The position numbers and the translations under genes were made by a program. A DNA stretch of 64,000 bases from Gammaproteobacteria bacterium (lineage in GTDB: Bacteria; Pseudomonadota; Gammaproteobacteria; Steroidobacterales; Foliamicaceae), in assembly GCA_009844425.1 (NCBI GenBank), contig VYBN01000017.1:1-64000 (forward strand), in the 5' to 3' direction. Every line of letters starts with the position of its first letter. The first letter of the stretch is position 1. The notes under the pieces were generated by a model that ran no database searches, was not told the DNA's origin, and worked only from the letters and a program-made list of their open reading frames with translations. Positions 1 through 64,000 of the stretch are shown here, piece after piece.

Positions 1-127
1 GGCCTGAAGAATCCGATGAGCCGCCTCCGCACCCCCAGAGCAACGCCAGCATAGCGGCAATCAGCCAGTGTTGATTTACGGACGAGAGGCTGAACCGTGC
101 CTTCCTTCGTGGATCCCCGTTAACCAT
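1..127 (-). CDS. Putative lipoprotein, N-terminal part only (gene runs off the left edge)
   Basis: Reverse complement from ATG at 127 reads MVNGDPRRKARFSLSSVNQHWLIAAMLALLWGCGGGSSDSSG: hydrophobic segment then lipobox-like LLWGC and a Gly/Ser linker. Absent from the ORF track because it is truncated. Confidence 0.6.
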   Translation of the reverse strand, partial: MVNGDPRRKARFSLSSVNQHWLIAAMLALLWGCGGGSSDSSG

Positions 128-187
128 GCCTTTCAATTATAGAACCTCCGCGCCGGCTGGCAGACCCGCTCCCGCCCACGCCTCCAA

Positions 188-739
188 TTACATCAGGCCG
201 GCTTCGAGCTGGGCGGCCTCGGACATCATGCTCTGGTTCCAGGGCGGGTCGAAGACGAGTGCGACGGCCACGTCGTCGATAGTGGGGATCAGGGCGATCT
301 TCTCGCGCACGTCCTCCACCAGGATTTCGCCCATGCCGCAGCCGGGGGCGGTCAGCGTCATTTCCACGGCCACGTCCCGCCTGCCGTCGTCGCGGCGCTT
401 GACCTCGCAGGAATACACGAGGCCGAGGTCGACGATATTGACCGGGATTTCCGGGTCGTAGCAGGTCTTCATCTGTTCCCATACCAGCGCTTCCACGTCG
501 GAGTCGCCCGCGTTGGCCGGCAGTTTCGGCGGTTCTGCGGGCTTCTTGCCGAGCGCGCCGGCGTCGGCGCCGGCGATGCGGTACAGCCAGCCGTCCACAT
601 AGACCGTAAAGCTGCCGCCCAGCGACTGGGTGATGAACACGAGCTGTCCGGCGTGGAGTTGCGCTTCCTCGCCGGCGGGAATGATGACCGCCCTGCAGTC
701 GCGGGTCAGGGTGACGGGCTCGCTCTGGCCGCCGAACAT
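188..739 (-). CDS. sufT: SufT-like (DUF59/MIP18 family) Fe-S assembly protein
   Basis: C-terminal DUF59 pattern (DPEIPVNIVDLGLVY...MTLTAPGCGMGEILVEDVREKI) at the end of a suf operon; start MFGGQSEPV at 739. Confidence 0.85.
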   Translation of the reverse strand: MFGGQSEPVTLTRDCRAVIIPAGEEAQLHAGQLVFITQSLGGSFTVYVDGWLYRIAGADAGALGKKPAEPPKLPANAGDSDVEALVWEQMKTCYDPEIPVNIVDLGLVYSCEVKRRDDGRRDVAVEMTLTAPGCGMGEILVEDVREKIALIPTIDDVAVALVFDPPWNQSMMSEAAQLEAGLM

Positions 740-744
740 GGAAC

Positions 745-1272
745 TTACTCGGTGCTCACGGTGTCCGGCTCGCCGTCCAGCGCCGCGGTAAAGGTCTTCC
801 AGGGCAGGGTGACACAGCGGATCCGCGAAGGGTAGGCGCGAACGCTGCCCAGCGCGACGATTTCGCCCAGATCGCCCAAGCCGTTGCCGGCGCCGGGTTC
901 GAATGCATCCAGGACCTTCTCCGCCTGCTGCTTCGCCTGATCCGCGGTCTCGCCGTCGAGAATTTCGGTCATCATCGATGCCGAAGCCAGGCAGATCGCG
1001 CAGCCGGCGGCCTCGAAGCTGATCTCGGCGATGACCCCTGGGAGCGAGGACGTCCCGTCCTCGCGGGAGGGCGGGATGCCCTCCCTCCCAGGCTGCTCGC
1101 TCCCGCTTTGCTCTTCCCCGGGCGTGCGCAGGTATACGGTGACCTTGTCGCCGCAGAGGGGATTGAAACCCTCGGCCACCCGGTCGGGCTCGTCCATGGC
1201 GTGGAAGTTGCGCGGCGAACGGCAATGCTCCAGCACCGTGCGCTGATAGAGACTTTGCAGTTCGCTGCTCAT
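745..1272 (-). CDS. sufU: SufU/IscU-like Fe-S scaffold protein with an in-frame repeat-derived insertion
   Basis: Scaffold Cys motifs NPLCGDKV, CAICLASASMMTE and RCVTLPWKTF; follows sufS. Confidence 0.88.
   Translation of the reverse strand: MSSELQSLYQRTVLEHCRSPRNFHAMDEPDRVAEGFNPLCGDKVTVYLRTPGEEQSGSEQPGREGIPPSREDGTSSLPGVIAEISFEAAGCAICLASASMMTEILDGETADQAKQQAEKVLDAFEPGAGNGLGDLGEIVALGSVRAYPSRIRCVTLPWKTFTAALDGEPDTVSTE
1034..1113 (+). repeat. Palindromic repeat family B, copy 1, inside sufU
   Basis: CCCCTGGGAGCGAGGACGTCCCGTCCTCGCGGGAGGGCGGGATGCCCTCCCTCCCAGGCTGCTCGCTCCC: two hairpins inside outer complementary ends. Confidence 0.85.
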
Positions 1273-2531
1273 CGGGCCTGGCCCAACAGCTTGCGCGCGG
1301 TCCCGATCCCGGCGGCAAGACGGTCAATCTCTTCTTGGCTGTTGTAGAAGGCGAAAGACGCGCGGGAGGTGCCGGGCACGCCGAAGCGGTCCATCAGCGG
1401 CATCGCGCAATGGTGGCCGGCGCGAATGGCGACGCCTTCATGGTCCAGGATGGTGCCCAGGTCATGCGGATGAATGCCGTCGATCACGAATGACACAACC
1501 GCGGACTTCGGCGGCGCTGTGCCGATGATCTTCAGCCCCGGGACATGCTGCAAGCGCTCCGTCGCGTACTCCAGCAGATCGTGCTCCAGGGCCGCGAGGC
1601 GTTCGAGCCCGTGCCCGGCTAGGTAGTCCATTGCCGCGCCCAGGCCGACGGCCCCGGAAATATTGGGGGTGCCGGCCTCGAACTTGTGCGGCGGATCGTT
1701 GTAGGCGGCGCCGTCGAATCGGACTTCGAGGATCATCTCGCCGCCGCCCAGAAACGGCGGCAGCTCGTCCAGCCAGGGCTTGCGCGCGTAGAGCGCGCCT
1801 ATCCCGGTGGGGGCGTACATCTTGTGGCCCGACAGCGCGTAGAAGTCGCAGCCCAGCTCCTGCATGTCGAGCGGAATATGCCCGGCGGCCTGTGCGCCGT
1901 CGATCAGGATGGTCGCGCCCGCGCGCCGCGCCAGTTCGCAAATCTCCGCAACCGGATTGATAACGCCCATGGCGTTGGACACATGGGTTACCGCCACGAG
2001 CCGTGTCCTGCCGCCGATCAGTCCGGCCAGTGCGGCCATGTCGAGCGCGCCCGAGTCCAGTACCGGCGCCACCCGGATTTTCGCGCCGGTGCGCTCGCAG
2101 AGCTGCTGCCACGGCACGATGTTGGAATGGTGCTCCATGCCCGTGAGCACGATTTCCGATTTCGCATCCATGCGGCCGTCCATGCAGCGCGCCACCAGAT
2201 TGATGGACTCGGTGGCCCCGCGGGTAAAGACGATCTCGTCGGCGGATGCGGCGTTCAACCAGCCGCGCGTGCGTTCGCGCGCCCCCTCGAAGGCCGCCGT
2301 CGCCCGGTCGGAACGGGCATGCACGCCCCGGTGCACGTTGGCGTGCATCTCGACTTCGTAGGCGGTCAGTGCGTCCATGACCGCCTGCGGCCGCTGGGTG
2401 GAAGCCGCGTTGTCCAGGTAGGCGAGGGGACAGCCATGCACGGTCGTGGCCAGGCCGGGGAAGTCCGCACGCAGGGCTTGCGCCGACAGCGGCTCCTGGA
2501 CTGAGGCAAGGCGTGCGGTGGCGCTGCTCAT
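1269..2531 (-). CDS. sufS: Cysteine desulfurase SufS
   Basis: SufS family sequence: YLDNAASTQRPQAVMDAL, NVHRGVHARSDRAT, SGHKMYAPTGIGALY, RAGHHCAMPLM. Confidence 0.95.
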   Translation of the reverse strand: MSSATARLASVQEPLSAQALRADFPGLATTVHGCPLAYLDNAASTQRPQAVMDALTAYEVEMHANVHRGVHARSDRATAAFEGARERTRGWLNAASADEIVFTRGATESINLVARCMDGRMDAKSEIVLTGMEHHSNIVPWQQLCERTGAKIRVAPVLDSGALDMAALAGLIGGRTRLVAVTHVSNAMGVINPVAEICELARRAGATILIDGAQAAGHIPLDMQELGCDFYALSGHKMYAPTGIGALYARKPWLDELPPFLGGGEMILEVRFDGAAYNDPPHKFEAGTPNISGAVGLGAAMDYLAGHGLERLAALEHDLLEYATERLQHVPGLKIIGTAPPKSAVVSFVIDGIHPHDLGTILDHEGVAIRAGHHCAMPLMDRFGVPGTSRASFAFYNSQEEIDRLAAGIGTARKLLGQAR

Positions 2532-2536
2532 GACGT

Positions 2537-3400
2537 TCAGGCCGCCAGCCTTTGCGGCGCCAGCTCCCGAAGCGCGCGGCCGAGCATTTCGTCTGCCATT
2601 TCCTGCGCCCGGGGCATTTCGATGTTGTTGCTGATCGAGGAGGCGAACGCCCGCACCAGCAGGGCCCGCGCCCGATCCGGCGGCAATCCGCGGGTTCTGA
2701 GGTAGAACAGCGCCGCTTCATCCAGCGCGCCGGTGGCGGCGCCGTGGGCGCATTGCACTTCGTCGGCGTAGACCTCCAGTTCCGGGCGGGTTTCCATGCG
2801 GGCGGATTCGTCGAGCAGTAGATTGTCGTTCCGCAGCCGGGCGTCGGCGCCCTGGCCGTCCGGCGGAATCAATATCCTTCCCGCGAAGCCGCCGTGACTC
2901 TCCGCGCCCAGAACGTAGCGGCACAGGCTTTCGCTCTCGGCGTGGCGGGCATGGTGGGCGATTTCCAGGTCCAGTTCCGCGCGCCGCCCGGTGTCCGCCA
3001 TCATCAGGTGGCCGTGCCGGAAGCGCGACCGGGGGCCCATCAGGCCCGCTCGCAGGGATTCGCGATCGAGGCTTGCGCCCGAACCCACGCGGACAAACCG
3101 AAGCCGCGCCTCCTGCGCAAGGCGAACCTGCCGGTCTATCTCGATCCGGCCTTCGCCTGAATCGTCCACGACGGCGACGTGACGCATTCGAGCGCCGCGG
3201 CCCAGTTCAACGTGAACCTCAAGGTGTGCGGCGAACTCTCCCTGGCCCTCGTGAAGCTCTTCAAGGTCGAGCGCGCCTCTGGGCTCCAGCACGATTCGCA
3301 AGGCATCCGCCGCCGGGGCATCGGCGCGGTGCTTGAGACGCAGGGTCTCGGCGCGCCGCTCACCGGCCTTCACGACGATGTCCAGCGCCTTGCCGCTCAC
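2537..3400 (-). CDS. sufD: SufD, Fe-S assembly complex protein
   Basis: Position between sufC and sufS; SufBD-like C-terminus (CAHGAATGALDEAALFYLRTRGLPPDRARALLVRAFA). Confidence 0.92.
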   Translation of the reverse strand: MSGKALDIVVKAGERRAETLRLKHRADAPAADALRIVLEPRGALDLEELHEGQGEFAAHLEVHVELGRGARMRHVAVVDDSGEGRIEIDRQVRLAQEARLRFVRVGSGASLDRESLRAGLMGPRSRFRHGHLMMADTGRRAELDLEIAHHARHAESESLCRYVLGAESHGGFAGRILIPPDGQGADARLRNDNLLLDESARMETRPELEVYADEVQCAHGAATGALDEAALFYLRTRGLPPDRARALLVRAFASSISNNIEMPRAQEMADEMLGRALRELAPQRLAA

Positions 3401-4158
3401 GCCGCCTCCCTTAGGAATGGTTCGTATCCTGAAGCCTCCAGTTCGCTCACGAGCTCGGCGCCGCCCGAACGGGCGATGCTTCCACCGGCCAGGACGTGCA
3501 CACGGTCGGGTGAAACCAGGTTCAGGATCCGCTCGTAGTGGGTGATCAGCACGAACGCGCGCCGGCCGTTGCGCAGCGCGCGGATACCCGAGGCGACAAC
3601 CTTCAGTGCGTCGATGTCCAGCCCGGAATCGGTCTCGTCCAGTACCGCCAGGCGCGGCTTGAGCACCGCGAGCTGAAGGATTTCGTTGCGTTTCTTCTCC
3701 CCGCCGGAGAAGCCTTCGTTCACGCCGCGCTTGAGCAGCTCGGGCTTCAGTTTCAGCCGCGCCGCCTCGGCGCGGGCCTGCTTCAGGAAAGCGGCGGCGT
3801 TGATTTCTTCCTTGCCCGCCGCCCTGCGCTGCGCGTTCACTGCCGAGCGCAGCAGGTACATATTGCTCACGCCGGGTATTTCCACCGGGTATTGAAAGCC
3901 GAGGAAAAGCCCCTTGCAGGCGCGCTCTTCGGGGTTCATGCCCAGCAGGTCCTCGCCGTCCAGCAATACGCCGCCGCCTGTGACCTCGTAGCCGTCGCGT
4001 CCAGCCAGCGTCTGCGCCAGCGTGCTCTTGCCGGCGCCGTTCGGCCCCATGATGGCGTGCACTTCGCCGGCCCGGACCTCAAGCGACAGGCCGCTCAGGA
4101 TTTCCTTGTTCTCGACGCTGACCCTGAGGCCGCGAATGTCCAGCAGCGGCGCGCTCAT
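3397..4158 (-). CDS. sufC: SufC ATPase
   Basis: ABC ATPase: Walker [17 protein letters not shown], SufC-type [14 protein letters not shown], Walker [18 protein letters not shown]. Confidence 0.96.
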
Positions 4159-5612
4159 CCGATTGCGCCCTCCAGGCTGACGTTCATCAGGGCCTGGGCT
4201 TCGACCGCGAATTCCATCGGCAGCATGTTGAACACCTGTTTGCAGAAGCCGTTGACGATCAGGTTCACCGCGTCCTCCTCGTCCAATCCTCGCTGGCGGC
4301 AGTAGAACAACTGGTCCTCGGAGATCCGGGACGTGGTGGCTTCATGCTCCACCACCGCTTGCGGATGCGCGATGTCCATGTGCGGGAATGTGTGGGCGCC
4401 GCAGTCGTGGCCGATCAGCAGCGAGTCGCACTGGGTGAAGTTGCGGGCGCCCTCGGCCCTCGGGAACACCTTCACGAGGCCGCGGTAGGTGTTCTGCGCC
4501 TTGCCGGCGGAGATGCCCTTGCTCAGGATGTTGCTGCTGGTGTTGCGGCCGATGTGGATCATCTTGGTACCGGTGTCGGCCTGCTGGAAATTGTTGGTCA
4601 CGGCCACCGAGTAGAACTCGCCGGTCGAGTTGTCGCCGCGCAGGATGCAGCTCGGGTATTTCCAGGTGATGGCCGAGCCCGCTTCCACCTGGGTCCAGGA
4701 AATCGCCGAGTTGTCGCCGCGGCAATCGCCCCGCTTGGTCACGAAGTTGTAGATCCCGCCGCGTCCTTCTTCATCGCCTGGGTACCAGTTCTGCACCGTC
4801 GAATACTTGATCCGGGCGTCCTTCAGCGCCACCAGTTCCACGACCGCGGCATGCAACTGGTTCTCGTCGCGCATCGGCGCGGTGCAGCCCTCCAGGTAGC
4901 TGACTTCGCTGCCTTCGTCGGCGATGATCAGCGTGCGCTCGAACTGGCCCGTGTTCTGCTCGTTGATCCGGAAGTACGTGGACAACTCCATCGGGCATTT
5001 CGTGTTCTTCGGAATGTAGACGAACGAACCGTCGGTGAATACGGCCGAGTTCAGCGCTGCGAAATAGTTGTCGCGGTACGGCACCACGCTGCCCAGGTAC
5101 TTGCGCACCAGGTCCGGGTGTTCGCGCACGGCCTCGGAGAACGGGCAGAAGATCACGCCGGCCTCGGCCAGGCGGCTCTTGAAGGTGGTAGCCACCGACA
5201 CGCTGTCGAAAACCGCGTCCACCGCCACGCCCGCCAGCCGGGCCCGCTCGTGCAGGGGAATGCCCAGCTTGTCGTAGGTTTCCAGCAGCCGCGGATCGAC
5301 TTCATCCAGGCTCTTCGGCGCGTCCTTTGCCGGACCGGGCGCCGAGTAATAGGAGATGGACTGGTAATCGATCGGCGGGATGTTCAGCTTGGCCCAGGAC
5401 GGCTCTCTTGCCTCGCGCCAATAGCGGTAGGCGCGGAGACGCCAGTCGAGCAGGAACTCCGGCTCGTCCTTGCGCGCGGAAATCACGCGTATCACGTCCT
5501 CGTCCAGCCCCGGGGGCAGAGTGTCGGACTCGATGTCGGTAACGAAACCGTGCCGGTACTTGCGCTCGAGCAGTTCGCGCACTTCCGGGTTGCGTTCGGC
5601 GGTGCGGCTCAT
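4155..5612 (-). CDS. sufB: SufB, Fe-S assembly complex protein
   Basis: Start [30 protein letters not shown]; SufB sequence ([35 protein letters not shown]). ORF track extends it upstream artefactually. Confidence 0.95.
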
Positions 5613-6088
5613 CTCCCCATCCTCGCGTTCAGGTCGGCCGACAGCGTGCGGGTCCTGAAACCGGGAGCGGACCGCCGCAGGTCGCTCAGCGTGACCTCCG
5701 TCAGCGCGCCGCGGATCGCCCGGTTGATCTGCCGCCACGCGCCGCCCACGGTACAGAACGACTCCAGCTCGCACTGGCTTTCCGCATGGCTGCACTCGGT
5801 GAGCGCCATCGGTCCCTCCAGCGCCTCGAGTATTTCCACCGCGTTGATCTCGCGGGCGGCTCGGGCCAGCCGGTAACCTCCCAACGCGCCGCGCTCGGAA
5901 CGCACCAGCCCGCGAGCAGCGAGCTGCTTGAGCAGCTTTTGCGCAGTCGGTAGCCTGAGGTGGGTCGCGGCGGCAATTTTCTTGGCCGAAAGCGACTGGC
6001 CCTCGGCCTGCGCCAGACAGCCGAGGATCATGGTCCCGTAGTCCGTAAGCCTGCTGACTCTGAGCATTTGCGCGCACTCCAAATTCAA
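5609..6088 (-). CDS. Rrf2-family Fe-S-responsive regulator of the SUF operon
   Basis: Rrf2 helix-turn-helix ([18 protein letters not shown]...[30 protein letters not shown]) with Cys cluster [14 protein letters not shown]; first gene of the suf operon. Alternative start at [11 protein letters not shown]. Confidence 0.9.
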
Positions 6089-6091
6089 TCA

Positions 6092-6106
6092 GGACTATTT
6101 TAGTCC
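6092..6106. promoter_or_regulatory. IscR type-1-like operator upstream of the suf operon
   Basis: GGACTATTTTAGTCC, perfect inverted repeat; fits GACT-RWWWY-AGTC, the core of the type-1 IscR site, just upstream of the Rrf2 gene. Confidence 0.7.
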
Positions 6107-6246
6107 AAAATCAGATCCCAGCCTGGATTGCCCGCATTTGTTGTGCGGGTCATGCGCTGGATATGCGCGCCATACGGCGCTTGCCGCCCGCTGCATCAGA
6201 ATTTCAACAGGAGGAGAACCCGCGGGCGGATCCGCTGAAGAACGCC

Positions 6247-7713
6247 TCAGGGATTGCGCTGGAATCGGATAGTGGCCAGATACTTGCCGTTCACAACACC
6301 GTTGACGATGTCCGCATCGCCGATTTGCGCCGTCAGCTGTCTTATGGGTTGGTGTGGATTGGTTGCCGTTCCGCTGAGGCTGAATCGGTTGCCGGTTTCC
6401 GTTCCCGCATCCCAAACCGCGAGATTCATATGACCGGTGTCGCCGACCCAGCCCCCGTGCTTGTCAAGCAGCGGGAATTCACTCAAGCCCACAAACCAGT
6501 CGGGGCTCGGCGCCACCATGCTGGCGAACGTAAACAGCGGCATGGCCCGGCTCAGGTTCAATTCGAACACGCTCGTGCCCGTACTGCCGGTGCCGCCGCT
6601 GATTACCGGCGAAGCCGCGGTCATGTTCGACATGGCTTCGCCAATTTCGTTCAGGAATTGCCCGGTCTGTCCCAATTCCGCCACATTCTCCAAGCCTGCG
6701 CTCGCCAATTCCCCAGGCATCCAGAGATTCGCCCGCCCATTCGTTGCCGCGCCCACCAGGGTTGTGAAATGGGACGAAGCGGGAACGGAGTCATGAATCT
6801 CGCTGGTCCACCGGGCGGTGAACGTGACCGTGTAACTGGCCTCGGACACGAACCGATTCCCGTCACGCGCCTTCTCGTGACAGGAAAAGTTGTCGAAAGC
6901 GCCAGTGGCCGACAGGTTCATGTTCATCAATTCAAGCCCGAAGTGGGGGGAGAGGTACAAGCTGGCCTGTCCCTGCCATGCGCCGCCAACCCGGGTTGCC
7001 AGTTCCTGCCCGCTGACCCAGATATGCTCTTTCGGCCCGAGCGAGGGAAGCAGCGCGCTGTTGGCAAGCCCGATGATGTTGCCGCCGGCATCGCGCAGCG
7101 TTCCGCGCACATCGGATATCGCGTCGAATCCCGTGTTGATGAAGCGCACGAATGTGCGGTCCGGCTGATCCATGCCCGCGATGTTATGCACCGCACCCTC
7201 GGCAACGCAGTTGACGTTGGTGGGCGCCGCGCCCGGACTGCTGCGCAGCTTGACCATCGCCACAAAGGGCGCGCCATCAATATCGGACATTATCTCCAGC
7301 ATTGCCGGCTGAACCCAAGCGCCAACGCCGAAGCGCTCTTCCAGTTCTGAGGATGTCAGAACCAGACGGCCCTTGGCGTTGACAGGCAGGTCGCTCAACG
7401 CCTTGCCTGACTCGCCGAGCCGCGCCCCCTGAGTGTTATACAACGTTCCGGTAAACCGTAACTCGTAGTCGGAGGTGTTGATGATATGCAGCTCCACCGA
7501 AGGCCCCAAAGGGCTTGCTGCCGTGCTTGTCATCAGGTAGGCGCGAACCGGCTGCTGCGCCCACCCCGCCTGCAGGCTCGCAACCGACATCGTCAATGCC
7601 CAAAGCAGGGCCCAAAGCTGGCTGCCGCTGCGCCCCGCGCTTTGCCCGTTACCGATCATCCCCGATCCCATCTGAAGACCAAATGATTCTATCTCAATGG
7701 GATTCAGTCCCAC
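6247..7713 (-). CDS. Hypothetical secreted protein
   Basis: Long ORF with signal-peptide-like segment (LWALLWALTMSVASLQAGWAQ); start uncertain, no family recognised. Confidence 0.6.
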   Translation of the reverse strand: MGLNPIEIESFGLQMGSGMIGNGQSAGRSGSQLWALLWALTMSVASLQAGWAQQPVRAYLMTSTAASPLGPSVELHIINTSDYELRFTGTLYNTQGARLGESGKALSDLPVNAKGRLVLTSSELEERFGVGAWVQPAMLEIMSDIDGAPFVAMVKLRSSPGAAPTNVNCVAEGAVHNIAGMDQPDRTFVRFINTGFDAISDVRGTLRDAGGNIIGLANSALLPSLGPKEHIWVSGQELATRVGGAWQGQASLYLSPHFGLELMNMNLSATGAFDNFSCHEKARDGNRFVSEASYTVTFTARWTSEIHDSVPASSHFTTLVGAATNGRANLWMPGELASAGLENVAELGQTGQFLNEIGEAMSNMTAASPVISGGTGSTGTSVFELNLSRAMPLFTFASMVAPSPDWFVGLSEFPLLDKHGGWVGDTGHMNLAVWDAGTETGNRFSLSGTATNPHQPIRQLTAQIGDADIVNGVVNGKYLATIRFQRNP

Positions 7714-7827
7714 GATGGCGCTGGTTGAGTAAAGATATGAACAAGGCCCCGAACAGCGACCGGGCGGCGGGCTGGTTGCTCCAGCCCAGCAGCGCGCCTG
7801 CGCCCGAAAGAGGCCCGCAGAGCCTGC

Positions 7828-8292
7828 TTAGTCGACAGTGTCCACCCATGCAAGCGTTTGCTCGGCGCCTGCGGCGGCTCGCTCATGTCCCTGCTCGGAC
7901 GCCAGCGAGAACCACTTGTGAGCGAGCGCCATGTTTTTGCCGACACCCTCGCCCTTGTAATAGCGCATGGCGAGACTGAACTGCGCCTCGGCGTCACCCT
8001 GCTCGGCGGCCTGCCGAAAGTAGAACGTGGCTTGTTCGTAGTCTATAGGTGTTCCGTGACCGTCCCGATAAGCCACACCTAATCGGTATTGCGCGCCTGC
8101 ATCGCCTCTGCTCGCCTTTCTATGCAGGCGCTCAAGGCCGGTCGGAGGCCGCACGAGCTCAAGTTGCGTGGGTTTACGCGCCAGTTGTGTTTCTCCGCCG
8201 AAAGCATCGGCGAGCCTGTCCAACAGCAAAATTGCCCCGGCGCACGAGGTAAGTGTCACGGCTGCGGCCAGCAGCTTTCTCCAGGTTGCCAT
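7828..8292 (-). CDS. Sel1-like/TPR repeat protein with N-terminal hydrophobic segment
   Basis: Sel1 repeats GDAGAQYRLGVAYRDGHGTPIDYEQATFYFRQAAEQGDAEAQFSLAMRYYKGEGVGKNMALAHKWFSLASEQGHERA. Confidence 0.8.
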   Translation of the reverse strand: MATWRKLLAAAVTLTSCAGAILLLDRLADAFGGETQLARKPTQLELVRPPTGLERLHRKASRGDAGAQYRLGVAYRDGHGTPIDYEQATFYFRQAAEQGDAEAQFSLAMRYYKGEGVGKNMALAHKWFSLASEQGHERAAAGAEQTLAWVDTVD

Positions 8293-8295
8293 CGC

Positions 8296-10314
8296 CTAAC
8301 GTAGCGCCTCAACCAAAACCGGGGTTTCCTGCCGGTCGAGAATAATCACTCTGGCCACAGGCTCGGCAGGAACCGGCACGCGGGCAGCCCAGGAGCGCTT
8401 CGCGCTATGCGTGATGGCAGCCAGGCGCAAGCGTTCCCGGTATATCTCGCGGCCTGAAGCGGCTTGCAGCGTAAGGAAGTGCTTTCCCTCAACGGGCGGC
8501 TTGCGCGAAGGCATAAGACTGTGGTCCACGTAATCGAGCGTCCACATTCCCCACTCGACGCCGCCTCCGAGCGCCAGACTTGGGCCCCGAGGTTCCTTCG
8601 CTTGTGCAAGATCCGGGCGCACGTTGCCAAGTGGTCTCCCGACTCGGTGTTCCAGCGCCTTCCTGTAGTGGTAATCGGAAATGAACCTTGGGGAGCAGTA
8701 GGCCATTACGTCGAAGTGAGTCTCTTCCGAGCCGCCTCCCACAAACGCCTCGGCGCTCGGCAGCCAGCCCCGCCGGGGGCCGATCCCGCCTTCTTCGTAA
8801 GGGTAGTCCGGATCGATGTTCTCAATGCTGTATTCGCCCCAGCAATCCCAGGGGGCGTGCATCAGCGACAGGTTGTGCCCGATCTCGTGCGCGGGCGTCT
8901 CATCGCTGCAGTCCTCAAGCGGCAGTTGCACCGAGACATTGCCGGGGCGAATCGCGCGGCCGCAAAATTCGTCGTCATAGGTTTCCAGGAAAATCCCATA
9001 GTAGTACTCGTCGCCGGGCGCGCCGCGATTCCATTCCCGCCCAAGGAAATCGAGCACGGCTTCCGTGTCCGCCGCCTGGTTCAGGAAAGAAAGGGTTTCG
9101 CCAACGCGCACCTCGTGACTGCCGATAGGCAGCAGATCAAGAACACTCTTCATGTAATCCTCGACCTGGATGGCAGGCGGGGAGCCGGCGTCGGTGCGAA
9201 TCGGCCAGAACACGATCTTGAACGGAGGCAGGCGCCGCCCGCCGCTGAATTCCACCCACTGCCGGTTATTGTCCTCCCGCGTCTCATCCAGGCGGCCGGA
9301 CTCGTCCACCAACAGCGTGATTCGGTGCGAAGGCAGATAATGCTCGCTGACGTCATAGACATGCTCCGTCGTCCATTCCAGGTCGTCCGTTTTCACCGTG
9401 TTTGTGCTTACTGGTTCCAAAGACTCCTGCAGGACTTCGCCGTCGCCATCCGTTGCGCGCGCCAGAATCTCGGGAACGGTAGCCGATTCGTGAGTCACGG
9501 CCGCGGCGAGGACGGTATGCCTGTCAGCGACTCCGTCAATGTGTTGTGTAGCGCCACCGCGCACGTCCCAATGCCAGGTCATCACGCCCTGGAAAAGTTG
9601 CAGCCGGTCCACGCGCGCGTCGCCTGCCTGACAACGCACATTCCAGGCCAGATCTGCCGGCGCGCCATCAACCTCCAGCGTAAGCATCGTCTCATAGCGA
9701 TCCTGATCGGGACACGGGGCCTGCAGGTCCATCCTGGTTAGCTCATTCATTTCGACAGTGCCGGAATCGGGGGTGGCGATGACATCGTTCCGGTCGCTGC
9801 GAATTGAGTACGGCACCGCGCCCTGTCCGTTCCAGATCGACGAGGCGCGCCAACTCAAATGGGACTCGGCCGACTTGCGCGGATTGCCCGTCGCCGCTGC
9901 TGGAGAGTCCTCGATCGTTACTTCGATGGCCGGACGCTCGCATTCGATAGAAACGCTTACGGTGCGGGGGCTGGCTGCCCCTCCAGCGATGGTAATCGTG
10001 CCCGTGCGGCTTTCCGGCTCCGTGCAGCGAAGCTCAACGGAGATTTCCATGTCGGTGGCTTCTGCGGTTCCGCTGGTTGGCGACGCGGAAATAAGGTCGG
10101 TGTCTGATTCAACGCTGAAGTTCAAGGCGCCGCCCGTGGCGCGGAGGCTGAATGTTTCCGCAACCGGGTTTCCGCCAGCGCTGGCCGTGAGGGACAGGCT
10201 GACCGGCGAAACCGCGAGGGATGGCGCAGGCGGGCTGCTTTCGCCGCCGCCACCGCCGCAACCGGACAATAGCAAGAAAGCGCTGGCCACCCCGCCAGCG
10301 AATTGTCGTCCCAT
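8296..10314 (-). CDS. Putative lipoprotein metzincin-like zinc protease with N-terminal BACON-like domain
   Basis: Lipobox LLLSGC; SLAVSPVSLSLTASAGG...SPTSGTAEA resembles BACON; HEIGHNLSLMH zinc motif followed by DVMAYC Met-turn candidate. Confidence 0.65.
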   Translation of the reverse strand: MGRQFAGGVASAFLLLSGCGGGGGESSPPAPSLAVSPVSLSLTASAGGNPVAETFSLRATGGALNFSVESDTDLISASPTSGTAEATDMEISVELRCTEPESRTGTITIAGGAASPRTVSVSIECERPAIEVTIEDSPAAATGNPRKSAESHLSWRASSIWNGQGAVPYSIRSDRNDVIATPDSGTVEMNELTRMDLQAPCPDQDRYETMLTLEVDGAPADLAWNVRCQAGDARVDRLQLFQGVMTWHWDVRGGATQHIDGVADRHTVLAAAVTHESATVPEILARATDGDGEVLQESLEPVSTNTVKTDDLEWTTEHVYDVSEHYLPSHRITLLVDESGRLDETREDNNRQWVEFSGGRRLPPFKIVFWPIRTDAGSPPAIQVEDYMKSVLDLLPIGSHEVRVGETLSFLNQAADTEAVLDFLGREWNRGAPGDEYYYGIFLETYDDEFCGRAIRPGNVSVQLPLEDCSDETPAHEIGHNLSLMHAPWDCWGEYSIENIDPDYPYEEGGIGPRRGWLPSAEAFVGGGSEETHFDVMAYCSPRFISDYHYRKALEHRVGRPLGNVRPDLAQAKEPRGPSLALGGGVEWGMWTLDYVDHSLMPSRKPPVEGKHFLTLQAASGREIYRERLRLAAITHSAKRSWAARVPVPAEPVARVIILDRQETPVLVEALR

Positions 10315-10680
10315 GAGCTTCCCCTGTTCTTCGCGAGACGCCCGGCCAAGGCGCCGGGCCGTAAAGTCATCGTGCAAGGAGTTGCAAGAGAACCTGCTTA
10401 TTCGCCAGGCCGGGGGGAGCTACCCGCCAGCCAGATTACGGCTGTTGTATTCGGCAGGCAGCCCGACAAGGCCTCCTGCACAATGACTTCAAGGGAGAGT
10501 GTAGGAAACTGGCGGAACGGAGCGCCAGCTATTACCTTGCTATGCGCTTACAGGTAGGAGTTATTCCCGTGATGTTGTCTTATTTGGTAGAGCGTGTTAA
10601 TCCTATGCGACGCCGCTCTGCCGGGCCTATATGTAATAATGTGGGGCCATAAGGGCTATTTATGTTTGATAAAGGCGCCA

Positions 10681-11520
10681 ATGGACCTCTTGGATGATCT
10701 GATTAGGGACTCTTTTGGGGCCGCCGCGGCCCGCGAGTTGTGCCGCAGAAGCGGGCCTTTTGAATCTGGCCGGCTTTACAGGCGCATCGAAATCAGCGAG
10801 ACGATGCGACGGGAATTTGTTCGGCGGGGCGGGGCTTCCGGCACCTCGAATGCAGCCGTGGCCAACGTGTTGAAGAAGTGGCTCCTGACGCGCGCCAGCC
10901 CGTTTCGCAGAGAAGCGCGGGGGCGCTATCGTTTCCTTGGTCTTGAGAGAGGGAATGAGCGATACACGGGCGCAGGTGTTGGGGGGGGGGCTGTGCGCGA
11001 TGCTCCCATGGATTACGCGCCGACTCCCGAACGTGATATCGGCGCAGGCCCCTGTGAAGTGTACGCCTGGTGCATGCCCGGGTATGGGGCTACCCGGGAC
11101 GGCCGCTGGCCGATAAGAATCGGCAGGGCCGGAGCCGAAGGATTCAAGGGCCAGTTGCGCGATTTTCACGAAAACCTTCCTGAACGGCCCCGCTACCTGC
11201 TGAGGCTGGGTTGCGCCGACGATGCCGAAGCCCGCAGGCGGGAAATGCTGCTGCATGCGTGGTTCACGGACCGTCGGCAACAGCTTGAGGAGGCGTCGGG
11301 AGACGCATGGTTCCTGACCAATCCCGGCGAGATCGACGAAGCGATAGACCACCTCATGGGGGCGGAGCTGCATGTCGGCGGAATAACTCTTGAAGAAATG
11401 GACAAACTATTTTCGGACGCATTCAAGAACGTTCCGGACGAGGAATGGGCGAACCTGCCCGACGACCTGATCGACCGGCTTGACGAGTATCTGTACGGCG
11501 TCGACCGCTTCCGCCAATGA
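10681..11520 (+). CDS. Putative GIY-YIG/T5orf172-like protein
   Basis: EVYAWCMPG...PIRIGRAGAEGFKGQLRDFHENLPERPRYLLRLGCADDAEARRREMLLHAWF...DAWFLTNPGEIDEAI matches the GIY-YIG T5orf172 pattern; contains a G10 tract; stop overlaps the next start. Confidence 0.55.
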   Translation: MDLLDDLIRDSFGAAAARELCRRSGPFESGRLYRRIEISETMRREFVRRGGASGTSNAAVANVLKKWLLTRASPFRREARGRYRFLGLERGNERYTGAGVGGGAVRDAPMDYAPTPERDIGAGPCEVYAWCMPGYGATRDGRWPIRIGRAGAEGFKGQLRDFHENLPERPRYLLRLGCADDAEARRREMLLHAWFTDRRQQLEEASGDAWFLTNPGEIDEAIDHLMGAELHVGGITLEEMDKLFSDAFKNVPDEEWANLPDDLIDRLDEYLYGVDRFRQ

Positions 11521-11966
11521 AGAACGTTTTCGCTGACACGGCCTATTGGGTCGCCATGGCCCGGCCGCGCGATCAATGGCGCTCGGCGGCCCGGAATGCG
11601 CTGCGGCAGTTGGGACCAGTCAGTATCATCACTACCGACGAAGTCCTGACCGAGTTCCTTACCAGTCTCTCCAAGGCAGGGCCGGAGGCTCGTCTTCGCG
11701 CCGTTCGCAGCGTGCGTGCGCTGCAGAACGATCCCAGGGTGCGGCTCATGCCGCAGTCCAGGGAGTCGTTTTGCAAGGCGCTGGACCGCTACGCGGCGCG
11801 TGCCGACAAGAGCTACAGTCTTCAGGATTGCGTGTCGATGAACGTCATGGAGGATCAGTCGGTTACGGATATTCTCACCAGCGATCGCCATTTCGAACAG
11901 GAAGGATTCAATGTGCTCATGAAACGGGATTACGCCCGTTCTTCACGGACCAATCAGGCGGGCTGA
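11517..11966 (+). CDS. PIN-domain protein (VapC-like putative ribonuclease)
   Basis: PIN signatures: FADTAYWVAMARPRDQW, TTDEVLTEFL, SLQDCVSMNVMEDQSVTDILTSDRHFEQEGFNVLM; ATGA overlap with upstream gene. Confidence 0.85.
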   Translation: MKNVFADTAYWVAMARPRDQWRSAARNALRQLGPVSIITTDEVLTEFLTSLSKAGPEARLRAVRSVRALQNDPRVRLMPQSRESFCKALDRYAARADKSYSLQDCVSMNVMEDQSVTDILTSDRHFEQEGFNVLMKRDYARSSRTNQAG

Positions 11967-12152
11967 CCGCGGACGCTACAGGAAGGTGGGCGCGACGATC
12001 TTCCACGTATTGGTTCGCAACCGTTCAGGGTGACTTCCCAACGCCGGGATTATCGCGGCCCCGGCAGCGCGTAGGCAGCGAGTAGGTGGTGGGTTTTTCG
12101 GGGAGGGAATACACTACACGCTACAAGTTTCCGGACCTTGGGAGATTCACAG

Positions 12153-13169
12153 ATGACGAACGCGAACCTGGCCGACACCGCGCAAGCCATGGTGGCGCCC
12201 GGCAAGGGCATCCTGGCGGCCGACGAAAGCACTCCAACGATCGGAAAGCGCTTTGCCGGCATCGGGGTGGAATCGACCGAGCCGCTGCGCCGCGACTACC
12301 GCGCGATGCTGTTTGCCGCACCGGAAGCCGACCGCTACATCAGCGGCGTGATCCTCTTCGACGAGACCCTCAGGCAGACCATGCCGGACGGCGAACCGAT
12401 TCCGCAGTATCTGGCGGGCCGGGGAATGATTCCGGGAATCAAGGTGGACAAGGGGGCCAAGCCGCTGGCCGGCTGCCCGGGCGAGAAGGTGACGGAAGGG
12501 CTGGACGGGTTGCGCGAGCGGCTGGCGGAATATCGCGGTCTCGGCGCCCGGTTCGCCAAGTGGCGGGCGGTGATCGCGATCGGCGAGGGCGCGCCCAGCG
12601 ACTGCTGCGTGCACGCCAACGCCCATGCACTGGCGCGCTATGCGGCGCTATGCCAGGAGGCCGGCCTGGCGCCCATCGTGGAGCCGGAAGTGCTGATGGA
12701 CGGGCCGCACCCCATTTCCCGCTGCGAGCAGGTGACCGGCGCGGTGCTCGACCAGACCTTCGACGAGCTGGAGCGGCACCGGGTGGACGTGGAGGGCATC
12801 GTGTTGAAGCCCAACATGGTGGTATCCGGCAATGAGTGCCCGGCGCAGGCCGGCGTGGAAGAAGTCGCGGAGGTCACCCTGCGGACCCTGAAGGCGCATG
12901 TGCCGGCGGAGGTGCCGGGCATCGCTTTCCTGTCCGGCGGACAGTCGGCGGAAGAGGCGACCGCGCACCTGAGCGCAATGAATGCGCGGGGACCGCACCC
13001 CTGGCAGGTGTCTTTCTCCTATGGGCGCGCGCTGCAGGCGCCGGCGCTGGCCGCCTGGCAGGGCAGGGCGGATCAGCTGGGCGACGCGCAGCGGGCGTTC
13101 GGCGAGCGGGCGCGGCTCAACGGCCTGGCCCGCACCGGCGACTACCGCCCCGAATTGGAAGCCGCGTAA
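12153..13169 (+). CDS. Class I fructose-bisphosphate aldolase
   Basis: MTNANLADTAQAMVAPGKGILAADESTPTIGKRF...GVILFDETLRQ...EPEVLMDG...EGIVLKPNMVV...FLSGGQS: aldolase-A-type class I family. Confidence 0.93.
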   Translation: MTNANLADTAQAMVAPGKGILAADESTPTIGKRFAGIGVESTEPLRRDYRAMLFAAPEADRYISGVILFDETLRQTMPDGEPIPQYLAGRGMIPGIKVDKGAKPLAGCPGEKVTEGLDGLRERLAEYRGLGARFAKWRAVIAIGEGAPSDCCVHANAHALARYAALCQEAGLAPIVEPEVLMDGPHPISRCEQVTGAVLDQTFDELERHRVDVEGIVLKPNMVVSGNECPAQAGVEEVAEVTLRTLKAHVPAEVPGIAFLSGGQSAEEATAHLSAMNARGPHPWQVSFSYGRALQAPALAAWQGRADQLGDAQRAFGERARLNGLARTGDYRPELEAA

Positions 13170-13188
13170 GCAGCGGCGCTCCGATGCC

Positions 13189-13296
13189 GCCTTCTATTCG
13201 CATCCCTCTTCCGGGAGACGCATGAATACATCCCTGTAGCTTGGTTCCGCCATCCCTGGCTCACACACTCCCGGAAGAGGGATGCGAATAGAAGGC
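13189..13296. repeat. Variable-arm hairpin element, copy 1
   Basis: Perfect 29-bp inverted repeat (GCCTTCTATTCGCATCCCTCTTCCGGGAG) around a 50-nt centre ACGCATGAATACATCCCTGTAGCTTGGTTCCGCCATCCCTGGCTCACACA shared with copies at 39288 and 55717. Confidence 0.92.
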
Positions 13297-13322
13297 TTAC
13301 GGGGTGCCCTTGTTCCCGGAGA

Positions 13323-14645
13323 TCAGGCTTTCGCGATGCCGCGCAGCGGGGGGATCAGGTAGTACAGGACCAGGTACGCCACCATCGAGCCTGCCAGGCC
13401 CGCGAGCGCCGGCACCAGCCATTCGGGCGCGTAGTAGTAGCTCAGCAACCCCAGCGGGTAGGCGAACAGCGCAGCCCAGTTGATGACGGGCAGGCGCGCG
13501 TCCTCGCCGGCGTCCATTTTCCCGCGGGCCACGAAGTAGTAGTGCGCGATGACCGGTCCGATCAGGGGCGGAACCCAGATTGCCAGCGCGCCGATCCAGA
13601 AGAGGAACTGCTGGTAGATCCCGAGCCCCAGAATGGTCCCCAGCAGCCCGCAGATCACCGTCATGACCCGGCGCGGCCGGCGCATGATGCTCGAAGTCTG
13701 GATGACCGGGAGGTAGAGGTTCGCGTCGCCGGTGGTCCATAGCGCGACGCTCATTCCGATAACGCCCAGCCAGGCGATAAATCCGGCCTGTTCGCGCAGG
13801 TACGAAGTGAAATCGCCATCGCCGCCATACACGACGCCGCCCAGCGCGCCTACGATCTGCAGGAACCACTGCGCGATGATCAGAACGATGAACGGTATGG
13901 CGATGGCCACCCAGGCGCGCTTGGCGAAACGGGTGTATTCGGCCATCACCACGGCCCCGACGATCCATGAGCCGATAACGACATTGACCCCGTTCAGCAC
14001 GCTCAATGGCGATTCCGAATTCGCGGCCTTGTCGACCGATAGCGCCAGGAAGGCGTCCCAGCCGCCGGCCTGGCCGATGTTGAGGTCGATCGAATACAGT
14101 CCCACCGCCACCAGCACCACAACCGAAGGCACGCTGACCCATTCCAGCGCCCTGACGCCGAAATAGGTGGTGGCCGTGAACAGCAGGCCCGCCAGCAGGG
14201 CGACCACGTAGAACGCCGTGCTGTCGAAGTCCTGCGCCCAGGCGAACCCGAAGGCGCCCACCACGATGCCCTGCCAGCCGATGGTCAACAGTGCGATGAA
14301 CAGCACCGGAATATAGGCGCCGAAGCGTCCGTACACGAGCCGGTACAAGAGGCCGCTGTTGCAGGCGGTCTTGTAGCCCATGTAACCGACCACCGCTCCA
14401 ATCGCGAAGTTTGCGAGGTTGCCGTAGAAGGAGGCCTGCACTGCATCGGGCCAGAAACTCATGCCCTTGCCCAGCGCCCCCCCCGTCAGGAGCCCGGTCA
14501 CCAGAAAACCCCAGCCGAAGGCCAGCGTCAACAGCGGCAGCGTATTGCGGCGCTGGGCGTCGCTGAGCGGCGTCAGCGGATTGTCGGCGCTTTGCCGCTC
14601 CTCCTCCGGCTGCAAGGTCCACCATTCCCGTAGTCGATTCGCCAT
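13323..14645 (-). CDS. NCS1-family (cytosine/purine-type) permease
   Basis: Multi-TM protein with NCS1-like N-terminus (SDAQRRNTLPLLTLAFGWGFLVTGLLTGGALGKGMSFW). Confidence 0.8.
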   Translation of the reverse strand: MANRLREWWTLQPEEERQSADNPLTPLSDAQRRNTLPLLTLAFGWGFLVTGLLTGGALGKGMSFWPDAVQASFYGNLANFAIGAVVGYMGYKTACNSGLLYRLVYGRFGAYIPVLFIALLTIGWQGIVVGAFGFAWAQDFDSTAFYVVALLAGLLFTATTYFGVRALEWVSVPSVVVLVAVGLYSIDLNIGQAGGWDAFLALSVDKAANSESPLSVLNGVNVVIGSWIVGAVVMAEYTRFAKRAWVAIAIPFIVLIIAQWFLQIVGALGGVVYGGDGDFTSYLREQAGFIAWLGVIGMSVALWTTGDANLYLPVIQTSSIMRRPRRVMTVICGLLGTILGLGIYQQFLFWIGALAIWVPPLIGPVIAHYYFVARGKMDAGEDARLPVINWAALFAYPLGLLSYYYAPEWLVPALAGLAGSMVAYLVLYYLIPPLRGIAKA

Positions 14646-14661
14646 AGTAGGTATCCCCCTC

Positions 14662-16218
14662 CTATCCCCTCTGCTCCGACGATTCCTCATCGGATTCCTC
14701 GTCTTTCCGTTCGCGCCTGCCGCCGTCTTCGGCCATCAGCTCCACCTGCTCCAGGCGCGCCTCGATGCGGCTGCGCCGAACATCGTCGGCATGTTCCGCG
14801 GCCTTGAGCGCGAGCTGAAGCTGGGTGTGGGCGCCATTCAGGTTGCGGCGCATGATCTCGTACTCGGCCATGTAGTAGTGGGCATCGGCCGTCTGGCCGG
14901 ACTCTCCGCTTGCCTGGGCCAGCAGGCGCATGGTCTCGAGATCGAGCTTGTCGTCCAGCAGATAGCCCATCAGCAGTTCGCGGGCGAGCGGCGCCTGTCC
15001 TTCGGCCAGCAGGGCTTCCGCATAGCGATGCCCCAGGCTCGGGTTGCCGGGGAACAGCGCCAGCGCCTCTTCGAAAATCCGCCGCGCCGCGCGGCCGTCC
15101 CCCGCAACCGCATGGGCCCGTGCAACCGCGATCCGCAACGGGATGGAGTCCGGATGGTCCGCCAGCAGGTTGTTCAGAACAGCCTGCGCCTCATCGGCGC
15201 GTCCCATGCCCAGCAGGGCCAGGCCCTGTCCGTAGAACCGGCCGACATCCGCCTCGGTCTCGGTGAGCGGCTGCGAGCGGAACTGCCGCATGGCCTCTTC
15301 CGGGCTGTCGCTGCCCAGCAGCCGCGCCTGTGCCCTGGCCAGGTAATAGCTGAGGCTGTTGTCAACGTTGCGCAGCATGTCCGGCGCAATCCGCGAGCGC
15401 GCCTCGGCGATGCGATTGACGCTGACGGGGTGCGTGCGAAGGATTTCCGGTATGGCCCTTGCGGAAAGCGATTCCGCGCGCGACATCGTCTCGAAGAAAG
15501 AGGGCAGGCCGCGGGGATCGAAACCGGCGGCGTAGAGTGTGCCGATGCCGATCCGGTCGGCCTCGTGCTCGTGCGCCCGGGTGAAATTGATCTGCTGCTG
15601 CTGCGCCATGCCCGTGCCGGCCATCAGGGCGCCCTGCATGAAGTCGCCTCCGCCGCCCATCAATCCGCCCACCAGCAGGGCGGCGAGCATCGTGGCCATG
15701 GTCATGATCGAGGTCCCGCGCATGGCCTGAATCTGCCGCGAGATGTGATTCTGGGTCACATGGGCGATTTCATGCGCGAGAACTCCGGCCAGTTCGCTCT
15801 CGTTGGCGGTCGCGTCGATCAGGCCCGTGTGCACGCCGATGTAGCCTCCCGGCAGCGCGAACGCGTTGATGGACTGGGCCTTGACGACGAAAAAGTGGAA
15901 CTGATGGTCGCCGTTCTGCGCCCGGTAGGCAAGCCGCCTGCCCAGGTTGGCGACGTATTCGTTGATCTCCGGGTCGGTCACGAGCCGGCCGGCGCTGCGG
16001 AACTGCTCGATGACGCTCAGCGCGATTTCCCGCTCCTGCTCGCGCGTCAGCACCGTGTCGGCCGCGCTGCCCATGTCGGGCAATTCCGCGCCACCTCCCA
16101 CCTGGGCGCCCGCCGGAAGGGCCTGCAGAGTGAGGGCCAGCATGAGCGCCGCGCTGGTGGCGCGCCTGGGAGCGAGGACGTCTCGTCCTCGTGGAGGGCG
16201 GGACGCTGCGAGGGTCAT
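14662..16218 (-). CDS. M48 metalloprotease with TPRs (BepA/YfgC-like); N-terminus altered by a repeat element
   Basis: HEIAHVTQNH zinc motif, HEHEADRIGIGTLYAAGFDP, C-terminal TPR-like region. Likely true start inside the ORF, near the MLALTLQALPAGAQ signal peptide. Confidence 0.88.
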   Translation of the reverse strand: MTLAASRPPRGRDVLAPRRATSAALMLALTLQALPAGAQVGGGAELPDMGSAADTVLTREQEREIALSVIEQFRSAGRLVTDPEINEYVANLGRRLAYRAQNGDHQFHFFVVKAQSINAFALPGGYIGVHTGLIDATANESELAGVLAHEIAHVTQNHISRQIQAMRGTSIMTMATMLAALLVGGLMGGGGDFMQGALMAGTGMAQQQQINFTRAHEHEADRIGIGTLYAAGFDPRGLPSFFETMSRAESLSARAIPEILRTHPVSVNRIAEARSRIAPDMLRNVDNSLSYYLARAQARLLGSDSPEEAMRQFRSQPLTETEADVGRFYGQGLALLGMGRADEAQAVLNNLLADHPDSIPLRIAVARAHAVAGDGRAARRIFEEALALFPGNPSLGHRYAEALLAEGQAPLARELLMGYLLDDKLDLETMRLLAQASGESGQTADAHYYMAEYEIMRRNLNGAHTQLQLALKAAEHADDVRRSRIEARLEQVELMAEDGGRRERKDEESDEESSEQRG

Positions 16219-16231
16219 GCCCTCGCTCCAC
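16165..16231 (+). repeat. Palindromic repeat family B, copy 2
   Basis: CCTGGGAGCGAGGACGTCTCGTCCTCGTGGAGGGCGGGACGC, shared with copies near 1036, 42772 (inverted) and 47815 (partial). Confidence 0.8.
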
Positions 16232-16258
16232 TTTTCCCATGCGCTCGCGGAGGGGAGT

Positions 16259-16726
16259 TCACAACTCGCGAGCAGCCTCCAGCACTTCCTCGGCGTGTCT
16301 CTTCACCTTCACCTTGCGCCACTCGCGCCGCAAAACGCCTTCTTCGTCAATCAGGAAAGTGCTGCGTTCGATACCCATGTACTTTCGCCCGTACATGCTC
16401 TTCTCCTTGATCACGTCGTAGGCCTTGCACAGCGTTTCCTCCGGGTCCGACAGCAGGTGGAACGGGAAGCCCTGTTTGCCGCGAAAGTTGTCGTGCGAAC
16501 GGATGGACTCGCGCGAAACGCCCAGAATGACGGCGTTGGCGGTCGTGAATTCGTCGTGCAGATCACGGAAATTCTGCCCTTCCGTCGTGCACCCGGGAGT
16601 GTTGTCCTTGGGATAGAAATAGAGCACCAGCTTGCTGCCCCTGAGATCGCCCAGCGATTGCCGGCCGCCCCCGGTGCTGGCGGAATCGAAATCCGGCGCC
16701 GGCGCGCCCACTTCAGTCGTGCTCAT
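16259..16726 (-). CDS. bcp: Thioredoxin-dependent peroxiredoxin Bcp
   Basis: FYPKDNTPGCTTEGQNFRDLHDEF and GVSRESIRSHDNFRGKQGFPFHLLSDPEE. Confidence 0.94.
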   Translation of the reverse strand: MSTTEVGAPAPDFDSASTGGGRQSLGDLRGSKLVLYFYPKDNTPGCTTEGQNFRDLHDEFTTANAVILGVSRESIRSHDNFRGKQGFPFHLLSDPEETLCKAYDVIKEKSMYGRKYMGIERSTFLIDEEGVLRREWRKVKVKRHAEEVLEAAREL

Positions 16727-16758
16727 TCTGGTCCTCCTTGCGGATCCTCCGTTGCGGG

Positions 16759-17289
16759 CTAGCCGTGTATCGGTTCGATGACCGCATCCAAGTTGTTCTT
16801 GTCGCAGAAATCATGAAAGTCTTCGCGCAGCAAGGCAATGCCCACCTCGCGCGGCACATGCACCTCAAGGCGCACCGCCAGCATGGCCGCGCCGGTACTC
16901 GGAGCATTGTAGCGCCGGGCATGGACCTCGGCGACGGCCAGCTCGCGCCGGGCAAAGAAACTCACCAGCGCCAGCACGAGGTTGTCCCTTTCCAGCGCCA
17001 CCGCCTCCACGTGATAGGGCGCCGCGGGCGTCTGCGGCTCACGCGAGGCCGTTTCGCTGACGGAAATCTCGCAGCCGGTGCGCTTGCTGTAGCGCTCCAG
17101 CGCCGTGCGCACCTTGTTCATCGCATGCCAGTTGCCGTTGACCAGCAGCAGGGCGCCGAAGCTGTTTCCCAGTTGGGTCATACGGGCGTCCCGGATGTCT
17201 CCGCCCGCCTCGCTGACCACTTCGCTGAGCTCGCGCGCGGACGCCTCTTCCTGCGGGCCCAGGGCCGATATCGCCAACAGTTTTTCCAT
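16759..17289 (-). CDS. ACT-domain GcvR-like regulator
   Basis: MEKLLAISALGPQ...ELSEVVSEAGGDIRDARMTQLGNSFGALLLVNGNW, GcvR/ACT pattern; between bcp and dapA. Confidence 0.78.
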   Translation of the reverse strand: MEKLLAISALGPQEEASARELSEVVSEAGGDIRDARMTQLGNSFGALLLVNGNWHAMNKVRTALERYSKRTGCEISVSETASREPQTPAAPYHVEAVALERDNLVLALVSFFARRELAVAEVHARRYNAPSTGAAMLAVRLEVHVPREVGIALLREDFHDFCDKNNLDAVIEPIHG

Positions 17290-17310
17290 GTTCCGGCAAG
17301 CTTACACGCC

Positions 17311-18210
17311 ATGGCGATAAAATTCCGCGCCGATATGCGCGGAAGCCTCGTAGCCTTGGTCACGCCCATGGACGCCGCCGGCGCCGTGGATTATCCGGCC
17401 GTGGACCGGCTGATCGACTGGCACGCGGATTCAGGCACGGCCGCCCTGGTCGTGGCCGGGACCACCGGCGAATCGGCAACGCTGACCCATGACGAGCACG
17501 CGGAGCTCATTCGGTACGTCGCGGGGCAGGCGCGCGGCAGGATTCCGGTCGTGGCCGGCACCGGATCCAATTCCACGGCGCAGACGATCGCCCTTTCGCA
17601 GGCCGTGGCCGGCTCGGAAATCGTCGCCTTCCTGGTCGTTACGCCGTACTACAACAAGCCCACCCAGGAAGGCATGTTCCGGCATTTCACGGCCATTGCG
17701 GACGCTGTTGAGCAGCCCCTGATCCTCTACAATGTGCCCGTCCGCACAGCCGTGGACCTGCTGCCCGAGACGGTGGGCCGCCTGGCGGAACATCCCCGGA
17801 TCGGGGCTTTGAAGGAAGCGACCGGCGAGGTCGAACGGGTGGGACGCTTGAGAGCGCTTTGCGGAGAAGAGTTTTCCTTGTACAGCGGCGACGATGCAAC
17901 GGCGAGGGACTTCATGCTGGCCGGCGGCGACGGCGTGATATCGGTGACCGCCAATGTTGCGCCCCGGGCCATGGCGGACATGTGCGGGGCCGCGCTGGCC
18001 GGTGATTCCGCGCGCGCCGCGGAACGCGACGCGCCTCTGGCCGCATTGCATGACGCATTATTCGTGGAATCCAACCCGATTCCCGTGAAATGGGCCCTCA
18101 ATCGCATGAACAGGATCGCAGCAGGCATCCGGCTTCCGCTCACCGAGCTTTCCGGTCCGCACCATGCACAGGTGCAGGGCGCGCTGACGGAAGCGGGAGC
18201 GCTGTCGTGA
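17311..18210 (+). CDS. dapA: 4-hydroxy-tetrahydrodipicolinate synthase
   Basis: GSLVALVTPM, GTTGESATL, TPYYNKPTQEGMFRHF, LYNVPVRTAVDL, ALKEATG. Confidence 0.96.
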   Translation: MAIKFRADMRGSLVALVTPMDAAGAVDYPAVDRLIDWHADSGTAALVVAGTTGESATLTHDEHAELIRYVAGQARGRIPVVAGTGSNSTAQTIALSQAVAGSEIVAFLVVTPYYNKPTQEGMFRHFTAIADAVEQPLILYNVPVRTAVDLLPETVGRLAEHPRIGALKEATGEVERVGRLRALCGEEFSLYSGDDATARDFMLAGGDGVISVTANVAPRAMADMCGAALAGDSARAAERDAPLAALHDALFVESNPIPVKWALNRMNRIAAGIRLPLTELSGPHHAQVQGALTEAGALS

Positions 18211-18500
18211 GAAGCCGGGTTCCAGCGGCGGGGCTGATTGCGCTCTCCCTGTCCCTGCAAGGATGCGGAATGATCGGTGGCGGCCTGTTCGGAGGCGGCA
18301 CGCCGCCGTGCGAGAGTCCGCAGGAGTACCTGGCCGCCGAAGCCGCCAGCCCCATGGTTGCGCCCGAGGGACTGGAGACTCCGCAGGCTTTCGGCAATTT
18401 CGAAATTCCCGAAGGTGAGATACTCGAGGGTCAGGCGCGCCGGAACAACGGCTCCTGCCTGGAAGAGCCTCCGCGGATCGAACAGCCGGGAGCGCGATAA
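18207..18500 (+). CDS. Short dapA-linked lipoprotein resembling only the BamC N-terminal region
   Basis: GTG start overlapping dapA stop; signal peptide and lipobox (IALSLSLQGC); YLAAEAASPMVAPEGLETP...FEIPEG resembles the BamC N-terminal extended segment. Confidence 0.7.
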   Translation: MRSRVPAAGLIALSLSLQGCGMIGGGLFGGGTPPCESPQEYLAAEAASPMVAPEGLETPQAFGNFEIPEGEILEGQARRNNGSCLEEPPRIEQPGAR

Positions 18501-18512
18501 TGGCGCAAGGCC

Positions 18513-18600
18513 GGAGAGGTGGCCGAGTGGACGAAGGCGCCTGATTGGAGATCAGGTATACGGTCATACCGTATCGTGGGTTCGAATCCCACCCTCTCCG
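18513..18600 (+). tRNA. tRNA-Ser (anticodon GGA)
   Basis: Acceptor GGAGAGG/CCTCTCC, anticodon arm CCTGA-TTGGAGA-TCAGG, long variable arm, T arm GTGGGTTCGAATCCCAC; discriminator G; no encoded CCA. Confidence 0.96.
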
Positions 18601-18612
18601 TCATTCCCGTGA

Positions 18613-18891
18613 TCAATAAGCGGAGCCGCTATGTGATGCCGTTATAAGGGACACGATATATGCCTTGTCGTCGATTTCGTAGAAGAACCGCCAAGGTCCA
18701 ATCCGATATCTCCAGGTCTCCGGCTCGTATCCCTTCAGCTTGCGAACATGCGTGCCGAAATGCGGGTGCTCTCGCAGTCTGGGGTGCACGGTTCGACGCA
18801 GCTTGCTTACGATGTTTTTGTGATCGGCTTTGGTGATTGAGCGCAGATCCTTGCGGAATTGTCGGGTCTCGAAAATCTGGTACTCATTCAA
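18613..18891 (-). CDS. RelE/ParE-family toxin
   Basis: MNEYQIFETRQFRKDLRSITKADHKNIVSKL...HVRKLKGYEPETWRYRIGPWRFFYEIDDKAYIVSLI. Confidence 0.88.
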   Translation of the reverse strand: MNEYQIFETRQFRKDLRSITKADHKNIVSKLRRTVHPRLREHPHFGTHVRKLKGYEPETWRYRIGPWRFFYEIDDKAYIVSLITASHSGSAY

Positions 18892-19126
18892 CGAACTTTC
18901 CTGTGCGCTCTCGGGCCTGCCTGGAGCCGGCCTCCAATCTCTTGATCAGTTCGCGATCGCTCAGGATTTCCGCTGCTTCAGTTTCATCGACAAACTGGGT
19001 TTCCCTGATTCGCTCCAGAGCGGCTGTCTCAATGAGATTGGGAATGGGGCGGCGCTCGGCTACGGCTGCCTCGCGGAATTCCGTGTAGACATCCTCGTCC
19101 AAACGTAGAGTGACGGATTTGGTCAT
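18884..19126 (-). CDS. Cognate RHH-like antitoxin
   Basis: MTKSVTLRLDEDVYTEFREAAVAERRPIPNLIETAALERI...; upstream of and overlapping the toxin. Confidence 0.82.
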   Translation of the reverse strand: MTKSVTLRLDEDVYTEFREAAVAERRPIPNLIETAALERIRETQFVDETEAAEILSDRELIKRLEAGSRQARERTGKFVE

Positions 19127-19218
19127 GCATTTGACTCCGCTTAATCCGGGTAATCGGCATTCTAGCCGCTCTGTGCGCTGGAAACGCTGCCTCTGCTCGC
19201 AGCGCTGCGCGCCCGCAA

Positions 19219-19797
19219 TCATTTTTTGCCCGGTCTGAATACCGTCGCCGCGATGCCGTCGAGCTGGTTGCAGCGGTCCAGCCATGCGCGCACATTGGGA
19301 AACGGTTCGTAGTCGATCGCCTGTCCGTGACGGCCGATCAGATACGGCGCAATGGCGAAATCGACGATGGACAGGCCGCCGAGCACGAATTCCCGCCCCT
19401 CGAGTTGGCCATTCAGGACTCCGATATTGAGTTCGACGTCCTTCTCGGCGGTCTTGCTCCTGGCGCGCACCGCGATGACCGTATTGATCAGGTGGAACGC
19501 CTGCCAGTAGAGCCAGCGGTCACAATCCGCACGCCCTTTGGGGTCGTCGGGCAGCATGCCCGTGTCCGGGTGCAGCGTGGCGAGATAGCAGAGGATCGCG
19601 TTCGACTCCCACAGGCAGAAATCGCCGTCCACCAGCAGCGGGGCCTTGCCCATCGGGTTCATGCGCCGATAGCCCTCCGTCCTGTTCTCCTGTTCGCGGA
19701 ACCCCATCGAGTAAATCTCGACCGGGAGGCCGAAGTGCTTGATGAAGGCTTCGACCTTGCGGTTGTTGGGCGTGGGCGAGAACGAATAGAGTTTCAT
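19219..19797 (-). CDS. Glutathione S-transferase family protein
   Basis: MKLYSFSPTPNNRKVEAFIKHFGLP...NPMGKAPLLVDGDFCLWESNAILCYLA. Confidence 0.92.
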   Translation of the reverse strand: MKLYSFSPTPNNRKVEAFIKHFGLPVEIYSMGFREQENRTEGYRRMNPMGKAPLLVDGDFCLWESNAILCYLATLHPDTGMLPDDPKGRADCDRWLYWQAFHLINTVIAVRARSKTAEKDVELNIGVLNGQLEGREFVLGGLSIVDFAIAPYLIGRHGQAIDYEPFPNVRAWLDRCNQLDGIAATVFRPGKK

Positions 19798-19817
19798 TGG
19801 GAACCTTCCCGCGGCCG

Positions 19818-20447
19818 CTAATCGCTGGCGGCCTGCTCTGCGTACTCGGCTCTCCAGGATTCCTTTACCTTGCGCGAGCGTTCAATCAGGGGTGTGAATT
19901 TTTCGTGATCCACGTCCCGCTGGAAAAGCTTCTCAATATAGACCAGGGCCGTCATCGGGGACTCGGCCCAATGGATATAGCGCCATCCCTCCGGCTTCTT
20001 GCGCATGACCGCGCTCACCCGGACCTCCTCTCCTATCGGGGGGCGGCCCCGTATCTTCATTTCGAAATGCATGTTCCAGGCGGCAATGGCCAGATCGTCG
20101 GCGATGAGCTTGACCGAAATGTCGCGCATCTCCTCGCGCAGGCCTTCGACCGCCGGGCTCGGAAAGGGAGGGGCAAGATAGGCCTTGAGCGGCTCCCAGC
20201 CGATGAACCAGTCGTCCTGCTCCTCGGCAAGGTAGAAGGGCACCTCTTCGTCGGGGTCCCAGAGTTCCAGAACCGTTCGGTAATCCTGCGAGTTCCATCG
20301 TTCCGCGGTCGCGTGAACGAGCGCCTTTACGGCCTCGATTTCGTCCTGCTCGGCGGCATGGGCCGAGTGAATGGCAAGTGCGGTCATGGTCAATGCCACC
20401 CCCAATGCAAAAGTCGCCCGCAGCGACGCTAACACAGTTGAAGACAT
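19818..20447 (-). CDS. Exported SnoaL/NTF2-like hypothetical protein
   Basis: Signal peptide MSSTVLASLRATFALGVALTMTALAIHSAHAA; EIEAVKALVHATAERWNSQDYRTVLELWDPDEEVPF is SnoaL-like. Confidence 0.6.
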   Translation of the reverse strand: MSSTVLASLRATFALGVALTMTALAIHSAHAAEQDEIEAVKALVHATAERWNSQDYRTVLELWDPDEEVPFYLAEEQDDWFIGWEPLKAYLAPPFPSPAVEGLREEMRDISVKLIADDLAIAAWNMHFEMKIRGRPPIGEEVRVSAVMRKKPEGWRYIHWAESPMTALVYIEKLFQRDVDHEKFTPLIERSRKVKESWRAEYAEQAASD

Positions 20448-20466
20448 GGTTCCTCCCTCGAAGGCG

Positions 20467-21174
20467 CTAATACTCCTCATCGTATTCGATGAGATCAAAG
20501 TGGGCGTTCATGTATCCGCCCACGGTGATCTTGACGAAAAGGAACCCGTCGGGCGTGCACCACACGTCCTCGGTCGGGTGATAGTCGAGCAGGAACCGGT
20601 AATGGTCGGTCTCGAAGGTCCCGGCCGGGACCGTGATCTCTTCGCGTCCCACGTATTCCAGGTCGAAATCGGTGGTGCACAGGTTGGGGCCGGAGCATCC
20701 GTCATGTTCGCGCGAGGACATCAGCACGCCGCGGCACGGCTGCGGGTTCTGTTTCGAGGAGTGAACAAATCGGGCGCAGTGGATCGCGTCGCAGGACACG
20801 GGATGCGCCCCGAAGGACAGCGGCGGCGAGGTTAGGTCCATGCGCTGGCTCGTGCGTCCCGTCGTGACGTTGACGGCCTCACACTCGGCGCCGCCGTCGG
20901 TGAAACGGAACCAGCCGCTGCCGAGAAACTCGCCGCTCTGGTGCAAACGGACAAAGCAATCCAGCGGATGGTAGTCGCTGTCCGTCGTATAGACCGTCTC
21001 CCGCAGGACGGACCTGTCCGCGACGACGCCGGGTTCGATTTCGCAATGCGCCCGCAGCGTGCGCTGACCGTCCTCGTGGAAGGTGACCGACCACCATTCC
21101 CGCCCGAAATCGCGCCGTTCTCCTTCAGGATCAAAAATATAGGCAATCTTGCCCCGCACGTTTCTATGGTTCAT
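20467..21174 (-). CDS. Hypothetical protein
   Basis: Intact ORF with ordinary composition; family not recognised. Confidence 0.55.
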   Translation of the reverse strand: MNHRNVRGKIAYIFDPEGERRDFGREWWSVTFHEDGQRTLRAHCEIEPGVVADRSVLRETVYTTDSDYHPLDCFVRLHQSGEFLGSGWFRFTDGGAECEAVNVTTGRTSQRMDLTSPPLSFGAHPVSCDAIHCARFVHSSKQNPQPCRGVLMSSREHDGCSGPNLCTTDFDLEYVGREEITVPAGTFETDHYRFLLDYHPTEDVWCTPDGFLFVKITVGGYMNAHFDLIEYDEEY

Positions 21175-21256
21175 TGCGCAAACCTAGCACAGTAGCGCCG
21201 GCGATTCGCGGACGCGCTCTGAGCGGGTGTCGCGGGGCTACGGGCGGGAGACGACG

Positions 21257-22012
21257 CTAGACGCGGTCGGAGCGCCCGCCGTCCGCCGTGATGTTGGCGC
21301 CGACGACGAACCGTGCCCGGCGCGAACAAAGAAACACTGCGACGTTTGCAATCTCTTGCGGCGTGGCCATGCGGCCCAGCGGAATCTCCTCGGCCTTCCT
21401 GCGGACGTGCTCCGGGTCTTCGGCTTCCAGTTGCGCCCAGATCCCGCCCTCGGCCCAGGTCGGGCCAGGCGCGACCATATTGACCCTTACGCCGCTTGCC
21501 GCAAGCTCATGCGAAAGACCCTTGGCGGCGTGCGCGAGCGCGGCCTTGGTGGCCCCGTAGGCATCCCGTTTGCGCGACGCAGCGGCCGAGGTCGAGCCGA
21601 TGACGACAACGGCGGCGTCGCCGGATTCCCGCGCGGCCGCTTCAAGATGCGGGGCGGCGAAGTCGACGATGCGGTTCAGTGCGGCGATCTCGACCTGGAA
21701 ATTGCTCCGCCAGGCCTGCCCGGAATTGCCGGCGGCCATGGCGCTGGCGTTGAGCACCAGTAGGTCGAGGCCGCCGAGGCGGGCGATGGCCTGCTCCAGC
21801 CACTCCAGTGTCGACCCGGAGTCCACAAGGTCGACGGCGGCGCCCTGAACCGCGGCCGGGGAAGCGCCGCCCGACGGTATCGTGGTGGGCAGCGAACGGG
21901 CGCAGTACTCGACACGGCACCCTTCGGAAGCCAGCCCTTCGACGATGGCGCGTCCTATGCCGCGGGAGCCTCCGGTAACGATGGCCCGCGATTGGCCGAG
22001 GTGCAGGTCCAT
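21257..22012 (-). CDS. SDR-family oxidoreductase
   Basis: AIVTGGSRGIGRAIVEGL, LLVLNASAMA, SRKRDAYGATKAAL, ITADGGRSDRV. Confidence 0.9.
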   Translation of the reverse strand: MDLHLGQSRAIVTGGSRGIGRAIVEGLASEGCRVEYCARSLPTTIPSGGASPAAVQGAAVDLVDSGSTLEWLEQAIARLGGLDLLVLNASAMAAGNSGQAWRSNFQVEIAALNRIVDFAAPHLEAAARESGDAAVVVIGSTSAAASRKRDAYGATKAALAHAAKGLSHELAASGVRVNMVAPGPTWAEGGIWAQLEAEDPEHVRRKAEEIPLGRMATPQEIANVAVFLCSRRARFVVGANITADGGRSDRV

Positions 22013-22047
22013 TTCGCTTGTGCCCGGGCGGTCGAGATCGCGGTCGC

Positions 22048-22797
22048 TCAGGCCGGATCGACCTGCTTCAGGGCTTCCAGGGCGATGGAGATCAGCGTGC
22101 GCTCGGCTTCGGCGTGCTCCTGCTTGCCGATTTTCTGCTTCTTCAGGCTGTTGACGGTGGATGCGCACATGCTTCCCGCCTTGCACCCCAGGGACTTGCC
22201 GACCGTGAGGATCGCGGACGTCTCCATGTCGACGGCCAGCACGTCCTGCCCGGCCAGTCGTTCCAGGTTATTGCGGACCCGGTCTTCGGTGGCGTCATCC
22301 AGCGCGAACATGTCCTGGTAGAAGCCGTCGAAACTGGCAAAGGCGCCGACGTGATAGGTGGCTTCATGCCCGGATGCAGCGCGGGTGAGGGCACTCACCA
22401 GGCTGGGATCGGCGCTGGAGTTTCCGGCGCCGTGGGCGTATGCGGAGGACGTTCCTTCGAACGATTTGGCGTTCCGGGCGATGATCATGTCGCCGATATT
22501 GACGGGAGAGAGCCCGATGCTGGTCCCTATGCGCAGGAAGACCGAAGCGCCCAGGTTGGCCAGTTCATGCAGGACGATTGCGGCAATGGGGGAGCCCATC
22601 CCGAATGCCGACAACGTGATCCGCGTGTCCCCGTACATCCCGGTCACGGTAGCGAGTCCGCGGTTGACCGGCATTGCCTCCACGTCGTTCAGGAATTGAC
22701 TGAACCGTGGCACCCGGCCCGGATCGCCCAGAAGAATCACCCGTTCGGCCACCTGTTCGGCGCTGCATCCGATGTACCAGGCCTTTCGCGAATTCAC
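22048..22797 (-). CDS. Nucleoside (uridine-type) phosphorylase family protein
   Basis: AERVILLGDPGRVPRFSQFL, FGMGSPIAAIVLHEL, RIGTSIGL, VDMETSAILTVGKSLG. Confidence 0.87.
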   Translation of the reverse strand: MNSRKAWYIGCSAEQVAERVILLGDPGRVPRFSQFLNDVEAMPVNRGLATVTGMYGDTRITLSAFGMGSPIAAIVLHELANLGASVFLRIGTSIGLSPVNIGDMIIARNAKSFEGTSSAYAHGAGNSSADPSLVSALTRAASGHEATYHVGAFASFDGFYQDMFALDDATEDRVRNNLERLAGQDVLAVDMETSAILTVGKSLGCKAGSMCASTVNSLKKQKIGKQEHAEAERTLISIALEALKQVDPA

Positions 22798-22803
22798 TTG
22801 CCG

Positions 22804-23658
22804 CTACCCATAAGACCGTTCCCGCAACAGCGATGCGGCTGCGTCGATGCCGCTCGCGACCACGGTGCGCAAGTCCGATTCACCGGCAAGCAGGGCCGCC
22901 AGGCAGCCGCCCGCCAGGGTATCGCCGGCGCCCGAGGCATCGTCGAATGTCAGCGGTTCCACGTCCACCCGAACCTTGATGCCGTCCCGTTCCGCCTTGA
23001 CGGCTTCGCCACCGGCGGTTTCCACGATCACCGGACGGCGGTGCGCAGTCGTTGCCGCCAGCCCTTCATCGACCCACTCACGCTCCTGGCGGTTGCAGAA
23101 GATGTAGTCGGCGCGCGCGGCCAGCGCCGTGCGCAGTTCGATCGGATACGAGAGCGGATCGTTTTTCATGACCCATGCCACCTTGCAATCACCGTCGATC
23201 AGGCCCAGGGCCTCCCCGGCGATTCCGGGGGGCCCCACGGTAACGCACAGCAAATCCGCGGCGGCGATTACCTCCTTTTGCCGGCCGGTCAGCGTTTCCC
23301 GGCCCAGCATGCCCGGATCGAACAGGCAGCCGCAACTGCCGTCCTGCTGGTAAATCATGAAACACACGGGTGTGTTGCCCGGCTCTATCGTCGCGATCGC
23401 TTCCACACCGACGCCGTCGCCTTCGGTCCACGACGTAAACAGCTCGCCGTGATGATCCGCGCCGACCCAGGTCACGATGGAAACGTCAATGCCTTTCCCG
23501 GCGATGGGGCGGGCCACATACAAGGGGCAGCCGCCGGGCCGGGGAAAAGCGTCGGCGGGTCGCTGCTTGATCACTACCGTGCGGTCGCCCGAAAAATAGC
23601 CATCCAGCACCGCGGGAAAGTCGATCGACGCGTATCCGATTACCGCCACCCTGTTCAC
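22804..23658 (-). CDS. PfkB-family carbohydrate/nucleoside kinase
   Basis: C-terminal PfkB signature DDASGAGDTLAGGCLAALLAG; ribokinase-like organisation. Confidence 0.9.
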   Translation of the reverse strand: MNRVAVIGYASIDFPAVLDGYFSGDRTVVIKQRPADAFPRPGGCPLYVARPIAGKGIDVSIVTWVGADHHGELFTSWTEGDGVGVEAIATIEPGNTPVCFMIYQQDGSCGCLFDPGMLGRETLTGRQKEVIAAADLLCVTVGPPGIAGEALGLIDGDCKVAWVMKNDPLSYPIELRTALAARADYIFCNRQEREWVDEGLAATTAHRRPVIVETAGGEAVKAERDGIKVRVDVEPLTFDDASGAGDTLAGGCLAALLAGESDLRTVVASGIDAAASLLRERSYG

Positions 23659-24230
23659 GACAGCAGCCTGACGCCCTCTTCAAGCGGCACGACCCAGCCC
23701 AGGTAGCGTTCGATGTCCTCCAGCGATGCGTCCGCCAGGTGCGGGCGATTGGAATTCACGGCATCGCGCACGACGTGGCAGCGATATCCCAGCGAGAATG
23801 CGTCCTGAACCGTGGCGCGCACGCACACGTTGGCCTTGACGCCGCCGATTACGAGTGTTCCTACGTTGAGTTCGCGCAGCAGCAGGTCGAGGTCGGTGGC
23901 CTGAAACGCGCTCATGCGCCGTTTCGGCAGCAGGATTTCGCCCTGGCCCCGGGGTGAGAAGCCATCCACCAGCTGCGAGTCGAATTCGCCGTCCACGCAG
24001 TGGACCGGAAGCTTGGCCTGCTCGAAGTCGGCAAGCCCGGGCCGATGCCGCTCGGCGACGAAAATGACGGGACGCTGCGCGGTTCTGGCGCTCTGGAGCA
24101 GTTTCCGCAAGGCGGGCAGCACCTCGGCGCTTTCGGAATAGTAGTTCCGGCCGTCTTCGTGAAAGAAGGAATTCTGCAGGTCGATGAGCAACAGCGCGAC
24201 GGCTGTGGCGTTTCCCATGTGCTCGCTCAC
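23655..24230 (-). CDS. Isochorismatase-family cysteine hydrolase
   Basis: VALLLIDLQNSFFHEDG, KRRMSAFQATDLDLLLRELNVGTLVIGGVKANVCVRATVQDAFSLGY. Confidence 0.92.
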   Translation of the reverse strand: MSEHMGNATAVALLLIDLQNSFFHEDGRNYYSESAEVLPALRKLLQSARTAQRPVIFVAERHRPGLADFEQAKLPVHCVDGEFDSQLVDGFSPRGQGEILLPKRRMSAFQATDLDLLLRELNVGTLVIGGVKANVCVRATVQDAFSLGYRCHVVRDAVNSNRPHLADASLEDIERYLGWVVPLEEGVRLLS

Positions 24231-25021
24231 GAAGACTTGCGCGGGTCGGTCGGCTCTCCTTCATGGTACAGCACCGACAGCGGATTCGAGCGCACCAGGC
24301 GAGCGTCATACGTGTAGCAGTCCTGAAGATAAACGGCTTCGATCAGCTCGATGAGATTGCCTCTTCGGTCGAAGCTCTTTCGATACACGAGCATCACCGC
24401 CGAAGGCAGTTCCGTGCCGAGTTGCCCGGCCTCGTCCTCCGTGGCCAGACGGACGTTGATCGTTTCGTCGGCGTGGTCGATTTCGAGCCCCGCCTCGTCG
24501 AAGGTCCTGTAAAGCGAGAAATCCGAATCGGCGACGCGGCTGTCCGGGCCGGCAAGCGCCGGCACCGCGGCTGCGATGCGCATGGGTATCAGCGCCGTGT
24601 GTATGGCCCACGGAAACCCATCGACCAGGCGGATCCGCTCCAGCAGCAATGCGGGTTCGTCGCAGCCATACTGCAGGGCCTCGCTCCGGTCCAGTTGCCG
24701 CTGCCCCACCAGGCGATGCGAGGGAACCCGGCCCTGGCGGCGCACGGTTTCCGAAAAGCCGAGCAGGTAGCCGGGAGAGCGGTGCAGGGCAGGCCGCGAC
24801 ACAAAGGTCCCGACGCCCTGGCGCCGCTGCAATAGCCCCTCGGCCAGCAGCACGTCAATGGCCTTTACGACCGTGCCCCGGCTCACCCCGAACTTGAGGC
24901 AGAGCTGCGCTTCGCTGGGCAGAAGGTCGCCCGGCACCCATTTGCCTGCGCGAATGCCGTCGCGGAGCTCGTCCGCCAGGACCGCGTAGCGCGGTTTTCC
25001 TGCGTTCCGGTGTGGGGTCAT
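24227..25021 (-). CDS. GntR-family regulator (UTRA/HutC type)
   Basis: wHTH: RYAVLADELRDGIRAGKWVPGDLLPSEAQLCLKFGVSRGTVVKAIDVLLAEGLLQRRQGVGTFVS, followed by UTRA-like domain. Confidence 0.93.
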   Translation of the reverse strand: MTPHRNAGKPRYAVLADELRDGIRAGKWVPGDLLPSEAQLCLKFGVSRGTVVKAIDVLLAEGLLQRRQGVGTFVSRPALHRSPGYLLGFSETVRRQGRVPSHRLVGQRQLDRSEALQYGCDEPALLLERIRLVDGFPWAIHTALIPMRIAAAVPALAGPDSRVADSDFSLYRTFDEAGLEIDHADETINVRLATEDEAGQLGTELPSAVMLVYRKSFDRRGNLIELIEAVYLQDCYTYDARLVRSNPLSVLYHEGEPTDPRKSS

Positions 25022-25066
25022 CGGGAGGGTTCCTTGTGTGGAACTGCGATTGTGCAAAATGACTAC

Positions 25067-25078
25067 TTGACTAGTCAA
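25067..25078. promoter_or_regulatory. Palindromic candidate GntR operator TTGACTAGTCAA
   Basis: Perfect 12-bp palindrome in an AT-rich intergenic region between divergent gntR and the TonB receptor gene. Confidence 0.6.
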
Positions 25079-25167
25079 CTGAATAATTATATTTTCAAGC
25101 CTTACCCGTGCTTCAACCTCATCGCTGTCGGCTAATGCGACAAACTCATCCAACAAGGGGACACGCC

Positions 25168-27450
25168 ATGCGAAAGATACTGTTGGTCCTTACCGCCTTC
25201 TCGTTGCAACTGGTGATTGCGGAATCCGCCGTCGCGCAGGAATCGACCGTGGTGCTCGAAGAGATCGTCGTCACCGCGCAAAAGCGCGAAGAATCGCTCG
25301 CCGACGTGGGCATTGCGGTTGACGTTGTAAGCGGCGACCGGCTGCGCGAGGCCGGCGCCGTGTCGCTGATCGACGTTGCCCGCTACTCTCCGGGCCTCAA
25401 CATCCAGACGCCGTTCGGGGAATTCGGCTATCCGCTGATCGCGATCCGCGGCGTGAATACCGACGGGTTCATCGAAACGCTGCCGCAGTCGACCGGCGTG
25501 TATGCCGACGGCGTTTACGTATCGCAGCCGCCCATGCAGGCGTTCCGGCTGCTGGATCTGGAGCGAATGGAAGTGCTCAAGGGGCCGCAAGGGACCATAT
25601 ACGGCCGCAACACCATCGCAGGTGCGATCAATCTCATCTCGAAACGCCCCACGTTCGAGCCGGAAGGCTACGCCACGGTGGGATTCGGCCGCTACAGCCG
25701 CGCCTCGTTCGAGGGCGCCTACGGCGGACCCATTTCCGACACGGTCGCCGGGCGGTTTGCCGTGAAGGTCCTTCGCCAGACGGACGGCCCGCTGACCAAC
25801 ATGCATCCGGACAGGGACGATGGCGGCGAGCTGGATCAGCTTATGGCCAGAGGCTCACTGCTGTTCCGGCCCGGCGACGACGTCGAAGTGCTGGTCCGGG
25901 TCTATGCCGGACGCGACGATTCGGACGTCTGGCCATGGGCGACCATACCCGCGGGTCAGGACATCGACGGCGACGGCATTCCGGACCGGGTCTGTCCCGA
26001 ATATGCGCGCGGAGACGTTCCCGCCGCCCAGATGAATTGCCTGGCGCGGGACCCCTTTGTCAGCGGCGACACTTTCAACGACACCGATGGCGACCCCTAC
26101 ACTATCAACCAGAACTTCATCGGCGAACACGCGTACAAGTCCAGCGGTATTTCCGCGGAGGTGAACTGGGACCTGGGCGCAAGAACGGTAACGTCAGTGA
26201 CCGGCTGGGACGACTTCGAGCGGCACGACGTGCTGGATGAAGATGCAGGCCCGACCGTGGCGCTGGACGACGTGCGCAAGTCGGACGTGTCGCAGTTCTC
26301 GCAGGAGGTTCGCATCGCGTCGAACGCCGGCGAGGGCCTGCAGTGGCTGGCCGGCCTTTACTACTCTTCCGACGAACTGGAAGGCGATCCGGCCTTTGAC
26401 TCGGGCGGCCGGCAGGACTTCTCGGTGCTGGAAACCGACACCCTCGGCCTGTTCGGGCAGGTCGAGTATCCGCTGGCGGACAATCTGGTCGTGACCGTCG
26501 GCGGCCGCTGGACGGACGTGGAGCGCGATTTCTACTACGAAACGACCGGATTTTTTGCCGCCCCGGAATTGCAGGCGGGAGCGTCCAGCACCTTCTCGGA
26601 CAGCGATTACTCGGCCAGGCTGGCGCTGGACTGGAGCGTAAACGAGGACACGCTGGTGTACGCGAGCATATCCCGCGGATTCAACGCCGGCACCTTCAAC
26701 AGCCAGTTCCTGGCGACGGTGGATAACCTCGAACCGACGAAATCGGAATCCCTTACCGCCTACGAGGTGGGTCTGAAGTCAACGCTCGCCGGCGGCCGCG
26801 CCAGCGTCGAGGCGGCGGTCTATTTCTATGACGCGACCGACCCGCAGGTGGTGGCGGTCGAGCCTCTGAGCCTGATCTCGGCCAATTTCCTGATCAACGC
26901 CGACGATTCGCAGATGCAGGGCGCCGAACTGCAGCTTCGGGCCCTCGCGACCGATTGGCTGGAGCTGAGTTTCGGCGCAGCTTACATCGACAGCGAATAC
27001 GGCAATCTCATCACCTCCATTGCCGGCACGGGCACGGGCAGTCCGTATCCCGACAACGCACCGGTGTTCGGTTCCACGCTGGCGGACCTCACCGGCAACC
27101 GCATTCCGAACACGCCGGAACTGAGCATCAATTCCGCGGCCACGGTGCAATGGCCGGTGAGCGCGGGGTGGACCTTCATGGGGCAGCTGGATTTTCTCTG
27201 GGAAGACGACATCCCGCGTGACCTGCGCGCCTCTCCGGCGCTGTACTCCGAAGCCCACATCGACGTGGACCTGCGGCTGGCGCTGCAGTCCACCGACGGC
27301 AAGTGGGACGCCGCCTTCTGGGTGCGGAACCTGACCGACGAGACCTACCTCACCGAAGCGTACGAAGTGCTCGGATTCGGCTTCTACATCGCGGCCGGCA
27401 ACTACAACTACCCAAGGACCTTCGGGCTCGAACTGACCCGTACCTTCTAG
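25168..27450 (+). CDS. TonB-dependent receptor
   Basis: TonB box-like EEIVVTAQKREESLADVGIAVDVVSGDRL, plug motif LKGPQGTIYGRNTIAGAINLISKRP, C-terminal beta-barrel ending in F. Confidence 0.96.
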   Translation: MRKILLVLTAFSLQLVIAESAVAQESTVVLEEIVVTAQKREESLADVGIAVDVVSGDRLREAGAVSLIDVARYSPGLNIQTPFGEFGYPLIAIRGVNTDGFIETLPQSTGVYADGVYVSQPPMQAFRLLDLERMEVLKGPQGTIYGRNTIAGAINLISKRPTFEPEGYATVGFGRYSRASFEGAYGGPISDTVAGRFAVKVLRQTDGPLTNMHPDRDDGGELDQLMARGSLLFRPGDDVEVLVRVYAGRDDSDVWPWATIPAGQDIDGDGIPDRVCPEYARGDVPAAQMNCLARDPFVSGDTFNDTDGDPYTINQNFIGEHAYKSSGISAEVNWDLGARTVTSVTGWDDFERHDVLDEDAGPTVALDDVRKSDVSQFSQEVRIASNAGEGLQWLAGLYYSSDELEGDPAFDSGGRQDFSVLETDTLGLFGQVEYPLADNLVVTVGGRWTDVERDFYYETTGFFAAPELQAGASSTFSDSDYSARLALDWSVNEDTLVYASISRGFNAGTFNSQFLATVDNLEPTKSESLTAYEVGLKSTLAGGRASVEAAVYFYDATDPQVVAVEPLSLISANFLINADDSQMQGAELQLRALATDWLELSFGAAYIDSEYGNLITSIAGTGTGSPYPDNAPVFGSTLADLTGNRIPNTPELSINSAATVQWPVSAGWTFMGQLDFLWEDDIPRDLRASPALYSEAHIDVDLRLALQSTDGKWDAAFWVRNLTDETYLTEAYEVLGFGFYIAAGNYNYPRTFGLELTRTF

Positions 27451-27650
27451 GCCGGCGGCGCGAGAGACGTGAGGCGATGCTGGCCGCCCGCGACGAGGGC
27501 GCGCTCAAGGGAGTGCGGGCGGAGATTCGAGATATCGGCCCCGGCACTGCGGCGATCTGCTATCCGCTCGACGTGACCGACGCGCCGGCTGTCCGCAAGC
27601 TCATTTCCTCACTTGCGTCCGGACACTGGGCCATCCGCATTAGGTGCTGA
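27450..27650 (+). pseudogene. Remnant of an SDR-family gene
   Basis: Frame reads GRRRERREAMLAARDEGALKGVRAEIRDIGPGTAAICYPLDVTDAPAVRKLISSLASG: SDR-like internal segment without N-terminal TGxxxGxG or catalytic YxxxK. Confidence 0.5.
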
Positions 27651-27654
27651 ACTT

Positions 27655-28782
27655 ATGAAACTGGACAACCGTAACTTCGCCGGCGCGCTGGGCATCTACA
27701 CGATCGGAGGGCTGTTCTGGGCGTTCCTGCCGTTCTTCGTGGGGCTGAAGGTGTCGACCGGCGGTTTCAGCCAGACGCAGGCAGGTTCGCTCGGTTCGGC
27801 CTACCTGATCGGCTTTTCGCTTGCGTCCATGACCGCGCTTTGGTGGGCGGGCCGTTTCGACTGGCGGAAACTGGCCGGGGTAATGGCCGCCGTGGTGATC
27901 GCAGCGCTGCTGCTTCTGGCAAGGGTCGAGGGCTTTGGATTGAGTCTCATGATCGTGCCCATCGTGGGGCTCATGATGGGCGCTTTCTGGACGGTCGCGT
28001 ACCGGATCTTCAGCGGCTCGGCAAACCCGGAACGCGCCTTCTCGATCGGAATCGTCGTGTCGTACAGCGCGCTTGCGCTGGTGACCTTCATCATCGGCGA
28101 CTACGTCGTGGCCGACTTCGGGCTGAGCGGCTCCAGCTATGTGCTGGGCGGCGTCGTGCTGGTGCTGGCGCTGTCGGCGCTGCTGCTGCCGCGGGGCCTG
28201 GAATCGGGGGGCGACGACGGCGGCCAGGCCTCGTATCGGCCTTCGCTGCCGGTGGCGCTGGCGCTTCTGGCGATCCTGGGCACCAGTTTCGGCTTTGCGG
28301 CCGTGTGGGCCTTTACCGAGAGAATCGGCATCGACGCGGGTTTCAATACGTCGCAGATCAGCCCGGTCATCGCGTCCAACTTGTTGGCTTCGGCGGGCGG
28401 CTCGGTGCTGGCGACCCTGCTGGGGATGCGGGTCGGACGCATGCTGCCGCTGTTCGCGGGCATGCTCGCGATCCTGGTGTCCATCGTCAGCCTGGCCGCG
28501 GTGGACAGTTTTTCGACCTATGCGGCGGCGGTCGCCGGCCTGGGTCTTTCCATCGGCTTCGTCATGCCCTACCAGATGGGCTATCTCGCCGCGCTCGATC
28601 GCGATAACCGGTTTGTGCTGCTGATTGCCGCCGCTCAGGGGCTCGGGTCGGCGGCGGGACCGTTTGCCGGGGGCGCCGCGGCGGACGCCGGCGGATACCG
28701 CCTGCTGGTCATCGTGGCCGGCGCCGTCGTTGCCGCAAGCATGCTGGCCATACTGATATCAAGGGTGAAGAACGAATCATGA
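27655..28782 (+). CDS. MFS transporter
   Basis: About 12 hydrophobic segments; MFS-like organisation; in the TonB cluster. Confidence 0.85.
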   Translation: MKLDNRNFAGALGIYTIGGLFWAFLPFFVGLKVSTGGFSQTQAGSLGSAYLIGFSLASMTALWWAGRFDWRKLAGVMAAVVIAALLLLARVEGFGLSLMIVPIVGLMMGAFWTVAYRIFSGSANPERAFSIGIVVSYSALALVTFIIGDYVVADFGLSGSSYVLGGVVLVLALSALLLPRGLESGGDDGGQASYRPSLPVALALLAILGTSFGFAAVWAFTERIGIDAGFNTSQISPVIASNLLASAGGSVLATLLGMRVGRMLPLFAGMLAILVSIVSLAAVDSFSTYAAAVAGLGLSIGFVMPYQMGYLAALDRDNRFVLLIAAAQGLGSAAGPFAGGAAADAGGYRLLVIVAGAVVAASMLAILISRVKNES

Positions 28783-29543
28783 GCATTGTTCAGGAATACC
28801 GGCGATTGCTGGAGGAGAAGCTGGCTCTCGTGTTTGACAACCAGGAAGACACGATCGACAAGGCGGCGGAGATCTGCGCCGCCAGCATCGGAAAGGGCAA
28901 ACTGGTGTTTACCTTCGGAACGGGCCATGGCTCGTTCGCCGCGCTGGAGATGTTCCCCCGCACCGGCACCGCTGTGGGGTTCCGGCCGATCGTCGAGAGC
29001 ACGATGATCTCCTTTCATCGCGTTCTGGGCGACATGGGGGCGAGGCAATACCGGTTCATTCACGCCCAGGAAGGCTACGGGAAGGCGATACTGTCCTCGC
29101 ATCAGACCGACCCGGACGATGCGATGCTGATCTTCTCGCATTCGGGAATCAATGCCGTGACCATGGACATCGCCGTCGGCGCCAGGGAGATCGGCATGAA
29201 GGTCATCGGCGTAACCAGTGTCCCGCACTCTTCGCAAGTCCCGTCCCGGCATTCTTCCGGCAAGCGCCTGTTCGAAGCGGCCGATGTCGTGATCGATACC
29301 GGCGCCCCGCTGGGCGATGCCGGCATTTCCATCGACGGCCTGGAAGGCAGCGTCGGCGCCACTTCGACCAGCGTTGCGATAGCCGTGGGGCAGGCCATCA
29401 ACGCCGCCACGGTGGAAAAGCTGGTGGCGCGCGGCGCGCAGCCGATGATCATGGTCAGTCCGAACACCACCGAGAAGGCCCGGGCGAACCGGCTCAACGA
29501 TCTGAACTACGAGGAGTTGTGGCGGCGCTTGTCCTCGCGGTAA
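28779..29543 (+). CDS. SIS-domain phosphosugar-binding protein/isomerase
   Basis: KGKLVFTFGTGHGSFAALEMFPRTG, DAMLIFSHSGINAVTMDIAVGAREIGMKVIGVTSVPHS: SIS domain. Confidence 0.88.
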   Translation: MSIVQEYRRLLEEKLALVFDNQEDTIDKAAEICAASIGKGKLVFTFGTGHGSFAALEMFPRTGTAVGFRPIVESTMISFHRVLGDMGARQYRFIHAQEGYGKAILSSHQTDPDDAMLIFSHSGINAVTMDIAVGAREIGMKVIGVTSVPHSSQVPSRHSSGKRLFEAADVVIDTGAPLGDAGISIDGLEGSVGATSTSVAIAVGQAINAATVEKLVARGAQPMIMVSPNTTEKARANRLNDLNYEELWRRLSSR

Positions 29544-29553
29544 CCTCCCGCGA

Positions 29554-31014
29554 ATGCCAGCGTCACTAGAGTGCCTGCCCTTCTACGGGGGCGAATTTCA
29601 CGCCCCGGCGTCCGGCGAGTGGCACGTTGTAGACGATCCAGCGGACGGTTCGCGGGTCGGCCGCTGTGCGCTCGCGAACGCCGCGGACATTGACCGGGCC
29701 GTCGGCCATGCGTTGCGGGCGAAATCCTCATGGGCGGCAATTCACGCGGACGAGCGCGCCGCGGTCCTCCATCGCGCCGCGGACCGGGTCGAGGCGCGCA
29801 TCGACGAGATCGCGGAACTCCTTACCAGGGAGCAGGGCAAGCCGCTTTGCGACAGCCGCAAGGAGATCGGTTTCGGGGTCCAGGTAATCCGTTATTACGC
29901 CGAGGAAGGCCGGCGCAAGTTCGGCTCGCTACGGCCTTCCTCCCTGCCGAACGTCAAGAACGTGGTTTCGTATTTCCCGGTGGGGGTGGTGGGCGCCATC
30001 GTGCCCTGGAACTACCCCGTGGACCTGTATTGCTGGAAGGTGGCGCCGGCCCTGGCGGCCGGCTGTCCGATCGTGGTCAAGCCGCCGCACGAAACCCCGT
30101 TCGCCATCGCCGCGGTACTGGAGTGCTTCGTGGAGGCGGGCGTTCCTTCGGGCGTGCTGGCCAATCTGCCGGGCACCGGCGTGGATGCGGGCGCCGCACT
30201 GGCGCGCCACCCGGACGTCGCCTGCATCTCCGCCACCGCCTCGGTGGCGGCCGGACAGGACATCATGCGAAATGCGGCCGGCAACCTGAAACGACTGTCG
30301 CTGGAACTGGGCGGGCATTCTCCGTTCATCGTGCTGCCCGACGCGGACATCGAAGCGGCCGCCAAGGCCGCCATGCGCCGTTCGTTCTCCAACATGGGGC
30401 AGATCTGCATCACGGTGAACCGCATCCTCACCCACCCCGAAGCCCACTCGCCGTTCGTGGACGCGCTGGTCGCGGAAACGGAAACGATCGAGCTCGGCCC
30501 CGGGCTCGATCCCGGCCGGCTGTACGGTCCGGTCACGACGGCCTCGGTAATCGAACGCTCGCAACTCCACATCGAAGACGCCGTATCCAAAGGCGCCAGG
30601 ATCGTCACCGGCGGAGGCCGCGCCGCAAGCGGAGAACTGGGCAAAGGCCTGTTCTTTCAGCCCACGTTGGTCGACGACGCGCCGCTCGACAGCCTTCCGA
30701 TGACCGAGGAAACCTATGGGCCGGTGGCCGCCATCCGAAGCTGCGGGTCGCTGGATGAGTTGCTGGCCGTGTCGAACAGCCTCAGCTTCGGGCTCGCCGC
30801 CTATGTGTACTCGGAGGACCTGGAGCTGGCCTGGGCGTTGGCGGACCGCCTGGAATTCGGGGCCGTCGGCATCAACGTGTCCGACACTTCGGAACTCCAG
30901 GCGCCGTTCGGCGGCTGGAAGCTCAGCGGTTTCGGCCGGGAACTCGGTCCGGAGGGCCTGGACGCGTTTCTCGAGCCCAAACATGTCAAGATGCGTGTGA
31001 ACCCGCTGGGGTAA
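29554..31014 (+). CDS. Aldehyde dehydrogenase
   Basis: VVGAIVPWNYPVDLYCWKVAPALAAG, LSLELGGHSPFIV, SFSNMGQICITVNRI, EETYGPVAAI. Confidence 0.95.
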   Translation: MPASLECLPFYGGEFHAPASGEWHVVDDPADGSRVGRCALANAADIDRAVGHALRAKSSWAAIHADERAAVLHRAADRVEARIDEIAELLTREQGKPLCDSRKEIGFGVQVIRYYAEEGRRKFGSLRPSSLPNVKNVVSYFPVGVVGAIVPWNYPVDLYCWKVAPALAAGCPIVVKPPHETPFAIAAVLECFVEAGVPSGVLANLPGTGVDAGAALARHPDVACISATASVAAGQDIMRNAAGNLKRLSLELGGHSPFIVLPDADIEAAAKAAMRRSFSNMGQICITVNRILTHPEAHSPFVDALVAETETIELGPGLDPGRLYGPVTTASVIERSQLHIEDAVSKGARIVTGGGRAASGELGKGLFFQPTLVDDAPLDSLPMTEETYGPVAAIRSCGSLDELLAVSNSLSFGLAAYVYSEDLELAWALADRLEFGAVGINVSDTSELQAPFGGWKLSGFGRELGPEGLDAFLEPKHVKMRVNPLG

Positions 31015-31050
31015 AGGCATCTGTGAGACACAACACCAAGAGGAGTATTT

Positions 31051-31998
31051 GTGAGCATTCACCCGGAACTGCTGCCCTTTCGCGATCAATTCCCGACGCT
31101 GGAATTGACCGGCGAAAACCTGGTGCAGACGCGCGGTGAACTGAACCGGATGACGCTGGAGACGGCGGCGGCGATAGAAGGTTTCGATCACGTCGACGTC
31201 GCGGACAGGCAGATCGAGGGCCCGTCCTCCGGCCAGTCGCTCAGGCTCCGGCTGTATTCGCGCGGCGATTCACCGGGCTTGCGGCCGTGTCTGTTGTGGA
31301 TCCACGGCGGCGGCTACATTCTGGGTTGTCCGGAGATGGACGAGCAGCTTCTTTGCCGCAAGGCCGACGAGCTGGGCTGCCTGGTCGTGGCCGTCGATTA
31401 CCGCCTGGCGCCCGAGCATCCGTATCCGGCAGCGCTCGACGATTGCGATGCGGCCCTGGGATGGATCCTGCAGAACGCCGCCGACCTGGGCGTGGACACG
31501 AGCAGGCTGGTGCTCGGCGGCGCGAGCGCCGGCGGCGGCCTGGCGGCCGCGCTGGCGCTTCGTGCGCGGGACCGCCGGCCCGGCGCGATTTCCTTTCAGT
31601 GCCTGATATATCCCATGCTCGACTACCGCACGGGCGCCTCGGAAGCGGAAAGCGCACGGGATTACTGGCTGTGGGGCGCCAATCACAACCGCTTCGCCTG
31701 GAACGCTTATCTGGGGCCGAATGACCTGACTCATGGCGTTTCGCCGTTTGCTTCTCCGGCGGCGGCCAGTCGACTCGACGGCCTGCCGCCCACGTACCTT
31801 TGCATCGGAGACCAGGACCTCTTCTACGAGGAGGACATCGATTACGCGCGCCGGCTTCGGGACAGCGGAGTTGCGGTGGAACTCGAAGTCGTCCCCGGGG
31901 CTCCGCACGGCTTCGACAAATTGCCTGCGCCCTTGTCCGAACAGTCCCTGCAGCGCCGATTCAAGGCGCTTTCCCGGCATTTCTCGGCGCAAGCCTGA
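31051..31998 (+). CDS. Alpha/beta hydrolase (HSL-type esterase)
   Basis: LWIHGGGYILG oxyanion motif, LGGASAGGGLAAALALRARD nucleophile elbow, PHGFDKL catalytic His. Confidence 0.93.
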   Translation: MSIHPELLPFRDQFPTLELTGENLVQTRGELNRMTLETAAAIEGFDHVDVADRQIEGPSSGQSLRLRLYSRGDSPGLRPCLLWIHGGGYILGCPEMDEQLLCRKADELGCLVVAVDYRLAPEHPYPAALDDCDAALGWILQNAADLGVDTSRLVLGGASAGGGLAAALALRARDRRPGAISFQCLIYPMLDYRTGASEAESARDYWLWGANHNRFAWNAYLGPNDLTHGVSPFASPAAASRLDGLPPTYLCIGDQDLFYEEDIDYARRLRDSGVAVELEVVPGAPHGFDKLPAPLSEQSLQRRFKALSRHFSAQA

Positions 31999-32040
31999 AT
32001 CGGACGGATGGATGCACAATTTTCCGAATAACCAGCCTAT

Positions 32041-32148
32041 ATGGCTGGAGGCAGGCAATACGCTGTCACCGAAGGAAGGCGCAACTGGGTCTATTCCTAC
32101 AAGAATGGCGATTCAGTAATCGTCCGCAGCCTGCGCGGGACTGAATAA
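32041..32148 (+). CDS. Small ORF immediately upstream of the MTase gene
   Basis: ATG..TAA reads MAGGRQYAVTEGRRNWVYSYKNGDSVIVRSLRGTE; stop abuts the TTG start of the MTase. Confidence 0.3.
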   Translation: MAGGRQYAVTEGRRNWVYSYKNGDSVIVRSLRGTE

Positions 32149-33255
32149 TTGGCAATTAAGGGTATTATTGCAGCCACTAATCGCCGATCAAGCAAGGATG
32201 CGAAGTTGTTACAGCGTGAACTGATTTCCGGGCGTGTTTCGCCGCCGTCCGAACTGACTGCAGGACAGAAGTTTGTTCGGCAGCAGTCTACGATTCACTT
32301 TGATTTAGCAGAACACTGCTATCAGGATTGGCCTGCGCCGACGTGTATTGTTGTTGATGGTCCATACGGCGTTAATGGGTTTCCGGGTGACATGCCAACT
32401 GCTGGTGAATTGGCCGAATGGTATGAACCTCATATCAAGGCATGGAGTAACCGCGCTACGCCGGAAACTACGCTCTGGTTCTGGGGCACGGAAGTTGGGT
32501 GGGCGAATGTACATCCGATCCTCGTGGAATACGGCTGGGATTACCGGTGTTGCAATATTTGGGACAAAGGGCTGGGACATATTGCGGGAAACAGCAATAC
32601 CCGCACCTTGAGAAAATTCCCCGTAGTTACCGAGGTATGCGCACATTACGTGAATTCACCTCGCTTTGACACGGGTGGAGTGCCGCTTACCATGCAGCAG
32701 TGGCTTCGAAGCGAGTGGAGGCGCACCGGCCTTCCGCTACGGCTCGCAAATGAGGCATGCGGCGTAGCCAATGCGGCGACGAGAAAGTACTTGACGGCAG
32801 ATCACCATTGGTATTACCCGCCCGTTGAGACTTTCGTAAGACTGGTTGAGTTCGCCAATGAATACGGCGACCCTGCCGGCCGACCTTATTTCAGCATAAA
32901 CTGCAGAAGTCCCGTTTCCGGCGATCAATGGGCTCGTATGCGCGCCAAGTTCTCTTGCGAAATCGGAATTACAAATGTCTGGCGTGAGCCTCAGGTAAGC
33001 GGTTCCGAGCGAATTCAAGGAACTCGAACCGGGATGCGTTACAAATTCAGCAGCCTCCACGGCAGTCAGAAGCCTCTAAGGCTCATGGAATTGATCATTA
33101 AAGCCTCTACGGAACGAGGCGACACAGTGTGGGAGCCTTTTGGGGGCCTGTGCCCCGGGGCCGTTATTTCGTACCGATTGGGTCGCACGTATTTTGGCGC
33201 AGAAATGAACTCGGAATTCTTCAGCGCCGCAGTCGAAAGACTCCGATCCGCTTAA
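32149..33255 (+). CDS. DNA methyltransferase, probably beta-class, of a type II-like R-M system
   Basis: CIVVDGPYGVNG (motif IV-like) precedes WEPFGGLCPGAVISYRLGRTYFGAEMN (motif I-like); TTG start; lower GC than surroundings. Confidence 0.8.
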   Translation: MAIKGIIAATNRRSSKDAKLLQRELISGRVSPPSELTAGQKFVRQQSTIHFDLAEHCYQDWPAPTCIVVDGPYGVNGFPGDMPTAGELAEWYEPHIKAWSNRATPETTLWFWGTEVGWANVHPILVEYGWDYRCCNIWDKGLGHIAGNSNTRTLRKFPVVTEVCAHYVNSPRFDTGGVPLTMQQWLRSEWRRTGLPLRLANEACGVANAATRKYLTADHHWYYPPVETFVRLVEFANEYGDPAGRPYFSINCRSPVSGDQWARMRAKFSCEIGITNVWREPQVSGSERIQGTRTGMRYKFSSLHGSQKPLRLMELIIKASTERGDTVWEPFGGLCPGAVISYRLGRTYFGAEMNSEFFSAAVERLRSA

Positions 33256-33270
33256 GCGGCAGCGAACCAC

Positions 33271-34173
33271 ATGGAACCGACACGAAAGCTTCCGCGCAAG
33301 GATTGGAAACATATCCGACTCTATCAGGGTGTGCGGGAAGCAATAAGCAGCCTTCCCATTCATTTTCGGACAGAGACCAATATTGCAGGCATCATGGCGA
33401 CAGATCTGCATACTTTGAATACGGTTCTGGGCGCGACGATTGAGGAGCAAGTGGTTCGCACCATGAATCTACTGAGAAATACTTGGGATCCTGAAGATCG
33501 GTATGCGCTGTTCAGCTTTGTAAGGCAGGCTCAGACATTCCCGGATGTTCTCTTGCGCAGCACAGCAAGCAGGGAGATATTGCTCGGCATTGAATTAAAG
33601 GGCTGGTACCTGCTCGCAAAGGAAGCTGAGCCCAGCCTCAGGTTTCAAACAACAGCTGCGGCGTGTGCAAAACAGGACTTGGTCGTGGTTGTACCGTGGG
33701 TCTTGGGCAATGTCATCGGTGGGTCGCCGGTGTTGTTTGCACCATTTGTGGAGTCTGCGAAATATGCGGCGGAGTTCCGCAACTATTTCTGGCAAGAGGT
33801 TCGAAGGACGAGCCAGGACACCAGGATTACAGTTCCGGAAGGTGTCACTCCGTACCCGGCAAAATCAGATCAAATATTGGACAAGCCCGCCCAGGATGGA
33901 GGGGGTAATTTTGGTCGGATTGCGCGAACTGGCCTAATGGACGATTACAAGGCAAAGCTTGATGACATCCCACTTTGCGGCATAAGCACAGTGTATTGGC
34001 GAGATTTCCTAAAGACATTCCAGGAGAGCACGACTTATGCATCGGCCCGTGAAGCCTTGCAGCGTCTGAGAAGGCGCTTGGAGGGGCAGCAGCACGCTTC
34101 GTCGGCGTCTGCTGAATCTGCACTTGTAATTGTCCGCGAACTTGAGCGGTTAATTGACATTGGTAGTGGGTGA
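33271..34173 (+). CDS. Putative type II restriction endonuclease
   Basis: Directly downstream of the MTase; ILLGIELKGWYLLAKEAEPSLRFQTT carries an E-x-K PD-(D/E)XK-like core. Confidence 0.7.
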   Translation: MEPTRKLPRKDWKHIRLYQGVREAISSLPIHFRTETNIAGIMATDLHTLNTVLGATIEEQVVRTMNLLRNTWDPEDRYALFSFVRQAQTFPDVLLRSTASREILLGIELKGWYLLAKEAEPSLRFQTTAAACAKQDLVVVVPWVLGNVIGGSPVLFAPFVESAKYAAEFRNYFWQEVRRTSQDTRITVPEGVTPYPAKSDQILDKPAQDGGGNFGRIARTGLMDDYKAKLDDIPLCGISTVYWRDFLKTFQESTTYASAREALQRLRRRLEGQQHASSASAESALVIVRELERLIDIGSG

Positions 34174-34232
34174 GCAGCCATCGCTATAAGGCTTGCTATA
34201 GACCGACCTGACAGAATCGCTTTACGAGAGCC

Positions 34233-34892
34233 ATGAAAGCCGAATTCTGGCTTGACAAGTGGAAGCTGAACGAGATCGGGTTCCACCAGGAATCCACCAA
34301 CGAGTCCTTGCAGGCGCATTGGCCGTCGGTGCGGGCGCCGGCGGGCGGCGCCGTGCTGGTGCCGCTGTGCGGCAAGTCGCTGGACATGTGCTGGCTGGCG
34401 GAGCAGGGCCACGCGATAATCGGCATCGAGGTGAGCGCGCTGGCCTGCACAGCTTTCTTCGCCGGACTGGAACTCAAGCCGCGCATCGAAGAGTCGGGAG
34501 AGCTGCTCAGCATGAGCGCCGGACCCTACCGCCTGCTGCGGGGCGACTTCTTCGCGTCAACCGTTGCGGACATCGGTGCTGTGGACGCGTTCTACGACCG
34601 TGCCGCGCTGGTAGCCATGCCCCCTGACATGCAGCCGGACTACGTCCGTCAACTGATCGGACTGTTGCCTCCGGGCACGGTCGGCATCGTGAACTGTGTC
34701 GAGTATCCGTCGGACGCGATGGAGGGACCGCCGTTCTCCATCGACGAGGCCCGTTTACGCCAACTGCTGTCGCCGTATTGCCGGGTGGAAAGGTGCGCGA
34801 GCAGGGAAGTCGAGGTCCTGGGTTCCGGATTGAAGGAGCGCGGCCTGGCCAGACTGACGGAAACGGTGTACAGGGTCCGCGTCAATCCATAG
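34233..34892 (+). CDS. tpm: Thiopurine S-methyltransferase family protein
   Basis: FWLDKWKLNEIGFHQESTN, VLVPLCGKSLDMCWLAEQGHAIIGIEVS, FYDRAALVAMPPDMQPDY. Confidence 0.92.
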   Translation: MKAEFWLDKWKLNEIGFHQESTNESLQAHWPSVRAPAGGAVLVPLCGKSLDMCWLAEQGHAIIGIEVSALACTAFFAGLELKPRIEESGELLSMSAGPYRLLRGDFFASTVADIGAVDAFYDRAALVAMPPDMQPDYVRQLIGLLPPGTVGIVNCVEYPSDAMEGPPFSIDEARLRQLLSPYCRVERCASREVEVLGSGLKERGLARLTETVYRVRVNP

Positions 34893-35105
34893 CGCTGGGC
34901 CTGCCGGTTCAGCACTGCGACGGCAGCGAATGCCACGATTCTCAAGGCCATATGACGTTCTCCCGCTTTGAATTGCCCGGTGCCGATAATGGGATGCAGG
35001 AGAGGCCGGAAAGCGTTGCGCGGGCTCCAGGGGACGCTTCGCGTCATTCCTTGCCTTCGGGCGCCGCGAAGTACAATCAATCGGCCCGATACACGATAGG
35101 CAGTG

Positions 35106-35819
35106 ATGAAGAAAGTACTTGTAATCCGTAACGTCAGCTACGAAACCGAGGGCCTGCTGGAATCGCTTCTTCGCGACGAAGGCCTGTCGCTCGATATCGT
35201 CGACTTCCAGAAGGATCCCGCTGCCGAACCGCGTCTTGACGGCTACGGGGGCCTGGTTGTCATGGGCGGCCCGATGGGCGCCAACGATACGGATCGTTTC
35301 CCTTGCCTGCTGCAGGTGGAGCGCCTTTGCTCCGAAGCCATGGAACAATCGGTGCCGCTGGTGGGCGTGTGTCTCGGCGCGCAGATCATGGCGAAGGTCC
35401 TGGGCAGCGACGTGTACCCCAATCCGGTACGCGAAGTAGGGTGGTACGACCTCACGACGGCGGAGGGCGCCGGCAGCGACGCGCTGTTTTCGGAACTGGA
35501 ACCGCATGAGGTGGTCCTGCAGTGGCACGGCGACACCTTCGATCTGCCGAAGGGCGCCGTCCTGCTGGCGTCGTCGCCGGACTGCGTCAACCAGGCGTTT
35601 CGTTACGGCGAAAACGGCTACGCGGTGCAGTTTCACCTGGAAATCCTGGAATCGATGATCCGCGAATGGGTCCGGCGGGACGCCGCGCGCGGCTGGCTGG
35701 GCGAAGAGGGCCGCATCAGCGCCCCGCGCATTCTCGCCGACACGGACACCTACATGAGCCGCTCGGAAGAACTGGGTCGGCGCGTGTATACACGCTTTGC
35801 CCGCATGATCGCCGCCTGA
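35106..35819 (+). CDS. Class I glutamine amidotransferase
   Basis: VVMGGPMGAND, LVGVCLGAQIMAKVLG nucleophile Cys, AVQFHLE. Confidence 0.92.
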   Translation: MKKVLVIRNVSYETEGLLESLLRDEGLSLDIVDFQKDPAAEPRLDGYGGLVVMGGPMGANDTDRFPCLLQVERLCSEAMEQSVPLVGVCLGAQIMAKVLGSDVYPNPVREVGWYDLTTAEGAGSDALFSELEPHEVVLQWHGDTFDLPKGAVLLASSPDCVNQAFRYGENGYAVQFHLEILESMIREWVRRDAARGWLGEEGRISAPRILADTDTYMSRSEELGRRVYTRFARMIAA

Positions 35820-35838
35820 GACCTGCCGGAGCGGGGTC

Positions 35839-37122
35839 ATGCATGTCCTGATTGTGGGGTGCGGCGTTATAGGCGTCACTACCGCCTGGTATCTCGCCCG
35901 GGGAGGCGCCGCGGTTACGGTAGTTGAACGAAGGGAGGGACCGTCCCTGGAGACCAGCTTCGCCAACGGCAGCATGCTTACTCCGAGTCTTTCCGCGCCC
36001 TGGAATTCACCGGGCGTATGGCTGACGGTTCTCAAGTACCTGGGCCGCGAGGAAGCGGCGCTGCTGGTCAGGTCGGCCGCATTCCCCTCGTTGTTGGCCT
36101 GGGGCTACCGGTTTCTGCGGAACAGCCGGCCCGCGCGCCATGAGATCAGTTTTAGAAAGAACCTTAATCTATGTAATTATTCTATTGATATAATGGCGGA
36201 AATACGATCCGATACGGCCATCGAATACGAGGCTACCCTCACCGGCGTCCTGGAAGTATGCCGGGACGAAGCAGCCATGAGACGCGGGCGGGAGCATTCC
36301 CGCATCCTCGCGGCGAACCAGGTGCCGGTGAAGGAATTGAGTACGGCGGCGCTGGTGGGGATGGAACCGGCCCTGGAGGCGATTCAGCACGATCTGGCCG
36401 GCGGTTTCTTTTATCCGGCGGATGAAGTCGGGGACGCCTACAAGTTCAGTTGCCGCCTGCAGGAACATGCTGAACGCCATGGCGCCAACTTCCGTTTCGG
36501 CGAAAGCGCGGAAGGGTTGCTGGCGCGGGATGGGCGGTCGCAGGGTGTACGCTTGCACGGTGGCGAGGAGATCGAGGCGGATCAGGTCGTGGTTGCCGCC
36601 GGCAGCTATACGCCGGGGCTGGTGCGCCCGCTGGGCGTACGCGTGCCGGTGTGTCCGGCCAAGGGTTACTCGCTCACCGCGCCCATGCCGGAAGGATTGC
36701 CTGTTCCGGGCCATGCCGTTCTGGATGACCGCTACAAGGCCGGCGTAGTGCCGCTGGGCGGCCGTCGGATCCGGGTCGGAGGAACGGTGGAGTTCACCGG
36801 CTTCAACCTCGAGCTTTCGTCCAGGCGGGTCGCAAACCTGCGCAGGCTGCTGGCCGGCGTTCTTCCGCGGCACGCAGAGCGTATTCCGGTTGATGAAATG
36901 CGGCTCTGGTGCGGCCTTCGTCCGGCCTCGCCGGACGGCGTGCCGATCCTGGGCGCCAGCGGCGTGGACGGATTGTCCCTGGCGACCGGGCATGGCCACC
37001 TGGGCTGGTCGATGGCGGCCGGAACGGGCAAGGCGGTGGCGCAGGAACTGCTGGGCGAGCGCCCGGAATTTTCGCTCGCCGGATATGAATTGTCTAGGTT
37101 CGGCCAGGAGATTCGACACTGA
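35839..37122 (+). CDS. FAD-dependent D-amino acid dehydrogenase-like oxidoreductase
   Basis: N-terminal dinucleotide-binding VLIVGCGVIGVTTAWYLARGG; DadA-like GRRIRVGGTVEFTGFN and ATGHGHLGWSMAAGTGKAVAQELLG. Confidence 0.9.
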   Translation: MHVLIVGCGVIGVTTAWYLARGGAAVTVVERREGPSLETSFANGSMLTPSLSAPWNSPGVWLTVLKYLGREEAALLVRSAAFPSLLAWGYRFLRNSRPARHEISFRKNLNLCNYSIDIMAEIRSDTAIEYEATLTGVLEVCRDEAAMRRGREHSRILAANQVPVKELSTAALVGMEPALEAIQHDLAGGFFYPADEVGDAYKFSCRLQEHAERHGANFRFGESAEGLLARDGRSQGVRLHGGEEIEADQVVVAAGSYTPGLVRPLGVRVPVCPAKGYSLTAPMPEGLPVPGHAVLDDRYKAGVVPLGGRRIRVGGTVEFTGFNLELSSRRVANLRRLLAGVLPRHAERIPVDEMRLWCGLRPASPDGVPILGASGVDGLSLATGHGHLGWSMAAGTGKAVAQELLGERPEFSLAGYELSRFGQEIRH

Positions 37123-38291
37123 TGTCGCGCAAACTCGATCGCTGCTACAACCTGGAGGATCTGCGCAAGCAGGCGCGCAAACGCCTGCCTTCGCCGATGT
37201 ATCACTACATGCGCGGAGGCGCCGACGACGAGTGGTCGCTCGGCAACAACACCGCGGCTTTCGACCGGTACGAGTTGCTCCCGCGTTACCTGGTCAACGT
37301 GGAGAAGATCGACGCCGGGGTTACCGTGCTGGGCCAGGAACTCGAGTGGCCGCTGTTCCTCTCGCCCACCGGGATGTCGCGCATCTTTCACCACGACGGC
37401 GAGATCGGCGCGGCAAGGGCGGCGCATCGGTCGGGCACGATGTATTCGCTGTCCACGCTGGGTTCCACCAGCATTGAGGACGTTGCGGCGGCCAGCGAAG
37501 GGCCGCGGATGTTCCAGATCTATGTGCTGAGGGACCCGGGGCTGAACCGGGAGTTCATCGAGCGCTGCCGGGAAGCGAATTATTCCGCGCTCTGCCTCAC
37601 GGTGGACGTGCCCGTGGGCGGCAACCGCGAGCGGGACTTCCACACGGGCATGACGGTGCCGCCGAGGCTGACCTTCATGAGCAAGCTCGACGTGGCGCGG
37701 CATGTCGGCTGGTCGTATCGCTACATGAGGTCGGGCGCCGCCGAAATGGCCAATTTCGCCCATCGCATCCGCGACTCGGAGGACACCGGCCTGATGAGCT
37801 ATGTCGGGCGCCAGTTCGACATGACGGTCGACTGGGACGACGCCGCGCGCATGATCGAGCAATGGGGAGGGCCTTTCGCCATGAAGGGAGTGATGTGCGC
37901 GGAGGACGCGCGCCGCTCGGTGGAGGCGGGCGCCAGCGCGGTCATGCTGTCGAACCACGGGGGACGGCAACTGGACGGCGCGCCCGCTCCGGTCGATCTC
38001 GTGCGAGAGGTCCGCGACGCCATCGGCGACGCCGCCGAGGTGATCGTCGACGGCGGAGTGCGGCGGGGAACGCACGTCCTGAAAGCCCTGGCGCTGGGCG
38101 CAACCGCCTGTTCCACCGGACGCGGCTACCTGTATGGCCTGGGAGCGGGCGGCGAGGCCGGCGTGGACCGGGCCCTGAAAATTCTTCGTGACGAGGTGGA
38201 GAGAGATATTGCCCTGCTGGGCTGTGTGCGCGCCCGCGATCTCGACGGGCGCTACGTGCGGGAGGTCGGACATCAAGGAGGCGGGAAATGA
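37122..38291 (+). CDS. FMN-dependent alpha-hydroxy acid oxidase/dehydrogenase
   Basis: YHYMRGGADDEWSLGNNTAAFDRYELLPRYL, SPTGMSRIFHHDGE, SNHGGRQLDGAPAPVDLVREV. Confidence 0.93.
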   Translation: MSRKLDRCYNLEDLRKQARKRLPSPMYHYMRGGADDEWSLGNNTAAFDRYELLPRYLVNVEKIDAGVTVLGQELEWPLFLSPTGMSRIFHHDGEIGAARAAHRSGTMYSLSTLGSTSIEDVAAASEGPRMFQIYVLRDPGLNREFIERCREANYSALCLTVDVPVGGNRERDFHTGMTVPPRLTFMSKLDVARHVGWSYRYMRSGAAEMANFAHRIRDSEDTGLMSYVGRQFDMTVDWDDAARMIEQWGGPFAMKGVMCAEDARRSVEAGASAVMLSNHGGRQLDGAPAPVDLVREVRDAIGDAAEVIVDGGVRRGTHVLKALALGATACSTGRGYLYGLGAGGEAGVDRALKILRDEVERDIALLGCVRARDLDGRYVREVGHQGGGK

Positions 38292-39262
38292 CTGTTCAAG
38301 GCCCCCCCTCACTCGCCGAGATTCGCGCCTACAGGGAAGTCGTCAGAGACCGTATCGTGCGCACTCCCGTGCATGAATGGCGCGGAACCGAGGTCGGCAA
38401 ACGCGCGCCGGACATGCGCATATCGATCAAGTTCGAGCTGTTGCAGATGACCGGCACGTTCAAGGCCAGGGGCGCGCTGGCCTGGATGCTTTCCTTGCCA
38501 AAGGAAAAGATAAAGAAGGGCGTTACCGCCGTCAGCGCCGGCAACCACGCCGTTGCCGTTTCCTGGGCGGCGCACGTGATGGGGGCGCCGGCCCACGTCG
38601 TGATCATTTCTCCGGCCAACCCGGCGCGGATCCAACAGGCGAGGGCCTGGGGCGCCAAAGTGGAACTGATCGACAACGCGGAAGCCGCCTTTCAGCGGGT
38701 CCTGAACATCGAGAAGGAGGATGGCAAGACGTTGGTGCATCCATTCGAGGGACGTTCGATCGCCATCGGCACGGGCGCTCTCGGAATGGAGTGGCTGGAG
38801 CAGGCGCCGGACCTGGACGCGCTCGTGATCCCCGTCGGAGGAGGGGGGTTGATCGCCGGTGTGGGCGCGGCAGTCAAGCAAATTCGTCCGGAGATTGCCG
38901 TGTACGGGGCGGAGCCTTTTGGCGCCGATTCGATGTTCCAGAGCCTCGCCAGCAACAAGGCGGTCGACGCGAGTCGCGTCGATTCGATCGCCGACAGCCT
39001 GCGGGCGCCCAACGCGCGGGAATACAGCTTTTCGCTGGCCAGCCGCCACATGGACGATCTCGGACGGGTCGGCGATGACGAGATCCGCGAGGCGATGCGG
39101 CTGATCCTGCAGGAACTGAAGATGATGGTGGAGCCTGCCTGCGCGACCGCTACGGCCGCTGCCCTCGGACCGTTGCGCGAACGGCTGGAGGGCAAGCATG
39201 TGGGCGTGCTGCTGTGCGGATCCAACATCGACCTGGCCACCTTCAGCCGCCTCATCAACTGA
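38288..39262 (+). CDS. PLP-dependent threonine/serine dehydratase
   Basis: FELLQMTGTFKARGALAWML (PLP Lys), SAGNHAVAVSWAAHVMG, IPVGGGGLIAGVGAAVKQI. Confidence 0.92.
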   Translation: MTVQGPPSLAEIRAYREVVRDRIVRTPVHEWRGTEVGKRAPDMRISIKFELLQMTGTFKARGALAWMLSLPKEKIKKGVTAVSAGNHAVAVSWAAHVMGAPAHVVIISPANPARIQQARAWGAKVELIDNAEAAFQRVLNIEKEDGKTLVHPFEGRSIAIGTGALGMEWLEQAPDLDALVIPVGGGGLIAGVGAAVKQIRPEIAVYGAEPFGADSMFQSLASNKAVDASRVDSIADSLRAPNAREYSFSLASRHMDDLGRVGDDEIREAMRLILQELKMMVEPACATATAAALGPLRERLEGKHVGVLLCGSNIDLATFSRLIN

Positions 39263-39287
39263 CTTCGGGCAAGGGCGCTTTGATCGC

Positions 39288-39395
39288 GCCGTTCTTCGTT
39301 CCCCTTCCTCCGGGAGACGCATGAATCCATCCATGGAGCTCGGTTCCGCCATCCCTGGCTCACAAGCTCCCAGAGAAAGGGGAACGAAGAACGGC
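39288..39395. repeat. Variable-arm hairpin element, copy 2
   Basis: 29-nt arms GCCGTTCTTCGTTCCCCTTCCTCCGGGAG / CTCCCAGAGAAAGGGGAACGAAGAACGGC (two mismatches), exactly 50-nt conserved centre. Confidence 0.9.
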
Positions 39396-39431
39396 TTACG
39401 CGGCGCCGGCCCCGGAGAGGTCGGCACGCGC

Positions 39432-39950
39432 TCAGTAATTCAGGGCGAGGGTGCGCGGTTGCCCGAATGAGGGCAGGCTGATTAGGTGCATTCGTCCCGG
39501 TGCAAATTCCGCCGCTCCGAGCGCGGCGGGGTCCCATTCGGCCAGCAGAGCCGACGCAAGGTTCGCGCCGGCCACGATGATCACGATTTTTCCGCGGTGC
39601 TGCCTGGCCAGACCGCGCGCGAAGGCGGCGGGGTCCTCGATCAGCACATCCGTAATGGGCTGCTCAAGGCGTTCGGAAAGCGCGCGGACCGTCTCGCGCT
39701 CGGGCTCCCCGCCTGCGCTGAAGATGCCGGCCAGCAGGTCGGGGGCCGCGAGGTTGCCCGCAAGCCGGCCAAGCGCCTCGGCGCGGCCCCGGCCGGCGTC
39801 ACTGAGCGAAGCGGAGTCGCCGTCCTGACGCTCGGCGGCTGTCACGAGCAGCACTGTAGTGGTTGCCTCGCTGCCCTGAAGTTGCCAGACAATGATCAGA
39901 ACGCCGGCCAGGAAAACGGCCGCCAGCAGGTTTCGGTAGCGCGGACGCAT
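39432..39950 (-). CDS. Histidine phosphatase-superfamily-like protein with N-terminal TM
   Basis: VLLVTAAERQDGDSASLSDAGRGRAEALGRL resembles a histidine-phosphatase domain, but RHG is replaced, so activity is uncertain. Confidence 0.55.
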   Translation of the reverse strand: MRPRYRNLLAAVFLAGVLIIVWQLQGSEATTTVLLVTAAERQDGDSASLSDAGRGRAEALGRLAGNLAAPDLLAGIFSAGGEPERETVRALSERLEQPITDVLIEDPAAFARGLARQHRGKIVIIVAGANLASALLAEWDPAALGAAEFAPGRMHLISLPSFGQPRTLALNY

Positions 39951-40059
39951 CAGTTCCCGCGTTTGGCGGCAAGCGACATGGACTCGATGGTACTACCGCG
40001 ATCTGCGTAAAATAAAGCCTGTTGCCGATACCCTATCGCGCAAGTGAGGCGAGTGACAC

Positions 40060-40254
40060 GTGGAATTGTTCAGCTTCTTCTTCGACAACGTGGGCGTGCT
40101 GTTTGCGCTCGCCTTCGTGCTGTTCAATCTGGCTGCCTGGGTAGCGAGGCGCGTCCGGCAAAGACGCCAGCAGGAGCGATACGGGCACTATCCGCCCGCC
40201 GTGCGGTCGGGCCGGCTGAATTACGAAGAGTACAGAAAGCGACGCGACGGCTGA
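40060..40254 (+). CDS. Small single-TM hypothetical protein
   Basis: MELFSFFFDNVGVLFALAFVLFNLAAWVARRVRQRRQQERYG... Confidence 0.55.
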   Translation: MELFSFFFDNVGVLFALAFVLFNLAAWVARRVRQRRQQERYGHYPPAVRSGRLNYEEYRKRRDG

Positions 40255-40333
40255 CTGGCGCATCAAATGCCTAAAGGGCCCGGAGCCCTGCCGGTGGTAT
40301 GCTAGTTCGAAATGTGAGGGTCGGCCAGCTGCA

Positions 40334-41530
40334 ATGAAAGCAACAGTGCGTATTTCAGGTTTTTGTGTGGCGCTCTCCGCAGTGCTGGTTCTGGCGAATT
40401 GCCAGACGACGGGAGGCGTATCGTCGCCGTCCGGCGGCCCTCCGGTTTCGATGCCCTCGCCCAGCGGCAGTTCGGGTTCCTCCGGGGGCTCGCAAGGATC
40501 CATGGGCGGTTCCCAGGGCTCGATGGGTGGATCGCAAGGCTCCATGGGCTCCTCCGGCGGCTCCCGGGGTTCGATGGGCGGTTCAATGGGTTCCTCCGGC
40601 AGCTCGCAGGGTTCCATGGGAGGTTCGATGGGTTCGACCGGCAGTTCTCGCGGTTCGATGGGATCCGCAGGAGGCTCCATGGGCGGCTCGGTCGGTTCAA
40701 CCGATGGATCACGTGGTTCCATGGGCGGTTCGATGGGTTCTGCCCGTGGCTCTATGGGTTCTGCCGGTGGTTCGATGGGCTCCATGGGAACACCAGGCGG
40801 GTCGCGGGGTTCGATGGGCTCGCAAGGCGGCTCACAGGGTTCGATGGGCTCGCAAGGCGGCTCACAGGGTTCCATGGGTTCCATGAGTGGCGCCGGCGGA
40901 TCGACCGGCGGACCTTCAGGCCGGCCGGGTGGTTCCGGAGGTCAACAGGCCGGTTCCACGGGAGTCGGCGGTGGTTTCGGAGGCGGGCAGGGCAGCGAGC
41001 CCGGCGGCAGAGGCGGTGCGGGCGGTGCACAGGGCGGGGGCGACCTTGAGGGAATCCTGCGTGAATCCATGGAGGGTTACGACCGCGAAATTGCCCGTGA
41101 GCGCGGCGCCATGGCGTCAGCCGGACAGGGTTCCGCCGCCGGTTCCGGAGGCGCGGGCGGAATGATCGGCGAGCCCGGCGGCTCCGGCGGTGCGATGGTG
41201 ACTATACCCAATGCGGCCGGCGGTGGACTTGGCGGCGAGGGCCAGGGAACGGGCGGCGAATCGGCCCGCGGCGACGCGGGCGGAAGCAGTGCCGGAAACG
41301 GTGGCGGCTCGGGTGGGGGCTCAGGCGAAGGCGGGCCGCTCGAAGACGGTGCGCAGGGCGGGCAACCGGAGACGAAGATCGAAATTCCGGAAGACATTGC
41401 GGAGGCTACCGGCAATGAAGACCAGGTGGCGCGGCAGATACGCGAAGCGGCGGAGCAGGAAGAAGACCCCCGCATACGCGAGGCATTGTGGGACGAATAT
41501 CGCAGGCACATGGGACTGAAAACAAGATGA
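40334..41530 (+). CDS. Gly/Ser/Met-rich low-complexity lipoprotein
   Basis: Signal peptide and lipobox VLVLANC; long GSMGGSQGSMGGS repeats; conserved-looking C-terminus IEIPEDIAEATGNEDQVARQIREAAEQEEDPRIREALWDEYRRHMGLKTR. Confidence 0.8.
   Translation: MKATVRISGFCVALSAVLVLANCQTTGGVSSPSGGPPVSMPSPSGSSGSSGGSQGSMGGSQGSMGGSQGSMGSSGGSRGSMGGSMGSSGSSQGSMGGSMGSTGSSRGSMGSAGGSMGGSVGSTDGSRGSMGGSMGSARGSMGSAGGSMGSMGTPGGSRGSMGSQGGSQGSMGSQGGSQGSMGSMSGAGGSTGGPSGRPGGSGGQQAGSTGVGGGFGGGQGSEPGGRGGAGGAQGGGDLEGILRESMEGYDREIARERGAMASAGQGSAAGSGGAGGMIGEPGGSGGAMVTIPNAAGGGLGGEGQGTGGESARGDAGGSSAGNGGGSGGGSGEGGPLEDGAQGGQPETKIEIPEDIAEATGNEDQVARQIREAAEQEEDPRIREALWDEYRRHMGLKTR
40807..40866 (+). repeat. Perfect 30-nt tandem repeat, two units
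   Basis: GGGTTCGATGGGCTCGCAAGGCGGCTCACA twice in direct succession. Confidence 0.95.
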
Positions 41531-42756
41531 ACCGGTTGATCACGACTCTCGGTGTGGCTGCCTGCATCATTGTGCTGGGCGCCTGCACGTCGGCGCGCGA
41601 GGTCCAGTACACACAGGTGGGGCTGCAGCGGGCGGAAGCCGAAATAGCATCGGAATCCCTGCTGAACGTCGGCATTCTGGTTTTTGACCCGGGGCTGCCC
41701 GAGGGCGCGAGCGACCAGAAACTCAACGACCGGTTCATCTTTCCGGAGATTCGGCGCGCCGAGGCGCGCTACATGCCGTACCACCTCAAGAGCACGCTTG
41801 AGACTACCGGCTATTGGGGCGCCGTAAGCGTGCTTCCCGAACACAGCCCGGTGGCGGATGTCGTGATTTCGGGCAGGATCGACCAATCGGACGGATACAG
41901 CGCGCAACTTCGAGTCGGCGCCTGGGACTCTTCCGGCCGGCAGTGGTTCGAAAAGAACTATGAGATGCTGGTTGCGGAGCAGGCCTACATTCGCAACACC
42001 GGCCCCGGCCAGGACCCTTATCAGAATCTCTATAACCAGATCGCCAATGACCTGCTGCAGGCGCGCGCGCAGTTGAGTTCCGGCGAACTGCAGCGCGTGC
42101 GCGAGATCAGCGACCTGCGCTACGGACAGAGCCTGGTTCCGCAGGCTTTCAGCGGTTACCTGGAAGAGACCGGCAAGGGGCAGTACGAGGTCAGGCGCCT
42201 GCCGGCCGCGGACGAGCCCATGGTCAGCCGCATGCGCGAGGTGCGCGAGCGGGAGTACGCGCTGATCGACGCCGTCAATGAGCATTACGCCAACCTGTAT
42301 TACGGTCTGGACCGGCCCTACACGGACTGGCGGCGGATGGCCCGTGAAGGCCGCCTGAGTTACGAGGAGATGCGCAGGTCGGCGAACACGCGCATGCTGC
42401 TCGGTGTTCTCGGGATCCTCGGCGCGGTTGCATACGAAGCCAGCGGCGGCGACAACATGGGCGTTACCGGCACGATGATCCAGGGCGGCTTCATGGGAAT
42501 ACAGGGAAGCCTGAGCCGGCGCGAGGAGGCCAGGATGCACGCGGAGGCGTTGCGCGAGGTGGGCGAGTCCTTCGATGCCGAGGCCGAGCCCATGGTGGTG
42601 GAACTCGAAGGCCAGACGCGCCGCCTGACCGGCTCCGCCGAGGAGAGGTTTCGCGAATGGCGCCGCCTGTTGCATGAAATTTATGCTGAAGAGACCGGCA
42701 ACCTTGCAACACCGGGTGTGCAGGAGCCTGAGGGCACGTCCCCGTCACGCCCCTGA
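41527..42756 (+). CDS. Hypothetical lipoprotein
   Basis: MNRLITTLGVAACIIVLGACTS lipobox; overlaps the upstream gene (ATGA); family not named. Confidence 0.8.
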   Translation: MNRLITTLGVAACIIVLGACTSAREVQYTQVGLQRAEAEIASESLLNVGILVFDPGLPEGASDQKLNDRFIFPEIRRAEARYMPYHLKSTLETTGYWGAVSVLPEHSPVADVVISGRIDQSDGYSAQLRVGAWDSSGRQWFEKNYEMLVAEQAYIRNTGPGQDPYQNLYNQIANDLLQARAQLSSGELQRVREISDLRYGQSLVPQAFSGYLEETGKGQYEVRRLPAADEPMVSRMREVREREYALIDAVNEHYANLYYGLDRPYTDWRRMAREGRLSYEEMRRSANTRMLLGVLGILGAVAYEASGGDNMGVTGTMIQGGFMGIQGSLSRREEARMHAEALREVGESFDAEAEPMVVELEGQTRRLTGSAEERFREWRRLLHEIYAEETGNLATPGVQEPEGTSPSRP

Positions 42757-42771
42757 AACGGTCTCGATAGC

Positions 42772-42833
42772 GCCTGGGGCGGAGGGCGTCCCGCCCTCCG
42801 GGAAAGCGAGACGACCTCGCTCCCAGGAGCGGA
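42772..42833 (-). repeat. Palindromic repeat family B, copy 3 (inverted)
   Basis: Reverse complement CCTGGGAGCGAGGTCGTCTCGCTTTCCCGGAGGGCGGGACGCCCTCCGCCCC aligns with copies 1 and 2. Confidence 0.8.
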
Positions 42834-42896
42834 TGGCAACCGCTCGTATCATTTGAGGACGTTGGAGCCATACTGAAGCCCGTGCCCGGCGATTCA

Positions 42897-45221
42897 ATGA
42901 CCGATCGAAAAGAAGGCGAGATGCTGGCGGACCGGTTCCGCCTGGTCCGCCCCCTGGGTTCTGGCGGACTGGGTGAGGTCTGGCTTGCGGAAGATGTGCG
43001 GAAGGGCCGTGAACGGGCCCTGAAGTTGCTGGCGGATGACCTTGCTCGGCATCCGGCCCATATCGATCGCTTCCGGCGCGAATTCTCGGTCGCGCAGTCG
43101 CTGGTCCACCCGGCCATCGTGCGCCCGGAGGAGTTCGTCTCCGATGGCGGCAGCCATTTCTTCACGATGCCCGTCCTTCCGGGCGGCCATGTCGGAGGGC
43201 GGTCCGGTGAACCCTGGAGCGACGCCGCAAGACGCCTGCTGCCGGTTTGCGACGCCCTGGCGTATGCGCACCGCAAGGGCGTGGTACATGGCGATATCAA
43301 ACCGCAGAACATCCTGCTGGACGAATCGGGCGCGGCCTGCCTGACGGACTTCGGCGCCGCCGTGTTGCCGGATGCGGCCGAAGACGGGCGGGTCCGGCGC
43401 CCGGGAGGCTCGCTGGCCTATATGAGTCCGCAACGGCTTGAGGGCCGCTCCGCCCGGACCAGCGATGACGTATATGGGCTGGGCTGCGTCATCCATGAGT
43501 TGCTGTGCGGCTTTCCGCCGTTCTCGCCGGATATAAGCGAAGAAGCCATACGCGGCGGCGAACTGGCCGCCCTCGCCGCGCCCGAAGGGCGCCCGCAACT
43601 TCCCGATGAGCTGGCCGAACTGGTTACCGCGATGCTCGCGCGCGACGAGGACTCAAGACCGGTGACCATCCAGGCCGTACGGGCCGCACTGGACGAAATT
43701 CTGGCGGAATCCGCCACCACCGAAACGCCGTCAGAGGCCGCCGCCATCGTCGCGAGGGCTCGCGCCGGCGCCCGCACCGATGCAGCCGACGGGCCGCCGG
43801 CGCCGGCGCTGCAACGCAGTTCCGGAGTACCCATATGGGTGGCTTACGCGTTGGGAGGTATCCTGCTGGCGGCGGCGGCGGTCCTGTTCTTCGTGTTGCC
43901 GAGATTCGCCGAGGAACGCGCAAGCCGGCGCCCACCGCCGGAGCGCATTGTTCAGGAGACCGAGGCGCCCCGCCAGGACATGCAGCTGTTGAGAATCCAG
44001 CGCGAAGCGGCAGACGCGGCCATGGGCGACATGTTGCAGGACCGGAACTACCTCGCGACACTGCAGCCTTCCCTGTGGTCGGGCGGCGCCTGGGAACAGG
44101 CCATTGCCGAGGAGGAGAAAGGGGACGGATTCTATCGCCGGCGCGAGTATCCGGACGCGCAGGGCGCATACGGTACAGCGGGTGCGATGCTGCGTGAGCT
44201 GCGCGAACAAGCGCCGGATATTGGCCGCGCGGCCCTGGAAGAAGCGCTGCAGGCTATCGAATCGGGCGATCAGGCCACCGCCCTGGCGGAACTCGAAAAG
44301 GCCGGGATCCTTCTCGGGGCAACCGATCCGGAAGTGCAGTCCGCGTCCCGGCGCGCGGCCCGGGTGCCGGAAACCATGCAGGCCGTGGCCGAAGCGCGGG
44401 CCAGCGGGCGTGAAGGCAGCCTGGAGGAGCAGCGGACCGCCTGGCAGGCGGTGCTCGGGATCGCCCCCGAGCGGCAGTCGGCACGCAGGGAGCTGTCGGC
44501 GGTGAATGCGCGGATCGATCAGCAACTGTTCAACTCGCGAATGTCGCGGGGCCATGCGGCGCTGGGAGAGGGCAATGTCGAAGCGGCCCGGACCGAGTTC
44601 GAGGCCGCTGCGAAACAGCGCCCGAACGACCCGGGGCCGGTCGAAGCCCTTGCCGCGCTGGAACTTGAGGAACGCGGTCAGCGGCTGGCGCAGCTTCAGG
44701 CGGCCGCAATGGCGGGCAGATTCGCGGAAGACTGGCCCAGGGCGGCCGATAATTACCGCGGCATGCTCGAGATCGACTCGAATATCGTCGCAGCGCAGCG
44801 CGGACTGGCCGAGGCCGAGACGCGCGCGCGCCTGGACGAGGCACTGGAAAACACCATCGCCAACGCCCGGTTGTTGAACCGGGACGACGCCTGGCAACGC
44901 GGCAGGCGCCTGCTGGACGAAGCCGCGGCGATTCCTGCTCCCGGATCGCGCCTTGACGGGCAGCTCAACCGCCTGGAACAGGCCCTGGCCGTGGCTGCCA
45001 CCCCGGCGCCGGTGTGGCTGCGTTCGGACGGCCTCACCGAAGTGACCATTTTTCACGTCGGCCGCCTGGGAAGTTTCGACAGCCGCATGCTTGAACTTCG
45101 CCCCGGTGCGTACATCGCCGTCGGAACCCGTGATGGCTATCGTGACGTGCGCCGCGAGTTCATCGTGGCGCCGGAAGGACTGCCGGAACCGCTGGTTCTG
45201 ATCTGCACGGATCCCATCTGA
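42897..45221 (+). CDS. Transmembrane Ser/Thr protein kinase with extracytoplasmic TPR-like/PEGA-like region
   Basis: RPLGSGGLGEVWLAEDVRKGRERALKLL, VVHGDIKPQNILLDESGAACLTDFGAA, APE-like SPQRLEG; TM WVAYALGGILLAAAAVLFFVLP; C-terminal GAYIAVGTRDGYRDVRREF PEGA-like. Confidence 0.92.
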   Translation: MTDRKEGEMLADRFRLVRPLGSGGLGEVWLAEDVRKGRERALKLLADDLARHPAHIDRFRREFSVAQSLVHPAIVRPEEFVSDGGSHFFTMPVLPGGHVGGRSGEPWSDAARRLLPVCDALAYAHRKGVVHGDIKPQNILLDESGAACLTDFGAAVLPDAAEDGRVRRPGGSLAYMSPQRLEGRSARTSDDVYGLGCVIHELLCGFPPFSPDISEEAIRGGELAALAAPEGRPQLPDELAELVTAMLARDEDSRPVTIQAVRAALDEILAESATTETPSEAAAIVARARAGARTDAADGPPAPALQRSSGVPIWVAYALGGILLAAAAVLFFVLPRFAEERASRRPPPERIVQETEAPRQDMQLLRIQREAADAAMGDMLQDRNYLATLQPSLWSGGAWEQAIAEEEKGDGFYRRREYPDAQGAYGTAGAMLRELREQAPDIGRAALEEALQAIESGDQATALAELEKAGILLGATDPEVQSASRRAARVPETMQAVAEARASGREGSLEEQRTAWQAVLGIAPERQSARRELSAVNARIDQQLFNSRMSRGHAALGEGNVEAARTEFEAAAKQRPNDPGPVEALAALELEERGQRLAQLQAAAMAGRFAEDWPRAADNYRGMLEIDSNIVAAQRGLAEAETRARLDEALENTIANARLLNRDDAWQRGRRLLDEAAAIPAPGSRLDGQLNRLEQALAVAATPAPVWLRSDGLTEVTIFHVGRLGSFDSRMLELRPGAYIAVGTRDGYRDVRREFIVAPEGLPEPLVLICTDPI

Positions 45222-45238
45222 CGCCGGGGGCGTGAAAC

Positions 45239-47659
45239 ATGGGGCGTGACGTGATTCTCGTGCTGCCCGAGGGAGAGCGCAGACTGGCTCCGGAGGAGCT
45301 GCCTGTTCTGCTGGGCAGCGGCGAGGGCGCGCACATCCGCCTCCCCGGCCCGGTCGGCGCGCCTCCGGCGGCCAGCATCAATCTCCTCGACGACCGTGCC
45401 CTGGTGCAGTGCTATCCGGGCATTTCCGGCCTTCTGCTGAATGGCGGGCCGATCAGCGGCGCGCAGTGGCTGGAGGAAGGCGACCGTCTCGCCATTGCCG
45501 GGGTCGAGGTAAGGCTGGATTCGGTTTCTCCGGAAACAATGCGACTGATCGTCAGCTATCTGGCGAGGGCCTGGGACACCAGGCCGCCCGAATTGACGGA
45601 CGAAGACGACGCCCCGGCGGCAATAGCGGCCCGCAGGCCCGCCGGGGAATCGCGTTCCGCGCCTGCGCACAAGGGCCGCCTGTGGCTGCGCCTGGCGGCA
45701 GGCGTGCTTTTGGCGCTCCTGGGCGGCAGCGCCGTGTTCGTGTTCACCGCCGAAGGCGTGCTGATCGAAGTCGAGCCCGCCGACGTCGCCGTTGAGGTCG
45801 AGGCGCTGCTTCCCACTCCGCATGTGGGGTCCCGCTATCTTCTCTGGCAAGGCAGGTACCGGGTCCGGGCGGAACGGGAACGTTATTTCCCTCTGGACGA
45901 AGAGATCGAGGTGCGGGGCGAAGGCGGTCAGGAATTTCGCTTCGCGATGCGGCTGTTGCCCGGACGGGTGGTCGTGAATGCCGTCGCCGGCGCGGAGATC
46001 CGCATCGAGGGAATGGACGGGGTGTTTTCGCCCGGTGAGGAAATTTCTCTGGATTCGGGCACTTACGCCCTCACCGTAAGCGCGCCCCGCTACAAGGACC
46101 TGGAGGTTCCGTTGGCCGTGGCGGGCGGCGGGGGCCTGGAGCCGTTCACGGTCGAACTGGAGCCGGATTGGGCGGAGATCACGGCGAACAGCGATCCTCC
46201 CGGGGCCGAGTTGCGTTCGGAAGGGCAGGTCCTGGGGGCAACTCCGGCAACGGTGGAATTGCTGTCGGGCGAGCGCGTGCTGTCGTTCTTCCGCCCGGGA
46301 TTCGCCACGCATCGCGAACGGCTGACCGTGGTTGCGGGCTCGCCGCAGGCCCTGCCGACCATCCGCCTGCAGCCTGCCGCCGGCGTGCTTCGGGTGCGGA
46401 CCGACCCGCCCGGCGCGAGCATTACCGTGGATGGGGACTTTCGCGGAGGATCGCCCGCAACCGTGGAGGTGAGCCCGGACCGGGCGCATCGGGTAGTGGT
46501 TTCGCGGGCGGGCTACGAGTCGCAGGAACGCACGGTAACGCTGGGGCGGGGCGCGGAGCGGGCCCTGAACATTCGCCTCGAGCCGCGACTGGGAAAGGTC
46601 CGCGTATTGAGCCGCCCGGCCGGTGCGCAGGTGAGCGTCAATGGGCGGCCCGCGGGCCGGACCCCGCTGGACCTGCAATTGCCTTCCACCGAACAGCAAC
46701 TCGAATTCAGCCTTGAAGGCTATGTGGCGCAGGCGCGCGAGGTGGTGCCGCAGCCCGCCTATCCCCAGGAGGTGGAAGTCGAACTCCTGACGCCCCGCCA
46801 GCAGATGCTGGCCGCTCAGCCCACGGAAATCGAAACGTCTCAGGGCGCGACCATGGTCATGCTGTTTCCGGGAGAGTTCGAGATGGGGTCGCAGCGCGGA
46901 TCGCAGGGGTGGCGCAACAACGAGGTGCGCCGCAGGGTGAGGCTCACCAAGCGCTACTACCTGGGCGTGAAGGAAGTCACCAACCGGGAATTTCGCGGTT
47001 TCATTCCCAACCACACCTCCGGCGCGGAGCGCTTCCGGTCGCTGGCGGCCGACAGCAGCCCCGCGGTGAACGTCGACTGGCAGGCCGCCGCGGCCTTTTG
47101 CAACTGGCTGAGTTCGCAGGAAAACCTGCCGCTTCAGTATCAGAGCCGCTCCGGCCGGCTGATTCCGGTGGCCGATCCGGGGACCGGCTACCGCCTGCCG
47201 ACCGAGGCGGAGTGGGTCTGGGCGGCCCGCTACCGCGGCGGCGCGGGGAATTCGCGTTATCCCTGGGGCGAGCGTATGCCGCCTCCGGTGCGCTCGGGCA
47301 ACTACGCCGACCAGTCGGCCAGCGGCCTCATACCCATCGTGCTGAACGCCTACAACGACAATTTCCCCTTTACGGCCCCGGTCGGCACGTTTCCAGCCAA
47401 CCCGCTGGGCTTCTACGATCTCGGCGGCAATGCGGCCGAGTGGACGGCCGACTACTACGGTGCGGATACGCTATATCCCGACTTCGAGGTGGACCCGCGC
47501 GGTCCGCAGGAAGGGCGTTTTTACGTGATCCGCGGTTCGAGTTGGCAGCATGGCACGCTACGCGAACTTCGCTGGGCATATCGCGATCGTGGAGATGAAG
47601 CAAGGCTCGATGTAGGATTTCGACTGGCGCGCTACGCCGAATTGCAGGAACCGGAATGA
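45239..47659 (+). CDS. FHA-like/TM/PEGA-repeat/SUMF1 (FGE-fold) protein
   Basis: N-terminal degenerate FHA (VLLGSGEGAHIRLPG...GLLLNGGPI), TM, PEGA-like repeats (GVLRVRTDPPGASITVDGDFRGGSPATVEVSPDRAHRVVVSRAGYE), C-terminal SUMF1 (MVMLFPGEFEMGSQRG...GYRLPTEAEWVWAAR...VIRGSSW). Confidence 0.88.
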   Translation: MGRDVILVLPEGERRLAPEELPVLLGSGEGAHIRLPGPVGAPPAASINLLDDRALVQCYPGISGLLLNGGPISGAQWLEEGDRLAIAGVEVRLDSVSPETMRLIVSYLARAWDTRPPELTDEDDAPAAIAARRPAGESRSAPAHKGRLWLRLAAGVLLALLGGSAVFVFTAEGVLIEVEPADVAVEVEALLPTPHVGSRYLLWQGRYRVRAERERYFPLDEEIEVRGEGGQEFRFAMRLLPGRVVVNAVAGAEIRIEGMDGVFSPGEEISLDSGTYALTVSAPRYKDLEVPLAVAGGGGLEPFTVELEPDWAEITANSDPPGAELRSEGQVLGATPATVELLSGERVLSFFRPGFATHRERLTVVAGSPQALPTIRLQPAAGVLRVRTDPPGASITVDGDFRGGSPATVEVSPDRAHRVVVSRAGYESQERTVTLGRGAERALNIRLEPRLGKVRVLSRPAGAQVSVNGRPAGRTPLDLQLPSTEQQLEFSLEGYVAQAREVVPQPAYPQEVEVELLTPRQQMLAAQPTEIETSQGATMVMLFPGEFEMGSQRGSQGWRNNEVRRRVRLTKRYYLGVKEVTNREFRGFIPNHTSGAERFRSLAADSSPAVNVDWQAAAAFCNWLSSQENLPLQYQSRSGRLIPVADPGTGYRLPTEAEWVWAARYRGGAGNSRYPWGERMPPPVRSGNYADQSASGLIPIVLNAYNDNFPFTAPVGTFPANPLGFYDLGGNAAEWTADYYGADTLYPDFEVDPRGPQEGRFYVIRGSSWQHGTLRELRWAYRDRGDEARLDVGFRLARYAELQEPE

Positions 47660-48045
47660 AGAAGGTCATCGCAGTCGCCGCAGTCATCGGCCTGGCTGTG
47701 GGCCTGACCTGGGCCGCCGAACAGGTGGGCGGCTGGTTAGGTTTCACTCAGCAGGACGGGACCGTCGAGGACACCGCATCCGACAATACGAGCGCCCCCG
47801 GGAACGAGGCCATACCTCCTGGGGGGGAGGGCGTCCCGCCCTCGATTGAAGCTTCCGCCGATTCTCCAGCCCAGGGAGAAGACGGGTCTCCCGCACAGCC
47901 GGAACTGTCCACCGAAGTCACCTCGATCGAAGAGGACCTGGCCCGCATTGAGGAAGCGCTGGGCAGCGATGAGGTACTGGAGGAGTTCACGCCGTCGGAG
48001 CCCCTTTCGGCGGACAACCCGGTAGTCTGGCCCACCGACATCTGA
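47656..48045 (+). CDS. Hypothetical exported protein containing a family B repeat remnant
   Basis: N-terminal hydrophobic segment; ATGA overlap with previous gene; acidic disordered middle. Confidence 0.6.
   Translation: MKKVIAVAAVIGLAVGLTWAAEQVGGWLGFTQQDGTVEDTASDNTSAPGNEAIPPGGEGVPPSIEASADSPAQGEDGSPAQPELSTEVTSIEEDLARIEEALGSDEVLEEFTPSEPLSADNPVVWPTDI
47815..47846. repeat. Palindromic repeat family B, partial copy 4, inside a CDS
   Basis: CTCCTGGGGGGGAGGGCGTCCCGCCCTCGA contains the GGAGGGCG-CCGCCCTC hairpin; encodes PPGGEGVPPS. Confidence 0.65.
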
Positions 48046-48061
48046 GCGGGCGATTGCCCGG

Positions 48062-49555
48062 TCAGGCTCGCAGGCGGATCCGGTAGTCCAGGTCCAGCTT
48101 TTCCGCCAGGACGCGCAGGCGCCGCTGGACGGTGTTCCCGACCAGGATATGTGCGCCTTCGGGCGCGGTCAGCACGAGTTCTTCCGGTTCCCGCTGCAGG
48201 CGGAATTGCTCGAGAACGCTGACGGCCCCGCCGGAAATCGTGTAGGCAAGCCGCATGGCCAGCCCGATGCAGACCGCCTGGCGTTTCTCCTTCTTGTCGA
48301 CGAGTTCGCCGAGGCCTAGGCGTTTCAAGGCAGGGGTAATGGCGGCGTGACGCGAAGCGACGGCCAGGCCGAGCATGATCCGCTCGCGGTGATCGGCGCC
48401 GGTCAGCGGCATGCGCAGTATCCGCAGGAATACCTGCTCGGCCCGGTAGTCGGGATGTTCGGACCAGCCGATGTCGGACAGGTGGCAGGCGGCCAGCCTG
48501 AGCTTGTCCGGCACGAGTCCTTCCAGCGCCGGCGCGATCCAGCCGGCCAGCAAGTCGCCGCCGGAACCCCCGCGGCCCATGCGCCGGGCGGCGCTCTCGC
48601 ACAGCCACAGCAGGGGGTCTATCTGCTGCTCAAGCGGCGTAAGGGCTTCGTACAGACAGCCTTCGCGAAGGCCGTTGGCGGAAAATACGGCGTGCTCGGC
48701 CCCGCTTAGCCGCAAAAGGCATTCCAGGGCGACCGCCGCAAAAGGCAGGGACTCCAGCCGGTCGGTCCGCAGTCCCTTGGCCGATTCCAGGCGCGGGCGC
48801 GGCCAGCCGGCCAGCCTCGCGCAGAATTCCGAAGCGTCGCTGGCTTCCAGCGCGTAGTGATGGATGACATGCAGGGGATAGCCGGATTCGTCCATGTGGA
48901 TACGGGCCAGTGCCCGCCAGGAGCCTCCTACCAGGTACAGGGACTGTCCGTGCGCCCGCGGCAGCCAGTCCAGTCCGTCAAGCTGGGCCCGAATGGCCGC
49001 CCGGCTCTCCCCGATGGACTCCTCTCCGTTTCTGCGCACCGTGCCCAGCGGCCGCGAAACGCGCTCCGCCACGCTTCCCTTGTCCAGAAGCGTCAGTTCC
49101 AGGCTGGCGCCGCCGAGGTCGGCCGCGATGCCGCTCGCCTGGGGAATGGCGCTCAGGACTCCGCCGGCCGAGACTTCGGCTTCCCGGTCGCCGGTCAGCA
49201 AGCGGACATCGAGGCCGCACTCGCTGCGCACGGTCTCAAGGAACTCCTGCCCGTTACTCGCCTCCCGGACCGCCGCGGTCGCCACCGCCTGCACTTCCAG
49301 AACGCCCATTTGCGGGCACAGGCGGGCGAATCGATGCAGGCTCTCCAGGGCCATGCGGACCCCGTCTTCGGGCATTTTTCCGGTCCGGTCCAGTCCGCGG
49401 CCCAGCCCGCACAGGACCTTTTCGTTGAATATCGGCAAGGGCGCCCGTCCGCCGTTCTCGTAGACAACCAGGCGCACGGAGTTCGAGCCGATGTCGATCA
49501 CGGCTACCGGCGCCTCGCTTGGGGTCGCGGGGCTGGTTCGCAATACGCCCGGCAC
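48062..49555 (-). CDS. ppx: Exopolyphosphatase/Ppx-GppA family
   Basis: VAVIDIGSNSVRLVVYENGG, AADLGGASLELTLLDKG, adjacent to ppk. Confidence 0.94.
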   Translation of the reverse strand: MPGVLRTSPATPSEAPVAVIDIGSNSVRLVVYENGGRAPLPIFNEKVLCGLGRGLDRTGKMPEDGVRMALESLHRFARLCPQMGVLEVQAVATAAVREASNGQEFLETVRSECGLDVRLLTGDREAEVSAGGVLSAIPQASGIAADLGGASLELTLLDKGSVAERVSRPLGTVRRNGEESIGESRAAIRAQLDGLDWLPRAHGQSLYLVGGSWRALARIHMDESGYPLHVIHHYALEASDASEFCARLAGWPRPRLESAKGLRTDRLESLPFAAVALECLLRLSGAEHAVFSANGLREGCLYEALTPLEQQIDPLLWLCESAARRMGRGGSGGDLLAGWIAPALEGLVPDKLRLAACHLSDIGWSEHPDYRAEQVFLRILRMPLTGADHRERIMLGLAVASRHAAITPALKRLGLGELVDKKEKRQAVCIGLAMRLAYTISGGAVSVLEQFRLQREPEELVLTAPEGAHILVGNTVQRRLRVLAEKLDLDYRIRLRA

Positions 49556-49561
49556 TGGCGC

Positions 49562-51769
49562 TCAGACGGCGGCTTTGACCAGTTTCGGGCGGGGTTTGTC
49601 TTCCGCGTCGTCGTCGTCCCCGGTCTCGGGAAACAGTTCGCCGGGCATGGCCGGCCGCGACTCCCGCAGGGCGCTGCCCCGGCCGGAAAGGCTGGGGTTG
49701 GTCATGAACCAGGTGTGGGCGCTGAAATCGCCGGTTTGATGGTCAAGGCGGCGGTACGCGCCGTCGGGTCCAAGTTGCCAGCTCTGCATCACGTCGAAGC
49801 GGTTCGCCATCAGGACCTGCTCCACGAGCTGCCGCTTGACCGTCTCGTTCTCGATCGGAACCAGCGTCTCCACGCGATGGTGCAGGTTGCGGGGCATCCA
49901 GTCGGCGGAAGAAACGAAAACCTTGCTTTCGGTGGAAGGAAGCTGGTGGCCGGCGCCGAAACACATGACGCGGGAGTGCTCCAGGAACCTGCCGACCATG
50001 CTGCGCACCTGGATGTTCTCCGACATGCCGGGCACGCCGGGGCGCAGGCAGCAGATGCCCCGGACGTAGAGTTCGATTCGCACGCCGGCCTGGCTCGCGC
50101 GGTAGAGACAGTCGATGATCTCGGGATCCACGAGCGAGTTGAGTTTGGCCCAGATTGCCGCCGGACGCCCGGCGCGGGCATGGCCGATTTCGTCCTCGAT
50201 CAGTTCCACCAGCGTGTTCTTCAGCTGGGCGGGCGCGTAGACAAGCTTTTCCATGTCCTCGGGCGTCGCGTAGCCGGTCATGTAGTTGAACAGACGCGCG
50301 GTATCGCGCCCCAGGGCCGCGTCGCAGGTGAAGAAGCTCAGGTCCGAATACACGCGCGCGTTGACGGGATGGTAGTTGCCGGTGCCGAAATGGGTGTAGG
50401 TGCGCAGTTCTCCCGCTTCTCTGCGCACCACCAGCGAGACCTTTGCGTGGGTCTTGAGTTCCATGAAGCCGTACACGACCTGCACGCCGGCGCGCTCCAT
50501 CTCGCGCGCCCAGCGGATGTTCGCCGCTTCGTCGAAACGCGCCCGGAGCTCGACCATGGCGGTGACCAGCTTGCCGGCCTCGGCGGCGGCGATCAGCGCC
50601 TCGACGATCGGCGAGTCTTCGGAAGTGCGGTACAGCGTCTGCTTGATCGCCACGACCGCCGGGTCTTCGGTGGCGCGGCGCAGGAACTGCACCACCACGT
50701 CGAAACTCTCGTACGGATGCTGCACGACGAAGTCCTTAGCGCGTATGGCGGCGAGGATGTCGCCGCCGTATTCGCGGACCCGTTCGGGGAAGCGCACGTT
50801 GAGCGGTTCGTGCTCCAGGTCGCGGCGCTGGGCGGTGATGATCTGATTGATGTCCGCCAGCCCCAGCATGCCGTCGATATTGAAGACATGCGCGTGCGAG
50901 GCATCGAACGCCCTGAGCACGAACCGTCGGAAGTTCTTCGGCATGCCGGCCGCCACTTCCACCCGGATGACGTTGCCCCTGCGCCGGCGCAGCAGGGCGG
51001 TCTCGAACGTCCGCACCAGGTCCTCGGCTTCCTCGTCGATTTCAAGGTCGCTGTCACGGCTGATGCGGAAGATGCCGTGGTCCAGGATCTTCATGCCGGG
51101 GAACAGCAGCCTGAAATTCTCGGCAATGATTTCCTCGACGGCGACGAACCGCAGGGCCTTGCCGGGGACCCGCACAAACCGCTCGATCTGGGGCGGGACC
51201 AGCACCAGGCCGTTGATCTCGTGCTTGTCCGTGGGCCGCATCAGCCGCAGCACGTAAACCAGGCAGCCGGTCTGTATGAAGGGGAAGGGGTGCGCCGTGT
51301 CGACTGCCTGGGGCGTCAGTACCGGAAACAACTGGTTTTCGAACCAGCGCGACAGCCACTCGCGGGCCCGCTCGCCCAGTTCCTCCGGTTTTACGACCGC
51401 CACTCCGGCTTCGCGGCATTCGGTCAGCAATTGCGCGCTGCGCCTGGATTGGGCCTTGAGGAGCTTCTTTACCTGTTCGCGTATGGCCTCAAGCTGTTCG
51501 CCGGGGGTCAGTCCGTCGTCGCTGGTCTTTGCGACTCCCGCCGCTACCTGGGCCATGAGGCCGGCCGCCCGCACCATGTAGAACTCGTCCAGGTTGCTGG
51601 CCGAAATGGACAGGAACCGCACGCGCTCCAGCAGAGGGTGGTTCCCGTTGCCCGCTTCCTCCAGTACCCGCGTGTTGAATTCCAGCCAGGACAGTTCGCG
51701 GTTGATCAGGCGTCCTGCGGCGCGCTCAGCCTCGCTCAGCGCCCGTGGTTTGCCGGACGCAGGCGTCAT
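49562..51769 (-). CDS. ppk1: Polyphosphate kinase 1
   Basis: LINRELSWLEFNTRVLEEA, SISASNLDEFYMVRAAGL, HPYESFDVVVQFLRRA, TYTHFGTGNYHPVNARVYSDLSFFT. Confidence 0.97.
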   Translation of the reverse strand: MTPASGKPRALSEAERAAGRLINRELSWLEFNTRVLEEAGNGNHPLLERVRFLSISASNLDEFYMVRAAGLMAQVAAGVAKTSDDGLTPGEQLEAIREQVKKLLKAQSRRSAQLLTECREAGVAVVKPEELGERAREWLSRWFENQLFPVLTPQAVDTAHPFPFIQTGCLVYVLRLMRPTDKHEINGLVLVPPQIERFVRVPGKALRFVAVEEIIAENFRLLFPGMKILDHGIFRISRDSDLEIDEEAEDLVRTFETALLRRRRGNVIRVEVAAGMPKNFRRFVLRAFDASHAHVFNIDGMLGLADINQIITAQRRDLEHEPLNVRFPERVREYGGDILAAIRAKDFVVQHPYESFDVVVQFLRRATEDPAVVAIKQTLYRTSEDSPIVEALIAAAEAGKLVTAMVELRARFDEAANIRWAREMERAGVQVVYGFMELKTHAKVSLVVRREAGELRTYTHFGTGNYHPVNARVYSDLSFFTCDAALGRDTARLFNYMTGYATPEDMEKLVYAPAQLKNTLVELIEDEIGHARAGRPAAIWAKLNSLVDPEIIDCLYRASQAGVRIELYVRGICCLRPGVPGMSENIQVRSMVGRFLEHSRVMCFGAGHQLPSTESKVFVSSADWMPRNLHHRVETLVPIENETVKRQLVEQVLMANRFDVMQSWQLGPDGAYRRLDHQTGDFSAHTWFMTNPSLSGRGSALRESRPAMPGELFPETGDDDDAEDKPRPKLVKAAV

Positions 51770-51859
51770 TCGGGCGTTCCGGGATGGCGTGGAATGTGTC
51801 CCATGATGGGGGTAGCATACAGGAGTCATGAGCAATTCCGGGGAGCGAGGTAGTCCGGC

Positions 51860-52375
51860 ATGAAGCGCCTGTGGCTGCTGCGGCATGCCAAGGCCGGGCC
51901 GTATTCCGCCGACGATTTCGGTCGGACTCTGGCCCCCAGGGGCCGGAAGAACGCGCCCGCGATGGGCGAGAAACTGGCGGCCGCGGGATGCGCTCCCGGA
52001 AGGATTCTCTGTTCCGCCGGACGCCGGGCGGTGGAGACGATGTGCGGTGTTCTGCCCAGTCTTCCCGCCGATCTCCGCATCGACGTGATGCGGAGGCTCT
52101 ACACCTTCAGTCCGGGGACCGTGCTGCAGTGCCTGCAAGCGCTGCCGGAGGACGCCGGCGACGTCATGGTGGTAGGTCACAATCCGGCCTTGCAGGAACT
52201 GGCGCTGTATCTGGCCGGCCGGGGCAAAGAGGAGGCTTTCGACGTGCTCCACGGAAAGTTTCCCACCTGCGCGGTGGCCGAGCTGGAATTTCCCGAGTCG
52301 CCGCACGCGACGGACTGGGACGAGGGCAGCGCGTTTCTCCGGCGTGTCATGACGCCCCGCCCCCCACGGCACTAG
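51860..52375 (+). CDS. sixA: Phosphohistidine phosphatase SixA
   Basis: MKRLWLLRHAKAGPYSADDFGRTLAPRGRKNAPAMG...VMVVGHNPALQELALYL. Confidence 0.92.
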   Translation: MKRLWLLRHAKAGPYSADDFGRTLAPRGRKNAPAMGEKLAAAGCAPGRILCSAGRRAVETMCGVLPSLPADLRIDVMRRLYTFSPGTVLQCLQALPEDAGDVMVVGHNPALQELALYLAGRGKEEAFDVLHGKFPTCAVAELEFPESPHATDWDEGSAFLRRVMTPRPPRH

Positions 52376-52385
52376 TGAGCAATCG

Positions 52386-53183
52386 ATGAGAAGACAGTTA
52401 CCGGTCGAATTCGTTTTTCAGCTTTTCTCGCTGTTCCTGTCGGTCATCCTGGTGCATGCCATGTACGTGGCCTGGATCCGCCCGCAGGCGAACGCGGTCA
52501 TGGAAGAGCAACGGATAATGCTGGAGCAGGACGCCGGCTACGTGCCCGAACGCTCGCTGTACGTGATCGTGCGCGATTTCGAGCAGGAGGCCTGCCTGAT
52601 CCTGGCGCTCTGGGCGCTTGCGATCATGGGCTACAAGGCCCGGGGGGCGCTGCGCGAGCGCTCGCTGCTGCAGCGCGACCTGCTGCCGCTGGCGGAAGGA
52701 GTGCGCATCCTGCCCGAGGACACGCGCGAACACGCGCGCCAGTTACGCGCGCTGCCCGAATCGCAGCAACGCCTGCTGCTGCCGCGGGTATTGCTCAGCG
52801 CGCTGCAGCGGTTCGGCGCAACGGGCAATGTGCAGGACGTCTCTTCGGCCACCCAGACGCTGGTCAACGCCGAGGCCGAGCGGCTGGAATCGGAATTGTC
52901 GATGATCCGGTATATCGCCTGGGCGATTCCCTCGATCGGCTTCATCGGAACCGTGCGCGGGATCGGCCAGGCCCTGACGCTGGCCTACCGCGCGGTGGAA
53001 GGCGACATCAGCGGCGTGACCGAGAGCCTTGGCGTGGCCTTCAATTCCACCTTCTTTGCGCTGCTGGTCAGCATTTTCATCATGTTCCTGGTCCACCAAC
53101 TTCAATTGTTGCAGGAGCGGCTGGTTTTCGAGACCTCGGATTACTGTGACGAACGGCTGATCCGCCGCCTGCAGGGCGACTGA
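52386..53183 (+). CDS. MotA/TolQ/ExbB-family proton channel protein
   Basis: MIRYIAWAIPSIGFIGTVRGIGQAL...GDISGVTESLGVAFNSTFFALLVSIFIMFLVHQLQLLQE; four predicted TM segments. Confidence 0.9.
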   Translation: MRRQLPVEFVFQLFSLFLSVILVHAMYVAWIRPQANAVMEEQRIMLEQDAGYVPERSLYVIVRDFEQEACLILALWALAIMGYKARGALRERSLLQRDLLPLAEGVRILPEDTREHARQLRALPESQQRLLLPRVLLSALQRFGATGNVQDVSSATQTLVNAEAERLESELSMIRYIAWAIPSIGFIGTVRGIGQALTLAYRAVEGDISGVTESLGVAFNSTFFALLVSIFIMFLVHQLQLLQERLVFETSDYCDERLIRRLQGD

Positions 53184-53199
53184 GCCGCGGCAAGCCGGC

Positions 53200-54612
53200 A
53201 TGGCGCTGGTCGCCCTGGAAGTCAATGGAGCGGCGCTGGCAGGCGCTACCGCCACCGGAGTGCTGTTCAACGAGCCGGGCGTGGCGCTGGTGCAAGGACG
53301 TCGGGTGGCATTTGGACGCGAAGCGGCCGAAGACGCGCGGCGTGACCCCGCGAGCAGTTACCGGAATTACTGGGAATTGCTGTCGGACGAGCCCCTGCCG
53401 AGGCCGGCACGGGGATTTCGCAGCTATGCCGACCTTGCCCACGGGCAAATGCAGGGGTTGTGGAAGCGCTTCCGGGATTCGGTGGGAGACATAAGCGGTG
53501 TGGTTCTGGTCATTCCTGCCGGCGTTGCGGAAGACCGTCTTGCGCTGCTGCTGGGGATCGCCGAGGAGGCCGGGCTGCCCGTGGCCGGGTTGGTGGAAAG
53601 CGGAGTGGCCGCGGTGCGGAGCGTTCCGGAAGGCCGCGCCTGCCTGCACATTGAAGCAACCGCCGAACGTTTGGCGGTTTCCCGGCTCATCGCGGGCGAC
53701 GGGCGAGTCCGGCGCGAGGAAATTCTGTTCGACGGCCGTCCGGGTTTGCGCCACTTGCGGACCGCCATGACCGGCTACGTTGCCGGTCGGTTCGTGGCGG
53801 GTTCCCGCTTCGATCCGCTGGATCTGCCAGCAACCGAACATGAGCTGTCCGGGCAACTGGATGCGTGGCTGCAGGCGGTCCTATCCGGCGGCAACCTCAG
53901 GATCGAACTGGAGGCGGCGCCGGTGACCGCTACCGCGGTCCTGGGCCGCGATGAATTCCTTGCTTCGATCGAGCGCTTGCTGGGGGCAGCTGGGAATCGT
54001 TTGCGATCCTGGTGCACGGGCCCCGGGGCCGCGGACGTATACCTGTCGGGCGCCCTCGCGGAGGTCCCCGGCTGCGCCGAGGCATTTGCCCGCCTGCTCG
54101 CCACCGGGGTCGAGGTACTGCCGGCGGGCGCCGCGGCGCTGGGTGCGCTGGAGCGTTTCCGTCCGGTGGCGGGCGCGAGGGACCGATATGTGCTGCTCAA
54201 GTCTCTGCCGGCCGTGGACACGATTGGCGGGCCGGATACGGCGCGCACTGCCCGGCCGGATGCCGGCGCTCCGTCGGCAATCGGAGGCGGGGAAACGGGC
54301 GAACGGACGCCGACGCATGTCGTGTTCGGTGGCCGCGCCTGGCGTATCGGCGCCGAAGGCCTGCATCTCGGCTCGGCGCCGCAAGCCGGTGGCCTGTCGA
54401 TCGTGCTGTCGCCGGAAGGCGGGGTTTCGCGAAACCATTGCACCGTGGTGCTGGAGAATGGACAGGTGGTGTTGCATGACCACAGCCGTTACGGAACCAG
54501 CCTGAACGGCGCGCCGGTGGCCGATTCGGCGCCGTTGCGCGGGGGCGACGTGGTGGGCGTGGGACCGCTGGAGTTCCTGATCGCGCGCGAGGTGGGGGAC
54601 GATGGCTCGTAG
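53200..54612 (+). CDS. Hsp70/actin-like fold protein with C-terminal FHA domain
   Basis: VVLVIPAGVAEDRLALLLGIAEEAGLPVAGLVESGVAAV is Hsp70-like; C-terminal HLGSAP...VSRNHCTVVLENGQVVLHDHSRYGTSLNG is canonical FHA. Confidence 0.82.
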   Translation: MALVALEVNGAALAGATATGVLFNEPGVALVQGRRVAFGREAAEDARRDPASSYRNYWELLSDEPLPRPARGFRSYADLAHGQMQGLWKRFRDSVGDISGVVLVIPAGVAEDRLALLLGIAEEAGLPVAGLVESGVAAVRSVPEGRACLHIEATAERLAVSRLIAGDGRVRREEILFDGRPGLRHLRTAMTGYVAGRFVAGSRFDPLDLPATEHELSGQLDAWLQAVLSGGNLRIELEAAPVTATAVLGRDEFLASIERLLGAAGNRLRSWCTGPGAADVYLSGALAEVPGCAEAFARLLATGVEVLPAGAAALGALERFRPVAGARDRYVLLKSLPAVDTIGGPDTARTARPDAGAPSAIGGGETGERTPTHVVFGGRAWRIGAEGLHLGSAPQAGGLSIVLSPEGGVSRNHCTVVLENGQVVLHDHSRYGTSLNGAPVADSAPLRGGDVVGVGPLEFLIAREVGDDGS

Positions 54613-55699
54613 GCGTTTTCACGTATTCAGCATGTCGTTTCTGGACATCATTTCCTGCGGCTTCGGCGCGGTCGTGCTGTTCTTCGTGATCATCAACGCC
54701 CAGGTGCGCCTGCGGGCCGACGCCGAGCGTGTCGATCTGCTCAGCGAATCCACACGGCTTGAAGAGGAGGTCCTGGAAGGGCGAAAGGACCTGCTGCCGT
54801 TGCGCGGAGAGCGCGACACGCTCGACGAGCGCCGCGCAACGGCAATCGAGGAATCGAGAAAGCTGCGCGAACGCCTTGCCGCGCTGCTGGCGGAGCTGGC
54901 CGAATACGAGCGCCTGGGGACGCAGAGCCAGGAGTCGGTCGAGAGGCTGCGGGCCGATGTCGACCGGCTCAGGGAAATGCAGGCGGAACTGGAGGCGCGG
55001 GTCGCCGAGGCGGAGGAAGGAACGGGGCAGCGCGTGCGTGGCTTTGAAGGCGAGGGCGCGCGGCAATACCTGACGGGCATGCAGATGGGCGGCGACCGCG
55101 TAATGATCCTGGTGGATGCGTCCGCCAGCATGCTGGGGCGCACCTATATCGACGTCTTGCGTTTTCGCCTGATGGACGAGGAACTCAAACCCCGCGCGCC
55201 CAAGTGGGTCCAGGTCGTGAACTCGGTCGACTGGATCACGACGCGGCTGGAGCCGCAGCAGCGATTTCAGGTCTACATTTTCGGGGTGGAACACAGGAGC
55301 ATTCTCGAGGGCACGGACGGCGAGTGGCTGAGCGTGGCCGACGGGGCGCGGGTCAGCGAAGCGGTCGAGGCCCTGCGCAAGTTTGCGCCGAACGGCGGAA
55401 CCAGCCTGCATGCCGCGATGCGCGCCATACGCGCCATGCGGCCTTTACCGGACAACGTCTATCTGCTGACCGACGGGCTGCCGACGCAGGGCGCGAGTCC
55501 CCCGTCGCGCGTCGGATGGGTGGATACGCGGGCGCGGGAACGGTTCTTTACCCGCGCGGTGCGCGACCTGCCCTCGGGGATTCCGGTCAATGTGCTTTTC
55601 TACCCGATGGACGGGGACCCGGCCGCGACCGGCTACTACTGGCTGATGGCTTCGCAGTCCCGGGGATCGTTCGTCAGCGTTTCCCGCGACTGGCCTTGA
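54602..55699 (+). CDS. VWA-domain protein with N-terminal MotB/TolR-like TM helix and coiled coil
   Basis: SMSFLDIISCGFGAVVLFFVII (Asp at start of TM), coiled coil, then VMILVDASASMLG MIDAS motif and GGTSLHAAM...YLLTDGLPTQG; overlaps upstream gene. Confidence 0.85.
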   Translation: MARRRFHVFSMSFLDIISCGFGAVVLFFVIINAQVRLRADAERVDLLSESTRLEEEVLEGRKDLLPLRGERDTLDERRATAIEESRKLRERLAALLAELAEYERLGTQSQESVERLRADVDRLREMQAELEARVAEAEEGTGQRVRGFEGEGARQYLTGMQMGGDRVMILVDASASMLGRTYIDVLRFRLMDEELKPRAPKWVQVVNSVDWITTRLEPQQRFQVYIFGVEHRSILEGTDGEWLSVADGARVSEAVEALRKFAPNGGTSLHAAMRAIRAMRPLPDNVYLLTDGLPTQGASPPSRVGWVDTRARERFFTRAVRDLPSGIPVNVLFYPMDGDPAATGYYWLMASQSRGSFVSVSRDWP

Positions 55700-55716
55700 G
55701 TCCCGGCCGCCCGGCG

Positions 55717-55828
55717 CGCTGGTGCTTCTGTGCGGCCCTTCCGGGAGACGCATAAATCCATCGATGGAGCTTGGTTCCGCCATCCATGGCTCACACACTC
55801 CCGGAAGGGCCGCACAGAAGCACCAGCG
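55717..55828. repeat. Variable-arm hairpin element, copy 3
   Basis: Perfect 31-bp arms CGCTGGTGCTTCTGTGCGGCCCTTCCGGGAG around a 50-nt centre matching copies 1 and 2. Confidence 0.93.
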
Positions 55829-55891
55829 AACATCGCAAGCTGTTCCACGCTGGGCCGCCACAGCGAAAACTGCGGGATAATGCGCGGCGGT

Positions 55892-56683
55892 ATGGACTTG
55901 CAATTGAACGAAAAGGTTGCGCTGATTACGGGGGCCACCGGCGGCCTGGGCGCGGCCTGCGCGCGTGAACTGGCTCGCGAGGGCGCGACATTGTTTCTCT
56001 GCGCCCGCACGGAGAGCGATCTTGAGGAATTGGCGGAGGAACTGGTCAAGGCCGGTTGCGATAACGTGCGCTGCCTGGCAGTGGACCTGACATCCCCTGA
56101 GGCGCCAATCAACGTTGCAGCTTCTGCGGAAAAGGCCTTCGGCAGGGTGGATGTGCTGGTGAACTGCGCCGGGGCCTCGGCCGGCGGTCTTTTCTGGGAA
56201 ATACCGGATTCGGTCTGGGAAGACAGCCTGGGGCTCAAGTTCATGGCCACCATCCGGATGATCCGCGCGGTCCTGCCCGGCATGATCGAGCGGCGCTACG
56301 GACGAATCGTGACCCTGGTGGGCAATTCGGGTCGCGAACCGGACTCGCGGATGCTGCCCGGCGCCGCGGCCAATGCGGGTTTGCTCGCGGTCACCGCCGG
56401 ACTGGCGCGCGAAGTGGCCGCACACGGCGTGGTCATCAACGCCGTCAATCCCGGTCCCACGCGGACGGGCCGCTGGGAAGGCATGATGGAGTCGTTCGCC
56501 GCCCGCAGCGGGAAAACGCCCGAAGAGGAGGAACAGGGTTTTCTGGATGCAATCCCCCAGAAGAGGTTGGGAACGACCGTCGAAATCGCCCGGCTGGTTG
56601 CATTTCTGGCGAGCGATGCCGCCCCGCACGTTACCGGCCGATCGATTACGGCCGACGGCGGCGCATCCCGCGCAATTCTTTGA
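55892..56683 (+). CDS. SDR-family oxidoreductase
   Basis: VALITGATGGLGAACAREL, LVNCAGASAGG, GRSITADGGASRAIL; YxxxK site not canonical (MLPGAAANAGL). Confidence 0.9.
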   Translation: MDLQLNEKVALITGATGGLGAACARELAREGATLFLCARTESDLEELAEELVKAGCDNVRCLAVDLTSPEAPINVAASAEKAFGRVDVLVNCAGASAGGLFWEIPDSVWEDSLGLKFMATIRMIRAVLPGMIERRYGRIVTLVGNSGREPDSRMLPGAAANAGLLAVTAGLAREVAAHGVVINAVNPGPTRTGRWEGMMESFAARSGKTPEEEEQGFLDAIPQKRLGTTVEIARLVAFLASDAAPHVTGRSITADGGASRAIL

Positions 56684-56695
56684 CCTTCAGCGGAG

Positions 56696-57853
56696 TTGAA
56701 GCTCGTGGACAAGGAACAGCTGAACGACATCCGGGAGGCGGTGCAGGCGGTATGCGCCGACTTTCCGGGGGAGTACTGGCGCGAACTGGACCGGGAGCGG
56801 GCCTATCCCACTGAATTCACGCGGGCCATGACCGAGAGCGGCTTTCTGGGCGCGCTGATCCCCGAGGAGTATGGCGGCAGCGGCCTGGGCCTGGTGGCGG
56901 CAACGGCGATTCTGGAGGAAATTCACCGTTCCGGCTGCAACGCCGGCGCCTGCCACGCGCAGATGTACACGATGGGCACTGTGCTTCGTTACGGCAGCAG
57001 GGAACAGAAACAGCGCTGGCTCCCGGGCATAGCGTCGGGCGATCTGCGCCTGCAGGCCTTCGGCGTCACGGAACCGGGCAGCGGCACCGACACGCTGGCA
57101 TTGCGCACGAGCGCCCGGCTGGAGAACGGCGAGTATTTCGTGAACGGCCAGAAGATCTGGACGTCGCGGGCGGAACACTCCGACCTGATGATCCTGCTGG
57201 CCCGGACCACCCCGCGTGAAGAGGTAAAGCGCCGAACGGAGGGCCTTTCCGTTCTGATGGTCGACATGCGCGAGGCGCCGGGCCTGAGCATCACCCCGAT
57301 CCGCACGATGATGAATCACGCTACCACGCAGGTTTTCATGGATGACGTGCGCGTGCCGGCGGAGAACCTGATCGGCGAGGAAGGGAAGGGCTTTCGCTAC
57401 ATCCTGGACGGAATGAATGCCGAACGCACGTTGATCGCGGCGGAATGCATCGGTGACGGACGCTGGTTCATCGACAGGGCCGCCGCCTACGCCGGCGAGC
57501 GGGAGGTGTTCGGCCGGCCGATCGGCCGCAATCAGGGGGTGCAGTTTCCGATCGCCCGGGCCTACGCCTCGGTTGAGGCGGCGGCTCTGATGGTCACCGG
57601 CGCGGCGGAGAAATTCGACCAGGGTCTGTCCGCCGGCAAGGAAGCCAACATGGCCAAGCTACTGGCTTCCGAAGCCGCGTGGGAAGCGGCGGAGGCCTGC
57701 GTTCAGACCTTCGGCGGATTCGGATTCGCGGAGGAATACGACGTGGAACGCAAGTTCCGCGAGACCCGCCTCTACCAGGTCGCGCCGGTGTCCACCAACA
57801 TGATCCTGAGCTACATCGGCCAGCACGTCCTCGGCATGCCGCGCTCGTATTAG
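56696..57853 (+). CDS. Acyl-CoA dehydrogenase
   Basis: LQAFGVTEPGSGTDTLALRTSA, GQKIWTSRAEHSDLMILLART, CVQTFGGFGFAEEYDVERKFRETRLYQVAPVSTNMIL; TTG or GTG start. Confidence 0.93.
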   Translation: MKLVDKEQLNDIREAVQAVCADFPGEYWRELDRERAYPTEFTRAMTESGFLGALIPEEYGGSGLGLVAATAILEEIHRSGCNAGACHAQMYTMGTVLRYGSREQKQRWLPGIASGDLRLQAFGVTEPGSGTDTLALRTSARLENGEYFVNGQKIWTSRAEHSDLMILLARTTPREEVKRRTEGLSVLMVDMREAPGLSITPIRTMMNHATTQVFMDDVRVPAENLIGEEGKGFRYILDGMNAERTLIAAECIGDGRWFIDRAAAYAGEREVFGRPIGRNQGVQFPIARAYASVEAAALMVTGAAEKFDQGLSAGKEANMAKLLASEAAWEAAEACVQTFGGFGFAEEYDVERKFRETRLYQVAPVSTNMILSYIGQHVLGMPRSY

Positions 57854-57897
57854 CGGCATGCCCCTGATGGTAGAATTGACCCTGTAGAAGCCGTACT

Positions 57898-57923
57898 GCG
57901 CCGCGTCTGAAGCGGCGCGTTTT
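57898..57923 (+). terminator. Stem-loop plus T-run in the gyrA leader (terminator/attenuator-like)
   Basis: GCGCCGC-GTCTGAA-GCGGCGC followed by GTTTT, five bases before the gyrA ATG. Confidence 0.5.
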
Positions 57924-57927
57924 GTGC

Positions 57928-60465
57928 ATGGCCGGGCCAGCCCCTGAAATCGTACCGGTAAAGCTCGAAGAGGAGATGCGCCGGTCCTATCTGGACTATG
58001 CGATGTCCGTCATCGTGGGCCGGGCCCTCCCCGACGTTCGCGACGGCCTCAAGCCCGTTCATCGGCGCATCCTGCACGCCATGCGCGAGCTGGGGAACCT
58101 GCACGACCGGCCGTACAAGAAGTCGGCCCGGATCGTCGGCGACGTCATTGGCCGCTACCATCCGCACGGCGATACGGCCGTCTACGACGCGATCGTTCGC
58201 ATGGCGCAGGATTTCTCGCTGCGCTACCCGCTGGTGGACGGCCAGGGTAACTTCGGTTCCATGGACGGCGACGCCCCGGCGGCGATGCGCTACACCGAGA
58301 TCCGCATGGCGCCGATCGCCGCGCTGATGCTCACCGACATCGACCGCGATACGGTGGACTTCGTCGCCAACTACGACGGGGCGGAACAGGAGCCCACGGT
58401 GCTGCCGGCGCGGCTTCCCAACCTGCTGGTCAACGGCGCGTCGGGGATTGCCGTGGGCATGGCCACCAATATTCCGCCGCACAACCTGCGCGAAGTCATC
58501 GACGCCGCGCTGGCCCTGAGCCGCGAGCCCGGTATCGGCATTGCCGAATTGATGGAACACGTGCCGGGACCGGATTTTCCGACCGCGGCCCAGATCGTGG
58601 GCGAAGCCGGCATGGCCGAGGCCTACCGGACCGGGCGCGGGACGATTCAGCTCCGGGCGCGGGCGGAGATCGAGGAGGGGAAGACGCGCGATTCGATCGT
58701 GGTCACGGAACTTCCGTATCGCGTGAACAAGGCCCGCTGCGTGGAAAAAATCGCGATGCTGGCCCGCAAGAAGGAGATTGCCGGCATCCAGGAAGTGCGC
58801 GACGAGTCCGACAAGGACGGCACCCGGGTAGTGGTGGAATTGCGCCGCGACGTCAGCGCCGAGATCGTCCTCAACAACCTGTATCGACGCACGCCGCTGG
58901 AATCGAGCTTCGGCATCAACATGGTCGCGCTGTGCGGAGGGCGCCCGCAGTTGCTGAACCTCAAGCAGATGCTTGAGCATTTCCTCGACCATCGCCGCGA
59001 CGTGGTCACGCGGCGCAGCGTCCACGATCTGCGCCGGGCCAAGGCGCGCGCGCATGTCCTGGAAGGCCTGACGGTCGCGCTGGCCAACATTGACGAGGTC
59101 GTGGCGCTGATCAGGGCTTCGAGCAACGCGCAGGAGGCGCGCGAAGCGCTCACCGCGAGAATCTGGGCGCCGGGGGCGGTGCGGGGGCTGCTGGAGCGGG
59201 CGCAGGCCGCGCTGACGGAACTTCCCAATCTCAGCGACCGGGGCTACCGCCTCAGCAACCGCCAGGCGCGCGCAATACTGGAATTGCGCCTGCAGCGCCT
59301 GACCGGACTGGAACAGGAAGCGATCCTCGACGAATACGCCGAACTGTTGCGGAAGATGGAGGAGTTGACGGACATCCTGCGCGATCCGGACCGGCTGCTC
59401 GAAGTGGTGCGCAACGAACTGATTGACCTGCGCGGCGAGTACGGCGACGAGCGCCGCACCGAAATCATCGCCGATTACACGCGCACGGCGGACGAAGACC
59501 TGATTCCGCGGCGCGAGGTGCTCGTCACCCTGTCGTGGCGCGGTTACGTGAAGACCCAGGAGCTGGAGACCTTCCGTACCCAGGGACGTGGCGGGCGAGG
59601 CAAGCGCGGCGCCTCGGTCGGCCAGGAGGACTTCATCGACCAGCTGTTCGTGACCCATTCGCACTCGACCCTGCTGTGCTTTACCGACCGGGCCCGCGTG
59701 TTCCAGCTGCGGCCCTTCGAGATACCCACGCAGAGCCGTGCAACGCGGGGACTGCCGATCGCCAACCTGCTGCCCGGGCTCGAGGAAGGCGAGCAGATCA
59801 ATTCGGTCCTGCCTGTCGATTCCTTCGATCATGGGCGCTTCGTGTTCATGGCCACCCGCAAGGGGCGGGTCAAGAAGACCCGGCTGGACGCGTTTGCGAA
59901 GATCCGCCGCACCGGGATCTATGCGCTGAGCCTCAAGAAGAAGGACCGCCTGGTGGAGGCGGCCATCACCGATGGCGACAGCGATGTCATCCTGCTGGCG
60001 AGCAATGGCCGGGCCGCGCGCTTCTCCGAATCCAACGTGCGGCCGATGGGCCGTATCGCGGCGGGCGTGATCGGCCAGCGGCTCAAGAAGAAGCACCGGG
60101 TCGTAGCGGCCCTGATCGTGAACGGCGAAGACGATGCCTGGGTGCTGCAGGCCACGACCAAGGGTTTCGGCAAGCGAACGCCCGTGAGCGAGTTCCCGCG
60201 CAAGGGCAGGGCGGCGCAGGGCGTGATTTCGATCCGCACCGAAGGGCGCAACGGCAAGCTGATCGGCGCCGCCCTGGTTCGCGAGGGCGACGAGGCGATG
60301 TTGATGACCGCCGGAGGCACCCTGCTGCGCACGGCGGTCGGCGACGTTTCCATTCAGGGGCGCTATTCGCACGGCGTGCGGCTGATGCGGCCCGACGAGG
60401 GCGACCACGTCGCCGGCTTCTGCACCCTGGCGGGGGAAGAGGAAGAATCCGCTTCCAGGCAGTAG
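57928..60465 (+). CDS. gyrA: DNA gyrase subunit A
   Basis: [72 protein letters not shown], GyrA-box-like QGRGGRG. Confidence 0.97.
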
Positions 60466-60467
60466 GC

Positions 60468-61547
60468 ATGGACCGGATCTTCAATTTCAGCGCCGGTCCG
60501 GCGAACCTTCCGCTTGCCGTTCTGGAGCAGGCCCGCGAGGAACTGCTGAGCTGGCAGGGCCGCGGCCTGTCGGTCATGGAGGACAGCCACCGGGGCCGTC
60601 AGTTCATCGAGCTCGCCGAGCAGTCCGAACGGGACCTGCGCGAGCTGCTCGGGGTTTCCGATGAATACGCCGTGCTGTTCATGCAGGGCGGCGCCACGCT
60701 TCAGTTTGCAACGGTCCCGATGACCCTGGCCCGCGAAGGGCAGGGCGTGGACTACCTGATAACCGGTCACTGGGGCCGCAAGGCTTCGTCCGAGGCGGCC
60801 AAACTCAGGCCGCTGCGTGTCGTTGCCGATGGCGAGGCGCTGCAGTACCGCTCGGTGCCGGCGCGCGGCGAATGGGCGCTTGGTGGCGACGCGGCCTATT
60901 TCCACTACACCGCGAACGAAACGCTGCACGGACTCGAGATCGACCCGCCGCCGGACGTGGACCATGCCCCGCTGGTTTGCGACATGTCCTCCACGTTGCT
61001 TTCGCGGCCGATTCCGGTGGATCGCTTCGGGCTGATCTACGCCTGCGCGCAGAAGAACCTCGGCCCGGCCGGCGTAACCGTGGTCATCATTCGCCGCGAC
61101 CTGCTGGAGCGCGTGCCCGAGGATACGCCGCTGGCCTTCAATTACCGGAAGATCGCCGCCGCCGGGTCCATGCTCAACACGCCGGCGACGTTTTCCTGGT
61201 ACGTGGCCTCGCTGGTGTTTCGCTGGGTTGCGGGGCAGGGCGGAGTGGCCGGGATGGCGGAACGCAGCCGGCGCAAGGCGATGCGCCTGTACGACTGCAT
61301 CGACGGCTCCGATTTCTACGCGAATCACGTTGCCCCGGAATGGCGCTCGTGGATGAACGTGCCGTTTACGCTAGCCGACCCCGAGTTGAACGGCGCCTTC
61401 CTCGAAGATTCGGAGGCCCGGGGCCTGCATGGCCTGAAGGGCCACCGCGCGGTCGGAGGCATGCGCGCCTCGATCTACAACGCCATGCCGGAAGAAGGCG
61501 TCGAGGCGCTGGTCGGCTTCATGGAGGAGTTCGAAAGGAGGGCCTGA
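60468..61547 (+). CDS. serC: Phosphoserine aminotransferase
   Basis: FNFSAGPANLPLAVLEQAREELL, FMQGGATLQFATVPMTL, YACAQKNLGPAGVTVVIIR. Confidence 0.96.
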   Translation: MDRIFNFSAGPANLPLAVLEQAREELLSWQGRGLSVMEDSHRGRQFIELAEQSERDLRELLGVSDEYAVLFMQGGATLQFATVPMTLAREGQGVDYLITGHWGRKASSEAAKLRPLRVVADGEALQYRSVPARGEWALGGDAAYFHYTANETLHGLEIDPPPDVDHAPLVCDMSSTLLSRPIPVDRFGLIYACAQKNLGPAGVTVVIIRRDLLERVPEDTPLAFNYRKIAAAGSMLNTPATFSWYVASLVFRWVAGQGGVAGMAERSRRKAMRLYDCIDGSDFYANHVAPEWRSWMNVPFTLADPELNGAFLEDSEARGLHGLKGHRAVGGMRASIYNAMPEEGVEALVGFMEEFERRA

Positions 61548-61612
61548 GGCGAACGCCGGGGCGGACACCCATGGGCGTCCTCCGTGGGCTTCGTCCCTAC
61601 TGGAAGCAAGCA

Positions 61613-62788
61613 ATGTTCAACATCCGGATTTACAACAGCATCGCCAACGAGGGTCTCGCACGCCTGCCCGCGGAGCGATTCAAGGCTCCGTCCGGGTCCG
61701 ATTCGCCCGACGGAATCCTGCTGCGCTCGCATGACCTGCACTCGGAAACGATCCCCGACAGCGTCGAGGTCGTGGCGCGCGCCGGCGCCGGCGTCAACAA
61801 TATCCCGGTGGATGCCCTGGCAAAGCGGGGGATCCCGGTGCTGAACGCGCCCGGCGCCAACGCCAACGCGGTCAAGGAACTGGTCGTGGCCGGCATGCTG
61901 ATGGCGGCCCGCAACCTGTTGCCGGCCTGGGACCACCTGCGGGCCATGGACCTGCCCGCCGACGAACTGCGCAAGACCGTGGAGGCGCACAAGAAGCGGT
62001 TCGCGGGCCGCGAACTTGCCGACCGGGTCATGGGCGTGGTGGGCCTGGGAGCGGTTGGCGTGAAAGTGGCCAACGCCGCTATCGGGATGGGGATGAAGGT
62101 GTTCGGCTACGACCGCGCCCTGGCGCTGGACCGGGCCTGGGAGCTGTCCTCGCAGGTCGGCAAGGGACAGAGCCTGAAGCACGTGTTCGCCGGTGCGGAT
62201 TTCGTCAGCGTGCACGTTCCGTTGATGGACGAGACCCGCGGGCTGGTGGGAGGAGCACTGATCAGCAGCATGCGCAAGGGGGGAGTCCTGCTCAATTTCG
62301 CCCGCGGCGGCATCGTGGACAGCGGCGCCGTTATCGAGGCCCTGAATTCGGGCTGGCTGTCGGCCTACGTCTGCGATTTCCCCGAGCCCGAACTCATGGG
62401 CCATCCGGGCGCGATCCTGCTCCCGCACCTGGGCGCTTCCACGTCCGAAGCCGAGGTGAACTGCGCCGTGATTGCCGCGGAGAACCTGCGGGCCTACCTG
62501 GAAGACGGCAATGTGCGCGGATCGGTGAATTTCCCGGTGATCGACCAGCTGCGCGGCGGCGGTTTCCGGCTGACGATCGCCAATGAAAACGTGCCGTGGA
62601 TCGTGGCGAGAGTTTCCGCCGTGCTGGCGCAGGAGAACCTCAACATCGAGTCGATGATGAACATGTCGCGCGGCCGGCTTGCCTACACGATGCTGGACCT
62701 CAACGACCAGGCTCCCGACCCGGTGCTCAAGCGCCTGCGCGGCATGGAGGGGATCCTGCGGGTACGGGATCTGGGGGCGAGATCTTGA
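61613..62788 (+). CDS. serA: D-3-phosphoglycerate dehydrogenase
   Basis: GAGVNNIPVDALAKRGIPVLNAPGANANAVKELV, MGVVGLGAVGVKVANAA, LLNFARGGIVD, C-terminal ACT domain. Confidence 0.93.
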   Translation: MFNIRIYNSIANEGLARLPAERFKAPSGSDSPDGILLRSHDLHSETIPDSVEVVARAGAGVNNIPVDALAKRGIPVLNAPGANANAVKELVVAGMLMAARNLLPAWDHLRAMDLPADELRKTVEAHKKRFAGRELADRVMGVVGLGAVGVKVANAAIGMGMKVFGYDRALALDRAWELSSQVGKGQSLKHVFAGADFVSVHVPLMDETRGLVGGALISSMRKGGVLLNFARGGIVDSGAVIEALNSGWLSAYVCDFPEPELMGHPGAILLPHLGASTSEAEVNCAVIAAENLRAYLEDGNVRGSVNFPVIDQLRGGGFRLTIANENVPWIVARVSAVLAQENLNIESMMNMSRGRLAYTMLDLNDQAPDPVLKRLRGMEGILRVRDLGARS

Positions 62789-62801
62789 AAGGAGTACGCT
62801 T

Positions 62802-64000
62802 CTGAGGTCCTGGCGCGTCAGCCGCATTCCCGCCACGCCGTCGCCCGAACCCTTAACGGTACCGGGAGACAAGTCGATCTCCCATCGCGCCGTGATGCTC
62901 GCGGCGCTGGCGGAGGGCGAGAGCGAGATCGTAAATTTCCTTCCGGGGCACGACTGCGTCGCTACCGCAAAGGCGCTGGAAGCGCTGGGTGTGCGGATAT
63001 CCCGGCTGGCTCCGGACCGCTTGCTTGTGCGTGGCGGAGCGAACCTGAAGCCGCCTGGCGGCCCGCTGGACTGCGGCAACTCCGGGACCTCGATGCGGCT
63101 GCTCGCCGGCCTGCTGGCCGGTCAGGGCATGGCCGCCGAACTGCACGGCGACGACTCGCTCAGCCGCCGGCCCATGCGCCGGATCATCGAACCCCTGGCC
63201 CGGATGGGCGCGCGCATCGACGCGCTGGGCAAGGAAGGGCGGCCGCCATTGCGCATTGCGGGCAATTCCGGGATCAGGGGCGTTTCCTACGAACTCCCGG
63301 TGGCGAGCGCGCAGGTGAAGTCCGCGATATTGCTGGCGGGCCTGGGCGCCCGGGGCGAGACCTGTGTGGGAGAACCCGTGCCGACGCGCGACCACACGGA
63401 ACGGATGCTTCCGAGCTTCGGGATGTCGATCGAGCGGACCAATGGCTGGACCTGCCTCACCGGAAGGCAGCTGCTGCGGGCTGCGCGAATCGACGTTCCG
63501 GGCGATTTTTCCTCGGCGGCGTTCCTGCTGCTGGCGGGACTGATCGGTCCGCGGGAGATCCAGGTCGCCTCCGTGGGCGTGAACTCCACCCGCACGGGCT
63601 TTCTTCGGATGATGGACGCCATGGGAGGCACATTGCAGGTCGCCGCGCGGCGCACTTCGGGGTCCGAGCCGGTGGCGGACGTCATGGCCAGGCCCGGGAT
63701 GCTACAGGGCGCGCTGCTTCCCGCTTCTCTGGTTCCTTCGGCGATCGATGAGATGCCGGTGGTGTTTGCGGCTGCGGCCTGCGCGATGGGGGAAACCGTG
63801 ATCAAGGACGCCGGGGAACTGCGGCTCAAGGAAAGTGATCGGATCGCGGCCATGGTGGCGGGCCTGAGGAAAATGGGAGTGGACTGCGAGGAAACTCCCG
63901 AAGGCGCGCGCATACGTGGCGGTCGCGTACGGGGCGGGGAAATCGACTGCAGGGGCGACCATCGCGTGGCGATGGCCTTTGCGGTGCTGGGGCTGGTGGC
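62802..64000 (+). CDS. aroA: 3-phosphoshikimate 1-carboxyvinyltransferase (partial, runs off right edge)
   Basis: LTVPGDKSISHRAVMLAALAEGES, LDCGNSGTSMRLLAGLLAG, GDFSSAAFLLLAG, LRLKESDRIAAM, CRGDHRVAMAF. Probable CTG start with upstream GGAG. Confidence 0.94.
   Translation, partial: MRSWRVSRIPATPSPEPLTVPGDKSISHRAVMLAALAEGESEIVNFLPGHDCVATAKALEALGVRISRLAPDRLLVRGGANLKPPGGPLDCGNSGTSMRLLAGLLAGQGMAAELHGDDSLSRRPMRRIIEPLARMGARIDALGKEGRPPLRIAGNSGIRGVSYELPVASAQVKSAILLAGLGARGETCVGEPVPTRDHTERMLPSFGMSIERTNGWTCLTGRQLLRAARIDVPGDFSSAAFLLLAGLIGPREIQVASVGVNSTRTGFLRMMDAMGGTLQVAARRTSGSEPVADVMARPGMLQGALLPASLVPSAIDEMPVVFAAAACAMGETVIKDAGELRLKESDRIAAMVAGLRKMGVDCEETPEGARIRGGRVRGGEIDCRGDHRVAMAFAVLGLV

What the first reader, a model, noticed from the sequence alone, without database searches (positions are those of the whole stretch)
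1034..1113. Palindromic repeat inserted in frame in sufU, adding about 25-30 residues
The scaffold sequence ...GDKVTVYLRTP / IAEISFEAAGCAICLASASMM is interrupted by GEEQSGSEQPGREGIPPSREDGTSSLPGV, whose DNA is a double-hairpin repeat found elsewhere in the window. The insertion is at an expected beta-turn between conserved scaffold blocks. This parallels the coding-region palindromic elements known in Rickettsia, here in an essential-type Fe-S gene.
Basis: partly seen in the sequence, partly recalled or inferred. Interest (0 to 1): 0.7.

Follow-up and report, generated by a model that had tools for sequence, protein, structure and literature searches.

The report
Palindromic REP repeat inside sufU gene
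In a group of bacteria known from genomes assembled out of marine sponges, a short hairpin-forming DNA repeat present in about 200 units per genome has landed inside the only gene for an iron-sulfur scaffold protein, where it is read through as an extra floppy loop; this is a clear new case of a known kind of event, repeats becoming pieces of proteins.

Summary
SufU (window 745-1272, minus strand) carries a 56-bp head-to-head pair of hairpin repeats (1037-1092), read in frame. In 91 SufU homologues outside the genus the spacing across this turn is always 16-17 residues; here it is 42, a net gain of about 26. About 200 units of the repeat occur in the genome (reversed-pattern control 0), and it is almost confined to this genus.

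SufU is the only NifU_N gene in each of nine genus genomes. Its cysteines are kept and its core is under purifying selection, so the gene works with the insert. The nine genomes form a series at this turn: REP pair, single REP, a loop with only borderline REP signal, and expanded loops with no detectable repeat; none shifts the frame.

The same repeat sits in frame at about ten of 96 sites examined, including modC, birA, valS, lpd and a uracil-DNA glycosylase, with empty or decayed orthologous sites in relatives. No Y1 (RAYT-type) transposase was found in the genus.

Best reading: an untagged REP/REPIN family, mostly intergenic, tolerated as a disordered passenger in surface loops. In-frame REPs and Rickettsia palindromic elements are already described, so this is a well-documented new member of a known kind.

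The parts
745..1272 (-). sufU: SufU/NifU_N iron-sulfur scaffold, 175 aa with the insert; cysteines C40, C91, C153 kept
   Evidence: Pfam NifU_N in two stretches; PDB SufU/IscU hits; invariant columns
1033..1119 (-). Extra loop, residues 52-80; net gain about 26 aa over 91 non-genus homologues
1037..1092 (.). REPIN: two REP units head to head, 56 bp (29 of the 33 head-to-head dimers measured are 55 bp)
1037..1062 (+). REP unit 1, CCTGGGAGCGAGGACGTCCCGTCCTC, perfect 7-bp stem
1067..1092 (-). REP unit 2, CCTGGGAGGGAGGGCATCCCGCCCTC; its strand is the coding strand, read PGREGIPPS
1269..2531 (-). sufS cysteine desulfurase (class V aminotransferase); stop overlaps the sufU start (ATGA)
   Evidence: Pfam Aminotran_5; junction
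188..739 (-). FeS_assembly_P (DUF59/SufT-like) gene just downstream
   Evidence: Pfam PF01883
16165..16190 (+). Another REP unit at the 5' end of a gene; about 59-65 bp present here and absent in all seven orthologous loci compared
42773..42827 (.). Another REPIN, between genes by the codon model
47818..47843 (+). REP unit read in frame (PGGEGVPPS) in a 148-codon ORF (129 aa from its ATG); REP-like versions at the same place in five relatives

Best explanation
The feature is one copy of a genus-specific REP/REPIN family: 26-bp hairpin units with a CCTGGG head, often paired head to head as a 55-bp dimer. It inserted in frame into the beta-hairpin turn between two SufU strands. Because the element is nearly stop-free in all six frames and codes for a Gly/Pro/Ser/Glu-rich peptide, an in-frame copy at a surface turn adds a disordered loop without breaking the scaffold, so selection lets it stay. 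Most insertions inside genes are presumably purged, which leaves the family mainly intergenic. Surviving coding copies then shrink, gain extra units or erode by in-frame changes. Shown: repeat identity, in-frame coding, conserved and purified core, single-copy gene, and presence, partial or empty alleles across species at several genes. Inferred: that the loop is translated in the cell, that it is a neutral passenger, and how the element moves.
For: Genome-wide repeat: 201 units against 0 in the control. Genus-restricted: 0-4 units in 49 genomes of other families. Hairpins kept by compensatory changes across 29 dimers: 30 cells changed on both sides against 11.4 in shuffles. Coding: NifU_N split at the insert; only NifU_N gene in all nine genomes; core dN 0.02-0.05 against dS 0.19-0.41 among the six closest species. 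Allelic series with no frameshift: loops of 9 to 31 residues, REP pair in four species, single REP in two. Disorder at a turn: pLDDT about 55 in an otherwise SufU-like model (target TM 0.90 to 2qq4). Stop-free: 3% of element frames hold a stop against 22% in shuffles. Same thing in other conserved genes, with empty or reduced orthologous sites: modC, birA, valS, lpd. Only about 10 of 96 clusters are intragenic, although about 76% of the sequence is coding by the model (udg).
Against: No proteomics or Ribo-seq. No clean pre-insertion sufU allele exists in the genus, so the insertion event itself is inferred from outgroups. G004 and G008 have expanded loops without repeat similarity. No mobilising enzyme was found. 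Most of the genomes are metagenome assemblies.
Confidence: 0.85

Rival explanations
1. The loop has been recruited: the inserted residues are selected for a protein role, such as contact with SufS, a partner or a regulator, beyond mere tolerance.
For: The loop is kept expanded in all nine genus members (+4 to +26 residues) and in none of 91 outsiders. Frame 0 (PGxEGVPPS) is used by about 6 of 8 forward-read coding copies, a weak preference counted after the fact.
Against: Length and sequence vary strongly between close species while the core stays 90% or more identical. Low predicted order. The same peptide appears in unrelated proteins.
Confidence: 0.1
2. The element acts at RNA level: the hairpin in the suf message pauses ribosomes or tunes stability or termination, and coding is incidental.
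For: The transcript region folds 3.2 sd below shuffles. REPs are thought to act as RNA elements (PMC3733652). It lies inside a tightly packed gene cluster.
Against: The hairpin is not conserved at this locus: G002/G007 keep one mismatched unit, G005/G004/G008 none. No Rfam family reaches its cut-off.
Confidence: 0.12
3. sufU is broken or mis-assembled here; the repeat is an assembly error or the gene is decaying.
For: Repeats are common misassembly points, and most of these genomes are metagenome assemblies.
Against: A related 56-bp pair sits at the same place in separate assemblies G001, G003 and G006. Purifying selection, kept cysteines and sole copy.
Confidence: 0.02

Closest known systems
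Intragenic REPs of the GTAG and CGTC super-families (Di Nocera, De Gregorio, Rocco 2013, PMC3733652)
   Same: 20-40 bp palindromes, many head-to-head dimers, mostly intergenic, some in frame inside conserved genes including tRNA synthetases and repair genes, dimers coding 20-30 residues; CGTC REPs also lack a dedicated transposase
   Different: Here the unpaired end is CCTGGG, neither GTAG nor CGTC; a different genus; sufU was not seen in the parts of the paper read (its supplementary gene list was not available); a within-genus allelic series is shown here
Rickettsia palindromic elements (RPE), Ogata et al. 2000, as described in PMC10969869
   Same: Palindromes inserted in frame in unrelated metabolic genes
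   Different: RPEs are about 150 bp in that account and often genic; ours are 26/55 bp, G+C-rich and about 90% outside genes
REPINs with RAYT transposases (for example in Pseudomonas)
   Same: Head-to-head pairs of REP units forming one longer hairpin, high copy number
   Different: No Y1_Tnp gene in any of nine genus genomes, including the one held as a single contig

Membership tests
REP / REPIN elements | Short (20-40 bp) imperfect palindrome in high copy number, dispersed | tested here: met
   26-bp unit, 201 units at 3 mismatches or fewer, control 0
REP / REPIN elements | Head-to-head dimers (REPIN) | tested here: met
   33 head-to-head dimers among the first 48 clusters, 29 of them exactly 55 bp
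REP / REPIN elements | Stem kept by compensatory change | tested here: met
   30 both-side changes against 11.4 in shuffles; the two short stems 98% paired
REP / REPIN elements | Mostly extragenic | tested here: met
   About 10 of 96 clusters intragenic against about 76% coding by a codon model (udg)
GTAG REP super-family | Unpaired GTAG (or variant) at one end | tested here: not met
   Head is CCTGGG in the unit consensus
GTAG REP super-family | RAYT (Y1 transposase) in the genome | tested here: not met
   PF01797 in 0 of 9 genus genomes; positive in 23 of 49 relatives of other families and in E. coli
CGTC REP super-family | CGTC at one unpaired end | tested here: not met
   CGTC occurs inside the hairpin (stem and loop), not at the end
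Rickettsia palindromic elements | In-frame insertion in unrelated protein genes | tested here: met
   sufU, modC, birA, udg, valS, lpd
Rickettsia palindromic elements | RPE size (about 150 bp) and sequence | tested here: not met
   55-bp elements; sequence similarity to RPE itself not tested
MITE | Terminal inverted repeats with target-site duplication | tested here: inconclusive
   CCTGGG/CCCAGG ends present; no consistent duplication at the sites compared
SufU scaffold | NifU_N fold with three conserved Cys and SufS partner gene | tested here: met

The most novel reading that the evidence does not exclude
A REP family spreads without a Y1 transposase, perhaps by copying into sites that already resemble it (lpd carries GAGGGCG exactly where REP sequence appears), and repeatedly seeds the same loops of essential proteins in different species, making it a running source of new in-frame loops.
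Probability: 0.2. Interest if true: 0.65.

Novelty: new member of a known kind. Interest (0 to 1): 0.42.

Why it matters
It is a well-resolved natural series of a selfish repeat entering, shrinking in and fading from essential-type proteins (SufU, valyl-tRNA synthetase, dihydrolipoamide dehydrogenase, ModC, BirA) among close species. That makes the question of how DNA repeats become protein segments testable by comparison, and it shows such a family flourishing with no recognisable RAYT.

Tried and rejected
No exact match in viral contigs; in plasmids only one weak hit, Skermanella at 78%. Rfam gave only sub-threshold chance matches. A target-site duplication was looked for at empty/filled pairs and not found consistently. 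G004 and G008 sufU loops were tested for hidden REP similarity: none (219 and 270 of 500 shuffles as good); G005 was borderline (42 of 500).

Full report
What was checked. The ORF at 745-1272 on the minus strand is SufU. Two NifU_N stretches and the solved SufU/IscU chains leave residues of about 54-76 unaligned. The DNA there, 1037-1092, is two 26-bp hairpin units head to head.

More than chance. The genome has 101+100 units of the pattern at up to three mismatches and none of the reversed pattern. The strand folds far below shuffles as DNA (z -6.4). Across 29 same-length dimers from the genome the two short stems are 98% paired and show compensatory changes well above shuffles.

Is it an insertion? 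In 91 SufU homologues outside the genus, spacing over this turn is 16 or 17 residues without exception; here it is 42. AlphaFold places the insert between strands 42-49 and 83-89 with low confidence (about 55), on an otherwise good SufU fold.

Is the gene alive? SufU is the only NifU_N gene in each of nine genus genomes. The three cysteines are invariant among 37 homologues. Among the six closest species core dN is 0.02-0.05 and dS 0.19-0.41, with G002 and G007 identical. The gene overlaps sufS by ATGA and precedes a DUF59 gene.

The series inside the genus. Loop lengths run 31, 21, 21, 28, 14, 14, 31, 9 and 13 residues in G000, G001, G003, G006, G002, G007, G004, G005 and G008. REP similarity is strong in the first six, borderline in G005 and absent in G004 and G008 (G007 has the same sequence as G002). 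All four REP pairs in sufU are 56 bp, while 29 of 33 pairs measured in this genome are 55 bp, which suggests shared descent of the sufU insertion.

Other coding copies. modC has the pair in three species, a reduced in-frame remnant 42 bp shorter in two, and nothing in four. birA has a single REP here, a pair at the same position in G005, and empty sites in six (the ninth sequence is masked). The N-terminal linker of a uracil-DNA glycosylase carries it too. valS carries three tandem in-frame units here, two in G006 and one in three species. lpd carries REP sequence here and in G006, with a similar eroded stretch in G004. A UbiH-like monooxygenase, an O6-methylguanine methyltransferase and an ABC auxiliary protein have spanning copies by codon model and Pfam only. 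In all, about 10 of 96 clusters are inside genes, whereas about 76% of this sequence is coding by the model, so genes are strongly avoided. For the first 48 clusters the binomial probability of five or fewer is 2e-19 (an approximate figure, since the test for a genic copy is strict).

Why it can be tolerated. Only 3% of element frames contain a stop, against 22% for shuffles of the same composition. The usual reading, PGxEGVPPS, is rich in turn-forming residues.

How it moves is unknown. No Y1_Tnp gene was found in nine genus genomes, although the same search finds it in 23 of 49 relatives of other families. The repeat is practically confined to the genus, whose named members are gammaproteobacterial MAGs; the sponge link rests on their isolate codes and my own knowledge.

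What is known. In-frame intragenic REPs, dimers coding 20-30 residues, same-site insertions in related species and REP families without a transposase are all described in PMC3733652; Rickettsia palindromic elements are reviewed in PMC10969869. This case therefore joins a known kind, as an untagged, RAYT-less family.

Noticed in passing
window 13189-13296: A different element: a perfect inverted repeat with 29-bp arms (GCCTTCTATTCGCATCCCTCTTCCGGGAG) enclosing about 50 bp, present in this genome and G001 and absent from the other orthologous loci compared; MITE-like.
   Followed up: partly
L242 (valS), L250-L258 (lpd): In-frame REP copies in valyl-tRNA synthetase (tandem units, copy number varies by species) and dihydrolipoamide dehydrogenase (REP sequence where relatives have a similar native GAGGGCG stretch).
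   Followed up: yes
L153, L154 (modC in G007, G003): Near-identical in-frame remnants in two species, although G007 has a sufU identical to that of G002, which keeps the full element in modC; suggests recombination between species.
   Followed up: partly
L177, about 6389-6435 (position 26389-26435 in the joined G001 stretch): REP units placed just before a stop codon give a gene a new C-terminus in G001 and G002 (shorter in G006), with empty sites in G007 and G005.
   Followed up: partly
L257 (lpd in G008): The lpd match in G008 contains one internal TAA stop, either a real break or an assembly error.
   Followed up: no

Follow-up and report, generated by a model that had tools for sequence, protein, structure and literature searches.

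A dispersed hairpin family in Gammaproteobacteria with a conserved folded centre and locus-specific arms probably maintained by DNA copying

Intergenic hairpins scattered through the genomes of a gammaproteobacterial genus and its relatives constitute a dispersed family of new design, in which a nearly constant centre is enclosed by arms that differ from locus to locus and are probably kept complementary by copying at the DNA level. We describe here the dispersal of the family, its structure as defined by covariation, the matching of its arms, the spectrum of their paired changes, and the inversion of its core. The family is widespread and apparently has had no name so far: its core sequences were not found in print in the limited set of literature searched, and an earlier description elsewhere is possible. 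To our knowledge, no bacterial stem-loop family combines a fixed core with freely diverging perfect arms.

The window, that is, the whole stretch of 64 kb that was analysed, contains three inverted repeats (13189..13296, 39288..39395, and 55717..55828; Table 1), and no further one with arms of at least 18 bp and a spacer of up to 140 nt was found in it. An earlier note, made from the letters alone, had described a near-identical centre of fixed length between self-complementary arms whose outer parts are unlike, and this description holds for the window copies: the spacer is 50 nt in each, the arms are 29, 29, and 31 bp long with complementarity of 100%, 93%, and 100% in copies 1, 2, and 3, the centres are 86–91% identical when compared as 70-mers, and the outer arm sequences are unlike from locus to locus. 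Copy 1 is predicted to fold at −65.8 kcal/mol compared with −28.9 ± 3.5 for shuffled sequences (z = −10.5), and its opposite strand gives z = −10.9 against shuffles. The window also holds a separate dispersed short palindromic repeat of the CCTGGGAGCGAGGACGTCCCGTCCTCG type (1037-1066, 16165-16194, 42773-42802, and 47818-47847) and degenerate tandem repeats with a period of 21-30 nt (40474-40916).

Table 1. Parts of the three hairpin copies in the window.
Feature	Position	Strand	Sequence or basis
Copy 1 outer flank X, conserved	13175..13188	+	GGCGCTCCGATGCC; family consensus GCGCTTCGATYCC; profile of the flanks of 63 'type A' copies
Copy 1 left arm of 29 bp, locus-specific in its outer ~20 bp	13189..13217	+	
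Copy 1 conserved 50-nt centre	13218..13267	+	
Copy 1 hairpin H1, TACA-TCCC-TGTA	13227-13238	+	
Copy 1 hairpin H2, GCCA-TCCC-TGGC	13249-13260	+	
Copy 1 2-bp closing helix	13242-13243 with 13266-13267	+	
Copy 1 right arm, complements left arm perfectly	13268..13296	+	
Copy 1 outer flank Y, conserved	13297..13306	+	TTACGGGGTG; flank profile
Copy 2 outer flank X	39274..39287	+	GGCGCTTTGATCGC; flank profile
Copy 2 left arm	39288..39316	+	
Copy 2 centre; H1 39326-39337, H2 39348-39359	39317..39366	+	
Copy 2 right arm, 2 mismatches with left arm	39367..39395	+	
Copy 2 outer flank Y	39396..39405	+	TTACGCGGCG; flank profile
Copy 3 left arm, 31 bp	55717..55747	+	
Copy 3 centre; H1 55757-55768, H2 55779-55790	55748..55797	+	
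Copy 3 right arm, complements left arm perfectly	55798..55828	+	
Copy 3 right tail, conserved in 'type B' copies	55827..55850	+	GCGAACATCGCAAGCTGTTCCACG; overlaps the last two arm bases

These three copies are a small sample of a large family. A 68-nt query, in which the centre is extended by the inner 9 bp of both arms, detects 41 copies in the window's own genome of 3.03 Mb, and the genome-wide covariance search that the earlier note had recommended, here with a model based on 66 copies, raises the number to at least 149. With the same model, the eight other genomes of the genus yield 29-123 copies each, which places the family in nine of nine. Each copy scanned has an arm pair of 27–33 bp with at most three mismatches, and copies devoid of arm complementarity, which the earlier note had thought would speak against its reading, did not turn up among them. 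At the level of the order, 31 of 147 genomes give a hit, the nine of the window's genus included; in a sample of the phylum, the figure is 13 of 299, and the 12 besides the window's genome all belong to the same class. The stem alone scores 50-53 bits, as measured on the reverse strand of copies 1 and 2 of the window, so a hit weaker than about 55 bits in a distant genome was counted as a member only after its core had been read by eye. Clear relatives in other families of the order and in further families of the class keep the core plan ACGCCGTGAAYNCATCCNTGNRGGCTC...CATCCNTG..., weaker ones are spread over ten or more other families of the Gammaproteobacteria, and a member with perfect arms of 28 bp lies on plasmid pHP-187 of Marinobacter adhaerens. 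The cultured strain M. adhaerens HP15 carries a copy. Public records with the core sequence are gammaproteobacterial metagenome-assembled genomes. Searches for a known origin were negative: Rfam 15 gave no match for the family at the gathering threshold and only chance hits for copy 1 at E-values up to 10, a phage search gave no match, the window query matched no plasmid, and two IMG/VR pattern hits were chance matches with no hairpin.

Across the family, an information profile shows that the centre (near 2 bits per position) and the inner ~10 bp of the stem are conserved, as are short outer flanks, while the outer arms are nearly uninformative. The four pairs that rank highest by mutual information, out of 1176 in the centre (24-49, 9-20, 25-48, and 32-41), are all base pairs of one nested structure, which consists of the long stem P1, hairpin H1, and a two-bp helix bearing hairpin H2. 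Pairs 24-49 and 9-20 each occur as T-A in 71 cases and as C-G in 18, with zero exceptions. H1 takes the form TCCA-TCCA-TGGA, with variants CCCA..TGGG and TACA..TGTA, and H2 the form GCCA-TCCC-TGGC, with variants GGCA..TGCC and GACA..TGTC. Judged from this covariation, the 50-nt centre is a small three-way junction. RNAalifold agrees on the stem and H1 and largely on H2, but draws a different short helix beside H1. Read on the + strand, the wobble pairs of the centre are G.T (about 25), and A.C does not occur, which identifies the + strand as the one that folds; the idea of CsrA-like GGA loops on the reverse strand, raised from the sequence, was dropped because it is the forward strand that the wobbles favour. 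The stems evolve about three times faster than the core, and the strand-specific wobbles of the core indicate selection acting on a single strand in folded form, a feature that pure DNA drift fails to explain. One copy (L045 in G008) has a small GC-rich inverted repeat inserted in its own H2 loop.

Each of the window copies is intergenic. A class-I fructose-bisphosphate aldolase gene and a convergent gene for a cytosine/purine permease enclose copy 1, copy 2 lies 25 bp past a gene for a PLP enzyme, and copy 3, which lies 17 bp past a gene weakly matching a von Willebrand domain, is followed by a short-chain dehydrogenase gene. When 99 copies are sorted by gap type, 65 fall in tandem gaps (31 ++ and 34 --), 27 in convergent and seven in divergent ones; in the gene map of the window, five of 52 junctions are divergent and four of 52 convergent. 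The two orientations in tandem gaps, taken with the gap types, indicate that the orientation of the core is independent of transcription and that gene ends are favoured. Orientation relative to replication could not be used in G005, where GC skew is too weak for placing the origin and terminus. A location in short intergenic gaps that are often convergent and rarely divergent, and a three-way junction that covaries with G.T wobbles on the + strand, would agree with an RNA structure, such as a 3' end, a terminator, or a stability element, whose stem is kept by stepwise compensatory selection. We regard this explanation as unlikely, because the core orientation is untied to the neighbouring gene and flips between orthologues, the stem is not followed by a U-tract in the window copies, mismatch-free arms of at least 100 bp are longer than selection on the stem of an RNA could plausibly preserve, and the paired changes of the arms are free of transition bias.

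The last point follows from comparison of the arms themselves. Arms of 27–33 bp are unlike between loci, yet 97.6% paired. At arm pairs 9–28, 98.4% are Watson-Crick compared with 42.8% when partners are shuffled; in the alignment, pairing is 97.7% compared with 69.7% after shuffling and 37–51% when the arms are slid, the covariation score is 0.733 against 0.172, and 32 of 39 pairs have changed on both sides. Orthologous copies were defined by both 1.4-kb flanks, in genomes that are mostly metagenome assemblies. Over 39 orthologous pairs with a mean flank identity of 91.6%, the arms carry 179 double, pair-preserving changes and 37 single ones, and the centres differ at a mean of 2.45 of 50 positions. 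If compensation proceeded step by step through G.U or A.C intermediates, transitions should be favoured, whereas copying from arm to arm should not favour them. The double changes comprise 86 transitions and 93 transversions, compared with 4448 and 4568 among single substitutions in the flanks (Fisher p = 0.76), and a stricter set of 23 close pairs gives 28 and 31 (p = 0.80); in these close pairs, adjacent changes are mildly clustered (13 versus 8.3, p = 0.05). Exchange between copies, instead of point mutation, may account for part of the arm differences, and cores have been exchanged between copies with different arms (e.g. L101/L129). Copy 1 is identical across its whole 108 bp in two species (L012 in G000 and L095 in G001), with flanks that are ~92% identical, and in this full identity it is unlike most orthologous pairs.

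At five loci with conserved flanks, the core lies in opposite orientation between orthologues, core orthology being ambiguous at double-hairpin loci (L031). Between L010 and L058, the 50-nt core is inverted, and the arms and adjoining bases agree except for one base; in G004, similar arms with an inverted core are also found within one genome. Template switching between the arms of an inverted repeat homogenises the arms and inverts the spacer (PMC8604942), and both outcomes are seen in the hairpin family: its arms are homogenised with paired changes that lack transition bias, and its spacer is inverted with the arms kept at L010/L058 and four further loci, and in G004. The published cases are isolated short repeats, with spacer inversions of 2–5 substituted bases in yeast genes (PMC8604942), whereas here a whole dispersed family appears to be involved, 50-nt spacers flip, and arms reach up to 126 bp. 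Two facts, the lack of transition bias in the double changes and the inversion of the core at five loci, point to DNA-level arm copying by template switching over stepwise compensatory selection, since a spectrum shaped by wobble intermediates is missing and the centre flips. Compensatory evolution of the stem, one of two routes suggested in the earlier note, is borne out insofar as the paired arm changes are real, but the stepwise route fits neither their spectrum nor the flipped centres.

Near-identical arms recur at unrelated loci in the window's genus, and a double-hairpin unit of ~300 bp is present at no fewer than eight places in G004 (L337-L345), with 98% identity across 354 bp when two contigs are compared; these observations indicate that the element disperses together with its arms. 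Within the double unit, two core types occur in both orientations inside similar arms. Its ends are inverted copies of flank X, whereas in single copies the short flanks X and Y are unlike each other. The copy 3 site is empty in G002, G007, and G004, with no arm remnants, and the copy 1 site is empty in G006 and G002. At the copy 2 site, element-free relatives retain a remnant of flank X (G001, G002, G006, and G007) or of flank Y (G003), and in G007 ~10 bp of the left arm remain as well. These differing scraps read as repeated deletion, and because of such remnants losses appear to be common, while gains are what we infer. A clean insertion with target duplication was not found at the copy 1 and copy 3 sites, where filled and empty alleles have diverged, and comparison of sites revealed no recognisable target duplication, in agreement with the earlier remark that the features of an ordinary transposon are missing. 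At the orthologous site of copy 3, L168 (G005) and L169 (G003) carry a small inserted gene pair instead of the hairpin, which by eye looks like a HicA/HicB-type toxin-antitoxin pair.

The other route raised in the earlier note was that each insertion makes the arms as an inverted copy of the flanking target DNA; fold-back synthesis with the inner stem as primer would be one way. Within the genus this finds no support, given the near-identical arms at unrelated loci and the element-free orthologous sites, which lack both arms apart from the ~10-bp scrap in G007; an empty allele already holding the full inverted repeat, the other observation the earlier note had named, was not among them. In addition, ten of ten further copies from G027 have arms of exactly 29 bp and related sequence. 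G122, a genome from another family, offers a different picture, its longest arms resting on a fragmented assembly. Its core is 52 nt long and nearly invariant, and its arms, mostly 47-126 bp with 0-1 mismatches at most loci, differ in sequence by locus except for a common inner part of ~12 bp; the longest, of 126 bp, are free of mismatches. L252/L274 have perfect arms of 107 bp in which an array of ~14-bp tandem repeats is mirrored. Acquisition of arms from other loci was rejected, as a 107-bp arm occurs in the G122 genome only as its own two arms. Arm length in G122 is hard to attribute to selection, and these unique arms leave room for outward extension by flank copying; as the origin of the arms at every insertion, however, flank copying seems to us quite improbable. 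SbcD (TIGR00619) scored below the curated cut-off in all 15 genomes searched (G000-G008, G122, G027, G067, and others), five of them with weak sub-threshold hits and hairpin-poor genomes among the 15; given this result, the genomes may show how cells tolerate arms longer than 100 bp.

What might move the hairpins was considered from known systems. They could derive from a DDE insertion sequence, for instance one of the ISAs1 family, as its sub-terminal parts or as miniature forms of it, and be moved by it. On the Ancylobacter plasmid pDCA (L332), two inverted hairpins of the family (2977-3082 and 4360-4470, with a haloalkane dehalogenase gene beside them) flank an ISAs1-family transposase inside the ends of the insertion sequence, but the hairpin is absent from four other ISAs1 copies, and no ISAs1-like gene was found at the loci examined in hairpin-bearing genomes, those of the window's genus included. 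ISAs1 was set aside as a general mover, four hairpin-free copies giving it no support; an origin of this kind is very improbable, and because those copies lack hairpins the pDCA pair may be a passenger of its ISAs1-family element. REPINs or BIMEs moved by a RAYT (Y1) transposase resemble the family in size, intergenic dispersal, hairpin form, and paired changes, and head-to-head hairpin pairs resemble BIMEs. Nevertheless, the Y1_Tnp domain (PF01797) is found in none of the nine genus genomes while control genomes are positive, and REPINs have conserved ends and a variable spacer, the reverse of the hairpin family. With the Y1 transposase absent from those nine genomes, we rejected a REPIN/RAYT origin, which is hardly credible. 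That the outer arms are the least conserved part argues against an integron attC site, in which the outer R and L boxes are conserved.

Comparison with described repeats emphasizes the arrangement of the family. REPIN, REP, and BIME elements with RAYT are likewise short, intergenic, dispersed, non-coding, and hairpin-forming, show paired stem changes, and can have two inverted units side by side (PMC3116915, PMC8266576). The hairpin family differs in that a RAYT gene is absent and its palindromic ends are unconserved; with a conserved three-way-junction centre and locus-specific arms, it is the mirror image of the REPIN design. Bacterial stem-loop repeats, including ERIC and NEMIS, are similarly intergenic, structured, and present in tens to hundreds of copies (PMC2267715). 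Repetitive hairpin and double-hairpin elements of mitochondria are also dispersed and invade intergenic DNA, but in sponges their stems are conserved and their loops vary, an opposite arrangement in another type of genome (PMC2800124). Coding palindromes in the mitochondria of Nematomorpha have long and perfect inverted repeats in which the two arms show concerted evolution, and for which template switching has been proposed; they lie within genes and have no common core sequence, unlike the hairpin family (PMC6649704).

We suggest that the family is a small non-autonomous dispersed DNA element of roughly 130-150 bp, made of a hairpin of ~110 bp and short conserved flanks. Its ~50-nt core folds on one defined strand into the arm stem, H1, and the short helix with H2, and would function as single-stranded DNA or RNA. 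The element spreads within genomes, arms included, presumably by an enzyme acting in trans. After insertion, selection or exchange between copies would leave the core nearly constant, whereas the arms would drift at an approximately neutral rate, each arm mutation being copied to the other arm so that the palindrome stays perfect. Such copying would most probably occur by replication template switching in the hairpin, and the same process could invert the core at some loci. A more ambitious and so far tentative model, which we hold to be possible though doubtful, is that these are gammaproteobacterial mobile hairpins with a protein-recognised core, each copy a self-maintained palindrome whose arms are renewed by fold-back synthesis, copied from one to the other, and lengthened from the flanks (up to 126 bp in one genome), and whose core is flipped.

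The family has implications beyond its own genomes. With well over 100 independent palindromes per genome sharing a common core, it would document in natural replicates how, in bacterial chromosomes, one arm is copied onto the other and spacers are inverted. Moreover, perfect pairing of arms is normally taken as a sign of selection on RNA, and the mutation spectrum here disagrees; the spectrum of this hairpin family is thus a caution for covariation-based RNA discovery.
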